Part shown: piece by piece, positions 1 to 36,010 of the stretch
Position numbering within the stretch: the stretch's first letter is position 1
Layout of the letters: every line of letters starts with the position of its first letter
Source of the DNA: an uncultured Clostridia bacterium
GTDB lineage: Bacteria > Bacillota > Clostridia > Oscillospirales > Acutalibacteraceae
Assembly (NCBI GenBank): GCA_945863885.1
Contig: CAMAZY010000028.1
Location: forward strand, 1 to 36,010
Direction: 5' to 3'
Length of the DNA: 36,010 nucleotides
Made by a program: the position numbers and the translations under genes
The notes under the pieces: generated by a model
Database searches by the model: none
What the model saw: only the letters and a program-made list of their open reading frames with translations
What the model was told of the DNA's origin: nothing

Positions 1-55
1 GAGCAGAGGACTGAAAATCCTCGTGTCGTTGGTTCGATTCCGACCGGAGGCACCA
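1..55 (+). tRNA. tRNA-Phe (GAA), 3' part only
   Basis: The window opens inside this tRNA. The anticodon stem GAGGA/TCCTC encloses a CTGAAAA loop, which gives anticodon GAA (Phe). The T-arm (GTTGG/CCGAC around TTCGATT), the acceptor 3' strand CGGAGGC, the discriminator A and an encoded CCA follow. The 5' half lies before position 1. It is the first of three clustered host tRNAs. Confidence 0.93.
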
Positions 56-78
56 TTTTTGGTGAACGACACAAAAAT

Positions 79-154
79 GCGGATGTAGCTCATCTGGTAG
101 AGCGCCACCTTGCCAAGGTGGAGGTAGCGGGTTCGAGCCCCGTCATCCGCTCCA
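79..154 (+). tRNA. tRNA-Gly (GCC)
   Basis: This is a complete 76-nt cloverleaf. Acceptor GCGGATG pairs with CATCCGC, the D-arm contains GGTAG, the anticodon stem CCACC/GGTGG encloses TTGCCAA (anticodon GCC), and the T-loop is TTCGAGC with CCA encoded. It sits 23 nt after tRNA-Phe. Its last bases (133-155) are repeated at 255-277. Confidence 0.97.
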
Positions 155-199
155 ATTATAGCAGATGCTTTCAAAGCTCGAAGTAGGAGCGGTACTGAA

Positions 200-220
200 T
201 GACAGTCCGGTGGACTGTCA
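200..220. repeat. Perfect hairpin of a probable dispersed host repeat
   Basis: Stem arms GACAGTCC (201-208) and GGACTGTC (212-219) are perfectly complementary around a 3-nt GGT loop, extended by one T-A pair. The surrounding 176-254 segment (GAGCGGTACT before the hairpin, CCGAGCACCGCAGTGCGAG after it) has no coding potential. From memory it resembles palindromic repeats dispersed through gut Clostridia genomes, often next to tRNAs. That resemblance is recall, not a search result. Confidence 0.6.
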
Positions 221-254
221 GAGCCGCGAATGACCGAGCACCGCAGTGCGAGAG

Positions 255-277
255 TCGAGCCCCGTCATCCGCTCCAA
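255..277 (+). repeat. Duplicated 3' tail of tRNA-Gly (23-nt direct repeat)
   Basis: Positions 255-277 are identical over 23 nt to 133-155, the T-loop, T-stem, acceptor and CCA end of the preceding tRNA-Gly. No 5' half of a tRNA precedes this copy; the palindromic repeat segment sits there instead. It is either the scar of an element that used the tRNA-Gly 3' end as attachment site, or the remnant of a second tRNA-Gly whose 5' part was replaced. Confidence 0.85.
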
Positions 278-285
278 GTTAATAT

Positions 286-360
286 GGTACCATAGCCAAG
301 TGGTAAGGCCACGGTCTGCAAAACCGTTATTCCCCAGTTCAAATCTGGGTGGTACCTCCA
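286..360 (+). tRNA. tRNA-Cys (GCA)
   Basis: This is a complete 75-nt tRNA. Acceptor GGTACCA pairs with TGGTACC, the anticodon stem ACGGT/ACCGT encloses CTGCAAA (anticodon GCA), the T-loop is TTCAAAT and CCA is encoded. It is the last host gene before the integrase, whose 3' end faces it. The tRNA-Cys 3' end is therefore the most likely bacterial attachment site, but the partner copy at the right end is outside the window. Confidence 0.96.
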
Positions 361-371
361 AAAAGAAAAGT

Positions 372-410
372 CCGCAATCCCTTATAAACAGAGGGGTTGC
401 GGGATTTTTT
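372..410 (+). terminator. Rho-independent terminator after the tRNA cluster
   Basis: Arms CCGCAATCCC (372-381) and GGGGTTGCGG (393-402) form a 10-bp stem with one G-U pair and an 11-nt loop. Two bases then TTTTTT (405-410) follow. It ends the tRNA transcript. On the minus strand the same hairpin is followed by ACTTTTCTTTTT, so it could also stop integrase transcription. Confidence 0.85.
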
Positions 411-476
411 GATTATGATTTATATTGGAAATTGTGTGGTTAAATTTGTGCATTTTTGCGGTATTTTGTGACATTA

Positions 477-500
477 GGGGTGTCAAAAGGGGTGTCAAAA
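477..500. repeat. Tandem 12-bp repeats, candidate integrase arm-type sites
   Basis: GGGGTGTCAAAA occurs twice back to back (477-488, 489-500), ending exactly where the integrase stop codon begins (501-503). Tyrosine integrases with an N-terminal arm-binding domain bind short direct repeats in attP beside their own gene. The position fits that role, but binding is inferred. The repeats lie in the 411-500 AT-rich gap between terminator and integrase. Confidence 0.5.
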
Positions 501-1643
501 TCAACCTAAATTTTCAAGATATTCGTCAAGTTTTGAAATGCTTTTCTTTTTGTAAATTTTGTCAAGATGTGTGTATATCGAAAGCGTTGTTTTAACGTCA
601 CTGTGACCCATCTGTTCTTTCGCTGTAAGTACGTCAATTCCCGCTTCATACATGATTGTACAAAATGTGTGGCGCAGAGAATGCATTGTGAACGGCTCGA
701 TTGACATAATTTGACCTCTCGGATCGTGACGTTCTCTTTTTTCAGTAGTCTTACCATATCTGTAGTTTAACTCAAGCATATAGCTTTCCCAAAGGCTTTT
801 CCAGGCGTTGAGCGTCATCATTCTTCCGCTGTTTGTTGTTACGACAAGGACGCTTGTTTTCGGCTGTTCCTTTAAGAAGTCTATGAGCTTGTCCGGGACG
901 GAGACAACGCGCACGCCTGATGCGGTTTTAGGCTCTTTGATTCTGCCTTGCTTGAAGTCGTATGACTTGCTCACTGTGATCGTGTGATTCTGAAAGTTGA
1001 TATCTGACCATAACAGCGCAGTCACTTCGCCTTTCCGAAGTCCAGAATACATCATCAGCATTGCCGGAAGCCGGGCACGGTGCGGCATCTCTTCAACCCA
1101 CTTGCGCTCTTGCGGTGTCAATGCACGGCGTTCGCTCGTTTTTGCCGCTTTCGGGATCTTCACATATCGGCACGGATTGAAGTCAACCGCACGGTTCTCG
1201 ATTGCATATTCGAACACCGCAGAAGCCGCACTCAGATACCGCTCAACCGTTCGTTTAGCTGACGGTTTATGCGTTGTCGGATTGCACTTGAATATCTCGT
1301 TGATGATCGGCTGAACTGCCTGTTGTCCGATTTCATTCAGCGGCGTGTTGCCGAATTTTTTCGAGAAGTAGGAAGCACGAGCGACAAAGGTGTCGTACTC
1401 GCTTTCGGTCAGCTCCGTCTCTTTCACAGCTTTGAGACGGTCAAGCCATTGCCGATAGCTGTCATCCGCCGTGACGATGTCGATTCCCTTATTCAGTTTT
1501 GAAAGCAATTCAGACTCAAGGCGACGCAATTCTTTTTCGCTGGACGCATAGAGATATTTATATTTCTTTTTGTTCGATTCGTCAAGCCCTAAGTATATCT
1601 TTGTCTGATAACGGCCGTCTTTCCGCTTCGTATATTTCGGCAT
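501..1643 (-). CDS. int: Tyrosine-family site-specific recombinase (phage integrase)
   Basis: The 380-residue protein has the usual size for temperate-phage tyrosine integrases. Residues 1-45 form a basic, beta-rich N-terminal arm-DNA-binding region (KRKDGRYQTKIYLG). Residues about 60-150 are the SAM-like core-binding domain. Residues about 170-375 are the catalytic domain, with R203 (SGLRKGE), K239, H321 and R324 (HSLRHTF), H347 (GHSD) and nucleophile Y357 (SIYTH). All catalytic residues are present. It would insert and, with an excisionase, remove the prophage, probably at tRNA-Cys. The ATG is preceded by AAGAAGTGAG. It has its own promoter at 1680-1708. Confidence 0.96.
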   Translation of the reverse strand: MPKYTKRKDGRYQTKIYLGLDESNKKKYKYLYASSEKELRRLESELLSKLNKGIDIVTADDSYRQWLDRLKAVKETELTESEYDTFVARASYFSKKFGNTPLNEIGQQAVQPIINEIFKCNPTTHKPSAKRTVERYLSAASAVFEYAIENRAVDFNPCRYVKIPKAAKTSERRALTPQERKWVEEMPHRARLPAMLMMYSGLRKGEVTALLWSDINFQNHTITVSKSYDFKQGRIKEPKTASGVRVVSVPDKLIDFLKEQPKTSVLVVTTNSGRMMTLNAWKSLWESYMLELNYRYGKTTEKRERHDPRGQIMSIEPFTMHSLRHTFCTIMYEAGIDVLTAKEQMGHSDVKTTLSIYTHLDKIYKKKSISKLDEYLENLG

Positions 1644-1660
1644 TTTATCTCACTTCTTTC

Positions 1661-1689
1661 TTGATTTTTGCGGAAGGATATGCTAAAAT
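1661..1689 (+). promoter_or_regulatory. Candidate rightward promoter inside the int leader
   Basis: TTGATT (1661-1666) and TAAAAT (1684-1689) are separated by exactly 17 bp. Its -10 box overlaps the -10 of the leftward int promoter by two bases, so the two could not be occupied together. The only thing downstream before a terminator hairpin is an 84-nt non-coding stretch. Prediction by eye only. Confidence 0.45.
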
Positions 1690-1708
1690 GATAAAGCTAT
1701 CCCGTCAA
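1680..1708 (-). promoter_or_regulatory. Integrase promoter
   Basis: On the minus strand TTGACG (1708-1703) and TAGCAT (1685-1680) are spaced 17 bp. Transcription would start near 1674, about 30 nt before the integrase ATG at 1643. This would allow integrase expression independent of the repressor operon. Confidence 0.55.
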
Positions 1709-1779
1709 TTCTCTTTCTGCAAAATTTGAATGATGGTATGCACGTCACCACCGGTTGCCGCCGGTGGGGGCATTTTTTT
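1696..1779 (+). ncRNA. Candidate 84-nt small RNA ending in a terminator hairpin
   Basis: From the predicted start near 1696 to the T-run at 1773-1779 there is no ORF with a ribosome binding site. The 3' end folds as CCACCGG (1748-1754) and CCGGTGG (1761-1767) with a 6-nt loop, extended at its base by ATGC/GCAT (1738-1741, 1770-1773), followed by TTTTTTTATTTTT. It runs opposite to the flanking minus-strand genes and would be antisense to any read-through message from the membrane-protein gene into int. It could instead be a stand-alone terminator against rightward transcription. Confidence 0.4.
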
Positions 1780-1783
1780 ATTT

Positions 1784-2326
1784 TTAATCTTCGGCTTTTA
1801 CGATATCGCCGTTATCGGTGTATACAAGGTAGGTCGAAAGAACCATGCCGCCGCCGATTGCTTTCGCGTCAAGCTCTTCTTTATTGACATACTCATAGGT
1901 TGTGACATTCAGAACGCCGCCGAGGTTCGTGACGGAAGTCGTTGTTTTGTTCGTAAAATTGACGATCCAGTGTACCTCGTTGCTTTCGCCGGTCTCAAAA
2001 TAGCGGTTGACATAGTCGAGGGCATATTCTTCAAAGCCGCTTTTTGTTGTCGCAAGTGTGCAAACTCTCCAGTTCCCGGTCACATCATTATGAATACTCA
2101 TCGGAACGGCTTTTCCGTCAAAGTAGTCATCGCAATTCTTGTCTGACTTACCGACCGCGTCTTCTCTTGCCGGGACCGCCTGCGTTGTATCAGATACCGT
2201 TGTATCAGCGGCGGTGGTGGTGTCGGTGTCTGTCGGCGTTGCGGCAATCGCGATCACGAACAGAACAACCAGGGCGGCAAGAACGATCAGGACGATCTTA
2301 CCTTTTGATAACTTTTTCTTTGACAT
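1784..2326 (-). CDS. Small membrane-anchored extracytoplasmic protein, moron-like
   Basis: The 180-residue product starts at an ATG preceded by AAAAGGAG with good spacing. An upstream in-frame ATG at 2356 lies inside a hairpin and lacks this site, so I reject it. A lysine-rich N-terminus (MSKKKLSKGK) precedes a hydrophobic segment at residues about 11-30. A Thr/Asp-rich linker (about 31-50) and a soluble 130-residue domain (VTGNWRVCTLATTKSGFEEYALDYV) follow. There is no lipobox cysteine, so it is membrane-anchored or secreted rather than a lipoprotein. It lies between repressor operon and integrase under its own promoter, a typical place for lysogenic-conversion or superinfection-exclusion genes. 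The family is not recognised. Confidence 0.75.
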   Translation of the reverse strand: MSKKKLSKGKIVLIVLAALVVLFVIAIAATPTDTDTTTAADTTVSDTTQAVPAREDAVGKSDKNCDDYFDGKAVPMSIHNDVTGNWRVCTLATTKSGFEEYALDYVNRYFETGESNEVHWIVNFTNKTTTSVTNLGGVLNVTTYEYVNKEELDAKAIGGGMVLSTYLVYTDNGDIVKAED

Positions 2327-2348
2327 TTTTTCTGTCTCCTTTTCTTTT

Positions 2349-2364
2349 CCGCCCATGAGGGCGG
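2349..2364 (+). terminator. Hairpin with T-rich tail in the leader of the membrane gene
   Basis: CCGCCC and GGGCGG form a 6-bp GC stem with an ATGA loop, followed on the plus strand by TTTTTATTTTTTT. It reads as a rightward terminator although no rightward gene precedes it. On the minus strand it lies in the 5' leader of the membrane-protein gene, about 22 nt upstream of its ATG, and may instead act as a leader hairpin. Confidence 0.35.
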
Positions 2365-2398
2365 TTTTTATTTTTTTGAAAGATGCCTTTCATGTGAA

Positions 2399-2427
2399 AC
2401 TATATCACACAAAAGCGCCGTTTTCAA
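2399..2427 (-). promoter_or_regulatory. Promoter of the membrane-anchored protein gene
   Basis: On the minus strand TTGAAA (2427-2422) and TATAGT (2404-2399) are spaced 17 bp. A start near 2392 gives a leader of about 65 nt before the ATG at 2326. It separates this gene from the repressor operon ending at 2457, so expression in the lysogen can be independent. Confidence 0.6.
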
Positions 2428-2456
2428 CAACGTATTTCATATTTATGAAAAAATAT

Positions 2457-2873
2457 TCAGACGGCCATGCCGACTTCAAAATACAGCTTTTCGGCAAGAG
2501 TGATAAAATCCTCGGTCACTTCGAAGTGCTCGGCAAGCTCCCAACGCTCATAGCCTTTTTTTAAAAGCGGCACAAGCTCCGACTTCGGAACAAGCTTTTT
2601 CACCGCCCAACGGTTCGCAGTCTGTTCGTGTTTCTCGCGGATATCGAAAGGGGAATAGCGGTTATAAAACGCGCAGGTCTTACAATGGCCGAGCTCATGA
2701 GCAAGTTTGACCTTTTCTTCGCTTACGCTTTCAAGCGACATCGGGTCAATGCCGATGAAGCAGTTGCCGTCTGCGTCACAGATGCTGACGCTTTGGACGC
2801 TGTCAAGGCGGAAGGCTTCCACCCTGACGGCGTCTTGTTCGGCTATTTCATATAATTCGGACAAATCTGTCAC
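2457..2873 (-). CDS. ImmA/IrrE-family metallopeptidase
   Basis: This 138-residue protein carries the zinc-protease signature HELGH (59-63) and a downstream glutamate within EKHEQTANRWA (about 80-90), the third-ligand region of ImmA/IrrE proteins. Family members such as ImmA of ICEBs1 cleave the cognate XRE repressor when DNA damage is signalled, inducing the element. It begins with GTG, and the GTGA overlaps the stop of the repressor gene by four bases, so the two are translationally coupled. That places it as the antirepressor protease of the repressor just upstream. Confidence 0.9.
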   Translation of the reverse strand: MTDLSELYEIAEQDAVRVEAFRLDSVQSVSICDADGNCFIGIDPMSLESVSEEKVKLAHELGHCKTCAFYNRYSPFDIREKHEQTANRWAVKKLVPKSELVPLLKKGYERWELAEHFEVTEDFITLAEKLYFEVGMAV

Positions 2874-3253
2874 GTTGATTCCGTCCCTTTCTTATATTTA
2901 CTCTTCACAAACTCTGCGAAGCTTTTCACTTCTTCATACATCTCATCGGTGATTTCTTCGTTTTCACCGAACAAAGCGAATTTGATATCATCATCGGTGA
3001 CGGGTTGGAAAGTGACGGTAGATTTATTTTCCGGTTTCGGTTCGTTCATCGGAACGTCGGCACCCATCAACCATGCGATAGATACATGAAGAATATCGGC
3101 GATTGCTTCAAGTCTTCTCTGCTTCGGTTCGTATGTTCCTTTCTTATAATTACTAATGGTTCCCTCGTTCACGCCCAAACGGCGGGAAAGCTCTGCGGCC
3201 GTCATGTTGCGCTCATCGAGGGCTTTTGTAAATCTCTCAGCAAATTTTTTCAC
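2870..3253 (-). CDS. XRE-family prophage repressor (CI-like)
   Basis: The start is a GTG at 3253, because AAAGGGAG lies 7-10 bases before it; this gives 127 residues. The longer reading back to 3427 would run through the operator region and is rejected. Residues about 1-65 are a Cro/CI helix-turn-helix (RFTKALDERNMTAAELSRRLGV, then NEGTISNYKKGTYEPKQRRL). The C-terminal part is acidic and ends TEST. There is no LexA-type Ser-Lys protease domain, which agrees with induction by the ImmA-like protease encoded next. It would bind the ACTTGCG palindromes and shut off the rightward early promoter. Confidence 0.9.
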   Translation of the reverse strand: MKKFAERFTKALDERNMTAAELSRRLGVNEGTISNYKKGTYEPKQRRLEAIADILHVSIAWLMGADVPMNEPKPENKSTVTFQPVTDDDIKFALFGENEEITDEMYEEVKSFAEFVKSKYKKGTEST

Positions 3254-3278
3254 GATTTCACTCCCTTTCTTTATCGGT

Positions 3279-3307
3279 ATTATATAACAAAGATTAAGAA
3301 AACGCAA
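3279..3307 (-). promoter_or_regulatory. Repressor promoter (leftward, PRM-like)
   Basis: On the minus strand TTGCGT (3307-3302) and TATAAT (3284-3279) are spaced exactly 17 bp, 26 bp before the GTG start. The -35 box sits in the sequence AACGCAAGCT, which contains an operator half-site (CGCAAG, 3303-3308). The repressor could therefore regulate its own promoter. Confidence 0.75.
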
Positions 3308-3358
3308 GCTTTTTATCAAAAAACTTTGGAAAAACTCAAGTTTTTTTTGAAAAAAGTC

Positions 3359-3387
3359 TTGACTTGCGAAAACGCAAGTGATATTAT
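3359..3387 (+). promoter_or_regulatory. Early rightward promoter (PR-like)
   Basis: TTGACT (3359-3364) and TATTAT (3382-3387) are spaced 17 bp. The 18-bp operator at 3362-3379 fills the spacer and overlaps the -35, so repressor binding would exclude RNA polymerase. A start near 3394 precedes AAGGAGG and the Cro-like ATG at 3412. Confidence 0.8.
3362..3379. promoter_or_regulatory. Operator O1: perfect 7-4-7 palindrome
   Basis: ACTTGCG-AAAA-CGCAAGT is a perfect inverted repeat lying between the -35 and -10 of the early promoter. The same palindrome recurs at 3618-3635 with a TTTT spacer, which is the same site read on the other strand. Half-sites CGCAAG also occur at 3303-3308 and 3395-3400. 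It is the obvious binding site for the repressor and/or the Cro-like protein. Confidence 0.8.
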
Positions 3388-3411
3388 AAAGACACGCAAG
3401 GAGGTGAGAGC

Positions 3412-3618
3412 ATGTACGATTACTCAAAATTGCTCGGCATAATGAAAGAACAGAACATCACGCAAGAAACGCTTGCAAAGTCAATCGGCGTGAGCGAAAC
3501 GACTTTGAATAAGAAGCTGAACAACAATTCGCAGTTCAAGCAAGATGAAATGATCGCGATTCTGAATATCCTCGGAATCAATATCAGCTGCATTAGTTCT
3601 ATTTTTTTTAACCACTAA
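3412..3618 (+). CDS. Cro-like small XRE helix-turn-helix protein
   Basis: The 68-residue protein is little more than one helix-turn-helix domain: ILGIMKEQNITQETLAKS, then IGVSETTLNKKLNN, then FKQDEMIAILNILGI. An ideal AAGGAGG precedes the ATG. It is divergent from the repressor and is the first gene of the early operon, the standard position of Cro. Its stop codon overlaps the second operator palindrome. By analogy it would compete with the repressor to favour lytic growth; that role is inferred from position and size. Confidence 0.85.
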   Translation: MYDYSKLLGIMKEQNITQETLAKSIGVSETTLNKKLNNNSQFKQDEMIAILNILGINISCISSIFFNH

Positions 3619-3635
3619 CTTGCGTTTTCGCAAGT
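3618..3635. promoter_or_regulatory. Operator O2: second copy of the switch palindrome
   Basis: ACTTGCG-TTTT-CGCAAGT is the reverse complement of O1 and starts on the last base of the Cro-like stop codon. It is 256 bp from O1, a distance that allows DNA looping between repressor dimers or a roadblock after the first early gene. The imperfect hairpin CGCTCA/TGAGCG (3645-3660) follows. Confidence 0.7.
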
Positions 3636-3691
3636 ATAACTTCCGCTCATTTTTGAGCGAAAGTCGGACGGCATAGGAAAGGAGGGTGAGG

Positions 3692-3841
3692 ATGAGCCAC
3701 ACAGTATGGATGCTTCTTATTTATTCTTTCGTATCGACCGGGCTTCTTTGCTGGTTCTGTAAGTCGAAAAAGATCACTGCCGTGAGCACGGTAAGCTTAT
3801 TACTGATTATACTGCTCGCCGTAAGTCATATTTTAGACTGA
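3692..3841 (+). CDS. Small two-helix membrane protein
   Basis: This 49-residue ORF has a strong AGGAAAGGAGG site just upstream of its ATG. It reads as two hydrophobic helices, VWMLLIYSFVSTGLLCWF and VSTVSLLLIILLAVSHIL, joined by the basic turn CKSKKITA. It follows the second operator in the early operon. Small early membrane proteins in this position are common in prophages and some act in superinfection exclusion, but nothing here identifies the function. Confidence 0.65.
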   Translation: MSHTVWMLLIYSFVSTGLLCWFCKSKKITAVSTVSLLLIILLAVSHILD

Positions 3842-3866
3842 AAAAGAACACACTCGCGCCGGGCGT

Positions 3867-3986
3867 CCGACCGGCGGCTTTCGCAAAACCTGTTTCAGCA
3901 AATCACACAACCACAACATACTATTTCATTTACCATCTTTTCCTCTTATATACACACAACCGAATATCGCGAGAGCCGCCCGTCGG
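3867..3986. repeat. Long-range GC-rich inverted repeat in an otherwise empty gap
   Basis: An 18-nt arm at 3867-3884 is complementary to 3969-3986 with two mismatches, enclosing 84 nt of AT-rich sequence. The left arm also forms a local hairpin CGCCGG/CCGGCG (3857-3876). The enclosed DNA holds only a weak promoter-like pair (TTCATT, 18 bp, TATACA). The gap 3842-4022 has no ORF. It may be a regulatory leader of the HTH gene that follows. Confidence 0.4.
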
Positions 3987-4022
3987 CGTCCGGAAAAACA
4001 AATATACAGAAAGGAGAACACC

Positions 4023-4418
4023 ATGGTTAAACGTAATATTGTCAAATACCGCGTTGGCGATACGCTTCCGGTTCTGCTGACGCTCGAAGAAGTCGCCGTC
4101 CTCTTTAACAAGAGCCATGAAACCGTCAGACGGTGGGCGACAAGCGGTGACATTCCTGCAGTTAAAATCGAAAATGTATGGCGCGTCGATACCGAACAGC
4201 TTTATGAAAAGTTCGGAAGAACCGGAAAACATCGCTACTGGACGCAGATGCCGAAGTTTATGGCACTCGACGAATTTGCCGACTTTTACCGCGTTTCGCA
4301 GGAGACCGCGCGGCTGTGGGCTTGTGCCGGCACGATTCCGGCGGCAAAGTTCGAAGGTAGCTGGCTTATTGACGCCGAAGCACTTCACGAACTGTTCAAA
4401 AGGAGAGAAGCGGCATGA
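4023..4418 (+). CDS. Tandem excisionase-like helix-turn-helix protein
   Basis: The 131 residues contain two copies of one MerR/excisionase-type winged HTH. Copy 1 covers about 18-64 (LTLEEVAVLFNKSHETVRRW, then GDIPAVKIENVWRVDTEQLYEKF). Copy 2 covers about 78-126 (MALDEFADFYRVSQETARLW, then GTIPAAKFEGSWLIDAEALHELF). The ATG follows AGAAAGGAG. Single-domain relatives are excisionases or DNA architectural proteins; a duplicated form could bind two adjacent half-sites. It overlaps the next gene by ATGA. It is a candidate excisionase or early regulator. Confidence 0.75.
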   Translation: MVKRNIVKYRVGDTLPVLLTLEEVAVLFNKSHETVRRWATSGDIPAVKIENVWRVDTEQLYEKFGRTGKHRYWTQMPKFMALDEFADFYRVSQETARLWACAGTIPAAKFEGSWLIDAEALHELFKRREAA

Positions 4419-4738
4419 GGGTAAACAAAGTATACGCCGTCAACCTCAAGCAGATACGCGAGGACCGGGGACTGTCACAGACAGCACTTGCGACCGCGAT
4501 CGGGTACACCGAAAGCGTGATTCAGAATTACGAGAACGGCTGCACCTGCCCGAGCGTGAAAACGCTGTGTCAGATTGCCGACATTCTGAACGTCAGCATT
4601 GACTATCTGGTTGGGCGCAACGGTCAGGATGCAAACGACTGCACGCTTGAAGCGTACTGCCGGTACGGCGGCAAGTCACCCGAAGCCGCCCGGGCGGAAC
4701 ACAAGTCACGGCATTTACAGCCGATTGAATGGAGGTGA
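4415..4738 (+). CDS. XRE-family transcriptional regulator
   Basis: The 107-residue protein has a classic Cro/CI HTH at residues about 8-66 (LKQIREDRGLSQTALATAIG, then YTESVIQNYENGCTCPSVKTL, then ADILNVSIDYLVGR), followed by a short polar tail. It overlaps the preceding gene by ATGA and so is co-translated with it. It is the third HTH protein of the switch region. Its targets are unknown; it does not obviously share the recognition helix of the repressor. Confidence 0.85.
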   Translation: MRVNKVYAVNLKQIREDRGLSQTALATAIGYTESVIQNYENGCTCPSVKTLCQIADILNVSIDYLVGRNGQDANDCTLEAYCRYGGKSPEAARAEHKSRHLQPIEWR

Positions 4739-4742
4739 GAAG

Positions 4743-5147
4743 ATGAACGACGAACAACTTGCAGTCTGCGAATTTTGCGGTCAGACGTTTTACAGCGAAG
4801 CCGAAACAGCAATGGAACGGAAGAAAGAAGCGTTGATGAAGTGCAAATGCGACGAGGCGGTACGCGCAAGAAAAAAGCTTGAATATATCACGAAAGCAAA
4901 AAGAGAGCTTCGGGAGGTATTCCGGTACGATTTCTTTCAGGAAAGCGAAAACGCATACGGAGAGATGCAGGAAAAGATCATGGAGATTATCAGCCTGATA
5001 CTTCCGTATATGGTTGATTTTGAGGTATACGGTCTTACGGTTTCGATTCCGTCACTCGGAAAAATCACGCTTAAGGTCACCTCGGACGGTGAAATTAAAA
5101 TCAAGCGTCAGATCGGAGCAACAATCGAAAAGAAAGTCAGTAAATAA
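4743..5147 (+). CDS. Putative zinc-binding early phage protein
   Basis: The start is the ATG at 4743, because GGAGGTGAGAAG lies directly before it; a longer in-frame reading from 4599 would overlap the XRE gene and has no such site. The 134-residue protein begins with CEFCGQTFY and continues to MKCKC, a CxxC...CxC set able to bind zinc. A helical middle (residues about 40-85) and a beta-rich end (LTVSIPSLGKITLKVTSDGE) follow. I do not recognise the family. Confidence 0.7.
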   Translation: MNDEQLAVCEFCGQTFYSEAETAMERKKEALMKCKCDEAVRARKKLEYITKAKRELREVFRYDFFQESENAYGEMQEKIMEIISLILPYMVDFEVYGLTVSIPSLGKITLKVTSDGEIKIKRQIGATIEKKVSK

Positions 5148-5159
5148 GGAGGTAACAGC

Positions 5160-5474
5160 ATGAGCGAAAAAATCAGGGTCATTCAATGTATTCCGAACAA
5201 AACCGCAAAGGTCGGAGAGATTGAAAACGAGCTGAAAGCATTTCAGGATTTCGTCGGCGGTTCTATTGAAGTGACAGCGTTTTATACAGTACCGGATGTC
5301 GGTATTGTCTGCAACGAAGAAGGTAAAATTAGAGGTTTACAACCATGCTTGTTGAACGGCTGGTCAGACGTAATTTTCGGAAACTGCTTTATCTGCGGTT
5401 TAACGGAAGATGACTTCACAGATCTGACGGACGAACAGATTGAACAGATTAAAACGCATTTACTTGTTGAATAA
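5160..5474 (+). CDS. DUF3846-family protein
   Basis: The 104 residues match the DUF3846 pattern as I know it: an N-terminal strand (IRVIQCIPNKTAKVGEIENE), LKAFQDFVGGSIEVTAFY, a short strand with CNEEGK, and an IFGNCFICGL motif before a C-terminal helix (TDEQIEQIKTHL). AAGGAGG precedes the ATG. Such proteins are common in phages and conjugative elements of Firmicutes and actinobacteria; their function is unknown. Confidence 0.75.
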   Translation: MSEKIRVIQCIPNKTAKVGEIENELKAFQDFVGGSIEVTAFYTVPDVGIVCNEEGKIRGLQPCLLNGWSDVIFGNCFICGLTEDDFTDLTDEQIEQIKTHLLVE

Positions 5475-5489
5475 GGAGGATAAAAACAA

Positions 5490-5906
5490 ATGAAGAAGTG
5501 CAAAAAGCATGAAAATGAAATGGCAAAGCTTTCCGAAAGCAACAACCGCCTGAGCCGTCAGGTTGAGCATCTGACACAGTTGCTTGCGTCGTCTGAGGAT
5601 TGTAAACGGTGGGCATATGACGAGCTTTTAAAGGCGAATCAGGAGATTATCAAAATCGAGAGGGAACGCCGGGAAAGCGGTTCGATTTATACCGTGTCCA
5701 AGCGTGAGACGGAGCTTGAAAGACAACTCGAATCCGAGCGCATGAGGGCAGACGGACTTACGGAGATGCTTGAAAAGGCAAAAAAAGAGATCGAAAGGCT
5801 GAAACGGCAACGCAGGGAAATGGCGAGAGTTCCGATGAGCCGGGAAAAAGCCGCAGAGATATTCTTCGAGGGAGAAGAACAGAAAGGCGGTGAAAGCGAT
5901 GAATGA
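5490..5906 (+). CDS. Coiled-coil early protein
   Basis: The 138-residue protein is almost entirely charged helix with heptad periodicity (SNNRLSRQVEHLTQLLAS, then ETELERQLESERMRADGLT, then MLEKAKKEIERLKRQRREM). It starts with the lysine-rich MKKCKKHENEM and ends in an acidic tail. GGAGGAT lies before the ATG. No enzymatic motif is visible. It overlaps the next gene by eight bases. Confidence 0.7.
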   Translation: MKKCKKHENEMAKLSESNNRLSRQVEHLTQLLASSEDCKRWAYDELLKANQEIIKIERERRESGSIYTVSKRETELERQLESERMRADGLTEMLEKAKKEIERLKRQRREMARVPMSREKAAEIFFEGEEQKGGESDE

Positions 5907-6177
5907 TAAGAATTTCATGGGGAAGCCTTCCGCACGCATTGTGCTGACCATAGACGAAAACGGAAGAGTCTGTAACGAAATCATGGAAAGTACCTTAGAC
6001 GTTCTCAAGCTGACGCACAGTCTGCTGTACTCGATTCAGGCAAAGATGAACGTATCAAAAACGCTTCTCAAGGTCATATTCGAGGACGCCATGAGACATG
6101 ACCTTGAGGGGGACGGAAATGTCACCGTTGTGGACGTGAAAGAGTTTTTTAGGCAGGTGGGCAAAGATGATTGTTAA
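5899..6177 (+). CDS. Hypothetical early phage protein
   Basis: I take the ATG at 5899 (92 residues), preceded by AAAGGCGGTGA, over an in-frame GTG at 5890. The protein has an N-terminal strand pair (ARIVLTIDENGRVCNEI), a helical middle (LKLTHSLLYSIQAKMNVSKTL) and a C-terminal GDGNVTVVDVKEFFRQVG. It is co-translated with its neighbours by overlaps on both sides. The family is not recognised. Confidence 0.6.
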   Translation: MNDKNFMGKPSARIVLTIDENGRVCNEIMESTLDVLKLTHSLLYSIQAKMNVSKTLLKVIFEDAMRHDLEGDGNVTVVDVKEFFRQVGKDDC

Positions 6178-6397
6178 CGTTGGTGGATATGTGTTCGGAT
6201 ATGACGAAGACAACGCCGAAATACTCTGCTTCAAGAACAGGAGAATCCGGTATGAACTTAAAGCGCCGGACATCTTTTCAAGAGAGCAGTTCCGGTGGTT
6301 CTGCGAAAAGCTGATTCCGATACTTGAAAATGTGCCGGACGAATATATCGATAGGTGTCTCGATTTTGCAGACCTGACGGAGGATTTTGTATCATGA
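6167..6397 (+). CDS. Hypothetical small protein preceding the helicase-methyltransferase
   Basis: This 76-residue ORF starts inside the end of the preceding gene and overlaps the next one by ATGA (6394-6397). Its sequence begins with two strands (MIVNVGGYVFGYDEDNAEIL) and continues with an amphipathic region (SREQFRWFCEKLIPILENV). Tight coupling suggests it is made with the large enzyme that follows. I do not recognise it. Confidence 0.6.
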   Translation: MIVNVGGYVFGYDEDNAEILCFKNRRIRYELKAPDIFSREQFRWFCEKLIPILENVPDEYIDRCLDFADLTEDFVS

Positions 6398-8886
6398 ACT
6401 ACGAAAGTTTTTTGAAAACGAAAATCGAGCTTGCCCCGTCAAGCGGATTTGAGATTTCCGATTCTGACATCAACCCGGTCTTAAAGCCGCATCAGCGTGA
6501 CGGCGTAAAGTGGGCGGTCAAGGGCGGCTGTCGGGCACTGTTTTACGCATTCGGTCTCGGAAAGACGGTCATGCAGTTGGAGTATTGCCGCATCGTCACC
6601 GAGCATGAGGGCGGAAAAGCTCTGATTGTTTTACCTCTCGGCGTCAAGCAGGAGTTTTCACACGATGCGGTCGAACTGCTTCATATTCCTGCACCGGTAT
6701 ATGTCCGTAACATGGACGAGGTCAGAGCCGCAAGCGGGAACATTCTTTGTACCAACTATGAAAGAATTCGTGACGGCGACATTGACCCGACATACTTCAC
6801 GGCGACGTCTCTTGACGAAGCGGCGGTGCTCCGATCGTTCGGTAGCAAGACGTATCAGACGTTTCTTGACAAGTTCAAGGGCGTCAAATACAAGATTGTC
6901 AACACGGCGACGCCCTCGCCGAATCGGTATAAAGAGCTGATCCACTATGCCGGTTACCTGGAAGTCATGGACACCGGACAAGCATTGACACGGTTCTTCA
7001 AGCGTGACAGCACTAAAGCGAACAATCTGACACTGTATCCGCACATGGAACGTGAATTTTGGCTGTGGCTGTCCTCGTGGGCGTTGTTCGTATCGAAGCC
7101 GTCTGACCTCGGATATTCCGATGAGGGCTACGACCTGCCGAAGCTGACGGTCAACTGGCATGAGCTGAAAAGTGAGCCGAAGTTCAAGGAAGAAAAGGAC
7201 GGTCAGGTCACAATGACCGTTGACGCTTCGGTTTCGCTCAAGGACGCCGCCAAAATCAAAAACGAAAGCATCGCTGCCAGAGTTGCCAAGATGAAAAAGA
7301 TTGTCGATGCTTCGCCGGAAGATCATTTTATCCTGTGGCACGACTTAGAAGCCGAACGGCATGCCATCAAAAAAGCATTACCGGAAGCGGTCGAGATTTA
7401 CGGATCGCTTGACATTGACAAAAGAGAACAGCGGGTAATTGACTTCGCTGAGGGCAGGACGAGACTGCTTGCCACGAAAAAAGAGATTTCAGGCTCAGGC
7501 TGTAACTTTCAAAAGCACTGCCACCGGGCGATATTTGTCGGCATCGACTACGAGTTCAACGACTTCATACAGGCCATTCACCGAATTTACCGCTTCTTAC
7601 AGACCGAGGAGGTCGTGATTGACGTCATCTACATGCAACAGGAAGAGGAAATACAAAAGGTACTGCTTCAGAAGTGGGAACAGCATAACAAGCTTACCGC
7701 CGAGATGGCCGAGATCGTCCGCAAATACGGACTTTCAAACCTTGGAAGAGCCGAAAGTCTCAAGCGAAGCATCGGCATTGAAAAGTGCGTTGTCACCGGG
7801 GAGCATTTCATCGCCGTCAACAACGATTGTGTGCTTCAGACACAGCTGATGGAAGACAACAGCGTTGATCTGATTCATACGTCAATACCTTTCAGCAATC
7901 ACTACGAGTACACGCCGAGCTACAACGATTTCGGACACAACAAGAATACCGAGCGGTTCTTTGAACAGATGGACTATCTGTCGCCGGAGCTGTTGCGAAT
8001 TTTAAAGCCCGGAAGGGTTTTCGCCTGTCACGTCAAAGACCGGGTGCTGTTCGGAAACGTCACCGGCACCGGCATGCCGACCATGGAGCCGTTCCATGCA
8101 CAGTGCATCATGCATTACATGAAACACGGCTTTCAGTACTTCGGCATGATTACGGTCATAACAGACGTTGTCAGAGAAAACAATCAGACCTACCGTCTCG
8201 GCTGGTCAGAACAGTGCAAGGACGGAACAAAGATGGGCGTCGGTTGCCCGGAATACATTCTGCTTTTCCGGAAGCTTCCGACCGACACGTCCACGGCATA
8301 TGCGGACGTACCGGTCAGCAAAACCAAAGAGGACTACACCAGAGCCCGGTGGCAGATTGACGCACACGCCTTCTGGCGTTCATCAGGTGACCGCCCGGTC
8401 AGTTTCGAAGAGGTCAAAAACCTCAAGTCGGAAATTGCCGGAAAGCAATTCACAGAGCAGTCACGCAAGGCGATCTACGACTATGAAAGTCATGTCGAGC
8501 TTGCCGAAAGCTTAGACGAAATGAAACGGCTGCCGGCTTCGTTTATGACGGTTGCACCGGGAAGCTGGTCAGAGGACGTATGGGACGACGTCAACCGCAT
8601 GAGGACACTTAACACCACACAATGTCAGAAGAACCGCGTTCAGCATGTCTGTCCGTTACAGCTTGACATCGTCGAGCGGATCATCCGGCGGTACTCCAAC
8701 GAGGGCGAAACCGTATTTGACCCGTTCGCCGGGCTTTTCACGGTACCGATGACCGCCGTGAAGATGAACCGCGAAGGCTACGGCGTAGAGCTTAACAGTG
8801 ACTATTTCAAAGACGGCGTCATGTACTGCAAGGAAGCGGACGCCGGACGGAGCATGCCGACGCTGTTTGACATGATAGGAGGATAA
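6394..8886 (+). CDS. SNF2-like helicase fused to a beta-class DNA methyltransferase
   Basis: I start at the ATG at 6394 (830 residues), which overlaps the previous stop and follows ACGGAGG. Residues about 30-410 are an SF2/SNF2-type ATPase: AFGLGKT (Walker A, 52-58), SLDEAA (motif II, 139-144), TATPSPNR (motif III, 171-178), then GSGCNFQKHCHRAIFVG and the arginine-finger motif QAIHRIYR (393-400). Residues about 460-815 are a permuted methyltransferase with motif IV first (HTSIPF, 495-500) and motif I last (FDPFAGLFTVP, 775-785; YGVELNSDYF, 796-805). Such enzymes methylate A-N6 or C-N4. Motif IV has Ile where SPPF/DPPY has Pro, and motif I has GLF rather than GxG, so activity is not assured. 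Possible roles are self-modification against restriction, or replication. Confidence 0.88.
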   Translation: MNYESFLKTKIELAPSSGFEISDSDINPVLKPHQRDGVKWAVKGGCRALFYAFGLGKTVMQLEYCRIVTEHEGGKALIVLPLGVKQEFSHDAVELLHIPAPVYVRNMDEVRAASGNILCTNYERIRDGDIDPTYFTATSLDEAAVLRSFGSKTYQTFLDKFKGVKYKIVNTATPSPNRYKELIHYAGYLEVMDTGQALTRFFKRDSTKANNLTLYPHMEREFWLWLSSWALFVSKPSDLGYSDEGYDLPKLTVNWHELKSEPKFKEEKDGQVTMTVDASVSLKDAAKIKNESIAARVAKMKKIVDASPEDHFILWHDLEAERHAIKKALPEAVEIYGSLDIDKREQRVIDFAEGRTRLLATKKEISGSGCNFQKHCHRAIFVGIDYEFNDFIQAIHRIYRFLQTEEVVIDVIYMQQEEEIQKVLLQKWEQHNKLTAEMAEIVRKYGLSNLGRAESLKRSIGIEKCVVTGEHFIAVNNDCVLQTQLMEDNSVDLIHTSIPFSNHYEYTPSYNDFGHNKNTERFFEQMDYLSPELLRILKPGRVFACHVKDRVLFGNVTGTGMPTMEPFHAQCIMHYMKHGFQYFGMITVITDVVRENNQTYRLGWSEQCKDGTKMGVGCPEYILLFRKLPTDTSTAYADVPVSKTKEDYTRARWQIDAHAFWRSSGDRPVSFEEVKNLKSEIAGKQFTEQSRKAIYDYESHVELAESLDEMKRLPASFMTVAPGSWSEDVWDDVNRMRTLNTTQCQKNRVQHVCPLQLDIVERIIRRYSNEGETVFDPFAGLFTVPMTAVKMNREGYGVELNSDYFKDGVMYCKEADAGRSMPTLFDMIGG

Positions 8887-8889
8887 CAG

Positions 8890-9084
8890 ATGCGGGCAGT
8901 TTTACAGCTCGTGAACGCCGGGCACGTCAACATTCCCGGCGACGAAATTGAAAAGGACGGAGAATGGTTCATTGTCAGAGCCGACGGAAAGCTTGTCGGC
9001 ATGTTTGACGAGGGAGAAGTCAAGACCATTCATCTGTCAGACAGAAAACCGAAACAGGAGGGAACGGAACATGACAACACTTGA
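8890..9084 (+). CDS. Hypothetical small protein
   Basis: The 64-residue product starts just after the methyltransferase stop (GGAGGATAACAG before the ATG). It looks like a small beta domain (AVLQLVNAGHVNI, EWFIVRADGKLVGMFDEGEV) with a polar tail. It is part of the same operon and overlaps the next small gene. The family is not recognised. Confidence 0.6.
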   Translation: MRAVLQLVNAGHVNIPGDEIEKDGEWFIVRADGKLVGMFDEGEVKTIHLSDRKPKQEGTEHDNT

Positions 9085-9190
9085 ATGTTTAAAGCTTTTA
9101 GCCCTGATGGCAAGTCCGATGTTTGCTGCGCTTGCAGCTTGGGTCGTGTGGGATAAGATCGAGGAAAAGATGGAGAAGAGGAAAAGGTAA
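9071..9190 (+). CDS. 39-residue single-helix membrane peptide
   Basis: The ATG at 9071 follows AGGAGGGAACGG within the end of the preceding gene. The product has a hydrophobic segment (LLALMASPMFAALAAWVVW) and a charged tail (DKIEEKMEKRKR). Its TAA is shared with the next start (TAATG), so it is translationally coupled to the PAPS-reductase-like gene. The function is unknown. A reading in the same frame from 8948 exists but has no start signal. Confidence 0.6.
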   Translation: MTTLECLKLLALMASPMFAALAAWVVWDKIEEKMEKRKR

Positions 9191-10359
9191 TGGAAAGCGT
9201 ATTTGAACGTATGGAGCGTGAGCATACAGAATATAAGGTCGATATGTTTCGTGTCAAACAACAGCTTCCGTACGAAATAAAAAAGAAATACGCCGCCATG
9301 AAAGCATGGCAATTTCAAAAAGAATGCTGGCAGAAAGGATATAACTATCACGTTTCGGTCGGAGGACTCGACAGCATTACATTGTATCTTTTCTTGCTTT
9401 CAATCGGTATTCCAGATCTGAAAGCCGTAAGCGTATCAAGTCTTGAAGATAAGAGCATACGAAAGATTCATCGGGCACTGAATATAGAGTGTCTGAAGCC
9501 GTCACTTCGACCTGACGGGACACGGTGGACGAAAGCGAAGATTTTGCAGGAATTTGGATTTCCTGTTCTTTCAAAGGAAATTGCCGCGAAAATCGAGCTT
9601 TTGCAAAATCCTTCAGAGGACAACAAGACTGTCCGTCACGCAATCATCACCGGGGAAACCGGAGCTTACGGCGGCTTTCAGAAAAGCTCGAGAATGAAAC
9701 TTTCGCAGATATGGCTTGAAAAGTTCGGCGGATATGAAAACGATAATGAGGGCGTGAATTATCAAAAGCCGGATTTTCTCGTGTCATCGAAGTGTTGCTA
9801 TTATCTCAAAGAAAAACCGTGTGATGATTGGGCGAAAGAACATAACTCCGTTCCGTATTTAGGTCTTATGGCATCAGAAGGCGGAAGAAGGGCGAAAGCG
9901 TTGATGATGCACGGATGTAATTACTTCGGAAAGAGCGCCATCAGGTCGGCACCGTTTGCGATATTCTCAAGAAATGACATTCTACGGCTTGCACTTGAGA
10001 TGAACGACTGGTATCAGCTTCATTATTCGGAATACGGATTCTCACCGCTTGAAAGCACGATTCCGGATATCTACGGAACAATCGAGCAAAACCAAAAAGG
10101 TGAGCTTTACACGACCGGAGCCAAAAGAACAGGTTGTGACATTTGCGGCTTCGGCGTACACATGGAAAAGCGACCGAATCGGTTCGATTTATTGAAAGAA
10201 CGCAATCCGAAAGCATGGGAATATTGGATGTTCAATGTCTGCCACGACGACAAGGGGAGCCCATACGGATGGGCGAAGGTGCTTGACTATATCGGCGTCG
10301 GTTACGATTGGCAGGACGGAAAGATGATCGGAACGGACGGTCAGATGACATTATTTTAG
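9190..10359 (+). CDS. PAPS reductase/ATP-pyrophosphatase-family protein (IbrA/DndC-like)
   Basis: The 389-residue protein carries a PP-loop variant, HVSVGGLDSITL (54-65), matching the SGGxDS nucleotide-binding loop of the adenine-nucleotide alpha-hydrolase superfamily. Cysteines in SSKCCYYLKEKPC (about 198-209) and GCDICGFG (315-322) could bind an iron-sulfur cluster or zinc, as in DndC-type proteins. It ends QMTLF, close to the beta-clamp motif QLxLF. It is followed by a ParB-like gene, the same pair as IbrA/IbrB of enterobacterial prophages. Superfamily members use ATP or PAPS to activate or reduce sulfur. A role in DNA or RNA sulfur or nucleotide chemistry is plausible but unproven. Confidence 0.85.
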   Translation: MESVFERMEREHTEYKVDMFRVKQQLPYEIKKKYAAMKAWQFQKECWQKGYNYHVSVGGLDSITLYLFLLSIGIPDLKAVSVSSLEDKSIRKIHRALNIECLKPSLRPDGTRWTKAKILQEFGFPVLSKEIAAKIELLQNPSEDNKTVRHAIITGETGAYGGFQKSSRMKLSQIWLEKFGGYENDNEGVNYQKPDFLVSSKCCYYLKEKPCDDWAKEHNSVPYLGLMASEGGRRAKALMMHGCNYFGKSAIRSAPFAIFSRNDILRLALEMNDWYQLHYSEYGFSPLESTIPDIYGTIEQNQKGELYTTGAKRTGCDICGFGVHMEKRPNRFDLLKERNPKAWEYWMFNVCHDDKGSPYGWAKVLDYIGVGYDWQDGKMIGTDGQMTLF

Positions 10360-10370
10360 GAGGATAAACC

Positions 10371-11663
10371 ATGATTGAAAATATAGACGTTACACTTCTT
10401 GAGCCGCACCCGGACAACCCGAGAAAGGATGTAGGGGACGTTTCGGAACTTGCCGAAAGCATCAAGGCAAGCGGAATTTTGCAAAATTTGACAGTCGTAC
10501 CGCATGAGTGCAAGTACCGTGTTATCATCGGGCACAGACGGCTTGCGGCGACGAAGAAAGCCGGATTGACTTCTCTTCCTTGTACCGTGAGCGACATGGA
10601 CTACAAGACACAGCTTGCAACCATGCTGTCCGAGAACATGCAGCGAGTTGACTTGACGGTCGTTGAGCAGGTACAGGGCATTCAGATGATGCTTGACCTT
10701 GGGGAAAGCGTGCAGGACGTTGCCGGAAAAACGGGATTTACCGTTAAGACCGTCAAACAACGTTCAAGGCTTTCTGCACTTCCGGCAGACAAGCTTAAAG
10801 AAGCGGAAGCCAAAGGCGGCACGATTGAAGAATATCTCAAGTGCCTTGAGTTTGACGGAAAAGTGCAGGAACGGCTTCTTTCTTTCTGCGGTACAAGAGA
10901 CTTCAACAACCAGTATCAGAACGAAGTCAGGCGCAGAAAAGAAAACGCCAACAAAGAACAGCTTCTTAAAGAGCTTCAAACCAAAGGATGGAAAGAACTC
11001 CGATCCGGTGAGCAATATTCATGCAGGTACAATCAGATAAAATCGTTTTATTTTTATGACACATACGACTTTTCACAGCCGGTTCTGCCGGACGGAGAGT
11101 ATTACTTCTGCATGGACGTTTCGGCTTTAAGGATTTACGAAAAAGCGAAAAAGTCCGCGCCGAAGAAAAAGAGCCAAAAGGAAATCGAAGCAGAGGAAAA
11201 GCGCAGGAAGCTCAAAGATCTGACCGCGCAGATGTTTGCACTGCGCAGGGACTTCATTTTAAACTTCCGGCAGACAAAGCAGTACCGTGAAACGCTGATG
11301 CGGTGGATGATGGCGTTCACGGCAAGGAACGTCAATTATTTTTACGGACTTGACAAGGGTATTATCAAAGCCGCCGTAAAAGACGACAGCGGCGGATATA
11401 ACCCGGACGAGGAAAAGGTCAAAGAATGGGTGAGGACTTCCCCGGATGCGCTTGCCGTGCTGACGTATTACATTTCGGCTGACTGTGACACAAGAGGATA
11501 TTGCAAGGCAAATTACGGTAACACGCCGCCGGAATATCAGAAGAACGAAGCGCTTGACATGATATATGCGTTTCTTGGCGAACTCGGGTACCGGATGAGC
11601 ACGGAAGAAGAAAAGCTGCAAAACGGTACGCATGAACTGTTCGGAGGTATAGACAATGACTGA
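10371..11663 (+). CDS. ParB/IbrB-like DNA-binding and possible nuclease protein
   Basis: Of 430 residues, the first 140 are a ParB/Srx-fold domain: EPHPDNPRKD (11-20), IGHRRLAA (53-60), MLSENMQRVDLTVVEQ (85-100), then a KorB-like HTH (SVQDVAGKTGFTVKTVKQR, 113-131). GHRR is the nucleotide-binding motif of ParB proteins. The remaining 290 residues are a helical, lysine-rich extension typical of phage ParB-like proteins and not of chromosome-segregation ParB; no parA is present. GGAGGATAAACC precedes the ATG. Its pairing with the PAPS-reductase-like gene matches IbrB with IbrA. Confidence 0.88.
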   Translation: MIENIDVTLLEPHPDNPRKDVGDVSELAESIKASGILQNLTVVPHECKYRVIIGHRRLAATKKAGLTSLPCTVSDMDYKTQLATMLSENMQRVDLTVVEQVQGIQMMLDLGESVQDVAGKTGFTVKTVKQRSRLSALPADKLKEAEAKGGTIEEYLKCLEFDGKVQERLLSFCGTRDFNNQYQNEVRRRKENANKEQLLKELQTKGWKELRSGEQYSCRYNQIKSFYFYDTYDFSQPVLPDGEYYFCMDVSALRIYEKAKKSAPKKKSQKEIEAEEKRRKLKDLTAQMFALRRDFILNFRQTKQYRETLMRWMMAFTARNVNYFYGLDKGIIKAAVKDDSGGYNPDEEKVKEWVRTSPDALAVLTYYISADCDTRGYCKANYGNTPPEYQKNEALDMIYAFLGELGYRMSTEEEKLQNGTHELFGGIDND

Positions 11664-12204
11664 ATACATAGAGCGTGAAGCGTTGATTGAATTCGTCAAA
11701 CAAAATACGCCAGATATAAACGGTGAGACTACAATCGAGTGTGTTGAAAGAGCAATCAGAATCTATCCTGCCGCCGATGTGGTGGAAGTCAGGCACGGTA
11801 AATGGATTGAAGATCATGAATTCTTCAAATGCTCGGAATGCGGGTATTTGACAGATTATAGGTTTTCAAATTTCTGCCCCGACTGCGGCGCAAAAATGGA
11901 CGGTAAGTTGTGTAATGAAATGACACCCGAAGAAGCAATCAAAACGATTCAGGTCGCTGTTGCCGAGGTCGAATGGAATTATCCGCTTGAGTATGCTATC
12001 GCTTTTGAAGCGGCGATAAATGCACTTGAAAAGCAGATAGCGAAAAAGCCGATAGATATTGGCACAACCGTTTTGACTTGGGGTTTGTGTCCTGAGTGTA
12101 AAGGCGAACTTAAAAAGCTCGGAGGGAAACCAAACAGACTGTTCGAGGGAACTGCTTATTGCCCTGATTGCGGTCAGGCGTTGGATTGGAGGGAGACGGA
12201 ATGA
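11656..12204 (+). CDS. Double zinc-ribbon protein
   Basis: The 182 residues contain two zinc ribbons. The first, at about 57-78, is FKCSECGYL...FCPDCGAK; the second, at about 144-176, is GLCPECKGEL...YCPDCGQAL. The first is preceded by YIEREALIEFVKQ and AADVVEVRHGKW, and the second by EAIKTIQVAV...AFEAAINALEKQ. As I recall, these two halves often occur as separate small phage proteins in Clostridia, so this looks like a fusion. It overlaps ParB upstream and the XF1762 gene downstream. Nucleic-acid or protein binding is likely; no enzyme motif is visible. Confidence 0.75.
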   Translation: MTEYIEREALIEFVKQNTPDINGETTIECVERAIRIYPAADVVEVRHGKWIEDHEFFKCSECGYLTDYRFSNFCPDCGAKMDGKLCNEMTPEEAIKTIQVAVAEVEWNYPLEYAIAFEAAINALEKQIAKKPIDIGTTVLTWGLCPECKGELKKLGGKPNRLFEGTAYCPDCGQALDWRETE

Positions 12205-12641
12205 CGCAAATAGCACCTATATCGTTAAGAGAAGCAAACAATTTTGTGACAAATCATCACAGACATCATAAGGCGGTTAGAGGTTGCAAATTCTGTATTG
12301 CGCTAATCGGAGAAGATTCAGATATAGTTGGAGTGGCTATATGCGGTAGACCTGTAAGCCGTTATTTGGATAACGGAACAACACTTGAAATCAACCGATT
12401 ATGCACGAATGGTTATAAAAATGCTTGCTCCCGCTTATATGGTGCTTGTGTACGCATTGCCAAAGAAATGGGATATAAAAAAGTGATTACTTACATACTT
12501 GAGAGCGAAAACGGTTCAAGCTTAAAAGCCAGCAATTTCATATGCGAGGGTGTTGCCGGAGGTAAAATTTGGACAGGAGAAAGAAAACGTGACAATGGCG
12601 TCCCATGTGAGCTTAAACAAAGATGGGTTAAATACTTATAA
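12201..12641 (+). CDS. XF1762-family protein, GNAT-like and possibly Mom-related
   Basis: The start is the ATG at 12201 after GGAGGGAGACGG, overlapping the previous stop (146 residues); a longer frame from 12168 is rejected. The sequence fits the XF1762 family: ISLREANNFVTNHHRHHK (7-24), VGVAICGRPVSRYLDNGTTL (43-62), EINRLCTNGYKNACSRLY (63-80), GYKKVITYILESENGSS (91-107). The strand-helix-strand pattern is a GNAT acyltransferase fold. The sequence also resembles the layout of phage Mu Mom, a GNAT-fold DNA adenine modifier, in its ExNRL segment and SENGSSLKASNF turn. Placement beside ParB, PAPS-reductase and methyltransferase genes supports a DNA-modification role; the reaction is not shown. 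Confidence 0.8.
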   Translation: MTQIAPISLREANNFVTNHHRHHKAVRGCKFCIALIGEDSDIVGVAICGRPVSRYLDNGTTLEINRLCTNGYKNACSRLYGACVRIAKEMGYKKVITYILESENGSSLKASNFICEGVAGGKIWTGERKRDNGVPCELKQRWVKYL

Positions 12642-12663
12642 AATAAATGGCAGGTGATACGGA

Positions 12664-12996
12664 ATGAAAACTTGTAAATACTGTATTCATTATGCGAGAT
12701 GCGTCGAAATATATGAAGCATCTGGATTTTTCTTCGACTATGAAAAAAGCTGTTGCAAACAATTCTCTGATCGCTCCGAATGGGTGCATCTTCCCTGCAA
12801 TGTGGGTGATACGGTGTATCATGTCTATCCGAAAAAAGGCATACAGACAAACACGGTCAGACAAATTCAGATTGGTTCGTGCGGGATGAATATATTTGAT
12901 TTCAACGGATTCTTTGAACCGTCTGTTTTCGGCAAAACCGTCTTTCTCACCCGTGAAGAAGCGGAAAAGGCGTTGAAAGGAAGTGAAACGGAATGA
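12664..12996 (+). CDS. Cysteine-rich hypothetical phage protein
   Basis: The 110-residue protein opens with MKTCKYCIHYARC and KSCCKQF, a cysteine cluster suited to one zinc. A beta-rich part (LPCNVGDTVYHVYPKKGIQT, then FGKTVFLTREEAEKAL) follows, which resembles small SH3-like phage proteins of Clostridia in which the end reads as gkt-vFLTreEAekAL. AGGTGATACGG precedes the ATG. It overlaps the next gene by ATGA. The function is unknown. Confidence 0.65.
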   Translation: MKTCKYCIHYARCVEIYEASGFFFDYEKSCCKQFSDRSEWVHLPCNVGDTVYHVYPKKGIQTNTVRQIQIGSCGMNIFDFNGFFEPSVFGKTVFLTREEAEKALKGSETE

Positions 12997-13502
12997 AGGA
13001 CAATCTAACAGCGGACGATCTGATAAAGGCGAAGAAAACTTTTGATGAAATCAAGCCTCCGACATTGAAAGAATCGCAGGCGTTTGAACGATATCTTCAA
13101 AAGAGCTTTGAAAGCTGCAAGAACAATTACCGGAAAGAACGCGCACGGCAGCATGATGATACTGTCGCAAGTATACAGGAGATGACGGATAGACTGTTCA
13201 ACGCGTGTGACGAAAATTACATACCGCCGGTAACGATATACACGCAACAAATAGTCGACAGCGTTGAAGACGATATTTATAAAACCGTTATCGGATATGG
13301 CGTTGACGTAGACAGAAACGAGCTGATCAGGGCGCTGACATATGACCGGGAACAGTATAAACAGGGATATCATGCCGGTGTTGTAAGAACAGTGAATCTA
13401 TTGCGTGCGATGATTCAAAAGTTTGAAATGAGCCGGACAATGAAAGATGAACTTGAGTATATATTCAGGGGGATTCTTGATGACGCACGACACAGGAGGT
13501 AA
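12993..13502 (+). CDS. Hypothetical helical phage protein
   Basis: The 169-residue protein is mostly charged helix (LIKAKKTFDEIKPP, RYLQKSFESCKNNYRKERA, DELEYIFRGILDDARHRR). The segment ELIRALTYDREQYKQGYHAG resembles a short element seen at the ends of several Clostridia phage proteins. It is coupled to the gene upstream by ATGA. No catalytic motif is visible. Confidence 0.6.
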   Translation: MKDNLTADDLIKAKKTFDEIKPPTLKESQAFERYLQKSFESCKNNYRKERARQHDDTVASIQEMTDRLFNACDENYIPPVTIYTQQIVDSVEDDIYKTVIGYGVDVDRNELIRALTYDREQYKQGYHAGVVRTVNLLRAMIQKFEMSRTMKDELEYIFRGILDDARHRR

Positions 13503-13509
13503 AAATAAC

Positions 13510-13785
13510 ATGAAAATCTACATAGCCGGTAAGATCACCGGGAACGAGAACTACCGCGAAGAATTCGCAAAGGCGCAGGCAGAATTACAAAAGAACGGTC
13601 ACATCGTACTCAACCCGGCGGTGTTGCCGGGGGGGCTGACGAAAGCCGAGTATATGCGGCTGTGCTTTCAGATGATTGATATCGCCGATCAGGTGGTACT
13701 ACTTCCCGGGTGGCAGGACAGCGAGGGGGCACGGCTGGAAGAACAGTATTGCCGGTATATCGGAAAGGAGGTTGAATATTTATGA
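13510..13785 (+). CDS. DUF4406 nucleoside 2-deoxyribosyltransferase-like protein
   Basis: The start is the ATG at 13510 after ACAGGAGG (91 residues), not the in-frame ATG at 13447 inside the previous gene. The sequence is typical DUF4406: KIYIAGKITGNENYREEF (2-19), then LNPAVLPGGLTKAEYMRLCF, MIDIADQVVLLPGWQDSEGA, and RLEEQYC. The family has the nucleoside 2-deoxyribosyltransferase/MazG-partner fold, with the IAGKITG loop binding the nucleotide. A role in nucleotide salvage or clean-up during phage replication is likely. Confidence 0.85.
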   Translation: MKIYIAGKITGNENYREEFAKAQAELQKNGHIVLNPAVLPGGLTKAEYMRLCFQMIDIADQVVLLPGWQDSEGARLEEQYCRYIGKEVEYL

Positions 13786-13964
13786 GTTTTGCAGACGCAT
13801 TCACGCCGGAAGACCGGGTGACGGTGAGATTTTCAGACTTTCACAACATGATGTATGAAGCCGCAAAAGCTGAGTTGATTGAAGCGGCCGTACACGCTAA
13901 CGTCCCGAACAGATATATTCGGGATATGCTCAGCATGAGAGATGAAAGGAACGATGAAACATGA
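13782..13964 (+). CDS. Small hypothetical phage protein
   Basis: This 60-residue ORF overlaps both neighbours by ATGA, so it is surely in the operon. The sequence MSFADAFTPEDRVTVRFSDF, then HNMMYEAAKAELIEAAVHAN, then IRDMLSMRDE is helical and acidic. Similar short proteins sit in early regions of Clostridia phages. The function is unknown. Confidence 0.65.
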   Translation: MSFADAFTPEDRVTVRFSDFHNMMYEAAKAELIEAAVHANVPNRYIRDMLSMRDERNDET

Positions 13965-14299
13965 TTCATGCACTGAAATGCGCGACGGAATATTTTAAAG
14001 ATGTAATTTCCGGGAAGAAAACTTTTGAAATCAGAATAAATGACAGAACGTACGAGGTCGGAGATCTTCTTGCTTTGAATGAGTACGACATGGAACATGA
14101 GGTATACACCGGAGCAAGCTGTCTTGTTCATATTGATTACATACTCAATAACAGCGATTATTGCAAGGACGGTTTTATTGTCATGAGCATTAAGCCGTGT
14201 GAGGTTCGCAAAAGCGGATCACCGTATGATGAGATAAAAGGTTACAGCGTTCCATTTGCATCGTATGCAAACAAAAAAGAGGAAAGCAGCCGGACTTAA
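13961..14299 (+). CDS. DUF3850 (ASCH/PUA-like) protein
   Basis: The 112-residue protein fits DUF3850, an ASCH/PUA-like RNA- or modified-base-binding fold: HALKCATEYFKDVISGKKTF (3-22), EIRINDRTYEVGDLLALNEY (23-42), then a VHIDYIL strand and DGFIVMSIKP. ASCH domains bind RNA or modified cytidines. The end of this gene (14273-14299) is covered by the antisense small RNA described below. It is the last gene of the 4023-14299 operon, which runs with overlaps throughout. Confidence 0.82.
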   Translation: MIHALKCATEYFKDVISGKKTFEIRINDRTYEVGDLLALNEYDMEHEVYTGASCLVHIDYILNNSDYCKDGFIVMSIKPCEVRKSGSPYDEIKGYSVPFASYANKKEESSRT

Positions 14300-14345
14300 A
14301 TGTCCGACTGCTCAAAAATGAAGAAGTGCAAAAAGCACCTGAAGC
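14273..14345 (-). ncRNA. Candidate 73-nt antisense small RNA upstream of the HUH replication gene
   Basis: A perfect-consensus promoter (14352-14380) points leftward. About 33 nt after the predicted start (14345) comes the hairpin AGCAGTCGGAC (14312-14302), ATTTAA loop, GTCCGGCTGCT (14295-14285), followed by TTCCTCTTTTTT (to 14273), a standard terminator. A second small hairpin GTGC-TTTTT-GCAC precedes it (14338-14326). No minus-strand gene exists here. The RNA would pair with the 3' end of the DUF3850 message and with the leader of the HUH gene at 14455, the arrangement of countertranscribed RNAs that limit rolling-circle replication. The RNA is predicted, not observed. Confidence 0.65.
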
Positions 14346-14387
14346 AAATATATTATAGCATTTTGCGCTTCTTTTGTCAAATTTTTT
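14323..14387 (+). terminator. Plus-strand hairpin/terminator in the leader of the HUH gene
   Basis: GAAGTGCAAAA (14323-14333) pairs with TTTTGCGCTTC (14361-14371) over 11 bp with one G-U, then TTTTGTCAAATTTTTT follows. It would end the early operon or act as an attenuator before the HUH gene. Its left arm overlaps the small hairpin GTGC/GCAC (14326-14338), so the two are mutually exclusive, and both lie in the region complementary to the antisense RNA. The remaining gap to 14454 holds only a GCGGC/GCCGC hairpin and the HUH ribosome site. Confidence 0.5.
14352..14380 (-). promoter_or_regulatory. Perfect-consensus sigma-70 promoter, leftward
   Basis: On the minus strand TTGACA (14380-14375) and TATAAT (14357-14352) both match consensus at 6/6 with exactly 17 bp between them. 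It is the strongest promoter seen in the window by eye, yet no leftward gene lies downstream of it; only the terminator hairpin at 14312-14285 does. This implies a highly transcribed small RNA. Confidence 0.8.
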
Positions 14388-14454
14388 CGGGCGGCGGAAA
14401 GCCGCTTAAAGAGTCCATAAACTATGATAACTTTAGGACACGAAGGAGCGAAAA

Positions 14455-15180
14455 ATGGCATACATAGAAAGGCGGGTCTATGCCGGGAAAACCGTTGAGG
14501 TCAAACGGTACCACACGCGAAATCAGAAAAGCAAGGGTCAGCCGAGAATCAGAAAAGAGCCGACGACCGAAGAACGCAAAGAAGCTAACCTGCGGCAGTG
14601 CGAAGAAAAGCTTCGGCAGAAGCTCAACGAGAACTTCAGCGAAAACGACCTGCTTGTCACGTTGAGTTACAGAAAAGAAAACGGAAACAAAACCCGGACA
14701 GTCGAACAGATGAGAGAGGACAAGCGTCTGTTTTTACGGAAGCTTCGAAAATGCTACCGCGATGCGGGCAAGGAATTGAAATTCGCCTATGTGCCGGAGA
14801 TCGGACCGTTAGGGTCGCGGCATCATCATATTGTACTAAGCGGAATTGACCCGAAGATTATAAAAGACTGCTGGCCGTTCGGATTTGTCGATTTCAAGTA
14901 TCTTGAAAAAAGCGGCAATTACAAGAAAATCGCAAGCTATTTCATCAAATACAGCGAAAAGACGTTCCGTACCGTCGGGCGCCTTGCCGGTCAGCGGTAC
15001 TCGTGTTCACGAAACCTTCGCGAGCCAAAAGTCAAAAAAACCGTTGTGTCCAAAGCTGACACGTTTGCAAAAAACGTCAGAGTGCCGAAAGGATATTATC
15101 TTGACAGCGAAAGCGAACGCTTCGGCGTGGATCTGTACGGGAACGCATTTCACAGCTATATTCTTGTCAGATTGGAGTGA
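14455..15180 (+). CDS. HUH endonuclease, rolling-circle replication initiator-like
   Basis: The 241-residue protein contains the HUH metal-binding motif RHHHIVLSG (122-130) and a downstream helix with candidate nucleophile tyrosines Y162 and Y166 (KKIASYFIKYSEKT, 157-170), the order seen in Rep proteins of rolling-circle plasmids and ssDNA phages. DLLVTLSYRK (65-74) matches the first conserved Rep strand. RYSCSRNLREPKV is shared, as I recall, by the rolling-circle replication-associated family. ACGAAGGAGCG precedes the ATG. It is probably the replication initiator, nicking the prophage origin. The origin itself is not recognised. Confidence 0.82.
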   Translation: MAYIERRVYAGKTVEVKRYHTRNQKSKGQPRIRKEPTTEERKEANLRQCEEKLRQKLNENFSENDLLVTLSYRKENGNKTRTVEQMREDKRLFLRKLRKCYRDAGKELKFAYVPEIGPLGSRHHHIVLSGIDPKIIKDCWPFGFVDFKYLEKSGNYKKIASYFIKYSEKTFRTVGRLAGQRYSCSRNLREPKVKKTVVSKADTFAKNVRVPKGYYLDSESERFGVDLYGNAFHSYILVRLE

Positions 15181-15187
15181 AAAAAAC

Positions 15188-15703
15188 ATGGAAATTACGA
15201 TCAAAAATGAAGAATTGAGCGAAGACGAACTCAAACGGAGGTTCGAATTTTTAAAGCGCGCCGGGTATAACGGAAAATCGTTGCCGGAAGACTTTGAAGC
15301 AGACAGCGTTGATCTCGACTACGTTGAAAAGGTCAAGAGGGTTTACAGCAATTTCAGATTGCAGATTAAAAGTGAAGAGGAATCGAAGCACATCATAGAC
15401 CGATATTTCAACACATACAAGACCGACAAGGCAGTCTATCTTCTGAGGTTGGAAAGCGCAAAAGCCGTTCTTGAAACGAGGAAAAAGACAGGTCAGCTTA
15501 CAAGGCGGATGAGTACGTTCGATTTTGATACATACAAAGAAGCCGAAAACCTGATTTATCAGCTGCTTGAAGTAACGCTTGACAGACCGACAGCGGACAG
15601 CATGAAGCCGTTTCTTGAATATCTGAAAACAGGGTGCAAACCGCCAAAGGAGGTGACGACAGATGATCAACACGATAACGCTGATGGGGAGGCTTGTGCG
15701 TGA
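15188..15703 (+). CDS. Hypothetical protein between HUH and SSB genes
   Basis: I start at the ATG at 15188, seven nt after the HUH stop, with GGAGTGA before it (171 residues). A longer frame from 14885 only overlaps the HUH gene. It is a charged, helical protein (ELKRRFEFLKRAGYNG, YVEKVKRVYSNFRLQI, AVYLLRLESAKAVLETRKK). Its end overlaps the ssb start by 41 bases. Position suggests a replication accessory factor; no family is recognised. Confidence 0.65.
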   Translation: MEITIKNEELSEDELKRRFEFLKRAGYNGKSLPEDFEADSVDLDYVEKVKRVYSNFRLQIKSEEESKHIIDRYFNTYKTDKAVYLLRLESAKAVLETRKKTGQLTRRMSTFDFDTYKEAENLIYQLLEVTLDRPTADSMKPFLEYLKTGCKPPKEVTTDDQHDNADGEACA

Positions 15704-16103
15704 CCCGGAACTGAGGACAACGCAAAGCGGGAAAGAAGTTGCATCTTTCACCGTTGCCGTGCAGAGAAGCCGAAGCAAAAACGGAGAGACAGACTTTATT
15801 CCGATTGTTGTATGGGAGAAGACCGCAAAATTCGTTTGTGATTACTTCCGCAAAGGATCAATGATCGCCGTGACGGGTTCTTTGCAGACACGAAACTACA
15901 CAGACGGTGACGGATATAAAAGAACCGCTTTTGAAGTGATTGCCAACGAGGTTTCATTCTGCGGTTCGAAAGAAAAGGCAGATGAAAGCGCACGGGAAAT
16001 CCAAAAGGATAGAGAGTTTATTGCCGACATGAACAATTCAGTTCATGAGGGCTTTTCACAGAATGCAGATTTTGAATATATCGAAGAATATGACGAATTT
16101 TAA
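15663..16103 (+). CDS. ssb: Single-stranded DNA-binding protein
   Basis: The 146-residue product is a clear SSB with one OB fold: MINTITLMGRLVRDPELRTT (1-20), then SFTVAVQR, FIPIVVWEKTAKFVCDYF and GSMIAVTGSLQTRNYTDGDG. The C-terminal tail is acidic and ends YIEEYDEF, a degenerate form of the DDDIPF peptide used to recruit partner proteins. GGAGGTGACGAC precedes the ATG. It coats ssDNA made during replication or recombination, consistent with a rolling-circle initiator next door. Confidence 0.96.
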   Translation: MINTITLMGRLVRDPELRTTQSGKEVASFTVAVQRSRSKNGETDFIPIVVWEKTAKFVCDYFRKGSMIAVTGSLQTRNYTDGDGYKRTAFEVIANEVSFCGSKEKADESAREIQKDREFIADMNNSVHEGFSQNADFEYIEEYDEF

Positions 16104-16113
16104 GGAGAGTTGA

Positions 16114-16488
16114 ATGTACAGCGAGCTGATACCAACCGAGGACGAAGAACAGGAAGCATTGTTCAGATGGCTTGCTTTTGCGTCAAACCGTCAGCCGGAA
16201 TTACGGTTGATGATTCATATTCCGAATGAGGGCAAGCGGTCAGAACGGCAAGGCGCGAAGATGAAAAAAATCGGACTTCGAAAGGGCGTTCCGGATTTAT
16301 TCTTGCCGGTGCCGAAAGGAAAATATCATGGGCTATGGATTGAGATGAAACGGATGAAAGGCTCAAAAACAAGCAAAGAGCAGAAAGAATGGATTGAAGC
16401 ACTGAACAGACAGGGGTATTTTGCCGCTGTCTGTTTGGGTTGGTTAGAAGCAAAACAAACGATTGAACGGTATATGAAGGGAGAATAA
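16114..16488 (+). CDS. VRR-NUC domain nuclease
   Basis: At 124 residues this is a stand-alone VRR-NUC protein of the PD-(D/E)XK superfamily. Active-site residues are visible: GVPDLFLP (58-65, D61), GLWIEMKR (73-80, E77 and K79), then KTSKEQKEWIEALNRQGY (85-102, Q90). Such phage proteins cut branched or damaged DNA (Holliday-junction-like) during replication and recombination. It lies 10 nt after ssb in the same operon. The ribosome site GGAGAG lies upstream. Confidence 0.93.
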   Translation: MYSELIPTEDEEQEALFRWLAFASNRQPELRLMIHIPNEGKRSERQGAKMKKIGLRKGVPDLFLPVPKGKYHGLWIEMKRMKGSKTSKEQKEWIEALNRQGYFAAVCLGWLEAKQTIERYMKGE

Positions 16489-16489
16489 C

Positions 16490-16894
16490 ATGACGCTTAA
16501 GGATTTCAGAAAGCTGAATATTTTGAATTATCAGATCGAAAGCCTGAAAGAGAAGATCGAGAAGGCAAGATCACAAGCCGAAAAGTGCACGGTTTCATAT
16601 AGTGCAGAACCGAAAGGGTCAAACGGAAAAAACAGCAAAGAAGAAGAGTACATAAGGCTGATTGACCTGAAAGGACAGCTTATTTCGGCGCAATGTAAAC
16701 TTAATGCGATCATGAGGGCATACGACAGGATCGACGATATCCTTGTCAAAACTGCGTTGAATCTCAAGTATGATATCGAGCATTTCGGAAGAAATCAGAT
16801 TTCATGGACGGCCGTTGCTATGCAGATCGGAGGAGGGAACACAGGTGACGGAATCAGAATGTACTGTAAAAGATATCTTGAAAAAAATATTTAA
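16490..16894 (+). CDS. ArpU/RinA-like late-gene transcriptional activator
   Basis: The 134-residue protein has an N-terminal helical part (LKDFRKLNILNYQIESLKEK) and a C-terminal sigma-70 region-4-like part (YDRIDDILVKTALNLKYDIE, then ISWTAVAMQIGGGNTGDGIR). That matches the family of small Firmicutes phage regulators (ArpU, RinA, DUF1492-like) that sit at the end of the early operon, just before terminase, and switch on the late genes. Repeats that could be its site follow at once (16896-16912). The assignment is by pattern and position. Confidence 0.7.
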   Translation: MTLKDFRKLNILNYQIESLKEKIEKARSQAEKCTVSYSAEPKGSNGKNSKEEEYIRLIDLKGQLISAQCKLNAIMRAYDRIDDILVKTALNLKYDIEHFGRNQISWTAVAMQIGGGNTGDGIRMYCKRYLEKNI

Positions 16895-16895
16895 G

Positions 16896-16912
16896 TTGTT
16901 CGTTTTGTTCGT
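16896..16912. promoter_or_regulatory. Direct repeat, candidate activator site of the late region
   Basis: TTGTTCGT occurs at 16896-16903 and again at 16905-16912, a 9-bp period, right after the activator gene. TTATGTGTTAAGATTGTATCAT follows in an AT-rich stretch, without a clean -35/-10 pair of its own. Activator-dependent late promoters often lack a good -35, so this could be the late promoter, but evidence is thin. Confidence 0.3.
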
Positions 16913-16943
16913 GTTTTATGTGTTAAGATTGTATCATCGAAAA

Positions 16944-16978
16944 AGGCAGCGGGAAAACCTGTTGCCTTTATTATTTTG
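16944..16978 (+). terminator. Rho-independent terminator between early and late regions
   Basis: AGGCAGCGGG (16944-16953) pairs with CCTGTTGCCT (16958-16967), ten pairs with two G-U, around an AAAA loop, and is followed by TTTATTATTTT. It separates the replication and regulator operon from HNH-terminase. Late transcription must start after it or read through it. Confidence 0.8.
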
Positions 16979-16989
16979 CAGGTGAAAAA

Positions 16990-17364
16990 ATGTTGAAGTC
17001 ATGCAAGATATGCGGGCGGATTCACGAGGAAAATATCACATGTCCGCAGAAAAGAAGCAAGAAAAACGACAGTGAAGCGAACCGGTTCAGAGGGTCGAAA
17101 AGCTGGAAGCGAAAACGTCAGTTGATTAAAGCGCGTGACAAGTATATGTGTGTATATTGCAGACATATAAACCATGACATCACGAAAGATAAATTCAACT
17201 ACCAAGATATCAGCGTACACCATATAGTGCCTATTGAAGAGGACTATGACAGACGGCTCGACGATGACAATCTGATCACGTTATGTCGGCATCATCATGA
17301 GCAGGCAGAAGCAGGCAAGATATCAAGACAGGTGCTTTTTGATTTAATATATCCCCCCGGTTAA
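16990..17364 (+). CDS. HNH endonuclease (packaging-associated)
   Basis: The 124 residues contain a complete HNH motif: CVYC (54-57), VHHIVPI (76-82), DDNLITLCRHHHEQA (92-106), with C54, C57 and C99 as structural zinc ligands and H78, N94 and H103 in the active-site region. An extra N-terminal CKICGRIHEENITC is a second potential zinc site. In HK97-type phages with cos ends, an HNH protein next to the small terminase is needed for DNA cleavage during packaging; this gene stands just before terS. AGGTGAAAAA precedes the ATG. Confidence 0.93.
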   Translation: MLKSCKICGRIHEENITCPQKRSKKNDSEANRFRGSKSWKRKRQLIKARDKYMCVYCRHINHDITKDKFNYQDISVHHIVPIEEDYDRRLDDDNLITLCRHHHEQAEAGKISRQVLFDLIYPPG

Positions 17365-17377
17365 TCGGGGAGATTTT

Positions 17378-17414
17378 GCCGTCGCGGGAGACCACCGACG
17401 GCCTACCTTTTTTT
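17378..17414 (+). terminator. Hairpin with T-run between HNH and terminase genes
   Basis: GCCGTCG (17378-17384) pairs with CGACGGC (17396-17402) around an 11-nt loop, followed by CTACC and TTTTTTT (17408-17414). A smaller hairpin CCCCG/CGGGG lies just before (17355-17370). It looks like a terminator, yet packaging genes follow directly. It may instead be a structured part of the packaging (cos) region. No clear promoter is visible in 17415-17462. Confidence 0.55.
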
Positions 17415-17462
17415 ACAGCGTTTTTTAAAAATGAAGATTTTTAGGTGAGAGAGGGTGAGAAG

Positions 17463-17915
17463 ATGGCGCGGCCATGTAAGCCGATAGGGGTACAGACGGG
17501 AGCAAAAACGAAAGAGGACGTTGAAAGAAGAAGCAATAATGAAGACGCGATTTCGGGCGGGAAAGACAAGATAGATAAGCCGAAAACGAAGCTTTCGAAG
17601 GAGCAGAAAAAAATCAGGAAGACGCTTGTTGAAGAGCTTTCGAATGTGCTGACGAATGTCGACGCGTATATTCTCGATCAGTGCTGTATTGCGATTGACA
17701 GATTGCAGAAAATTGAGCAGGAAATCAACGAAAATCCGGATTTTATGTACCGAAAAGATGTCATTTCGGCGAAAAAGCAGTATTTTTCGGAGTTCGTCAG
17801 GCTCTGCACCGAGCTTTCCATGTCGCCGCAGTCACGGGCGAAGATTGCGAACGCGCTACCTGCGGCAAAAAGCGAAAATCCGCTGATGAAGCTTTTGAGG
17901 GACGATGACGATTAA
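17463..17915 (+). CDS. terS: Terminase small subunit, P27 family
   Basis: I start at the ATG at 17463 (150 residues), preceded by GAGAGAGGGTGAGAAG. The N-terminus is basic (MARPCKPIGVQTGAKTKED). The P27-type core begins near residue 50 (RKTLVEELSNVLTNVDAYILD, IAIDRLQKIEQEI), followed by VRLCTELSMSPQSRAKIANA and an acidic end DDDD. Small terminases bind the packaging site and load the large subunit. It overlaps terL, and both are in the usual order after HNH. Confidence 0.88.
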   Translation: MARPCKPIGVQTGAKTKEDVERRSNNEDAISGGKDKIDKPKTKLSKEQKKIRKTLVEELSNVLTNVDAYILDQCCIAIDRLQKIEQEINENPDFMYRKDVISAKKQYFSEFVRLCTELSMSPQSRAKIANALPAAKSENPLMKLLRDDDD

Positions 17916-19587
17916 CCCGGGAATCACCTACTGCGAAAAAGCGGCAAAAGGCGGCGTCACAACGCCGAAGTATGTCAAAAAGCAGGCGAAAAAGCTTCTT
18001 CCGATTCTTCAGGGCAAGGACAGGGACTTTTTTCTTGACGAAAAGAAGCTTCGGAAGATTGAAGACCTGCTGATGATTCTCAGGATGCCGAAGGGTCTTT
18101 CGGTCGGAAAGCCGATCGGCGAGTGTCTTGCAGGGTTTCAGTGGCTTTTGATTATCGCCGCACTGTGTGTTGTGCGGCGCGATAATCCGAAAAAGCGCAA
18201 ATATACGAACGTGCTTCTTGAAATAGCACGAAAGAACGGTAAGACCTTCATTGTTGCCGTTCTTTTTATTTTGCTGTTTTTTTATGAGCCGAAATTTTCA
18301 CGCTTCTTTTCGGTCGCGCCGGACGGAACCTTGAGCCGCGAAATCAAGCAGGCAATCGAGGAGATCATCCGGTTTAACGCGGATGTATTCGAGATGAACC
18401 AAAGCTCGGCATTCTTCAAAATCAAGCGCGACGAGATTTTATTCTATCTCAAAAAAAGCAGTTATGTGCCGCTCAACTACTCGAACAGCCGACTTGACGG
18501 ACGACTGCCGAATGTCTTCTTGTGCGACGAGGTCGGCGGACTTCCGAACAGCTACGCTTTTGAAGCGATGCGCTCCGGTCAGCTGACGATTTTAAACAAG
18601 TTAGGCTTTCTCATTTCAACGAAATACCCGACAAGCGACAATCCGTTTGAAAACGAGGTGGAGCTTGCGAAGAAGATGCTGGACGGAAAATACAAGGACG
18701 ACGAGACCTTCGCGCTGTTATACGAGCCGGACAACCCGAAAAAATGGCAGTCGGACAAGAACGTCATCTATCACGCGAATCCGCTTGCGCTGATTGTGCC
18801 GGAAATCTTCGAAGAGCTTTTGAAGAAAAGGGCAAGAGCCATCGAAAGCCCGGCGGCTCGTGAAAACTTCCTGTGCAAGCACTGCAACATCATTTATCAG
18901 GGAATCGGCACCGAAAGCTATATTCCGGTTGATGTTGTCAAAAAATGCCGGGCGCAGAAAATCAGCTTCGAAGGGCTTAGCGTCTATGTCGGCGTTGACC
19001 TTGCGATGACGAACGACAACTGCAGCGTGTCGATTGTCGCTTGTGACGAGGAAAACCGGATATACGCCGATGTGTACACATTCATTCCGGCCGGAAGAAT
19101 CGAAGAAAAGAGCAAGTTTGAGCGCATCGACTACCGTCAGTTTATCGAAAGCGGCAAGTGCATCGCCTGCGGCGACATGACGGTCGATTATCCGGTCGTT
19201 GAAAAGTTTGTCTTTGACATTCCGAAGAAATTCGGGTGCACGATTACGGCGATCGGCTATGACCGATACAACGCGCTGTCCTCGGCGCAAAAGTGGGACG
19301 AGAGGTTCACGACCGTGCAGATCCGGCAGCATTCGGACACGCTTCACCCGCCGACGAAGCTTTTAAAAGAAAAGATTTTAAACGGCGAGTTTTTCTACGA
19401 AAAGAACAAGCTTCTTGAAATCAACTTCGAAAATGCGCGGTGCACCTACGACACCAACATGAATTTATACGTTAACAAAAAGCGGTCAAACGGCAAGGTC
19501 GATATGGTCGTTTCGACAATCAACGGAGTGTATCTGCTTCAGCAGGATATCATTTTTGACACCGACTTTGTTGTTCAGACAGCATAA
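17905..19587 (+). CDS. terL: Terminase large subunit (ATPase-nuclease)
   Basis: The 560-residue packaging motor has Walker A ARKNGKT (108-114), Walker B VFLCDE (204-209), the coupling region NKLGFLISTKYPTSDNPF, and a C-terminal RNase H-like nuclease starting VYVGVDLAMTNDNCSV with further acidic residues (GDMTVDYPVV, KVDMVVSTI). Length and motifs fit HK97-like Terminase_1. Its ATG overlaps the terS stop. It cuts concatemers and pumps DNA into the prohead through the portal encoded next. Confidence 0.96.
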   Translation: MTINPGITYCEKAAKGGVTTPKYVKKQAKKLLPILQGKDRDFFLDEKKLRKIEDLLMILRMPKGLSVGKPIGECLAGFQWLLIIAALCVVRRDNPKKRKYTNVLLEIARKNGKTFIVAVLFILLFFYEPKFSRFFSVAPDGTLSREIKQAIEEIIRFNADVFEMNQSSAFFKIKRDEILFYLKKSSYVPLNYSNSRLDGRLPNVFLCDEVGGLPNSYAFEAMRSGQLTILNKLGFLISTKYPTSDNPFENEVELAKKMLDGKYKDDETFALLYEPDNPKKWQSDKNVIYHANPLALIVPEIFEELLKKRARAIESPAARENFLCKHCNIIYQGIGTESYIPVDVVKKCRAQKISFEGLSVYVGVDLAMTNDNCSVSIVACDEENRIYADVYTFIPAGRIEEKSKFERIDYRQFIESGKCIACGDMTVDYPVVEKFVFDIPKKFGCTITAIGYDRYNALSSAQKWDERFTTVQIRQHSDTLHPPTKLLKEKILNGEFFYEKNKLLEINFENARCTYDTNMNLYVNKKRSNGKVDMVVSTINGVYLLQQDIIFDTDFVVQTA

Positions 19588-19596
19588 GGAGAAAAC

Positions 19597-20892
19597 ATGG
19601 GAATTATCAGCGATTATTTTGAACGGCGCGCCGAAGAGCGAAAAAGAGCGTTCGATGAGGGCACTGTGCTGACGCCGCAGGGCGTTCAGACGGAAAGTCA
19701 GTTTCTGTCCGCCGCGCTTTCCGACACGGTGATTACCAAGGAAAAAGCCTTGCAGATTCCGACCGTTAAAGCCGGGCTGGGGCTTATTAAAGGCGTGGTA
19801 CGGCAGACGCCGATCAGGCTTTACCGAAAAGACGAAGCCGGAAAGATTCACGAGGTCACAGACGACAGAAGAACCAGAATTTTAAACACCGAAACCGGCG
19901 ACACGCTCAACGCTTCGCAGATGTGGGACGCACTCATTGAAGACTATTTTATTTTGGGCGGGGGTTACGCCTATATCAATCAGCGCGGCAACGAATACCG
20001 GTCGATTCACTACGTCGAGAACGAGGAAGTCACGGTTGTTGACAACAACGACCCGATTTTCAAGGACTATGATATTTTAGTCAGGTCAGGCCGGTACAAG
20101 CCGTTTCAGTTTCTCAAAATCCTACGCGACACAAAAGATGGCGCGCGCGGCGTGGGCATCGTACACGAAAACGACCTTCTGATGAAGGTCATGTACAACT
20201 CTCTCAAGTTCGAAAACAACCTCGTTGCGACAGGCGGCAACAAGAAAGGCTTTCTCAAGTCCGCCAAGACTCTTGCCGATTCGATGATTCAAAAGCTCAA
20301 GGAAGCATGGAGAAAGCTTTATTCTTCAAGCAGTGAGAACATTGTCGTTTTAAATAACGGTCTTGAATTTCAGGAAAGCTCCAACACGAGCGTTGAAATG
20401 CAGCTGAACGAAAACAAGACGTCAAACGCCGTTGAAGTCGCGAAGATTTTAAACATTCCGCCGGGCATGCTTTCGGGCGCGGGGACTTCCTCTTCGAGTG
20501 AGGACGACAAAGCGAAGTTTGTTGACTTTTGCGCGATTCCGTTTTTCTGCGTGATTGAAAACGCTTTAAACCGCGACTTCCTGCTTGAAAGCGAAAAGGA
20601 CAGCATGTTCTTCCGCTTCGACACGACGGAGCTGAAAAAAGGCTCCATGCTCGAACGGTATCAGGCGTATAAAATCGGCATCGAAACGAACGTCTTACAG
20701 GTCGATGACTGCCGCAAGAAAGAAAACCTTGAACCGACCGGACTTGACTTTTACAACATCGGACTTTCCGCCGTATTGTACGATCAGGAAAGCGGCAAGG
20801 TCTTTGTTCCGAACACCGGCGCGGTGTTCGACATGAACAAGGTCAAAGAGAAGGGAGGTGAAGAAAATGCTGAAAATCCAGTTGAGGAATGA
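19597..20892 (+). CDS. Portal protein, HK97 family
   Basis: The 431-residue protein fits the HK97 gp3 portal family: KALQIPTVKAGLGLIKGVVR near the N-terminus, LLMKVMYNSLKFENNLVATG and NGLEFQESSNTSVEMQLNEN in the middle, ILNIPPGMLSGAGTSSSSED (about 285-305), and an acidic C-terminal tail. A dodecamer of this protein forms the DNA channel at one capsid vertex. AAGGAG precedes the ATG. Its end overlaps the start of the protease gene. Confidence 0.94.
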   Translation: MGIISDYFERRAEERKRAFDEGTVLTPQGVQTESQFLSAALSDTVITKEKALQIPTVKAGLGLIKGVVRQTPIRLYRKDEAGKIHEVTDDRRTRILNTETGDTLNASQMWDALIEDYFILGGGYAYINQRGNEYRSIHYVENEEVTVVDNNDPIFKDYDILVRSGRYKPFQFLKILRDTKDGARGVGIVHENDLLMKVMYNSLKFENNLVATGGNKKGFLKSAKTLADSMIQKLKEAWRKLYSSSSENIVVLNNGLEFQESSNTSVEMQLNENKTSNAVEVAKILNIPPGMLSGAGTSSSSEDDKAKFVDFCAIPFFCVIENALNRDFLLESEKDSMFFRFDTTELKKGSMLERYQAYKIGIETNVLQVDDCRKKENLEPTGLDFYNIGLSAVLYDQESGKVFVPNTGAVFDMNKVKEKGGEENAENPVEE

Positions 20893-21508
20893 CCGCGTAC
20901 ACATCAGCGGCTACGTCAACGCCGTTGACCGGTTTTCACGACCGATCAAAGACGAAAACGGACTTTTTTTCATCGAGAAAATCAGCCCGGGTGCGTTTCA
21001 AAGGGCGTTGAACCGGGCAGGCTCGGTGGACGTCAAGCTCAACCACGAAAGGACGCTGACGAACACGCGAGACGGCAACATCACGCTTCGGGAAGACAGC
21101 ATCGGCATGTATTTTGACGGCGACATCACCGACCCGGAGGTCATAAAGCAGGCGAGGGCGCGAAAGCTTCGCGGCTGGTCGTTCGGATTTGTTCCGATAC
21201 GAAAGTCCGAAGAGGAAAGCAGGCGCGCCGGCATCGCCTACGAACGGCAGGTAGACGAGCTTGACATCACGGAGGTTTCGATCATAGACGAAAGGAAAAT
21301 GCCGTGCTATGAGGGCACGTCAATCCGCGTCCGCGCCGAGGAAAACGAGGTGGAATATCTCGAAGAGGAAGAACCGGAAGACGGAGCGGAAGAGCCGGAA
21401 AACGGCGCACAAGACCCGTCAGAGGGCGACGAAGAGGAGAGAAAGTGCAAGCAGGAAAGAGCACTTCTTGACCTTCGGAAAAGACGGCTTGACCTGAAAA
21501 GAGGGTAA
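20867..21508 (+). CDS. Prohead protease, HK97 family (serine, assemblin-like)
   Basis: I choose the ATG at 20867 over the in-frame GTG at 20858, because AAGGGAGG ends 8 nt before it (213 residues). Catalytic residues of the U35/assemblin type are visible: H60 in VKLNHERTL and S105 in RGWSFGFVP. SGYVNAVDRFS is the conserved opening. The last about 60 residues are a Glu/Pro/Asp-rich tail then a basic end (LLDLRKRRLDLKRG). It removes the capsid delta domain during maturation. It overlaps portal by 26 bases. Confidence 0.93.
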   Translation: MLKIQLRNDRVHISGYVNAVDRFSRPIKDENGLFFIEKISPGAFQRALNRAGSVDVKLNHERTLTNTRDGNITLREDSIGMYFDGDITDPEVIKQARARKLRGWSFGFVPIRKSEEESRRAGIAYERQVDELDITEVSIIDERKMPCYEGTSIRVRAEENEVEYLEEEEPEDGAEEPENGAQDPSEGDEEERKCKQERALLDLRKRRLDLKRG

Positions 21509-21526
21509 GCCACAATACGCAAACAG

Positions 21527-21548
21527 CGTCGGGAAACCGGCGTTATTT
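21527..21548 (+). terminator. Weak terminator/attenuator before the capsid gene
   Basis: CGTCGG (21527-21532) pairs with CCGGCG (21537-21542) around a GAAA loop, followed by TTATTTTT. A second hairpin CCGC-AAA-GCGG (21564-21574) sits beside the capsid ribosome site. No new promoter is seen. It could lower read-through, or its stem may protect the capsid mRNA 5' end after processing. Confidence 0.45.
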
Positions 21549-21588
21549 TTAACCATTTTTTTACCGCAAAGCGGAGAAAGGACACAGA

Positions 21589-22788
21589 ATGAAGAAACTC
21601 TATGAAAGAAGAGCGCAGATCATTGATGCGCTCGACAAAATCAACAGCGACTGCGAAGAACGCGCAGAAAAGGGCGAAAGCGCCGCACTGACCGACACCG
21701 AAGCCGCCGAGTATGACAAGCTCAGCAAGGAGCTTGACGGTCTGAACGCGCTCATTGCGAGAAAAGAGCAGACCAGAGCGCAGAAGATCGAAAACGGTCA
21801 GGCCGAAAAGGGCGAGGGCACCAACGAAAATGACACCGATGAGGGCGACGGAGACGAGCAGACAAGAGCGCAGGAAAAAGAGGATGAAGAAGCCTTCCGC
21901 GCGTACCTTGTGTCTCAGGTCAACGAAAGAGCCGCCGGAGAAAGCAAACTTTCGCAGGGCGCAAACGGCGCGATTCTTCCGAAAACCATCGCAAACCGCA
22001 TCATTGACAAGCTCGAAAACATCTGCGACGTGTACCAAAGAGCGACGAAATATCACTTCAAGGGCACGGTCAGCTTCCCGGTGATTGACGACAGCGCGGA
22101 CGATGTTGTTGTCGGCTATCAGGACGAATTCGCAGAGCTGACAAGCCACGTCAACGGCTTTACCACCGTAGACCTCAAGGGCTATCTGTTCGGCGCGCTG
22201 TCGCTTATTTCGATTTCGCTGATCAACAACACCGACATTGACGTTGTCGGCATCGTTATCACGAGAATGGCACTCGGTCTCAAGCGTTTTCTTGAACAGC
22301 AGTGTCTTTCCGGTACCAACGACAAGATGAGCGGTATTCTTTCGACCAAAAACGTCAAGACCGCTTCTTCCGCGACCGCCATCACCGCAGACGACCTCAT
22401 TTCCCTGCAGGGCATGATCATCGACGCGCTTCAGAGCGGCTGTGTATGGTACATGCACCCGGAGACAAGAGAAGCGATCAGAAAGCTCAAGGATTCCGAC
22501 GGCGACTATCTGTTGAGCCGCGACCTTTCGGGCGCGTTCCCGAATCTGCTTTTAGGCAAGCCGATCATCGTGTCGGACAAGATGCCGAAAATCGGAGCGG
22601 GCAACAAGGCGATTTTCTACGGCGACCCGTCCGGTCTTTTCGTCAACATCGTTGAGGACATGAGCGTCACCGTGCTTCGCGAGAAGTACCACACCATGCA
22701 CGCAATCGGCGTTGACCTTTGGGCGGAGATGGATTCGAAGATCGTCGAGCCGCAGAAGCTTTCCGTTCTTCAGATGAAGGCTTCATAA
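21589..22788 (+). CDS. Major capsid protein, HK97 fold
   Basis: The 399 residues have the HK97 gp5 layout. An N-terminal charged helical scaffold (delta) domain covers about 1-115 (MKKLYERRAQIIDALDKINS, LSKELDGLNALIARKEQ, then a Glu/Asp-rich stretch). The shell domain starts near GANGAILPKTIANRIID and continues through VSFPVIDDSADD, GVVITRMALGLKRFLEQQ and PIIVSDKMPKIGAGNKAIFY. The delta domain should be cut off by the protease just upstream. The separation by a hairpin leader and a good ribosome site fits high expression. Confidence 0.95.
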   Translation: MKKLYERRAQIIDALDKINSDCEERAEKGESAALTDTEAAEYDKLSKELDGLNALIARKEQTRAQKIENGQAEKGEGTNENDTDEGDGDEQTRAQEKEDEEAFRAYLVSQVNERAAGESKLSQGANGAILPKTIANRIIDKLENICDVYQRATKYHFKGTVSFPVIDDSADDVVVGYQDEFAELTSHVNGFTTVDLKGYLFGALSLISISLINNTDIDVVGIVITRMALGLKRFLEQQCLSGTNDKMSGILSTKNVKTASSATAITADDLISLQGMIIDALQSGCVWYMHPETREAIRKLKDSDGDYLLSRDLSGAFPNLLLGKPIIVSDKMPKIGAGNKAIFYGDPSGLFVNIVEDMSVTVLREKYHTMHAIGVDLWAEMDSKIVEPQKLSVLQMKAS

Positions 22789-22801
22789 GAGGTGACGGAC
22801 G

Positions 22802-22999
22802 ATGAAAGTCAAAGCAAAGGTATCTTTCAGCGGCATTCTGACGATGAGCAAGGGACAGACGGCTGATCTGCCCGAGAACGAGACGCTCGAAGACCTGATG
22901 AATGCCGGGTATGTGGAGACGGTGGAACCTCTGTCGGATACGCCGACAGCTCCCACTAAAAAGGAAGCCAAAAAGGGCGCAAAGGGTAAGACGGCATGA
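22802..22999 (+). CDS. Small basic head protein
   Basis: The 65-residue protein starts after AGAGGTGACGG. A beta-type N-terminus (VKAKVSFSGILTMSKGQTAD) leads to LEDLMNAGYVETVEP and a lysine-rich tail (KKEAKKGAKGKTA). Similar small proteins occur right after the capsid gene in HK97-like phages of Firmicutes. Possible roles are capsid decoration or connector helper; not proven. It overlaps the next gene by ATGA. Confidence 0.65.
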   Translation: MKVKAKVSFSGILTMSKGQTADLPENETLEDLMNAGYVETVEPLSDTPTAPTKKEAKKGAKGKTA

Positions 23000-23298
23000 A
23001 AATCCGACAGCTGACAGCCGAGTTTGTCGCAGCTTATCTCAAGATTGACCGGGAAGACCTCGACGAAGCGAAGCGGAAAGAGCTGCTGACCTTCCTGGAC
23101 GCGGCGAAGCGGTACGTTTTAAGCGAGACAGGACTTACCGCCGAAGAAGCGGATGAGAAGGACGATCTGACGGTCGCGGTGCTGATTCTCTGTCAGGACA
23201 TGTACGACAACCGGACGCGGTATCTTTCCTCGTCCGGTTCAAAGCCGTCGGACACGTTAGACAGCATTTTAGGCTTCTACCGGTGCAATCTTCTGTGA
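22996..23298 (+). CDS. Head-tail connector protein (gp6/DNA-packaging family)
   Basis: The 100-residue protein is helical (TAEFVAAYLKIDREDLDEAK, ELLTFLDAAKRYVLSETGL, DLTVAVLILCQDMYDNRTRY) and ends with LDSILGFYR, matching the HK97 gp6-like connector family. It forms a ring under the portal. Its position directly after the capsid genes fits. It is coupled to the upstream gene. Confidence 0.88.
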   Translation: MKIRQLTAEFVAAYLKIDREDLDEAKRKELLTFLDAAKRYVLSETGLTAEEADEKDDLTVAVLILCQDMYDNRTRYLSSSGSKPSDTLDSILGFYRCNLL

Positions 23299-23307
23299 GG
23301 TGAGAAT

Positions 23308-23664
23308 ATGCAAAACCCCGGCGCACTCAACAAGAAAATAACATTCTTCAAGCAGGTGGACGAAGAGGACGGAGAAAGGACAAGAAAGACGCTTGTCCCG
23401 ATTCGCACGACTTATGCGTCTGTCAAGGCGACAGGCGGAAGCGAAGTCTACGAGGTCGAGCGGCTTTCAAACTCCGTCAGCTACGATATCCGCACGCGGT
23501 TCATTCCCGAAATCTTTTCGCCCGATTTGATTATCGGGTACCGAAAAGAGCGGTATGAAATCCGCTCGGTAGTCAATGTCCGGGAAGAGGACACCGAGCT
23601 TGCGTTCACCTGCGTGAAGATTATGAAAGGCGGGTACGAAAACGGACGATCAGATTTCTATTAA
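23308..23664 (+). CDS. Head closure / head-tail adaptor protein
   Basis: The 118 residues match the head-tail joining family (SPP1 gp16-like): NPGALNKKITFFKQVDEEDG at the start, TTYASVKATGGSEVYEVERL, then IRTRFIPEIF and LIIGYRKERYEIRSVVNVRE. It plugs the DNA exit below the connector ring. GAGGTGAGAAT precedes the ATG. It ends TTCTATTAA, which overlaps the possible beginning of the next gene. Confidence 0.9.
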   Translation: MQNPGALNKKITFFKQVDEEDGERTRKTLVPIRTTYASVKATGGSEVYEVERLSNSVSYDIRTRFIPEIFSPDLIIGYRKERYEIRSVVNVREEDTELAFTCVKIMKGGYENGRSDFY

Positions 23665-23683
23665 GTTCGAAGGCTTCGACGAG

Positions 23684-24124
23684 GTGGTGTCCGCCTTAAA
23701 GCAGGTCGAAAAAGCCGCGCCCGACCTGTTGAAACGGCAAATCAGCCTTGCCGGTTCGCATTTCGTCAAAGAGGTTCAGATGGAGACGCTTCGGCATCTG
23801 AAATATCAGACGAAGCCGCCGACCGGAAACCTTGTTGCCGGATTTCAGAAGAAAGTCCGGCTCAAGGACGGATCATTCCGCTCGTATCAGGCGGATATCT
23901 CCGGCGGCAACAAGAAGGCGTTTCACTTTCATCTGCTCGAGCACGGTCACAGACGGTACGAGCAGAAGTTTCCGCGCCCCGGCAGAGCATACGAAAGCTC
24001 GCAGGGCTTCACGAAGGGCTATCACATGATGGAAACCGTCACCGAAACGTGGCAGCAGGAGGACAGAATTCTTGTCTACGCCGAAAAAGCCATTGAGGAA
24101 GCCGTCAAGAAAGGGTGGGTGTAA
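23684..24124 (+). CDS. HK97 gp10-like tail completion protein, start uncertain
   Basis: The protein matches the HK97 gp10 family (VVSALKQVEKAAPDLLKRQI, then PPTGNLVAGFQKKVRL, then HLLEHGHRRYEQ). From GTG 23684 it has 146 residues. Family members usually begin a few residues earlier with a strand like IKFEGFDEVV, which is encoded upstream in frame (23654-23683), where no ATG, GTG or TTG exists; only ATT codons at 23654 and 23660 do, the latter overlapping the previous stop. So translation starts either at GTG 23684, losing the first strand, or at a rare ATT. It joins head and tail. Confidence 0.85.
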   Translation: MVSALKQVEKAAPDLLKRQISLAGSHFVKEVQMETLRHLKYQTKPPTGNLVAGFQKKVRLKDGSFRSYQADISGGNKKAFHFHLLEHGHRRYEQKFPRPGRAYESSQGFTKGYHMMETVTETWQQEDRILVYAEKAIEEAVKKGWV

Positions 24125-24592
24125 ATGCTTCAGGCAAAGGACTTCGTTGAATCACTTGCAAGGATCATCAAGCAGGAGTTCGGGTTCCCGGTTTACGATA
24201 ACGCCACGACAGAGGGATTCACCGCGCCGTGCTGTTTTTGTTCGTATCACTTCAAGGGAATCGACGCTGTGAAACCCCGGCTTTTTAAAATCTCCGGGCT
24301 TGCGGAAATCGTGTTTTTCCCTGTCATTCAGCCGGGCAAGGCAGTACGCGACGAGGAGCAGGCACTCGACTTCATGATGCGGATTTCGCCGCGGCTTCTT
24401 CCTAAGCTGACGGTCGGGGACAGGCATCTTGACACGTCTGACATCAGCTTCACTTTCGGGGGAACAAACGGCGACATCATGCGCCTTAGCTTCAATGTCG
24501 ATTATTTTGACGGTCTTCAGGAAAACGAGCCGGAAGAGAGAATCGAAAGCGTGGTTTGCGAGATGACGGAGAGCGGTCACGGCACGCCGTGA
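24125..24592 (+). CDS. Tail terminator family protein (DUF6838-like)
   Basis: The 155-residue protein begins MLQAKDFVESLARIIKQEFG and contains the aromatic/cysteine-rich APCCFCSYHFKGIDAVKPRL, FPVIQPGKAVRDEEQALDFM, then ISFTFGGTNGDIMRLSFNVD. This fits the tail terminator/completion family found before sheath genes in Firmicutes myophages. It would cap the tail tube at the head end. It begins one base after the preceding TAA. Confidence 0.82.
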   Translation: MLQAKDFVESLARIIKQEFGFPVYDNATTEGFTAPCCFCSYHFKGIDAVKPRLFKISGLAEIVFFPVIQPGKAVRDEEQALDFMMRISPRLLPKLTVGDRHLDTSDISFTFGGTNGDIMRLSFNVDYFDGLQENEPEERIESVVCEMTESGHGTP

Positions 24593-24635
24593 CCCTACAA
24601 ATTCGAATAAAAGGAACAAAGCAGGGCGACCACAC

Positions 24636-24684
24636 GGGGGAAACCCCTCTGTCAGCAAAGCTGACATCTCCCCTTTCAGGGGAG
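24636..24684. repeat. Host-type triple-hairpin repeat inserted between tail genes
   Basis: Three hairpins lie in a row: GGGG-AAA-CCCC (24637-24647), GTCAGC-AAA-GCTGAC (24651-24665) and CTCCCCT-TTC-AGGGGAG (24668-24684). The gap 24593-24715 contains nothing else except the sheath ribosome site. From memory, this CTGTCAGC...CTCCCCT pattern is a dispersed palindromic repeat in gut Clostridia genomes. If so, a host repeat has entered the phage late operon. TAAATTTTTG follows, so the last hairpin may also act as a terminator or processing site. Confidence 0.6.
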
Positions 24685-24715
24685 AATCCATAAATTTTTG
24701 AAAGAAGGTAAAAAA

Positions 24716-25774
24716 ATGGGCATGAGCAATATCACGGTCACGTTCCGCACGGCAGGCGAAACGCTGACCGAAAGAAACAGCAGAGGATCGATTTTCATGA
24801 TTCTTCGCGGCGCGGTGCCGGCAAGCAACCCGGTCACTATCACCGAAGAGGGCGAAATCCCATCTTCTGTTTCAAAAGAAAACAGCCGATATATCAAAAT
24901 GGCGCTTAAGGGTGCAAAAACCGCACCGAAAAAGGTCACCGTATATTTCGTTGGTCTTGAAGCAGAAATCACGGACGCGCTCGCCTTTGCGGCAGTGCAT
25001 TACTTCGATTTCATCGTTATGCCGACGGCGAAGTCGGACGGTCTTGTGGACACAATCAAAGACTGGGTCATCGCGCAGAAGGCGTTCGGAAACATGATCC
25101 GCGCCGTGCTTCCCGACTGTGCAGCGGACAGTCAGTACATCATCAACTTCGTGACCGAGGCCATCGTGACCGCCGACGGCACGTTGACCGCAGAGCAGTT
25201 TTGTCCGAGAATCGCCGGCATCATCGCCGGAACGGAGCTCTCACACTCCGTGACGCATACGGCAATTCCCGAGGCGACCGATTGCACGCGCCTTAGCACG
25301 ACCGAGATGGACACGCTTGTCAATGCGGGCAAGATGTTTGTCTTCTTCGACGGCGAAAAGGTCAAGCTGTCACGCGGGGTTAACTCGCTTCAGACGCTTA
25401 CCGCCGAGCAGAACGAGCAGTTCAAGAAAATCAAGCCGGTCGAAACGATGGTCAAGATTCGTCAAGATTTAATGCGTCTTAGCGAGGATGGCTATATCGG
25501 AAAGTTCGCCAACACCTATTCAAACCGCTGCATTCTGCTTGCGGCTTTCGGCGACTATTTTGACGGCTGTGTCACTGACGGTCTGATTTCAAGCTTTGAG
25601 GTCGGATTCAACGTGCTTGCGATCAAGAACGCCATGAAGAAAGCCGGAATTGATTACAGCGACATGAGCGACGAGCAGATTGTCGCCTACGACTTCGGCA
25701 CCGGCGTTTACATCGGCGCGAAAATCCGCATCTTAGACGCGATCGAGGATATCGACATCGTGATTGAAATTTAA
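24716..25774 (+). CDS. Contractile tail sheath protein (XkdK-like)
   Basis: I start at the ATG at 24716 after GAAAGAAGG (352 residues); an in-frame TTG at 24698 lacks a ribosome site. The sequence fits PBSX-type sheath proteins: SNITVTFRTAGETLTERNSR, GSIFMILRGAVP, YIKMALKGAKTAPKKVTVYF in the N-terminal half, and IKPVETMVKIRQDLMRLSED and GKFANTYSNRCILLAAFGDY in the C-terminal part. Its presence shows a contractile (myovirus) tail. It is followed by the tube gene, as in PBSX. Confidence 0.92.
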   Translation: MGMSNITVTFRTAGETLTERNSRGSIFMILRGAVPASNPVTITEEGEIPSSVSKENSRYIKMALKGAKTAPKKVTVYFVGLEAEITDALAFAAVHYFDFIVMPTAKSDGLVDTIKDWVIAQKAFGNMIRAVLPDCAADSQYIINFVTEAIVTADGTLTAEQFCPRIAGIIAGTELSHSVTHTAIPEATDCTRLSTTEMDTLVNAGKMFVFFDGEKVKLSRGVNSLQTLTAEQNEQFKKIKPVETMVKIRQDLMRLSEDGYIGKFANTYSNRCILLAAFGDYFDGCVTDGLISSFEVGFNVLAIKNAMKKAGIDYSDMSDEQIVAYDFGTGVYIGAKIRILDAIEDIDIVIEI

Positions 25775-25787
25775 GGAGGAGCACAAC

Positions 25788-26225
25788 ATGGAAAAAGATT
25801 TTGACGCACGCCGCGTCATTAACGGCACATACGGGGAGATCTGGAACGACGGCAAGGGCATCGCCGAGTGCAACGGCTTTGAATGCAAGATCGCGTTTGA
25901 CACCGCTGACGTTAAGCAGTGCAAGAAGTTTTTCACCGGCACGAAAATCACCGGCGGCAAGATCACCGGCACGATTAAAATCTACAAGGTAGACAGCAGT
26001 CTTTGCTACGCGATCGCGCAGCAGAGCAAGAAGGGCGTTTTCAAGCCATCCACCATCATTTCAAACCTCAAAGACCCGGATTCCTTCGGCGCAGAGCGTG
26101 TGAAGGTGACCGGCGTTCTGTTCACCGAGGCGACGCTTGCCGACTGGGCGGCGGGAAACATCGGCGAACAAAGCTACCCGTTTACGGCAACGGACTTTGA
26201 GTTCCTTGACAAGATTTCAGCATAA
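25788..26225 (+). CDS. Tail tube protein (XkdM-like)
   Basis: The ATG at 25788 follows AAGGAGGAGCAC (145 residues). RRVINGTYGEIWNDGKGIAE (8-27), then KIAFDTADVKQCKKFFTGTK and ITGGKITGTIKIYKVDSSL, are typical of the XkdM tube family. The end reads TATDFEFLDKI. It forms the inner tube inside the sheath encoded upstream. The high expression expected of a structural gene fits the very strong ribosome site. Confidence 0.92.
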   Translation: MEKDFDARRVINGTYGEIWNDGKGIAECNGFECKIAFDTADVKQCKKFFTGTKITGGKITGTIKIYKVDSSLCYAIAQQSKKGVFKPSTIISNLKDPDSFGAERVKVTGVLFTEATLADWAAGNIGEQSYPFTATDFEFLDKISA

Positions 26226-26240
26226 GAGAGGAGAGCAAAG

Positions 26241-26660
26241 ATGAGCTTACTTGATACGCTTTTAAGCACCCCGGCGGAAAAGTTCAGCGAGAGAAAGACC
26301 GCCGTTTTTCATTCAAAAAGGCTCGAAGAAATCTGCGGCGACGGCGACATCACCGTGCAGGAGATTCCGTACAAGCGGCTTCAAAGCCTTCTTGCGCTTC
26401 AGTTTGACAAGAAGGGCAACTTCGACATGATGCTTTCCGCAAGAGCGAAAGCGAAGATGGTCGCAGAGGGCGTGACATCGCCGAATCTTCGGGACGAAAA
26501 GCTGTTAGAGCACTTCGACGCGCCTTCACCGGCTGATCTTGCCGAAAAGCTGTTTTCGAACGAGATTACAGCCATCTCCGACAAGATCATCGACCTTTCC
26601 GGCTTCATCACCGACGAGGACGAAGCACAGGAGCTTGACGAAGAAATAAAAAACTCTTAA
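26241..26660 (+). CDS. Tail assembly chaperone, short form (XkdN-like, gpG analogue)
   Basis: The 139-residue protein starts after AGAGGAGAG. SLLDTLLSTPAEKFSERKTA, VFHSKRLEEICG, VQEIPYKRLQSLLALQF and FSNEITAISDKIIDLSGF are characteristic of XkdN-like chaperones, which bind the tape measure during tail assembly. The zero frame ends two codons after the heptamer A AAA AAC (26648-26654). That signal should make a share of ribosomes continue in the -1 frame to 26830. Confidence 0.9.
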   Translation: MSLLDTLLSTPAEKFSERKTAVFHSKRLEEICGDGDITVQEIPYKRLQSLLALQFDKKGNFDMMLSARAKAKMVAEGVTSPNLRDEKLLEHFDAPSPADLAEKLFSNEITAISDKIIDLSGFITDEDEAQELDEEIKNS

Positions 26661-26691
26661 CAGATGACCCGGACGGACAGGTCATCTGTTA
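26648..26691 (+). promoter_or_regulatory. Programmed -1 ribosomal frameshift signal
   Basis: The slippery heptamer A AAA AAC is in the correct phase (ATA AAA AAC). Three nt later starts a perfect 12-bp stem, 26658-26669 with 26680-26691, around a 10-nt loop. If the lower pairs are open in the ribosome, the spacer becomes 5-6 nt. This is the same logic as the G-GT frameshift of lambda-type tail chaperones. Confidence 0.88.
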
Positions 26692-26830
26692 TTTATTGCG
26701 CTTTCATCACCTGATGCCGCATGTATTCTACGACTTACCGCCGGGCGAAAAACGAATCGTCCGCAACATGGTCATCTTAGAAGCAGAGGACAGAAACCGG
26801 GAGATTGAAAGCATATCGGGAGGCTTATAA
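26654..26830 (+). CDS. -1 frame extension of the tail chaperone (T domain)
   Basis: After slippage on A AAA AAC the ribosome reads 58 further codons in the -1 frame (LLTDDPDGQVICYLL, RFHHLMPHVFYDLPPGEKR, IVRNMVILEAEDRN, ESISGGL) to TAA at 26828-26830, one base before the tape measure ATG at 26832. The fusion would have about 196 residues. The extension has no start codon with a ribosome site of its own. It is the gpT-like part that contacts the tape measure. A shorter independent reading is not supported. Confidence 0.85.
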   Translation, partial: LLTDDPDGQVICYLLRFHHLMPHVFYDLPPGEKRIVRNMVILEAEDRNREIESISGGL

Positions 26831-26831
26831 T

Positions 26832-29036
26832 ATGGCAAAAGCAAAGTATATCGACACGATTCTGCGCTTCAAAGATAAGTTTTCCGGGGAAGCAAACCGC
26901 GCGATTCAGGAAGCGGAAAAGGTCAAAAAGAAGTCCGAAAGGTTAGCGAACATGCCCGCACCGAAAAGTCAGACTTTCATTGATGCGGGCAAGAAAATCG
27001 AAAAGTACGGCAAGTCCGTTGAGCAGGTCGGGAAAAATCTGACAAGGTCGGTCACCGCTCCGATTGCGGCGGTGGGGGTCGCAGCGGTGAAGACGGCAGC
27101 GGATTTTGAAAAGGGCATGAGCAAGGTTCAGTCCATCTCCGGCGCGTCGGCGGCGGACATGGAAAAACTCTCGGAAAAAGCCAAGGAAATGGGCGCGAAG
27201 ACGAAGTTTTCAGCAACCGAAAGCGCGGACGCGTTTTCATATATGGCGATGGCCGGATGGAAAACACAAGACATGCTTGACGGCATCGAAGGCATCATGT
27301 ATCTTGCCGGTGCGACCGGTGAAGATTTAGCTTCAACGTCAGACATCGTTACAGATGCGTTGACGGCGTTCGGTCTTTCCGCAAAAGACACAAACCGTTT
27401 TGTTGACGTACTTGCCCAAGCGGCAAACAGCACGAATACTGACGTATCAAAGATGGGCGAGACGTTCAAATATGTTGCGCCGGTCGCCGGTTCTCTCGGC
27501 TATTCGGTTGAGGACGCCGCCGTCGCGATGGGTCTTATGGCGAACAGCGGAATTAAAGCATCGCAGGCAGGCACGGCGATGCGCTCATGGTTTACGAACA
27601 TGGCAAAGCCTTCAAAGCAGGCGGCCGCCGCAATGGACGCGCTCGGGCTTTCACTGACGGATTCAAGTGGAAAAATCAAGCCGCTTAATACCCTGATGAC
27701 CGAAATGCGCGGAAAGTTCGCCGGACTTACCGAAGCGCAGAAAACGCAGTACGCCGCCGCCATCGCCGGAAAGACCGGCATGAGCGGACTGTTAGCCGTT
27801 GTCAACGCTACGGACGAGGATTTCAAGTCCGTCACTGATTCCATTAACAACGCAAGCGGCGCCGCCGAGGAGATGTACGGCGTGGCAAACAGCAATCTGA
27901 ACGGATCGCTGACGGTGCTCAAAAGCACGGTCGAAAGCATAGCGATTTCGATCGGCGAAAAGCTTTCGCCATACGTCAAGAAGTTCGTCGGCTTGCTTCA
28001 GGGCTGGGCGGACAAGATTAACAAGCTTGACGACAAGCAGATGGACATGATCATCAAAATTGCCGGCGTTGCGGCGGCGGTGGGTCCCGTGATTCTTGTT
28101 GTCGGAAAGGCGGTCAAAACCTTCGGCACCGTTGTCAGAACGGTCGGAAAAGTCGGAAAAGCCATCGGCAATATGAGAAAGGGCATAGGGCTTGCCGGGA
28201 AGATTTTCGGCGCGCTCAACCTCAAGGTGCTTCTTGTCATCGGCGTGATTGCCGCGCTTGCGGTCGGGGCGTATTTCCTCATCAAAAACTGGGACAAGGT
28301 CAAAGCGTTCTTCATCGGCTTAGGCGAAAGGTTCAAGGCGTTCGGGCAGAAAGTAAAAAGCACGTTCAATCATATCAAAACGAAGTGCGCCGAGACGGTG
28401 ACGAACATCATCGGCAAGGTTAAAGGCTTCGTCAGTAACATGATCGCTTCCGGCGGCGTTTTGGGCGCAGTCTTTCAGAATATCCGCAACCGGGTTTCCG
28501 CTTTGCGTCAGATTTTCTCAAACCTTATCGGGTTTGTCAAAAACGTATTCACCGGAAACTGGTCGGCGGCGTGGCAAAACGTCAAGGGAATTTTCTCGGG
28601 CGTGTTCCAAGGGCTGATTGCGGCGGCGAAAGCACCGCTGAACACGGTGATCGGACTGATTAACCGGGCAATCGGCAGCATCAACAGGATTCACGTTAAG
28701 ATTCCCGAATGGGTGCCGGGCGTCGGCGGCAAGGAGTTCGGCGCTTCTTTCAAGACAATTCCGTATCTTGCCAAGGGCACGAAGTACTTCGCAGGCGGCA
28801 CGGCGGTCATCAACGAAAAGGGCGGCGAAATCGTCGATCTTCCGCGCGGTTCACGCGTCATTCCGCATGACGAAAGCGTCCGGGAAGCGTATAGAACCGG
28901 ACAGAGACAGGGCGGACGGACGGTCAAAATTGAAAAACTCGCCGACACAATCATCGTCCGTGAGGACGCGGACATTGACCGCATCGCCGAAAAGCTGTAT
29001 CAAAAACTGAAAGACGCCGACGAAAACGCCGCATAA
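26832..29036 (+). CDS. Tail tape measure protein, TP901 family
   Basis: I start at the ATG at 26832 after GGGAGGCTTAT (734 residues); the in-frame TTG at 26805 lies inside the frameshift extension. The TP901 core occupies about 75-330 (ADFEKGMSKVQSISGASAAD, ESADAFSYMAMAGW, DALTAFGLSAKDTNRFVDVL, GYSVEDAAVAMGLMANSGIK). Hydrophobic segments follow (AAVGPVILVVG; VLLVIGVIAALAVGAYFLI), and the end carries FAGGTAVINEKGGEIVDLPR. At about 0.15 nm per residue it predicts a tail near 110 nm. Confidence 0.95.
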   Translation: MAKAKYIDTILRFKDKFSGEANRAIQEAEKVKKKSERLANMPAPKSQTFIDAGKKIEKYGKSVEQVGKNLTRSVTAPIAAVGVAAVKTAADFEKGMSKVQSISGASAADMEKLSEKAKEMGAKTKFSATESADAFSYMAMAGWKTQDMLDGIEGIMYLAGATGEDLASTSDIVTDALTAFGLSAKDTNRFVDVLAQAANSTNTDVSKMGETFKYVAPVAGSLGYSVEDAAVAMGLMANSGIKASQAGTAMRSWFTNMAKPSKQAAAAMDALGLSLTDSSGKIKPLNTLMTEMRGKFAGLTEAQKTQYAAAIAGKTGMSGLLAVVNATDEDFKSVTDSINNASGAAEEMYGVANSNLNGSLTVLKSTVESIAISIGEKLSPYVKKFVGLLQGWADKINKLDDKQMDMIIKIAGVAAAVGPVILVVGKAVKTFGTVVRTVGKVGKAIGNMRKGIGLAGKIFGALNLKVLLVIGVIAALAVGAYFLIKNWDKVKAFFIGLGERFKAFGQKVKSTFNHIKTKCAETVTNIIGKVKGFVSNMIASGGVLGAVFQNIRNRVSALRQIFSNLIGFVKNVFTGNWSAAWQNVKGIFSGVFQGLIAAAKAPLNTVIGLINRAIGSINRIHVKIPEWVPGVGGKEFGASFKTIPYLAKGTKYFAGGTAVINEKGGEIVDLPRGSRVIPHDESVREAYRTGQRQGGRTVKIEKLADTIIVREDADIDRIAEKLYQKLKDADENAA

Positions 29037-29045
29037 GGAGAAGAC

Positions 29046-29663
29046 ATGGACATCTATTTGAAATTTTCCGACCTTGAAATCAAAATACCGGTGCTCCCGG
29101 AAAGCTTTGAAATTTCCACGAAGCAAAACAACGAGACGGTGCAGATTGTCGCCTTCGGCGACCTGTTGTTAAAAGGGGGAAGAGGATTGAAGAGCATTTC
29201 GTTCTCTTCCTTTTTTCCGGCTTCCGCCGCGCATGCGGGCTACACGGTGCAAGCGAAATTCAAAGAGCCGTTTGCGCTTTGCAATTCGATTGAAAAACGC
29301 AAGGACAGCAGACAGACCGTGCGGCTCATCATCACCGAGACGAACATCAACGCCGAATTTTTAATTGACGAATTCAGCTACGGGCAAGAGGACGCGACCG
29401 GCGACGTCAGATACACGATTTCCATGACCGAATACCCGCGCCCGAAGGTCACCGTCACGAAGAACGGACAGAAGGCGTTAAGCCGCCAGCGGGGACAGAA
29501 AACGACCGAGGCGACAACCTACACGGTAAGACGGGGCGACACGCTCAAGTCCATCGCGAAGAAGTTTTTTGGCTCGTCAAAGAAGTTCACCGCTCTTGCT
29601 TCGCTCAACCACATTGAGCCGCCGTACAAGGTCACGGAAGGGACGGTGATTGTAATCAAATGA
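29046..29663 (+). CDS. LysM-domain tail protein (XkdP-like)
   Basis: The 205 residues divide into an N-terminal XkdP-like domain (FSDLEIKIPVLPESFEISTK, ...GLKSISFSSFFPA) and a C-terminal LysM domain at about 159-204 (YTVRRGDTLKSIAKKFFGSS, then LASLNHIEPPYKVTEGTVIV). LysM binds peptidoglycan. In contractile tails this protein sits between tube tip and baseplate hub. AAGGAGAAG precedes the ATG, and its end overlaps the next gene by ATGA. Confidence 0.93.
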   Translation: MDIYLKFSDLEIKIPVLPESFEISTKQNNETVQIVAFGDLLLKGGRGLKSISFSSFFPASAAHAGYTVQAKFKEPFALCNSIEKRKDSRQTVRLIITETNINAEFLIDEFSYGQEDATGDVRYTISMTEYPRPKVTVTKNGQKALSRQRGQKTTEATTYTVRRGDTLKSIAKKFFGSSKKFTALASLNHIEPPYKVTEGTVIVIK

Positions 29664-30802
29664 CAATCACGGTGAAACTCAAAAAGGGCGCAAGCCGATC
29701 GGTCATCTACGACATCAGCCGTCTTGTAACGAGTATCGGATGGAGCGGCAGCGCGTCCGAGGCTTCACGAAGCCTTGACCTTTCGGTCGTGCAAAATCCG
29801 TTTGACAAGGAGCTGATTTCGCCCGAAATCGAGACCGGCGACATCGTCTATTTTTACACCGACAGCGTTCTCCGGCTTGTCGGGCGCGTGGTATCAAAAA
29901 CCAAAACGTCAAGCCCCGGAGACGTCACGGTGAAGGTCTTTGACTTCATGAATCTGCTTTTAAAAAGCAAGGTCAGCTATGTGTTTAAAAACACGACGCC
30001 GGAAAAAATCGCAAGGCGCGTTCTGACTGACCTTGCCGTTCCGGTCGGGACGCTCAAGCGGACAGGCGTTGCGATTAAAAAGTGGATTGTTGACGAGGAA
30101 AGCGCGTACAACGTCATTATCGGTGCATATTACCGCGCCTATAAAAAAACGAAAGTGAAGTATATGCCGGTCATGGACGGCGTGAAGTTCTGCATCGTAG
30201 AAAAGGGCACGGACTCGGGCGCAATCTTACGGCTTGACGAAAATGTGACGGAATCTTCCGTAGACGAAAGCGCGGAGGATATCGTCAACCGCGTTGTGAT
30301 CTATGACGACAAGGGCAAAAAAATCGGCGTGGTGCAGGACAAAGACAGCATCCGGCTGTTCGGCATTTCGCAGGAAATATACAAAAAGGAAGACGGCGTC
30401 GCCCCGAAAGAGGGCGCAAGAGCGTTGCTTCAAAGTCCGACCAAAGAAGCGAAAATCAGCGCGCTCGGCAATATCGACTGCACCGCCGGGAAAAGCGTCA
30501 CAGTACAGGACACGGTGACCGGGCTGATAGGCAGGTTCTGGATTGAGGACGACAGCCACAGCTTTTCGGGTGGCACGCACACGATGAGCCTGACATTAAG
30601 CTTTCAAAATCTCATGGAAGGAGCCGAAGCGGACGGAGCGAAGCCGATTGCGACCGGGGACAGCGTGTGCTTTTACTCAACCGGCGGCGACAAGTTCCAT
30701 TCGGCAAGAAAATGCGGCACCGGGCTTGTTGCGCCGATTAAAAGTACGGTCAACGAAGCAGTCAAAGCCGGTAAGCAGAAATGTTCGAGGTGTTGGCGAT
30801 GA
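29660..30802 (+). CDS. Baseplate hub protein (XkdQ-like) with a Cys/His C-terminal extension
   Basis: Of 380 residues, about 1-325 fit XkdQ/gpD-like hub proteins (SLDLSVVQNPFDKELISPE, GDIVYFYTDSVLRLVGRVVS, TVKVFDFMNLLLKSKVSYVF, VNRVVIYDDKGKKIG, VQDTVTGLIGRFWIEDDSHS). The last about 47 residues are different: VCFYSTGGDKFHSARKCG and AGKQKCSRCWR form an H...C...CxxC pattern like the Ada-type metal-binding motif seen in some secreted proteins. It may bind zinc at the tail tip. It overlaps the next gene by ATGA. Confidence 0.88.
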   Translation: MTITVKLKKGASRSVIYDISRLVTSIGWSGSASEASRSLDLSVVQNPFDKELISPEIETGDIVYFYTDSVLRLVGRVVSKTKTSSPGDVTVKVFDFMNLLLKSKVSYVFKNTTPEKIARRVLTDLAVPVGTLKRTGVAIKKWIVDEESAYNVIIGAYYRAYKKTKVKYMPVMDGVKFCIVEKGTDSGAILRLDENVTESSVDESAEDIVNRVVIYDDKGKKIGVVQDKDSIRLFGISQEIYKKEDGVAPKEGARALLQSPTKEAKISALGNIDCTAGKSVTVQDTVTGLIGRFWIEDDSHSFSGGTHTMSLTLSFQNLMEGAEADGAKPIATGDSVCFYSTGGDKFHSARKCGTGLVAPIKSTVNEAVKAGKQKCSRCWR

Positions 30803-31080
30803 CAAGTTATCAGAAGATTTTAGCCGTCATGCGCTCGCAGGGCGCAAAGGACAACGAGAAGGGCGTACGGCTTGCCGAGGTGGGAGAGAACCTTTCGGTC
30901 ACGTCGGGAGGGCTTACGCTCGAAAGGGACGATCTGTTATACGCCGCGCACCTGATTTCGGGCTATCTTGACAAAAACGGACAGCCGGTCGAGCCGATCA
31001 AAAAGGGTGACGCGGTGCTGATTAAACGGCTGTCAGACGACAAATATGCCGTGATAGAAAGGGTGATTGACATTGCTTGA
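30799..31080 (+). CDS. DUF2577 baseplate protein (XkdR-like)
   Basis: I start at the ATG at 30799 overlapping the hub stop (ATGA), with CGAGGTG before it (93 residues); an in-frame ATG at 30781 inside the hub end is less likely. The sequence fits DUF2577: MTSYQKILAVMRSQGAKDNE, then VRLAEVGENLSVTSGGLTLE, DDLLYAAHLISGYL, PIKKGDAVLIKRLSDDKYAV. It is a beta-barrel (OB-like) component of the tail tip in PBSX-like phages. Confidence 0.88.
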   Translation: MTSYQKILAVMRSQGAKDNEKGVRLAEVGENLSVTSGGLTLERDDLLYAAHLISGYLDKNGQPVEPIKKGDAVLIKRLSDDKYAVIERVIDIA

Positions 31081-31486
31081 GGTTTTCGATTCTCTCACAG
31101 AAGAGGAAGCACAGGATGAGCCGATTTTAAGAGAATACGGCATTGACTTTGAAACCGGGAAGCTGAACGGCAAAATTGTCGAGGGAAAAGACGCGCTTCG
31201 GGTGTGGATTTATTTCGCGCTGAAAATTGCACGGTATCGGTACCGCATGTTTACATGGGACTACGGCAACGAGTTCGAGGATCTCATCGGCACGGCGTAT
31301 TCCATTGACTACCGGCTTTCGGAAATCGAGCGCATGACGCGCGAATGTCTCACGGCGCACCCGAACATTCAGGGCATCAGCGACTTTGAAGCGGAGTTTT
31401 CGGGAAGCACGCTGAAAATACGCTTCACGGTCGACAGCGATTTCGGTCTTTTCACCGAAGAAACGGAGGAGCAGAACATTGTTTGA
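31067..31486 (+). CDS. DUF2634 baseplate wedge protein (XkdS-like, gp25 type)
   Basis: No ATG is available. The start is TTG at 31067 or, with better spacing from GAAAGGGTGA, TTG at 31073. The 137-139 residue product contains YGIDFETGKLNGKIVEGKDA, LRVWIYFALKIARYRYRMFT and WDYGNEFEDLIGTAYSIDYR, as in DUF2634 and gp25-type sheath initiators of contractile tails. It overlaps the genes on both sides. Confidence 0.88.
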   Translation: MTLLEVFDSLTEEEAQDEPILREYGIDFETGKLNGKIVEGKDALRVWIYFALKIARYRYRMFTWDYGNEFEDLIGTAYSIDYRLSEIERMTRECLTAHPNIQGISDFEAEFSGSTLKIRFTVDSDFGLFTEETEEQNIV

Positions 31487-32531
31487 AAATCTGACACAAG
31501 AATATTTTATGGACAAGGCACTTGAGCAGGCAGGGACGATGAACGTCAGCACGGTCGAGGGGTCGCTCACTTACAACGCCGCCGCGATGATGGCGGTCAT
31601 GATCGAGGATGCGTTCGATAAGGCAGAAGAAATCTATCTCAACGCATTCCCGGACACCTGCGACAGAGAGCATCTGATTCGATTTTGCAGAGATAAGGGA
31701 ATTGTTCCGAAAAGCGCAACAAAAGCCGTGTGGCTTGCGCGTTCAAACTGCGCGCTTACAGAAGGTACCGTGCTTTTATCAAATGACAAAAGCTTCACCG
31801 TTACGGCGCAAAACGGACAGGACGAAAGCGGATTTCTTCTTGAAATTACCTGCGGCGAAGCCGGAACGGACGGCAACACCGCGCCGGGGTTCTTAGACAC
31901 CGAACAGGTTGTCGAGGGCTTCGAAAGGTGCGAAGCGGTAAGGGTTCTGACACCGGGAGAGGACGACGAGGACACCGAGCATCTACGCGAACGGTATTTC
32001 GGGACGTTCTCGCTTCCCGGGCAGTTCGGCAACGAACGCTACTATAAAGAGCTGATCTTATCCGTGACGGGCATATCAGCGGCGCGGGTCTATGTGCTCG
32101 ACAGCGACCGGAACAACATCATCTTACAGGTGGTAGGCGAAAACGGCGCGCCGGTGACACAGCAGACGCTTGACAAGGCGGTCGGCTTCATGGAAAGCTT
32201 CGTGGCGGTCGGGAGAAGTTTAAGCGTGATTGCCGCCGGAGAAGTACCGGTGAACCTTACGATGACGGTCAAGGTCAGCGAAAGCGACACAAGAGAGGAC
32301 GCGCAAGCCGAAATTGAAAAGGCGGTAGACGCGTATCTAAAGGCATTAAACCTAGGCTTCGGAAACGGCAAGGGGCTTTCGCTCAGACTTACGGCAATTG
32401 AAAGTCTGATCTATGCGCTCGGGACGGTTGAGGACTGCGAAGTGCTGACAATCAACGGCGCGCATCAGAACCTGACGCTTGACGCAGATCAGATTTTTAC
32501 GATGGGAGAGATGACGGTTGACTTTAGCTGA
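31479..32531 (+). CDS. Baseplate J-like protein (XkdT-like)
   Basis: The 350-residue protein begins at TTG 31479, eight nt after GGAGGAG. Baseplate_J features are IGIVPKSATKAVWLARSNCA-like (KGIVPKSATKAVWL), GTVLLSNDKSFTVTAQNGQD, ITCGEAGTDGNTAPGFL, and DEDTEHLRERYFGTFSLPGQ followed by GNERYYKELILSVTGISAAR. It is the wedge protein linking baseplate and sheath. It overlaps the DUF2634 gene by eight bases. Confidence 0.93.
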   Translation: MFENLTQEYFMDKALEQAGTMNVSTVEGSLTYNAAAMMAVMIEDAFDKAEEIYLNAFPDTCDREHLIRFCRDKGIVPKSATKAVWLARSNCALTEGTVLLSNDKSFTVTAQNGQDESGFLLEITCGEAGTDGNTAPGFLDTEQVVEGFERCEAVRVLTPGEDDEDTEHLRERYFGTFSLPGQFGNERYYKELILSVTGISAARVYVLDSDRNNIILQVVGENGAPVTQQTLDKAVGFMESFVAVGRSLSVIAAGEVPVNLTMTVKVSESDTREDAQAEIEKAVDAYLKALNLGFGNGKGLSLRLTAIESLIYALGTVEDCEVLTINGAHQNLTLDADQIFTMGEMTVDFS

Positions 32532-33060
32532 TTATCCTGTGCCGGAGGTATTGATGTGCATCCCGGAAATCCGATTTTGTAATTCATTAGCCGAAAAGTG
32601 GGTCAGCTTCTTTTTAGAAAAGCTCATGGAGCTTGATAAGGAAATTCACCCGGAAACGGCAAGCGAAGAGGGGCTTTCCCGCTTCGAAAAGATGGTTGGC
32701 ATCACGCCGAGGGAGACGGACACAACAGAAGAACGGCGGTTTCGCGTTACCGTGGCAAGAAAGGTCATTGACGTGCTCAATGTAAGGAACATTATCGACC
32801 TGATAGAAGACCTGACGCACGGGGACTGCCGAGTGATCATTGACAAGGCGGCGCAGACCGTCACGGTAAAGGTCGGACTGACAAGCAAGAAGATGTTTTC
32901 GCTTGTTGAAAAAACAGTACGCGATTATATTCCGGTTGACATGCGGGCAGACGTGATTCAGATGTACAACCGATACATTGACTACGCCGGAAAGACCTAT
33001 GCAGAACTTTCCGAAAAGACATTCAAGCAACTAAAAGAGGAGGTACTTGACAATGAGTAA
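32518..33060 (+). CDS. YmfQ/DUF2313-type tail protein (XkdU-like)
   Basis: The 180-residue protein starts at TTG 32518 after GGGAGAGATGAC, overlapping the previous stop. LAEKWVSFFLEKLMELDKEI, GLSRFEKMVGITPRETDTTE, RRFRVTVARKVIDVLNVRNI and VRDYIPVDMRADVIQMYNRY fit the XkdU/YmfQ family, a baseplate part preceding the fibre genes. Three baseplate genes in a row use TTG starts. Confidence 0.85.
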   Translation: MTLADYPVPEVLMCIPEIRFCNSLAEKWVSFFLEKLMELDKEIHPETASEEGLSRFEKMVGITPRETDTTEERRFRVTVARKVIDVLNVRNIIDLIEDLTHGDCRVIIDKAAQTVTVKVGLTSKKMFSLVEKTVRDYIPVDMRADVIQMYNRYIDYAGKTYAELSEKTFKQLKEEVLDNE

Positions 33061-33934
33061 AACCACAAGCGACTATTTAGGGCTGACGCTTCGCGACAAC
33101 AACGAGTTTGTTGACACCGAGGTTGACGCGGAGAACTTCCGCAAGATTGACGGGGAGCTTCAGACGCTCTCCGCAAAGGAAGTCACCAAAGCGACCTGCA
33201 CGGCGGAGTATTCGGCGGCGGACGGCTGTTTCATTCATTCCGTCACGAGAGGGGACAGAAAATCGAATGTACTGCTTTTCACACCGGCGCGGATTCTTAC
33301 ATCGAAAGACATCGTAAGGCTTGACGGAAATGACGTCGCGGTCAAAAGCCTGTTAAGCGGCAACGCAATGCCGTACAAGTGCTTCTGGCCGGGGGTGACA
33401 ACGCTTGCTTTCTTCGACGCGCCAAACAACACACTGTACGTCAAGCCGTCAAACCCGGTGCTTGATGGTCGATATGAGACCAACTACCGTTTCGGAAAAT
33501 TAGTGATCACCGATTCAAAAACCGGTGAAGAAAAGCGTTTCACATGTGATCCGACCGTACCGACTTTTGAAACAACGCTTGAAGACGGCGTAAGCTATGT
33601 CGGAACCGGGATTCAGTTTCAAAAGTTTGACGGAATCGTATGGGCACTCGGCGTTTTAAACGTCAGCTACAGCGGAGAGAAGAAAACCATCCTGTCTATC
33701 ACGGAGCAAGACGGAACAGCGGAGAATATCGCGCTCAACCATCTCGGCGTGAACGATCACTTTTTATCGGCATGCAACGGATACAAAATCGCGCGGCTCG
33801 AGTGGAAGAACGCTTCAGACGGCAACTCGGTTCTTCTTATACTTCACTATATCTGGGACTTAGCGACCGGAAAGCAGGCGGCAAACGGAACCTATGAGGT
33901 ATCGGTTGACAGCCACTACTACTCAGGTGAATAA
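33053..33934 (+). CDS. Tail-fibre-region protein, family unknown
   Basis: I choose the ATG at 33053 after AGAGGAGG (293 residues) over a nearby in-frame TTG at 33047. The N-terminus DYLGLTLRDNNEFVDTEVDA, then NFRKIDGELQTLSAKEV, is typical of proteins that attach to the baseplate. The remainder is beta-rich (FWPGVTTLAFFDAPNNTLYV, LDGRYETNYRFGKLVITDSK, HYIWDLATGKQAANGTYEV). It lies between baseplate and the collagen-like fibre gene, so a fibre or fibre-adapter role is likely. It has no enzymatic motif. Confidence 0.7.
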   Translation: MSKTTSDYLGLTLRDNNEFVDTEVDAENFRKIDGELQTLSAKEVTKATCTAEYSAADGCFIHSVTRGDRKSNVLLFTPARILTSKDIVRLDGNDVAVKSLLSGNAMPYKCFWPGVTTLAFFDAPNNTLYVKPSNPVLDGRYETNYRFGKLVITDSKTGEEKRFTCDPTVPTFETTLEDGVSYVGTGIQFQKFDGIVWALGVLNVSYSGEKKTILSITEQDGTAENIALNHLGVNDHFLSACNGYKIARLEWKNASDGNSVLLILHYIWDLATGKQAANGTYEVSVDSHYYSGE

Positions 33935-33945
33935 GAGGTGAGAAC

Positions 33946-36010
33946 ATGACAGTTCAACTGACGGTTCAAGACAAGGTGATCACGCATGAGGGCAAGCGGA
34001 CGCTCGACATTCATCTTGTCGGAGACAACGACGGATATGGATTTCGCTTTTTACAAGACGAAAAACACAACGCAGACTTTGTTCTCTTCCGCAAGGACGG
34101 CAAGGACTATCCGCCGGTCGCGATACAAGACGGGCAGGACGTGCCGGTGCCGAGGGCAGTTTTAAAAGAAGGCGAATTCACGTTCGGCATCTATTCGGAC
34201 GGATACGCCACCGAGCCGATGACGGCAAGGGTTACAGGCTCGATCCTCAACGAAAGCGGCATTCCGACGGAAGAGCCGAAGAAAACCCAGGTCGAACAGC
34301 TGATTGCGCTTGCGAACGGGATTTTCTCTGTCGAAAAAGCCGAGATTGACGAAAGCGGCGAACTGCTTGTGACCTTGCGGTCGGGGAACGAAGAAAAGAC
34401 ACTCCATGCGGGCACGGCACGCGGCAACGGCATTTTGAAGATGGAACAGACCACCGAAAGCGACAAGGACGGCGGCACGAATGAGGTCACCATCACGTTC
34501 ACGAACGGGGAAACGACCGTCTTGCGCTTTTTAAACGGCAGGCGCGGAAACGGCATCGAAAGGATGGAGCAGACCGAAACGAGCGCAGACAGCGGCGCGG
34601 TCAACCGCTTCACGTTCACAACCTCTGACGGAGAAGAAGCTGTTTTTGAAGTCCGAAACGGCGCGAAGGGCGACAAAGGCGACGCCGCCACAATCAAATC
34701 CGTGACCGCCGTCACCGTTGAACCCGAAAGCATGGCGACCGCCACCAACGAGGGCACGACCTCTGACGCTGAACTTGTGTTCAAAATCCCGAGAGGCGAA
34801 AAGGGAGACAAGGGCGACAAGGGTGATAAGGGAGACAAGGGCGATTCGTTCACCTACTCTGACTTCACCGCTGAACAGCTTGCAAATCTGAAAGGCGAGA
34901 AAGGCGACAAAGGCGACAAGGGCGACAAAGGTGACAAAGGCGACAAAGGCGACACCGGCGATACGCCGCAGCTATCCGTCGGAACGGTCACGACCGTAGC
35001 CCCTACCGAATCCGCTTCGGCAACTATGACAGGAACAAAAGAAGAACCTGTATTGAATCTGAGTATTCCGAGGGGTAGCGTTACGGACGGAGATGTTGAC
35101 CCTGATAAAACAACGTGGATGAGACGGGTGTTTTACAATATCTTTGACAAGAACACGATACTTGACGGGTATGGTTTAAACATTTCAGGAAATATCACTG
35201 GCGACGGAACAATTGATAGTTTTGTCAGTGATTATATTTCCGTTTTTCCATTAACTGCATATAGAATGTCAACTGCATGTTATGTAAGATTTTTTGACTA
35301 CAACAAGAATTGTGTTGGTAACATCAATAATCTAAATAATACGATAATAACCATTCCGAGTAATGTGCATTTCATTCGTATTACAAATGCAAAGAGTAAG
35401 GTTGATATTAACAATTTTCAAGTGCATGAATATTTCAAAGGTAATTCATTTCCTTATAGTGAGTATAAGACCGATTATATTATTGTTCCTTCCGATGACG
35501 AATACTCGGAGATGATTCGGGATATTTCATCAAAAAATACTTGGGATTTAATTGAAGAAGCAAACCGCTTCGTTGACTACAACACGGGGGTGCTTTCTGA
35601 TGAGCAAGTCAAAGCAGGATATCTCTCGATTCTTCAGACGGCGGGATATGCCAACGTAAGAAGCCAGCTTGACTGGGAGTATATCAGCGGAGCAGGTTCA
35701 ACTAAGTGGTTTTCACCTAAATCAGATGCTGTTATACCGAAAAAAATCGTATTTTCATTTTCGAGTGAAGATTATCCTGCCAATTACAAAAATAAGCAAA
35801 ACAATGAAAAATACGAAGGTGTTACTGATTTAATTTTTGATTATTCCGCAAAGAAATCAACATATTTAGGCGAAGGCGTTTCGGGCATATCTGATTCGAA
35901 CGGCTGCGGACTCAAAGAAATCAGCAAGTCTGTATGTTCTATTGTTTTTCCGAAGAATATAGGAATTATAGGTGTCTGGTCGTATGGCAATATGCCAAAT
36001 CTCGAAAAAA
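33946..36010 (+). CDS. Collagen-like tail fibre, 3' end outside the window
   Basis: An open frame of 688 codons runs from the ATG at 33946 (AGAGGTGAGAAC before it) to the window edge. Residues 1-120 form a BppU-like N-terminal domain that should anchor to the baseplate (LTVQDKVITHEGKRTLDIHL). Residues about 158-240 hold two to three copies of a 37-residue beta unit (GNGILKMEQT, GNGIERMEQT). Collagen-like Gly-Asp-Lys repeats follow at about 237-246, 284-300 and 317-340. From about residue 388 (35110) the DNA becomes AT-rich and the protein resembles receptor-binding tips. The end is missing, so full length is unknown. Confidence 0.88.
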   Translation, partial: MTVQLTVQDKVITHEGKRTLDIHLVGDNDGYGFRFLQDEKHNADFVLFRKDGKDYPPVAIQDGQDVPVPRAVLKEGEFTFGIYSDGYATEPMTARVTGSILNESGIPTEEPKKTQVEQLIALANGIFSVEKAEIDESGELLVTLRSGNEEKTLHAGTARGNGILKMEQTTESDKDGGTNEVTITFTNGETTVLRFLNGRRGNGIERMEQTETSADSGAVNRFTFTTSDGEEAVFEVRNGAKGDKGDAATIKSVTAVTVEPESMATATNEGTTSDAELVFKIPRGEKGDKGDKGDKGDKGDSFTYSDFTAEQLANLKGEKGDKGDKGDKGDKGDKGDTGDTPQLSVGTVTTVAPTESASATMTGTKEEPVLNLSIPRGSVTDGDVDPDKTTWMRRVFYNIFDKNTILDGYGLNISGNITGDGTIDSFVSDYISVFPLTAYRMSTACYVRFFDYNKNCVGNINNLNNTIITIPSNVHFIRITNAKSKVDINNFQVHEYFKGNSFPYSEYKTDYIIVPSDDEYSEMIRDISSKNTWDLIEEANRFVDYNTGVLSDEQVKAGYLSILQTAGYANVRSQLDWEYISGAGSTKWFSPKSDAVIPKKIVFSFSSEDYPANYKNKQNNEKYEGVTDLIFDYSAKKSTYLGEGVSGISDSNGCGLKEISKSVCSIVFPKNIGIIGVWSYGNMPNLEK

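What the first reader, a model, noticed from the sequence alone, without database searches (positions are those of the whole stretch)
14273..14455. Undescribed antisense small RNA facing the HUH replication gene: a plasmid-style copy-control module inside a myophage
Seen: a leftward promoter with both hexamers at consensus (TTGACA-17-TATAAT, 14380-14352), no leftward gene, and a terminator hairpin with U-run 40-70 nt downstream (14312-14273). The plus-strand leader of the HUH gene contains two mutually exclusive hairpins, one with a T-rich tail (14323-14387), in the region complementary to the RNA. Known: rolling-circle plasmids (pT181, pLS1 types) limit Rep by countertranscribed RNAs acting on the rep leader by attenuation or translation block. 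Inference: this RNA controls the HUH protein and hence prophage replication or excision copy number. I know of no such description for contractile-tailed phages.
Basis: partly seen in the sequence, partly recalled or inferred. Interest (0 to 1): 0.78.

Follow-up and report, generated by a model that had tools for sequence, protein, structure and literature searches.

The report
Predicted antisense brake on phage replication
Just in front of the gene that starts this prophage's DNA replication there appears to be a short antisense RNA with a two-state RNA switch, the kind of brake plasmids use to limit their copy number, and a similar layout is found in front of related genes in many other phage and prophage sequences; no RNA has yet been measured.

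Summary
Facing the HUH gene (14455-15180) are a 12/12 leftward promoter (14380-14352) and a strong leftward terminator (14313-14284), predicting a ~70-nt RNA. Comparison also suggests a mechanism. The leader segment under the promoter spacer (element 2) can pair either with the stretch the RNA covers (element 1) or with the HUH Shine-Dalgarno/start codon. In the window the two duplexes are nearly equal (-21.4 and -21.9 kcal/mol), and covering element 1 drops Shine-Dalgarno accessibility from 0.63 to 0.01. Across 40 loci element 2 fits its own element 1 and own start region better than those of other loci (permutation p = 2e-4 each); a second set of 19 loci repeats this (0.0002, 0.007); the downstream windows put through the same permutation test do not. 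Best reading: a pSK41-like antisense translational switch on a tailed-phage rolling-circle initiator, beside a possible nick motif. Transcription is not shown; a lagging-strand primer role is the main rival.

The parts
14352..14380 (-). Leftward promoter of the predicted antisense RNA: -35 TTGACA 14380-14375, 17-nt spacer, -10 TATAAT 14357-14352, TG before the -10
   Evidence: 12/12 consensus; a leftward promoter of at least 10/12 in 45 of 106 HUH clusters
14275..14345 (-). Predicted antisense RNA of about 70 nt with two stem-loops; ends inferred from promoter and terminator
   Evidence: fold -29 kcal/mol, z -5.86; promoter plus terminator in 40 of 45 promoter-bearing clusters (the window counted); no transcript data
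14284..14313 (-). Intrinsic terminator hairpin of the antisense RNA, followed by a U-rich tract to about 14272
   Evidence: 12 pairs, 7 GC
14319..14337 (+). Element 1 of the HUH leader (inside the antisense target): pairs with element 2, leaving the HUH start site more open
   Evidence: duplex -21.4 kcal/mol; family permutation p 2e-4
14358..14379 (+). Element 2 of the HUH leader (opposite the promoter spacer and most of the -35): pairs either with element 1 or with the HUH start region
   Evidence: duplexes -21.4 and -21.9 kcal/mol
14436..14458 (+). Element 3: HUH Shine-Dalgarno (AAGGAG 14443-14448) through the AUG, hidden by element 2 when the antisense RNA covers element 1
   Evidence: Shine-Dalgarno unpaired probability 0.63 to 0.01, AUG 0.37 to 0.07
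14390..14406 (+). GC-rich hairpin between the antisense promoter and the putative origin motif; hairpins of differing sequence lie at a similar place in relatives
   Evidence: seen, not counted as such; leftward terminator-like hairpins between RNA start and HUH start in 17 of 40 loci against 3.0 expected
14413..14441 (+). Putative rolling-circle nick/origin motif, a divergent version of the family consensus, flanked by GTCC/GGAC
   Evidence: family motif a median 32 nt from the -35 in 27 of 40 loci; the window's best ungapped match is only 11/21 and lies slightly to the left, so this placement rests on analogy with L003 and L005
14455..15180 (+). HUH rolling-circle replication initiator gene (241 aa), the proposed target
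   Evidence: Pfam REP_ORF2-G2P 3.5e-15; phrog_3584 replication initiation protein 3e-50; H123, H125 and Y162 invariant in 15 sequences
5488..5509 (+). 22 nt identical to 14316-14337, covering the start codon of ORF 5490-5906: perfect complement of the antisense RNA, a possible extra target in trans
   Evidence: nothing comparable in 20 other phage records or regions

Best explanation
The intergenic region is a replication-control cassette. A leftward promoter makes a ~70-nt antisense RNA complementary to the leader of the HUH initiator mRNA, which probably arrives on the rightward early transcript. When little antisense RNA is present, leader element 1 (14319-14337) pairs with element 2 (14358-14379), the Shine-Dalgarno and AUG are open, and HUH is translated. 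When the RNA covers element 1, element 2 is released and pairs with the HUH start region (14436-14458), shutting translation. As phage copies rise, or while a prophage keeps making the RNA, initiator synthesis is held down. Shown by computation: promoter, terminator, leader complementarities and their recurrence in relatives. Inferred: that the RNA is made, that it represses HUH, and that this limits rolling-circle replication.
For: Recurrence of the leftward promoter: 45 of 106 clusters, 5.4 expected; at least 11/12 in 23, 0.2 expected; rightward 2, 3.8 expected. Leftward terminator in 39 of those 45 by script, plus the window's own, against 11 of 45 shuffled. Switch: element 2 with own element 1, mean -11.0 against -6.7 kcal/mol with other loci; element 2 with own start region, -10.9 against -7.7; permutation p 2e-4 each; two downstream control windows p 0.49 and 0.27. 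Second set of 19 loci, chosen by promoter and terminator only and tested with the same element definitions: p 0.0002 and 0.007; controls 0.15 and 0.99. Shuffling the spacer raises start-region accessibility in the bound state (19 loci lower with the real spacer, 7 higher, p 0.004) and has no effect in the free state (p 0.90). Window: two near-equal duplexes and loss of Shine-Dalgarno accessibility. Mechanistic precedent: pSK41 RNAI (PMC5703833 passages).
Against: No transcript or reporter data. A first test over the 40 loci, restricted to Shine-Dalgarno plus start codon, was not significant (14 down, 10 up on binding, p 0.27); the later ensemble effect is small (mean drop 0.038 against 0.012 with shuffled spacer, p 0.03). 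Singly, 19 of 40 loci (elements 1:2) and 16 of 40 (element 2:start) pass p<0.05, both in 11. In the first set the start-region window was settled on after looking at several windows; only the second set is a clean repeat. Under mononucleotide shuffling some control windows are raised too (3, 3, 6, 7 and 3 of 40; Fisher 0.16, 0.004, 0.001, 3e-5 and 0.016), so those Fisher values are inflated. In the window the element 1:2 hairpin itself looks like a rep-direction terminator (-15.5 kcal/mol), so RNA binding might there also relieve termination, an opposite effect. About 48 of 106 clusters lack the arrangement by these criteria.
Confidence: 0.64

Rival explanations
1. The leftward promoter is mainly a single-strand origin: RNA polymerase makes a primer on the displaced plus strand beside the double-strand origin, for lagging-strand synthesis.
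For: The nick-like motif is on the plus strand, so the displaced strand would be the template of the leftward RNA, and the promoter lies just 5' of it, where most rolling-circle plasmids keep their sso (PMC4595007 passages). Spacer and initial transcribed stretch form an inverted repeat (p<0.05 in 19-21 of 40 loci).
Against: A pure primer site does not need a strong terminator ~50-116 nt downstream (40 of 45) nor complementarity of the spacer to the locus's own HUH start region. Both roles could coexist. Not tested directly.
Confidence: 0.14
2. The antisense RNA represses HUH simply by duplex formation (RNase III cleavage), by pairing directly with the start region, or by colliding transcription, without the leader switch.
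For: Any RNA from this promoter is fully complementary to the leader; promoter and terminator recurrence would be explained; many loci lack significant element pairing; the RNA itself pairs with the start region better than shuffles in 6 of 40 loci.
Against: Does not explain why element 2, which is not part of the RNA, tracks its own start region across divergent loci (permutation p 2e-4, and 0.007 in the second set).
Confidence: 0.12
3. Control of transcription termination in the leader (pT181-type attenuation, or the reverse: the RNA relieving a terminator).
Against: That hairpin is the element 1:2 hairpin, which the RNA would disrupt. Between the RNA start and HUH, rep-direction terminators of -9 kcal/mol or better are found in 6 of 40 loci against 3.4 expected.
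Confidence: 0.06
4. The window RNA is primarily a trans regulator of ORF 5490, whose start codon region it matches perfectly over 22 nt.
For: 22-nt exact complement at the start codon; 1000 shuffles of the RNA reach at most 17 nt; 2 of 500 random window 72-mers have a repeat this long.
Against: Nothing comparable in 20 other phage records or regions with the arrangement (9-12 nt, one 17 nt). ORF 5490 has no PHROG match and, besides itself, one marginal match in 98 genomes, so its conservation cannot be judged.
Confidence: 0.04

Closest known systems
pSK41 RNAI / RepA_N staphylococcal plasmids (PMC5703833, passages seen)
   Same: ~83-nt antisense RNA with two stem-loops, complementary to the rep leader ~100 nt upstream of the start region; binding is proposed to induce a stem-loop that hides the ribosome-binding site.
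   Different: Plasmid with a RepA_N initiator; here a HUH initiator gene of a tailed phage, with a nick-like motif inside the leader in relatives.
pT181 RNAI (PMC5703833, passages seen)
   Same: 87-nt antisense RNA to the leader of a rolling-circle initiator; competing pre-emptor and start-site hairpins.
   Different: Main effect there is transcription termination, and the initiator is Rep_trans; rep-direction terminators are not clearly enriched here.
pC194/pUB110 Rep_1 plasmids (PMC5703833 and PMC7072734, passages seen)
   Same: HUH initiators; antisense RNAs predicted against rep; origin core containing CTTGATA.
   Different: Their antisense RNAs are proposed to block the start region directly; Rep_1 was not among the Pfam matches here; wider similarity of the origin is weak.
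Lambda OOP RNA (PMC12197685, passages seen)
   Same: Short antisense RNA of a tailed temperate phage, once thought to be a replication primer.
   Different: Acts on cII; no initiator leader switch is described in the passages seen.

Membership tests
pSK41-type antisense translational control | Antisense RNA of about 80 nt opposite the rep leader, ~100 nt upstream of the start region | tested here: met
   Predicted only: RNA 14345 to ~14275, HUH AUG at 14455; promoter 12/12 and terminator. RNA itself not observed.
pSK41-type antisense translational control | Binding of the RNA makes a leader structure that hides the ribosome-binding site | tested here: met
   By computation; the narrower test was not significant.
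pSK41-type antisense translational control | RepA_N initiator | tested here: not met
   The only Pfam match is REP_ORF2-G2P.
pT181-type transcription attenuation | RNA-induced rep-direction intrinsic terminator | tested here: not met
   6 of 40 loci against 3.4 expected in the leader; the window's own candidate is the element 1:2 hairpin, which the RNA would break.
pC194 (Rep_1) rolling-circle replicon | Rep_1 initiator (PF01446, accession) | tested here: not met
   Not among the Pfam matches at 0.001.
pC194 (Rep_1) rolling-circle replicon | CTTGATA-type nick motif upstream of rep | tested here: inconclusive
   Family consensus begins CTTGATA: 57 of 106 clusters at 14/21 or better against 10 on the reverse strand; the window scores 11/21 and similarity to the wider pC194 core is weak.
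HUH rolling-circle initiator (PF23343, phrog_3584) | HUH histidine pair and a catalytic tyrosine downstream | tested here: met
   H123, H125 and Y162 invariant in 15 aligned sequences; Pfam and PHROG matches. Catalysis not tested.
Single-strand origin (sso) | Promoter formed by the folded single strand that primes the complementary strand | not tested
   Strand and position fit; activity needs an experiment.
Any Rfam family | Match at the curated gathering score | tested here: not met
   Window 13500-15300: three weak matches, all far below gathering; 13 related loci: 0 matches.
[quoted passage not shown]
   Needs RNA and DNA measurements.

The most novel reading that the evidence does not exclude
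A broad class of temperate tailed phages that replicate with HUH initiators carry plasmid-like incompatibility RNAs. The RNA made by the prophage silences its own initiator and that of incoming relatives in trans, so element sequences diversify into compatibility groups while the three-part switch is kept. In this window the same RNA has gained a second target, the start codon of early gene ORF 5490.
Probability: 0.3. Interest if true: 0.86.

Novelty: new variant of a known kind. Interest (0 to 1): 0.72.

Why it matters
Plasmids meter their replication with antisense RNAs, whereas phages are described as often propagating in bursts (PMC5703833 passage). A recurrent antisense RNA and leader switch in front of a tailed-phage rolling-circle initiator would give phages a plasmid-style copy control or lysogeny guard, and possibly RNA-based immunity between related prophages. 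The three-element pairing makes this directly testable with a reporter. Named phages with a related gene exist: Latilactobacillus phage TMW 1.46 P2 has a leftward 11/12 promoter and a similar motif, and Butyrivibrio phage Arawn has the motif at 21/21 but only a 9/12 leftward promoter.

Tried and rejected
Rfam scan of the region and of 13 relatives: no family. DNA similarity of the intergenic region: besides itself only short matches of 22-35 nt (one more in its own contig, five in five of the other 146 genomes), so what recurs is architecture, not sequence. The first promoter scan of relatives left minus-strand loci unturned; it was redone with orientation fixed and one search is not used. Transcription attenuation: one search's opposite-strand count (9 of 45) covers the stretch left of the RNA start, not the leader proper, so the leader was tested afresh (6 of 40, 3.4 expected). 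Shine-Dalgarno-only accessibility: not significant. Trans targets in 20 other phage records or regions: none comparable (several records were held in part). Covariation inside one 14-sequence cluster: too little variation to be decisive; one tyrosine-codon change (L063) is matched in element 2 and others become G-U pairs (by eye, not counted). Similarity of the motif to the wider pC194 core: weak. Small-genome relatives: one inovirus, one microvirus and one unannotated 4.6-kb record, 0 of 3 with a leftward promoter of 9/12 or better; a 64-kb record (L222) also has none, start codon uncertain. Leader peptide: the plus-strand frame across the HUH AUG in the window has no evident Shine-Dalgarno, and no general counterpart was seen in the listing (by eye). 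PLSDB plasmids: 2 distant matches of this HUH protein, not pursued.

Rows dropped and caps: one search kept the best 80 of 85 loci and searches gave loci for part of their matches, so the sample is not exhaustive. Of 174 loci, 7 were DNA-only matches, 167 had an HMM match, 1 had no start and 4 had less than 250 nt upstream, leaving 162 in 106 clusters. Of 45 promoter-bearing clusters, five without a good terminator (L117, L139, L145, L160, L164) were left out of the pairing tests; L138 was kept although its terminator is doubtful. In the second set (19 of 64 examined), L102 and L221 share a terminator and look like near-duplicates, and no chance rate was computed for its weaker promoter rule. 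The origin consensus was read from the same loci it was then counted in; the fair comparisons are the reverse strand and the fixed spacing.

Literature: ten searches (two returned nothing). No listed title or abstract start named an antisense RNA against a rolling-circle initiator of a tailed phage; PMC3349717 (lambda replicative inhibition, antisense RNA mentioned) was seen as a listing only. The library lacks most subscription journals and all bioRxiv preprints. Seen as passages only: PMC12197685, PMC5717011, PMC5703833, PMC5714925, PMC4595007, PMC7072734.

Full report
What is there. Between a DUF3850/ASCH gene (13961-14299) and the HUH gene (14455-15180; Pfam REP_ORF2-G2P, phrog_3584) lies a 155-nt gap. 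On the minus strand it holds a perfect sigma-70 promoter, 14380-14352, and the region carries a 12-bp GC-rich terminator hairpin, 14313-14284, with a U-rich tail, giving a predicted RNA of about 70 nt with two stem-loops. The window is a whole 36-kb contig of an unnamed 2.6-Mb genome in which this HUH protein finds one match. It carries an integrase, a repressor-like regulator, terminase, major head protein, tail sheath, tape measure and baseplate genes, so a temperate contractile-tailed prophage is the natural reading.

Recurrence. A leftward promoter of at least 10/12 lies within 250 nt upstream of the HUH start in 45 of 106 clusters, against 5.4 expected from dinucleotide shuffles; at least 11/12 in 23 (0.2 expected); 12/12 in 2. 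Rightward promoters of at least 10/12: 2 (3.8 expected). Six windows elsewhere in the same loci gave 3 to 12 leftward promoters among 93 to 105, the highest being the stretch 250-500 nt upstream. Of the 45, 39 have a leftward terminator of -9 kcal/mol or better within 150 nt by script, and the window's own makes 40; shuffled sequence gave 11 of 45, the opposite strand of the same stretch 9 of 45; clusters without a 10/12 promoter still had such a terminator in 28 of 61. A second group of 19 loci out of 64 examined, with weaker promoters (8-9 of 12) followed by a strong terminator, was picked later; 18 of these belong to the 106, so about 58 of 106 clusters carry the arrangement by one rule or the other, the second rule without a computed chance rate.

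The switch. On the plus strand the 17 nt opposite the promoter spacer (element 2) are complementary to the first ~30 nt of the antisense target (element 1) at p<0.05 in 19 to 21 of 40 loci, depending on the test, against 3 of 40 for the next 30 nt of the target. Element 2 is also complementary to the HUH start region: against -5..+28, 13 of 40; against -35..-6, 9 of 40; against +28..+60, 0 of 40; +60..+93, 2 of 40; the stretch between -35 box and Shine-Dalgarno, 2 of 40. The antisense RNA itself against the start region: 6 of 40. The stricter test compares each element 2 with the corresponding parts of all other loci: own element 1 -11.0 against -6.7 kcal/mol, own start region -10.9 against -7.7, permutation p 2e-4 each (the floor of 5000 draws); downstream controls p 0.49 and 0.27. 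Under mononucleotide shuffling some other stretches were raised as well (up to 7 of 40 at 150-200 nt upstream of the RNA start), which is why the permutation result is the one to trust. Element 2 was defined by the promoter, not by pairing; the start-region window was settled on after looking at the first set. The second set of 19 loci, tested with the same definitions, gives p 0.0002 and 0.007, with controls 0.15 and 0.99. Eleven of the 40 loci, the window among them, pass both tests singly.

In the window element 2 (14358-14379) pairs with element 1 (14319-14337) at -21.4 kcal/mol and with 14436-14458, which spans the Shine-Dalgarno, spacer and AUG, at -21.9 kcal/mol. With the antisense-covered stretch held unpaired, Shine-Dalgarno accessibility falls from 0.63 to 0.01 and that of the AUG from 0.37 to 0.07. 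Across the 40 loci, shuffling element 2 raises start-region accessibility in the bound state (19 loci lower with the real sequence, 7 higher, p 0.004) but not in the free state (p 0.90); the mean drop on binding is 0.038 against 0.012 with a shuffled spacer (p 0.03), with a drop above 0.05 in 15 loci and a rise in 3. A narrower first test of Shine-Dalgarno plus start codon was not significant (p 0.27). The effect is clear in the window and in some relatives, and moderate on average.

Termination. Between the RNA start and HUH, rep-direction terminators of -9 kcal/mol or better occur in 6 of 40 loci against 3.4 expected, so attenuation is not a general feature. One of the six is the window's element 1:2 hairpin (-15.5 kcal/mol), which the RNA would break; in this phage RNA binding might therefore also relieve termination, against the proposed effect. 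In the same stretch leftward terminators occur in 17 of 40 against 3.0 expected, consistent with a hairpin just upstream of the antisense promoter.

The origin. Between the antisense promoter and the HUH start, 27 of 40 loci show a motif that matches CTTGATAAAAGTATTAACTTA at 14/21 or better; over all clusters 57 of 106, against 10 on the reverse strand. In the 27 it starts a median 32 nt from the -35 (22 of 27 within 30-36 nt). Butyrivibrio phage Arawn has it at 21/21. Its first seven bases occur in the pC194 origin core printed in PMC7072734, but wider similarity is weak. That phiX174 and pC194 are nicked between G and A of such a sequence is recalled. The window's copy, 14413-14441, is divergent (best ungapped match 11/21) and is placed by analogy with L003 and L005. 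If this is the nick site, the plus strand is displaced and the leftward RNA could also prime the complementary strand; that is the main rival.

The odd extra. The stretch 14316-14337 recurs exactly at 5488-5509, across the start codon of ORF 5490-5906, so the RNA is perfectly complementary to that start region over 22 nt. Twenty other phage records or regions show nothing comparable. The ORF has no PHROG match and, besides itself, one marginal match in 98 genomes. It is unexplained.

Comparison with the known. The mechanism most resembles pSK41 RNAI as described in the passages seen of PMC5703833: an ~83-nt antisense RNA about 100 nt upstream of the rep start region that induces a structure hiding the ribosome-binding site. 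Membership is not claimed: pSK41 has a RepA_N initiator. Phage antisense RNAs in the passages seen of the review PMC12197685 include OOP, sar, sas, aQ and c4; none of those passages describes one acting on a rolling-circle initiator, and the listings of ten literature searches named none, within the limits of that library.

Verdict. Promoter, terminator and leader complementarity are real and recur in relatives; an antisense-RNA translational switch on a tailed-phage HUH initiator is the best-supported reading (0.64). It is a new variant of a known kind: known plasmid logic, in a setting for which I found no description. Expression and effect remain to be measured.

Noticed in passing
window 5488-5509 and 14316-14337: 22-nt exact repeat placing the antisense RNA's complement on the start codon of ORF 5490-5906; ORF 5490 has no recognised family.
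   Followed up: partly
window 15201-15217: 16 of 17 nt match to 14312-14328 just after the HUH gene; a weaker possible second site for the same RNA.
   Followed up: no
L002, L041, L155, L156, L157 and others: The -35 complement (AGTCAAG) and the nick-like motif (CTTGA) form an inverted repeat around the GC-rich hairpin, so the antisense promoter may overlap the origin; this may explain why the family's -35 is mostly TTGACT (by eye).
   Followed up: no
40 related loci, between RNA start and HUH start: Leftward terminator-like hairpins in 17 of 40 loci against 3.0 expected, which would insulate the antisense promoter from leftward read-through.
   Followed up: partly
L223 (Latilactobacillus phage TMW 1.46 P2): A leftward TTGACT-18-TATAAT promoter and a CTTGTA-type motif near the start of the HUH-family gene in a lactobacillus phage.
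   Followed up: partly
L176 and L221 (Dulem virus 34, MT835543): Leftward promoter 9/12 with a strong GC hairpin and complementary CCGTCCG/CGGACGG elements upstream of the HUH-family gene (elements by eye).
   Followed up: partly
   Followed up: no
window 3362-3379 and 3618-3635: Perfect 18-nt inverted repeat pair on either side of a small rightward ORF next to the repressor-like gene; possible operators.
   Followed up: no
window 34657-34970: Run of 9-nt repeats that reads as a collagen-like Gly-x-x stretch in the frame 33946-36009 (read from the DNA).
   Followed up: no
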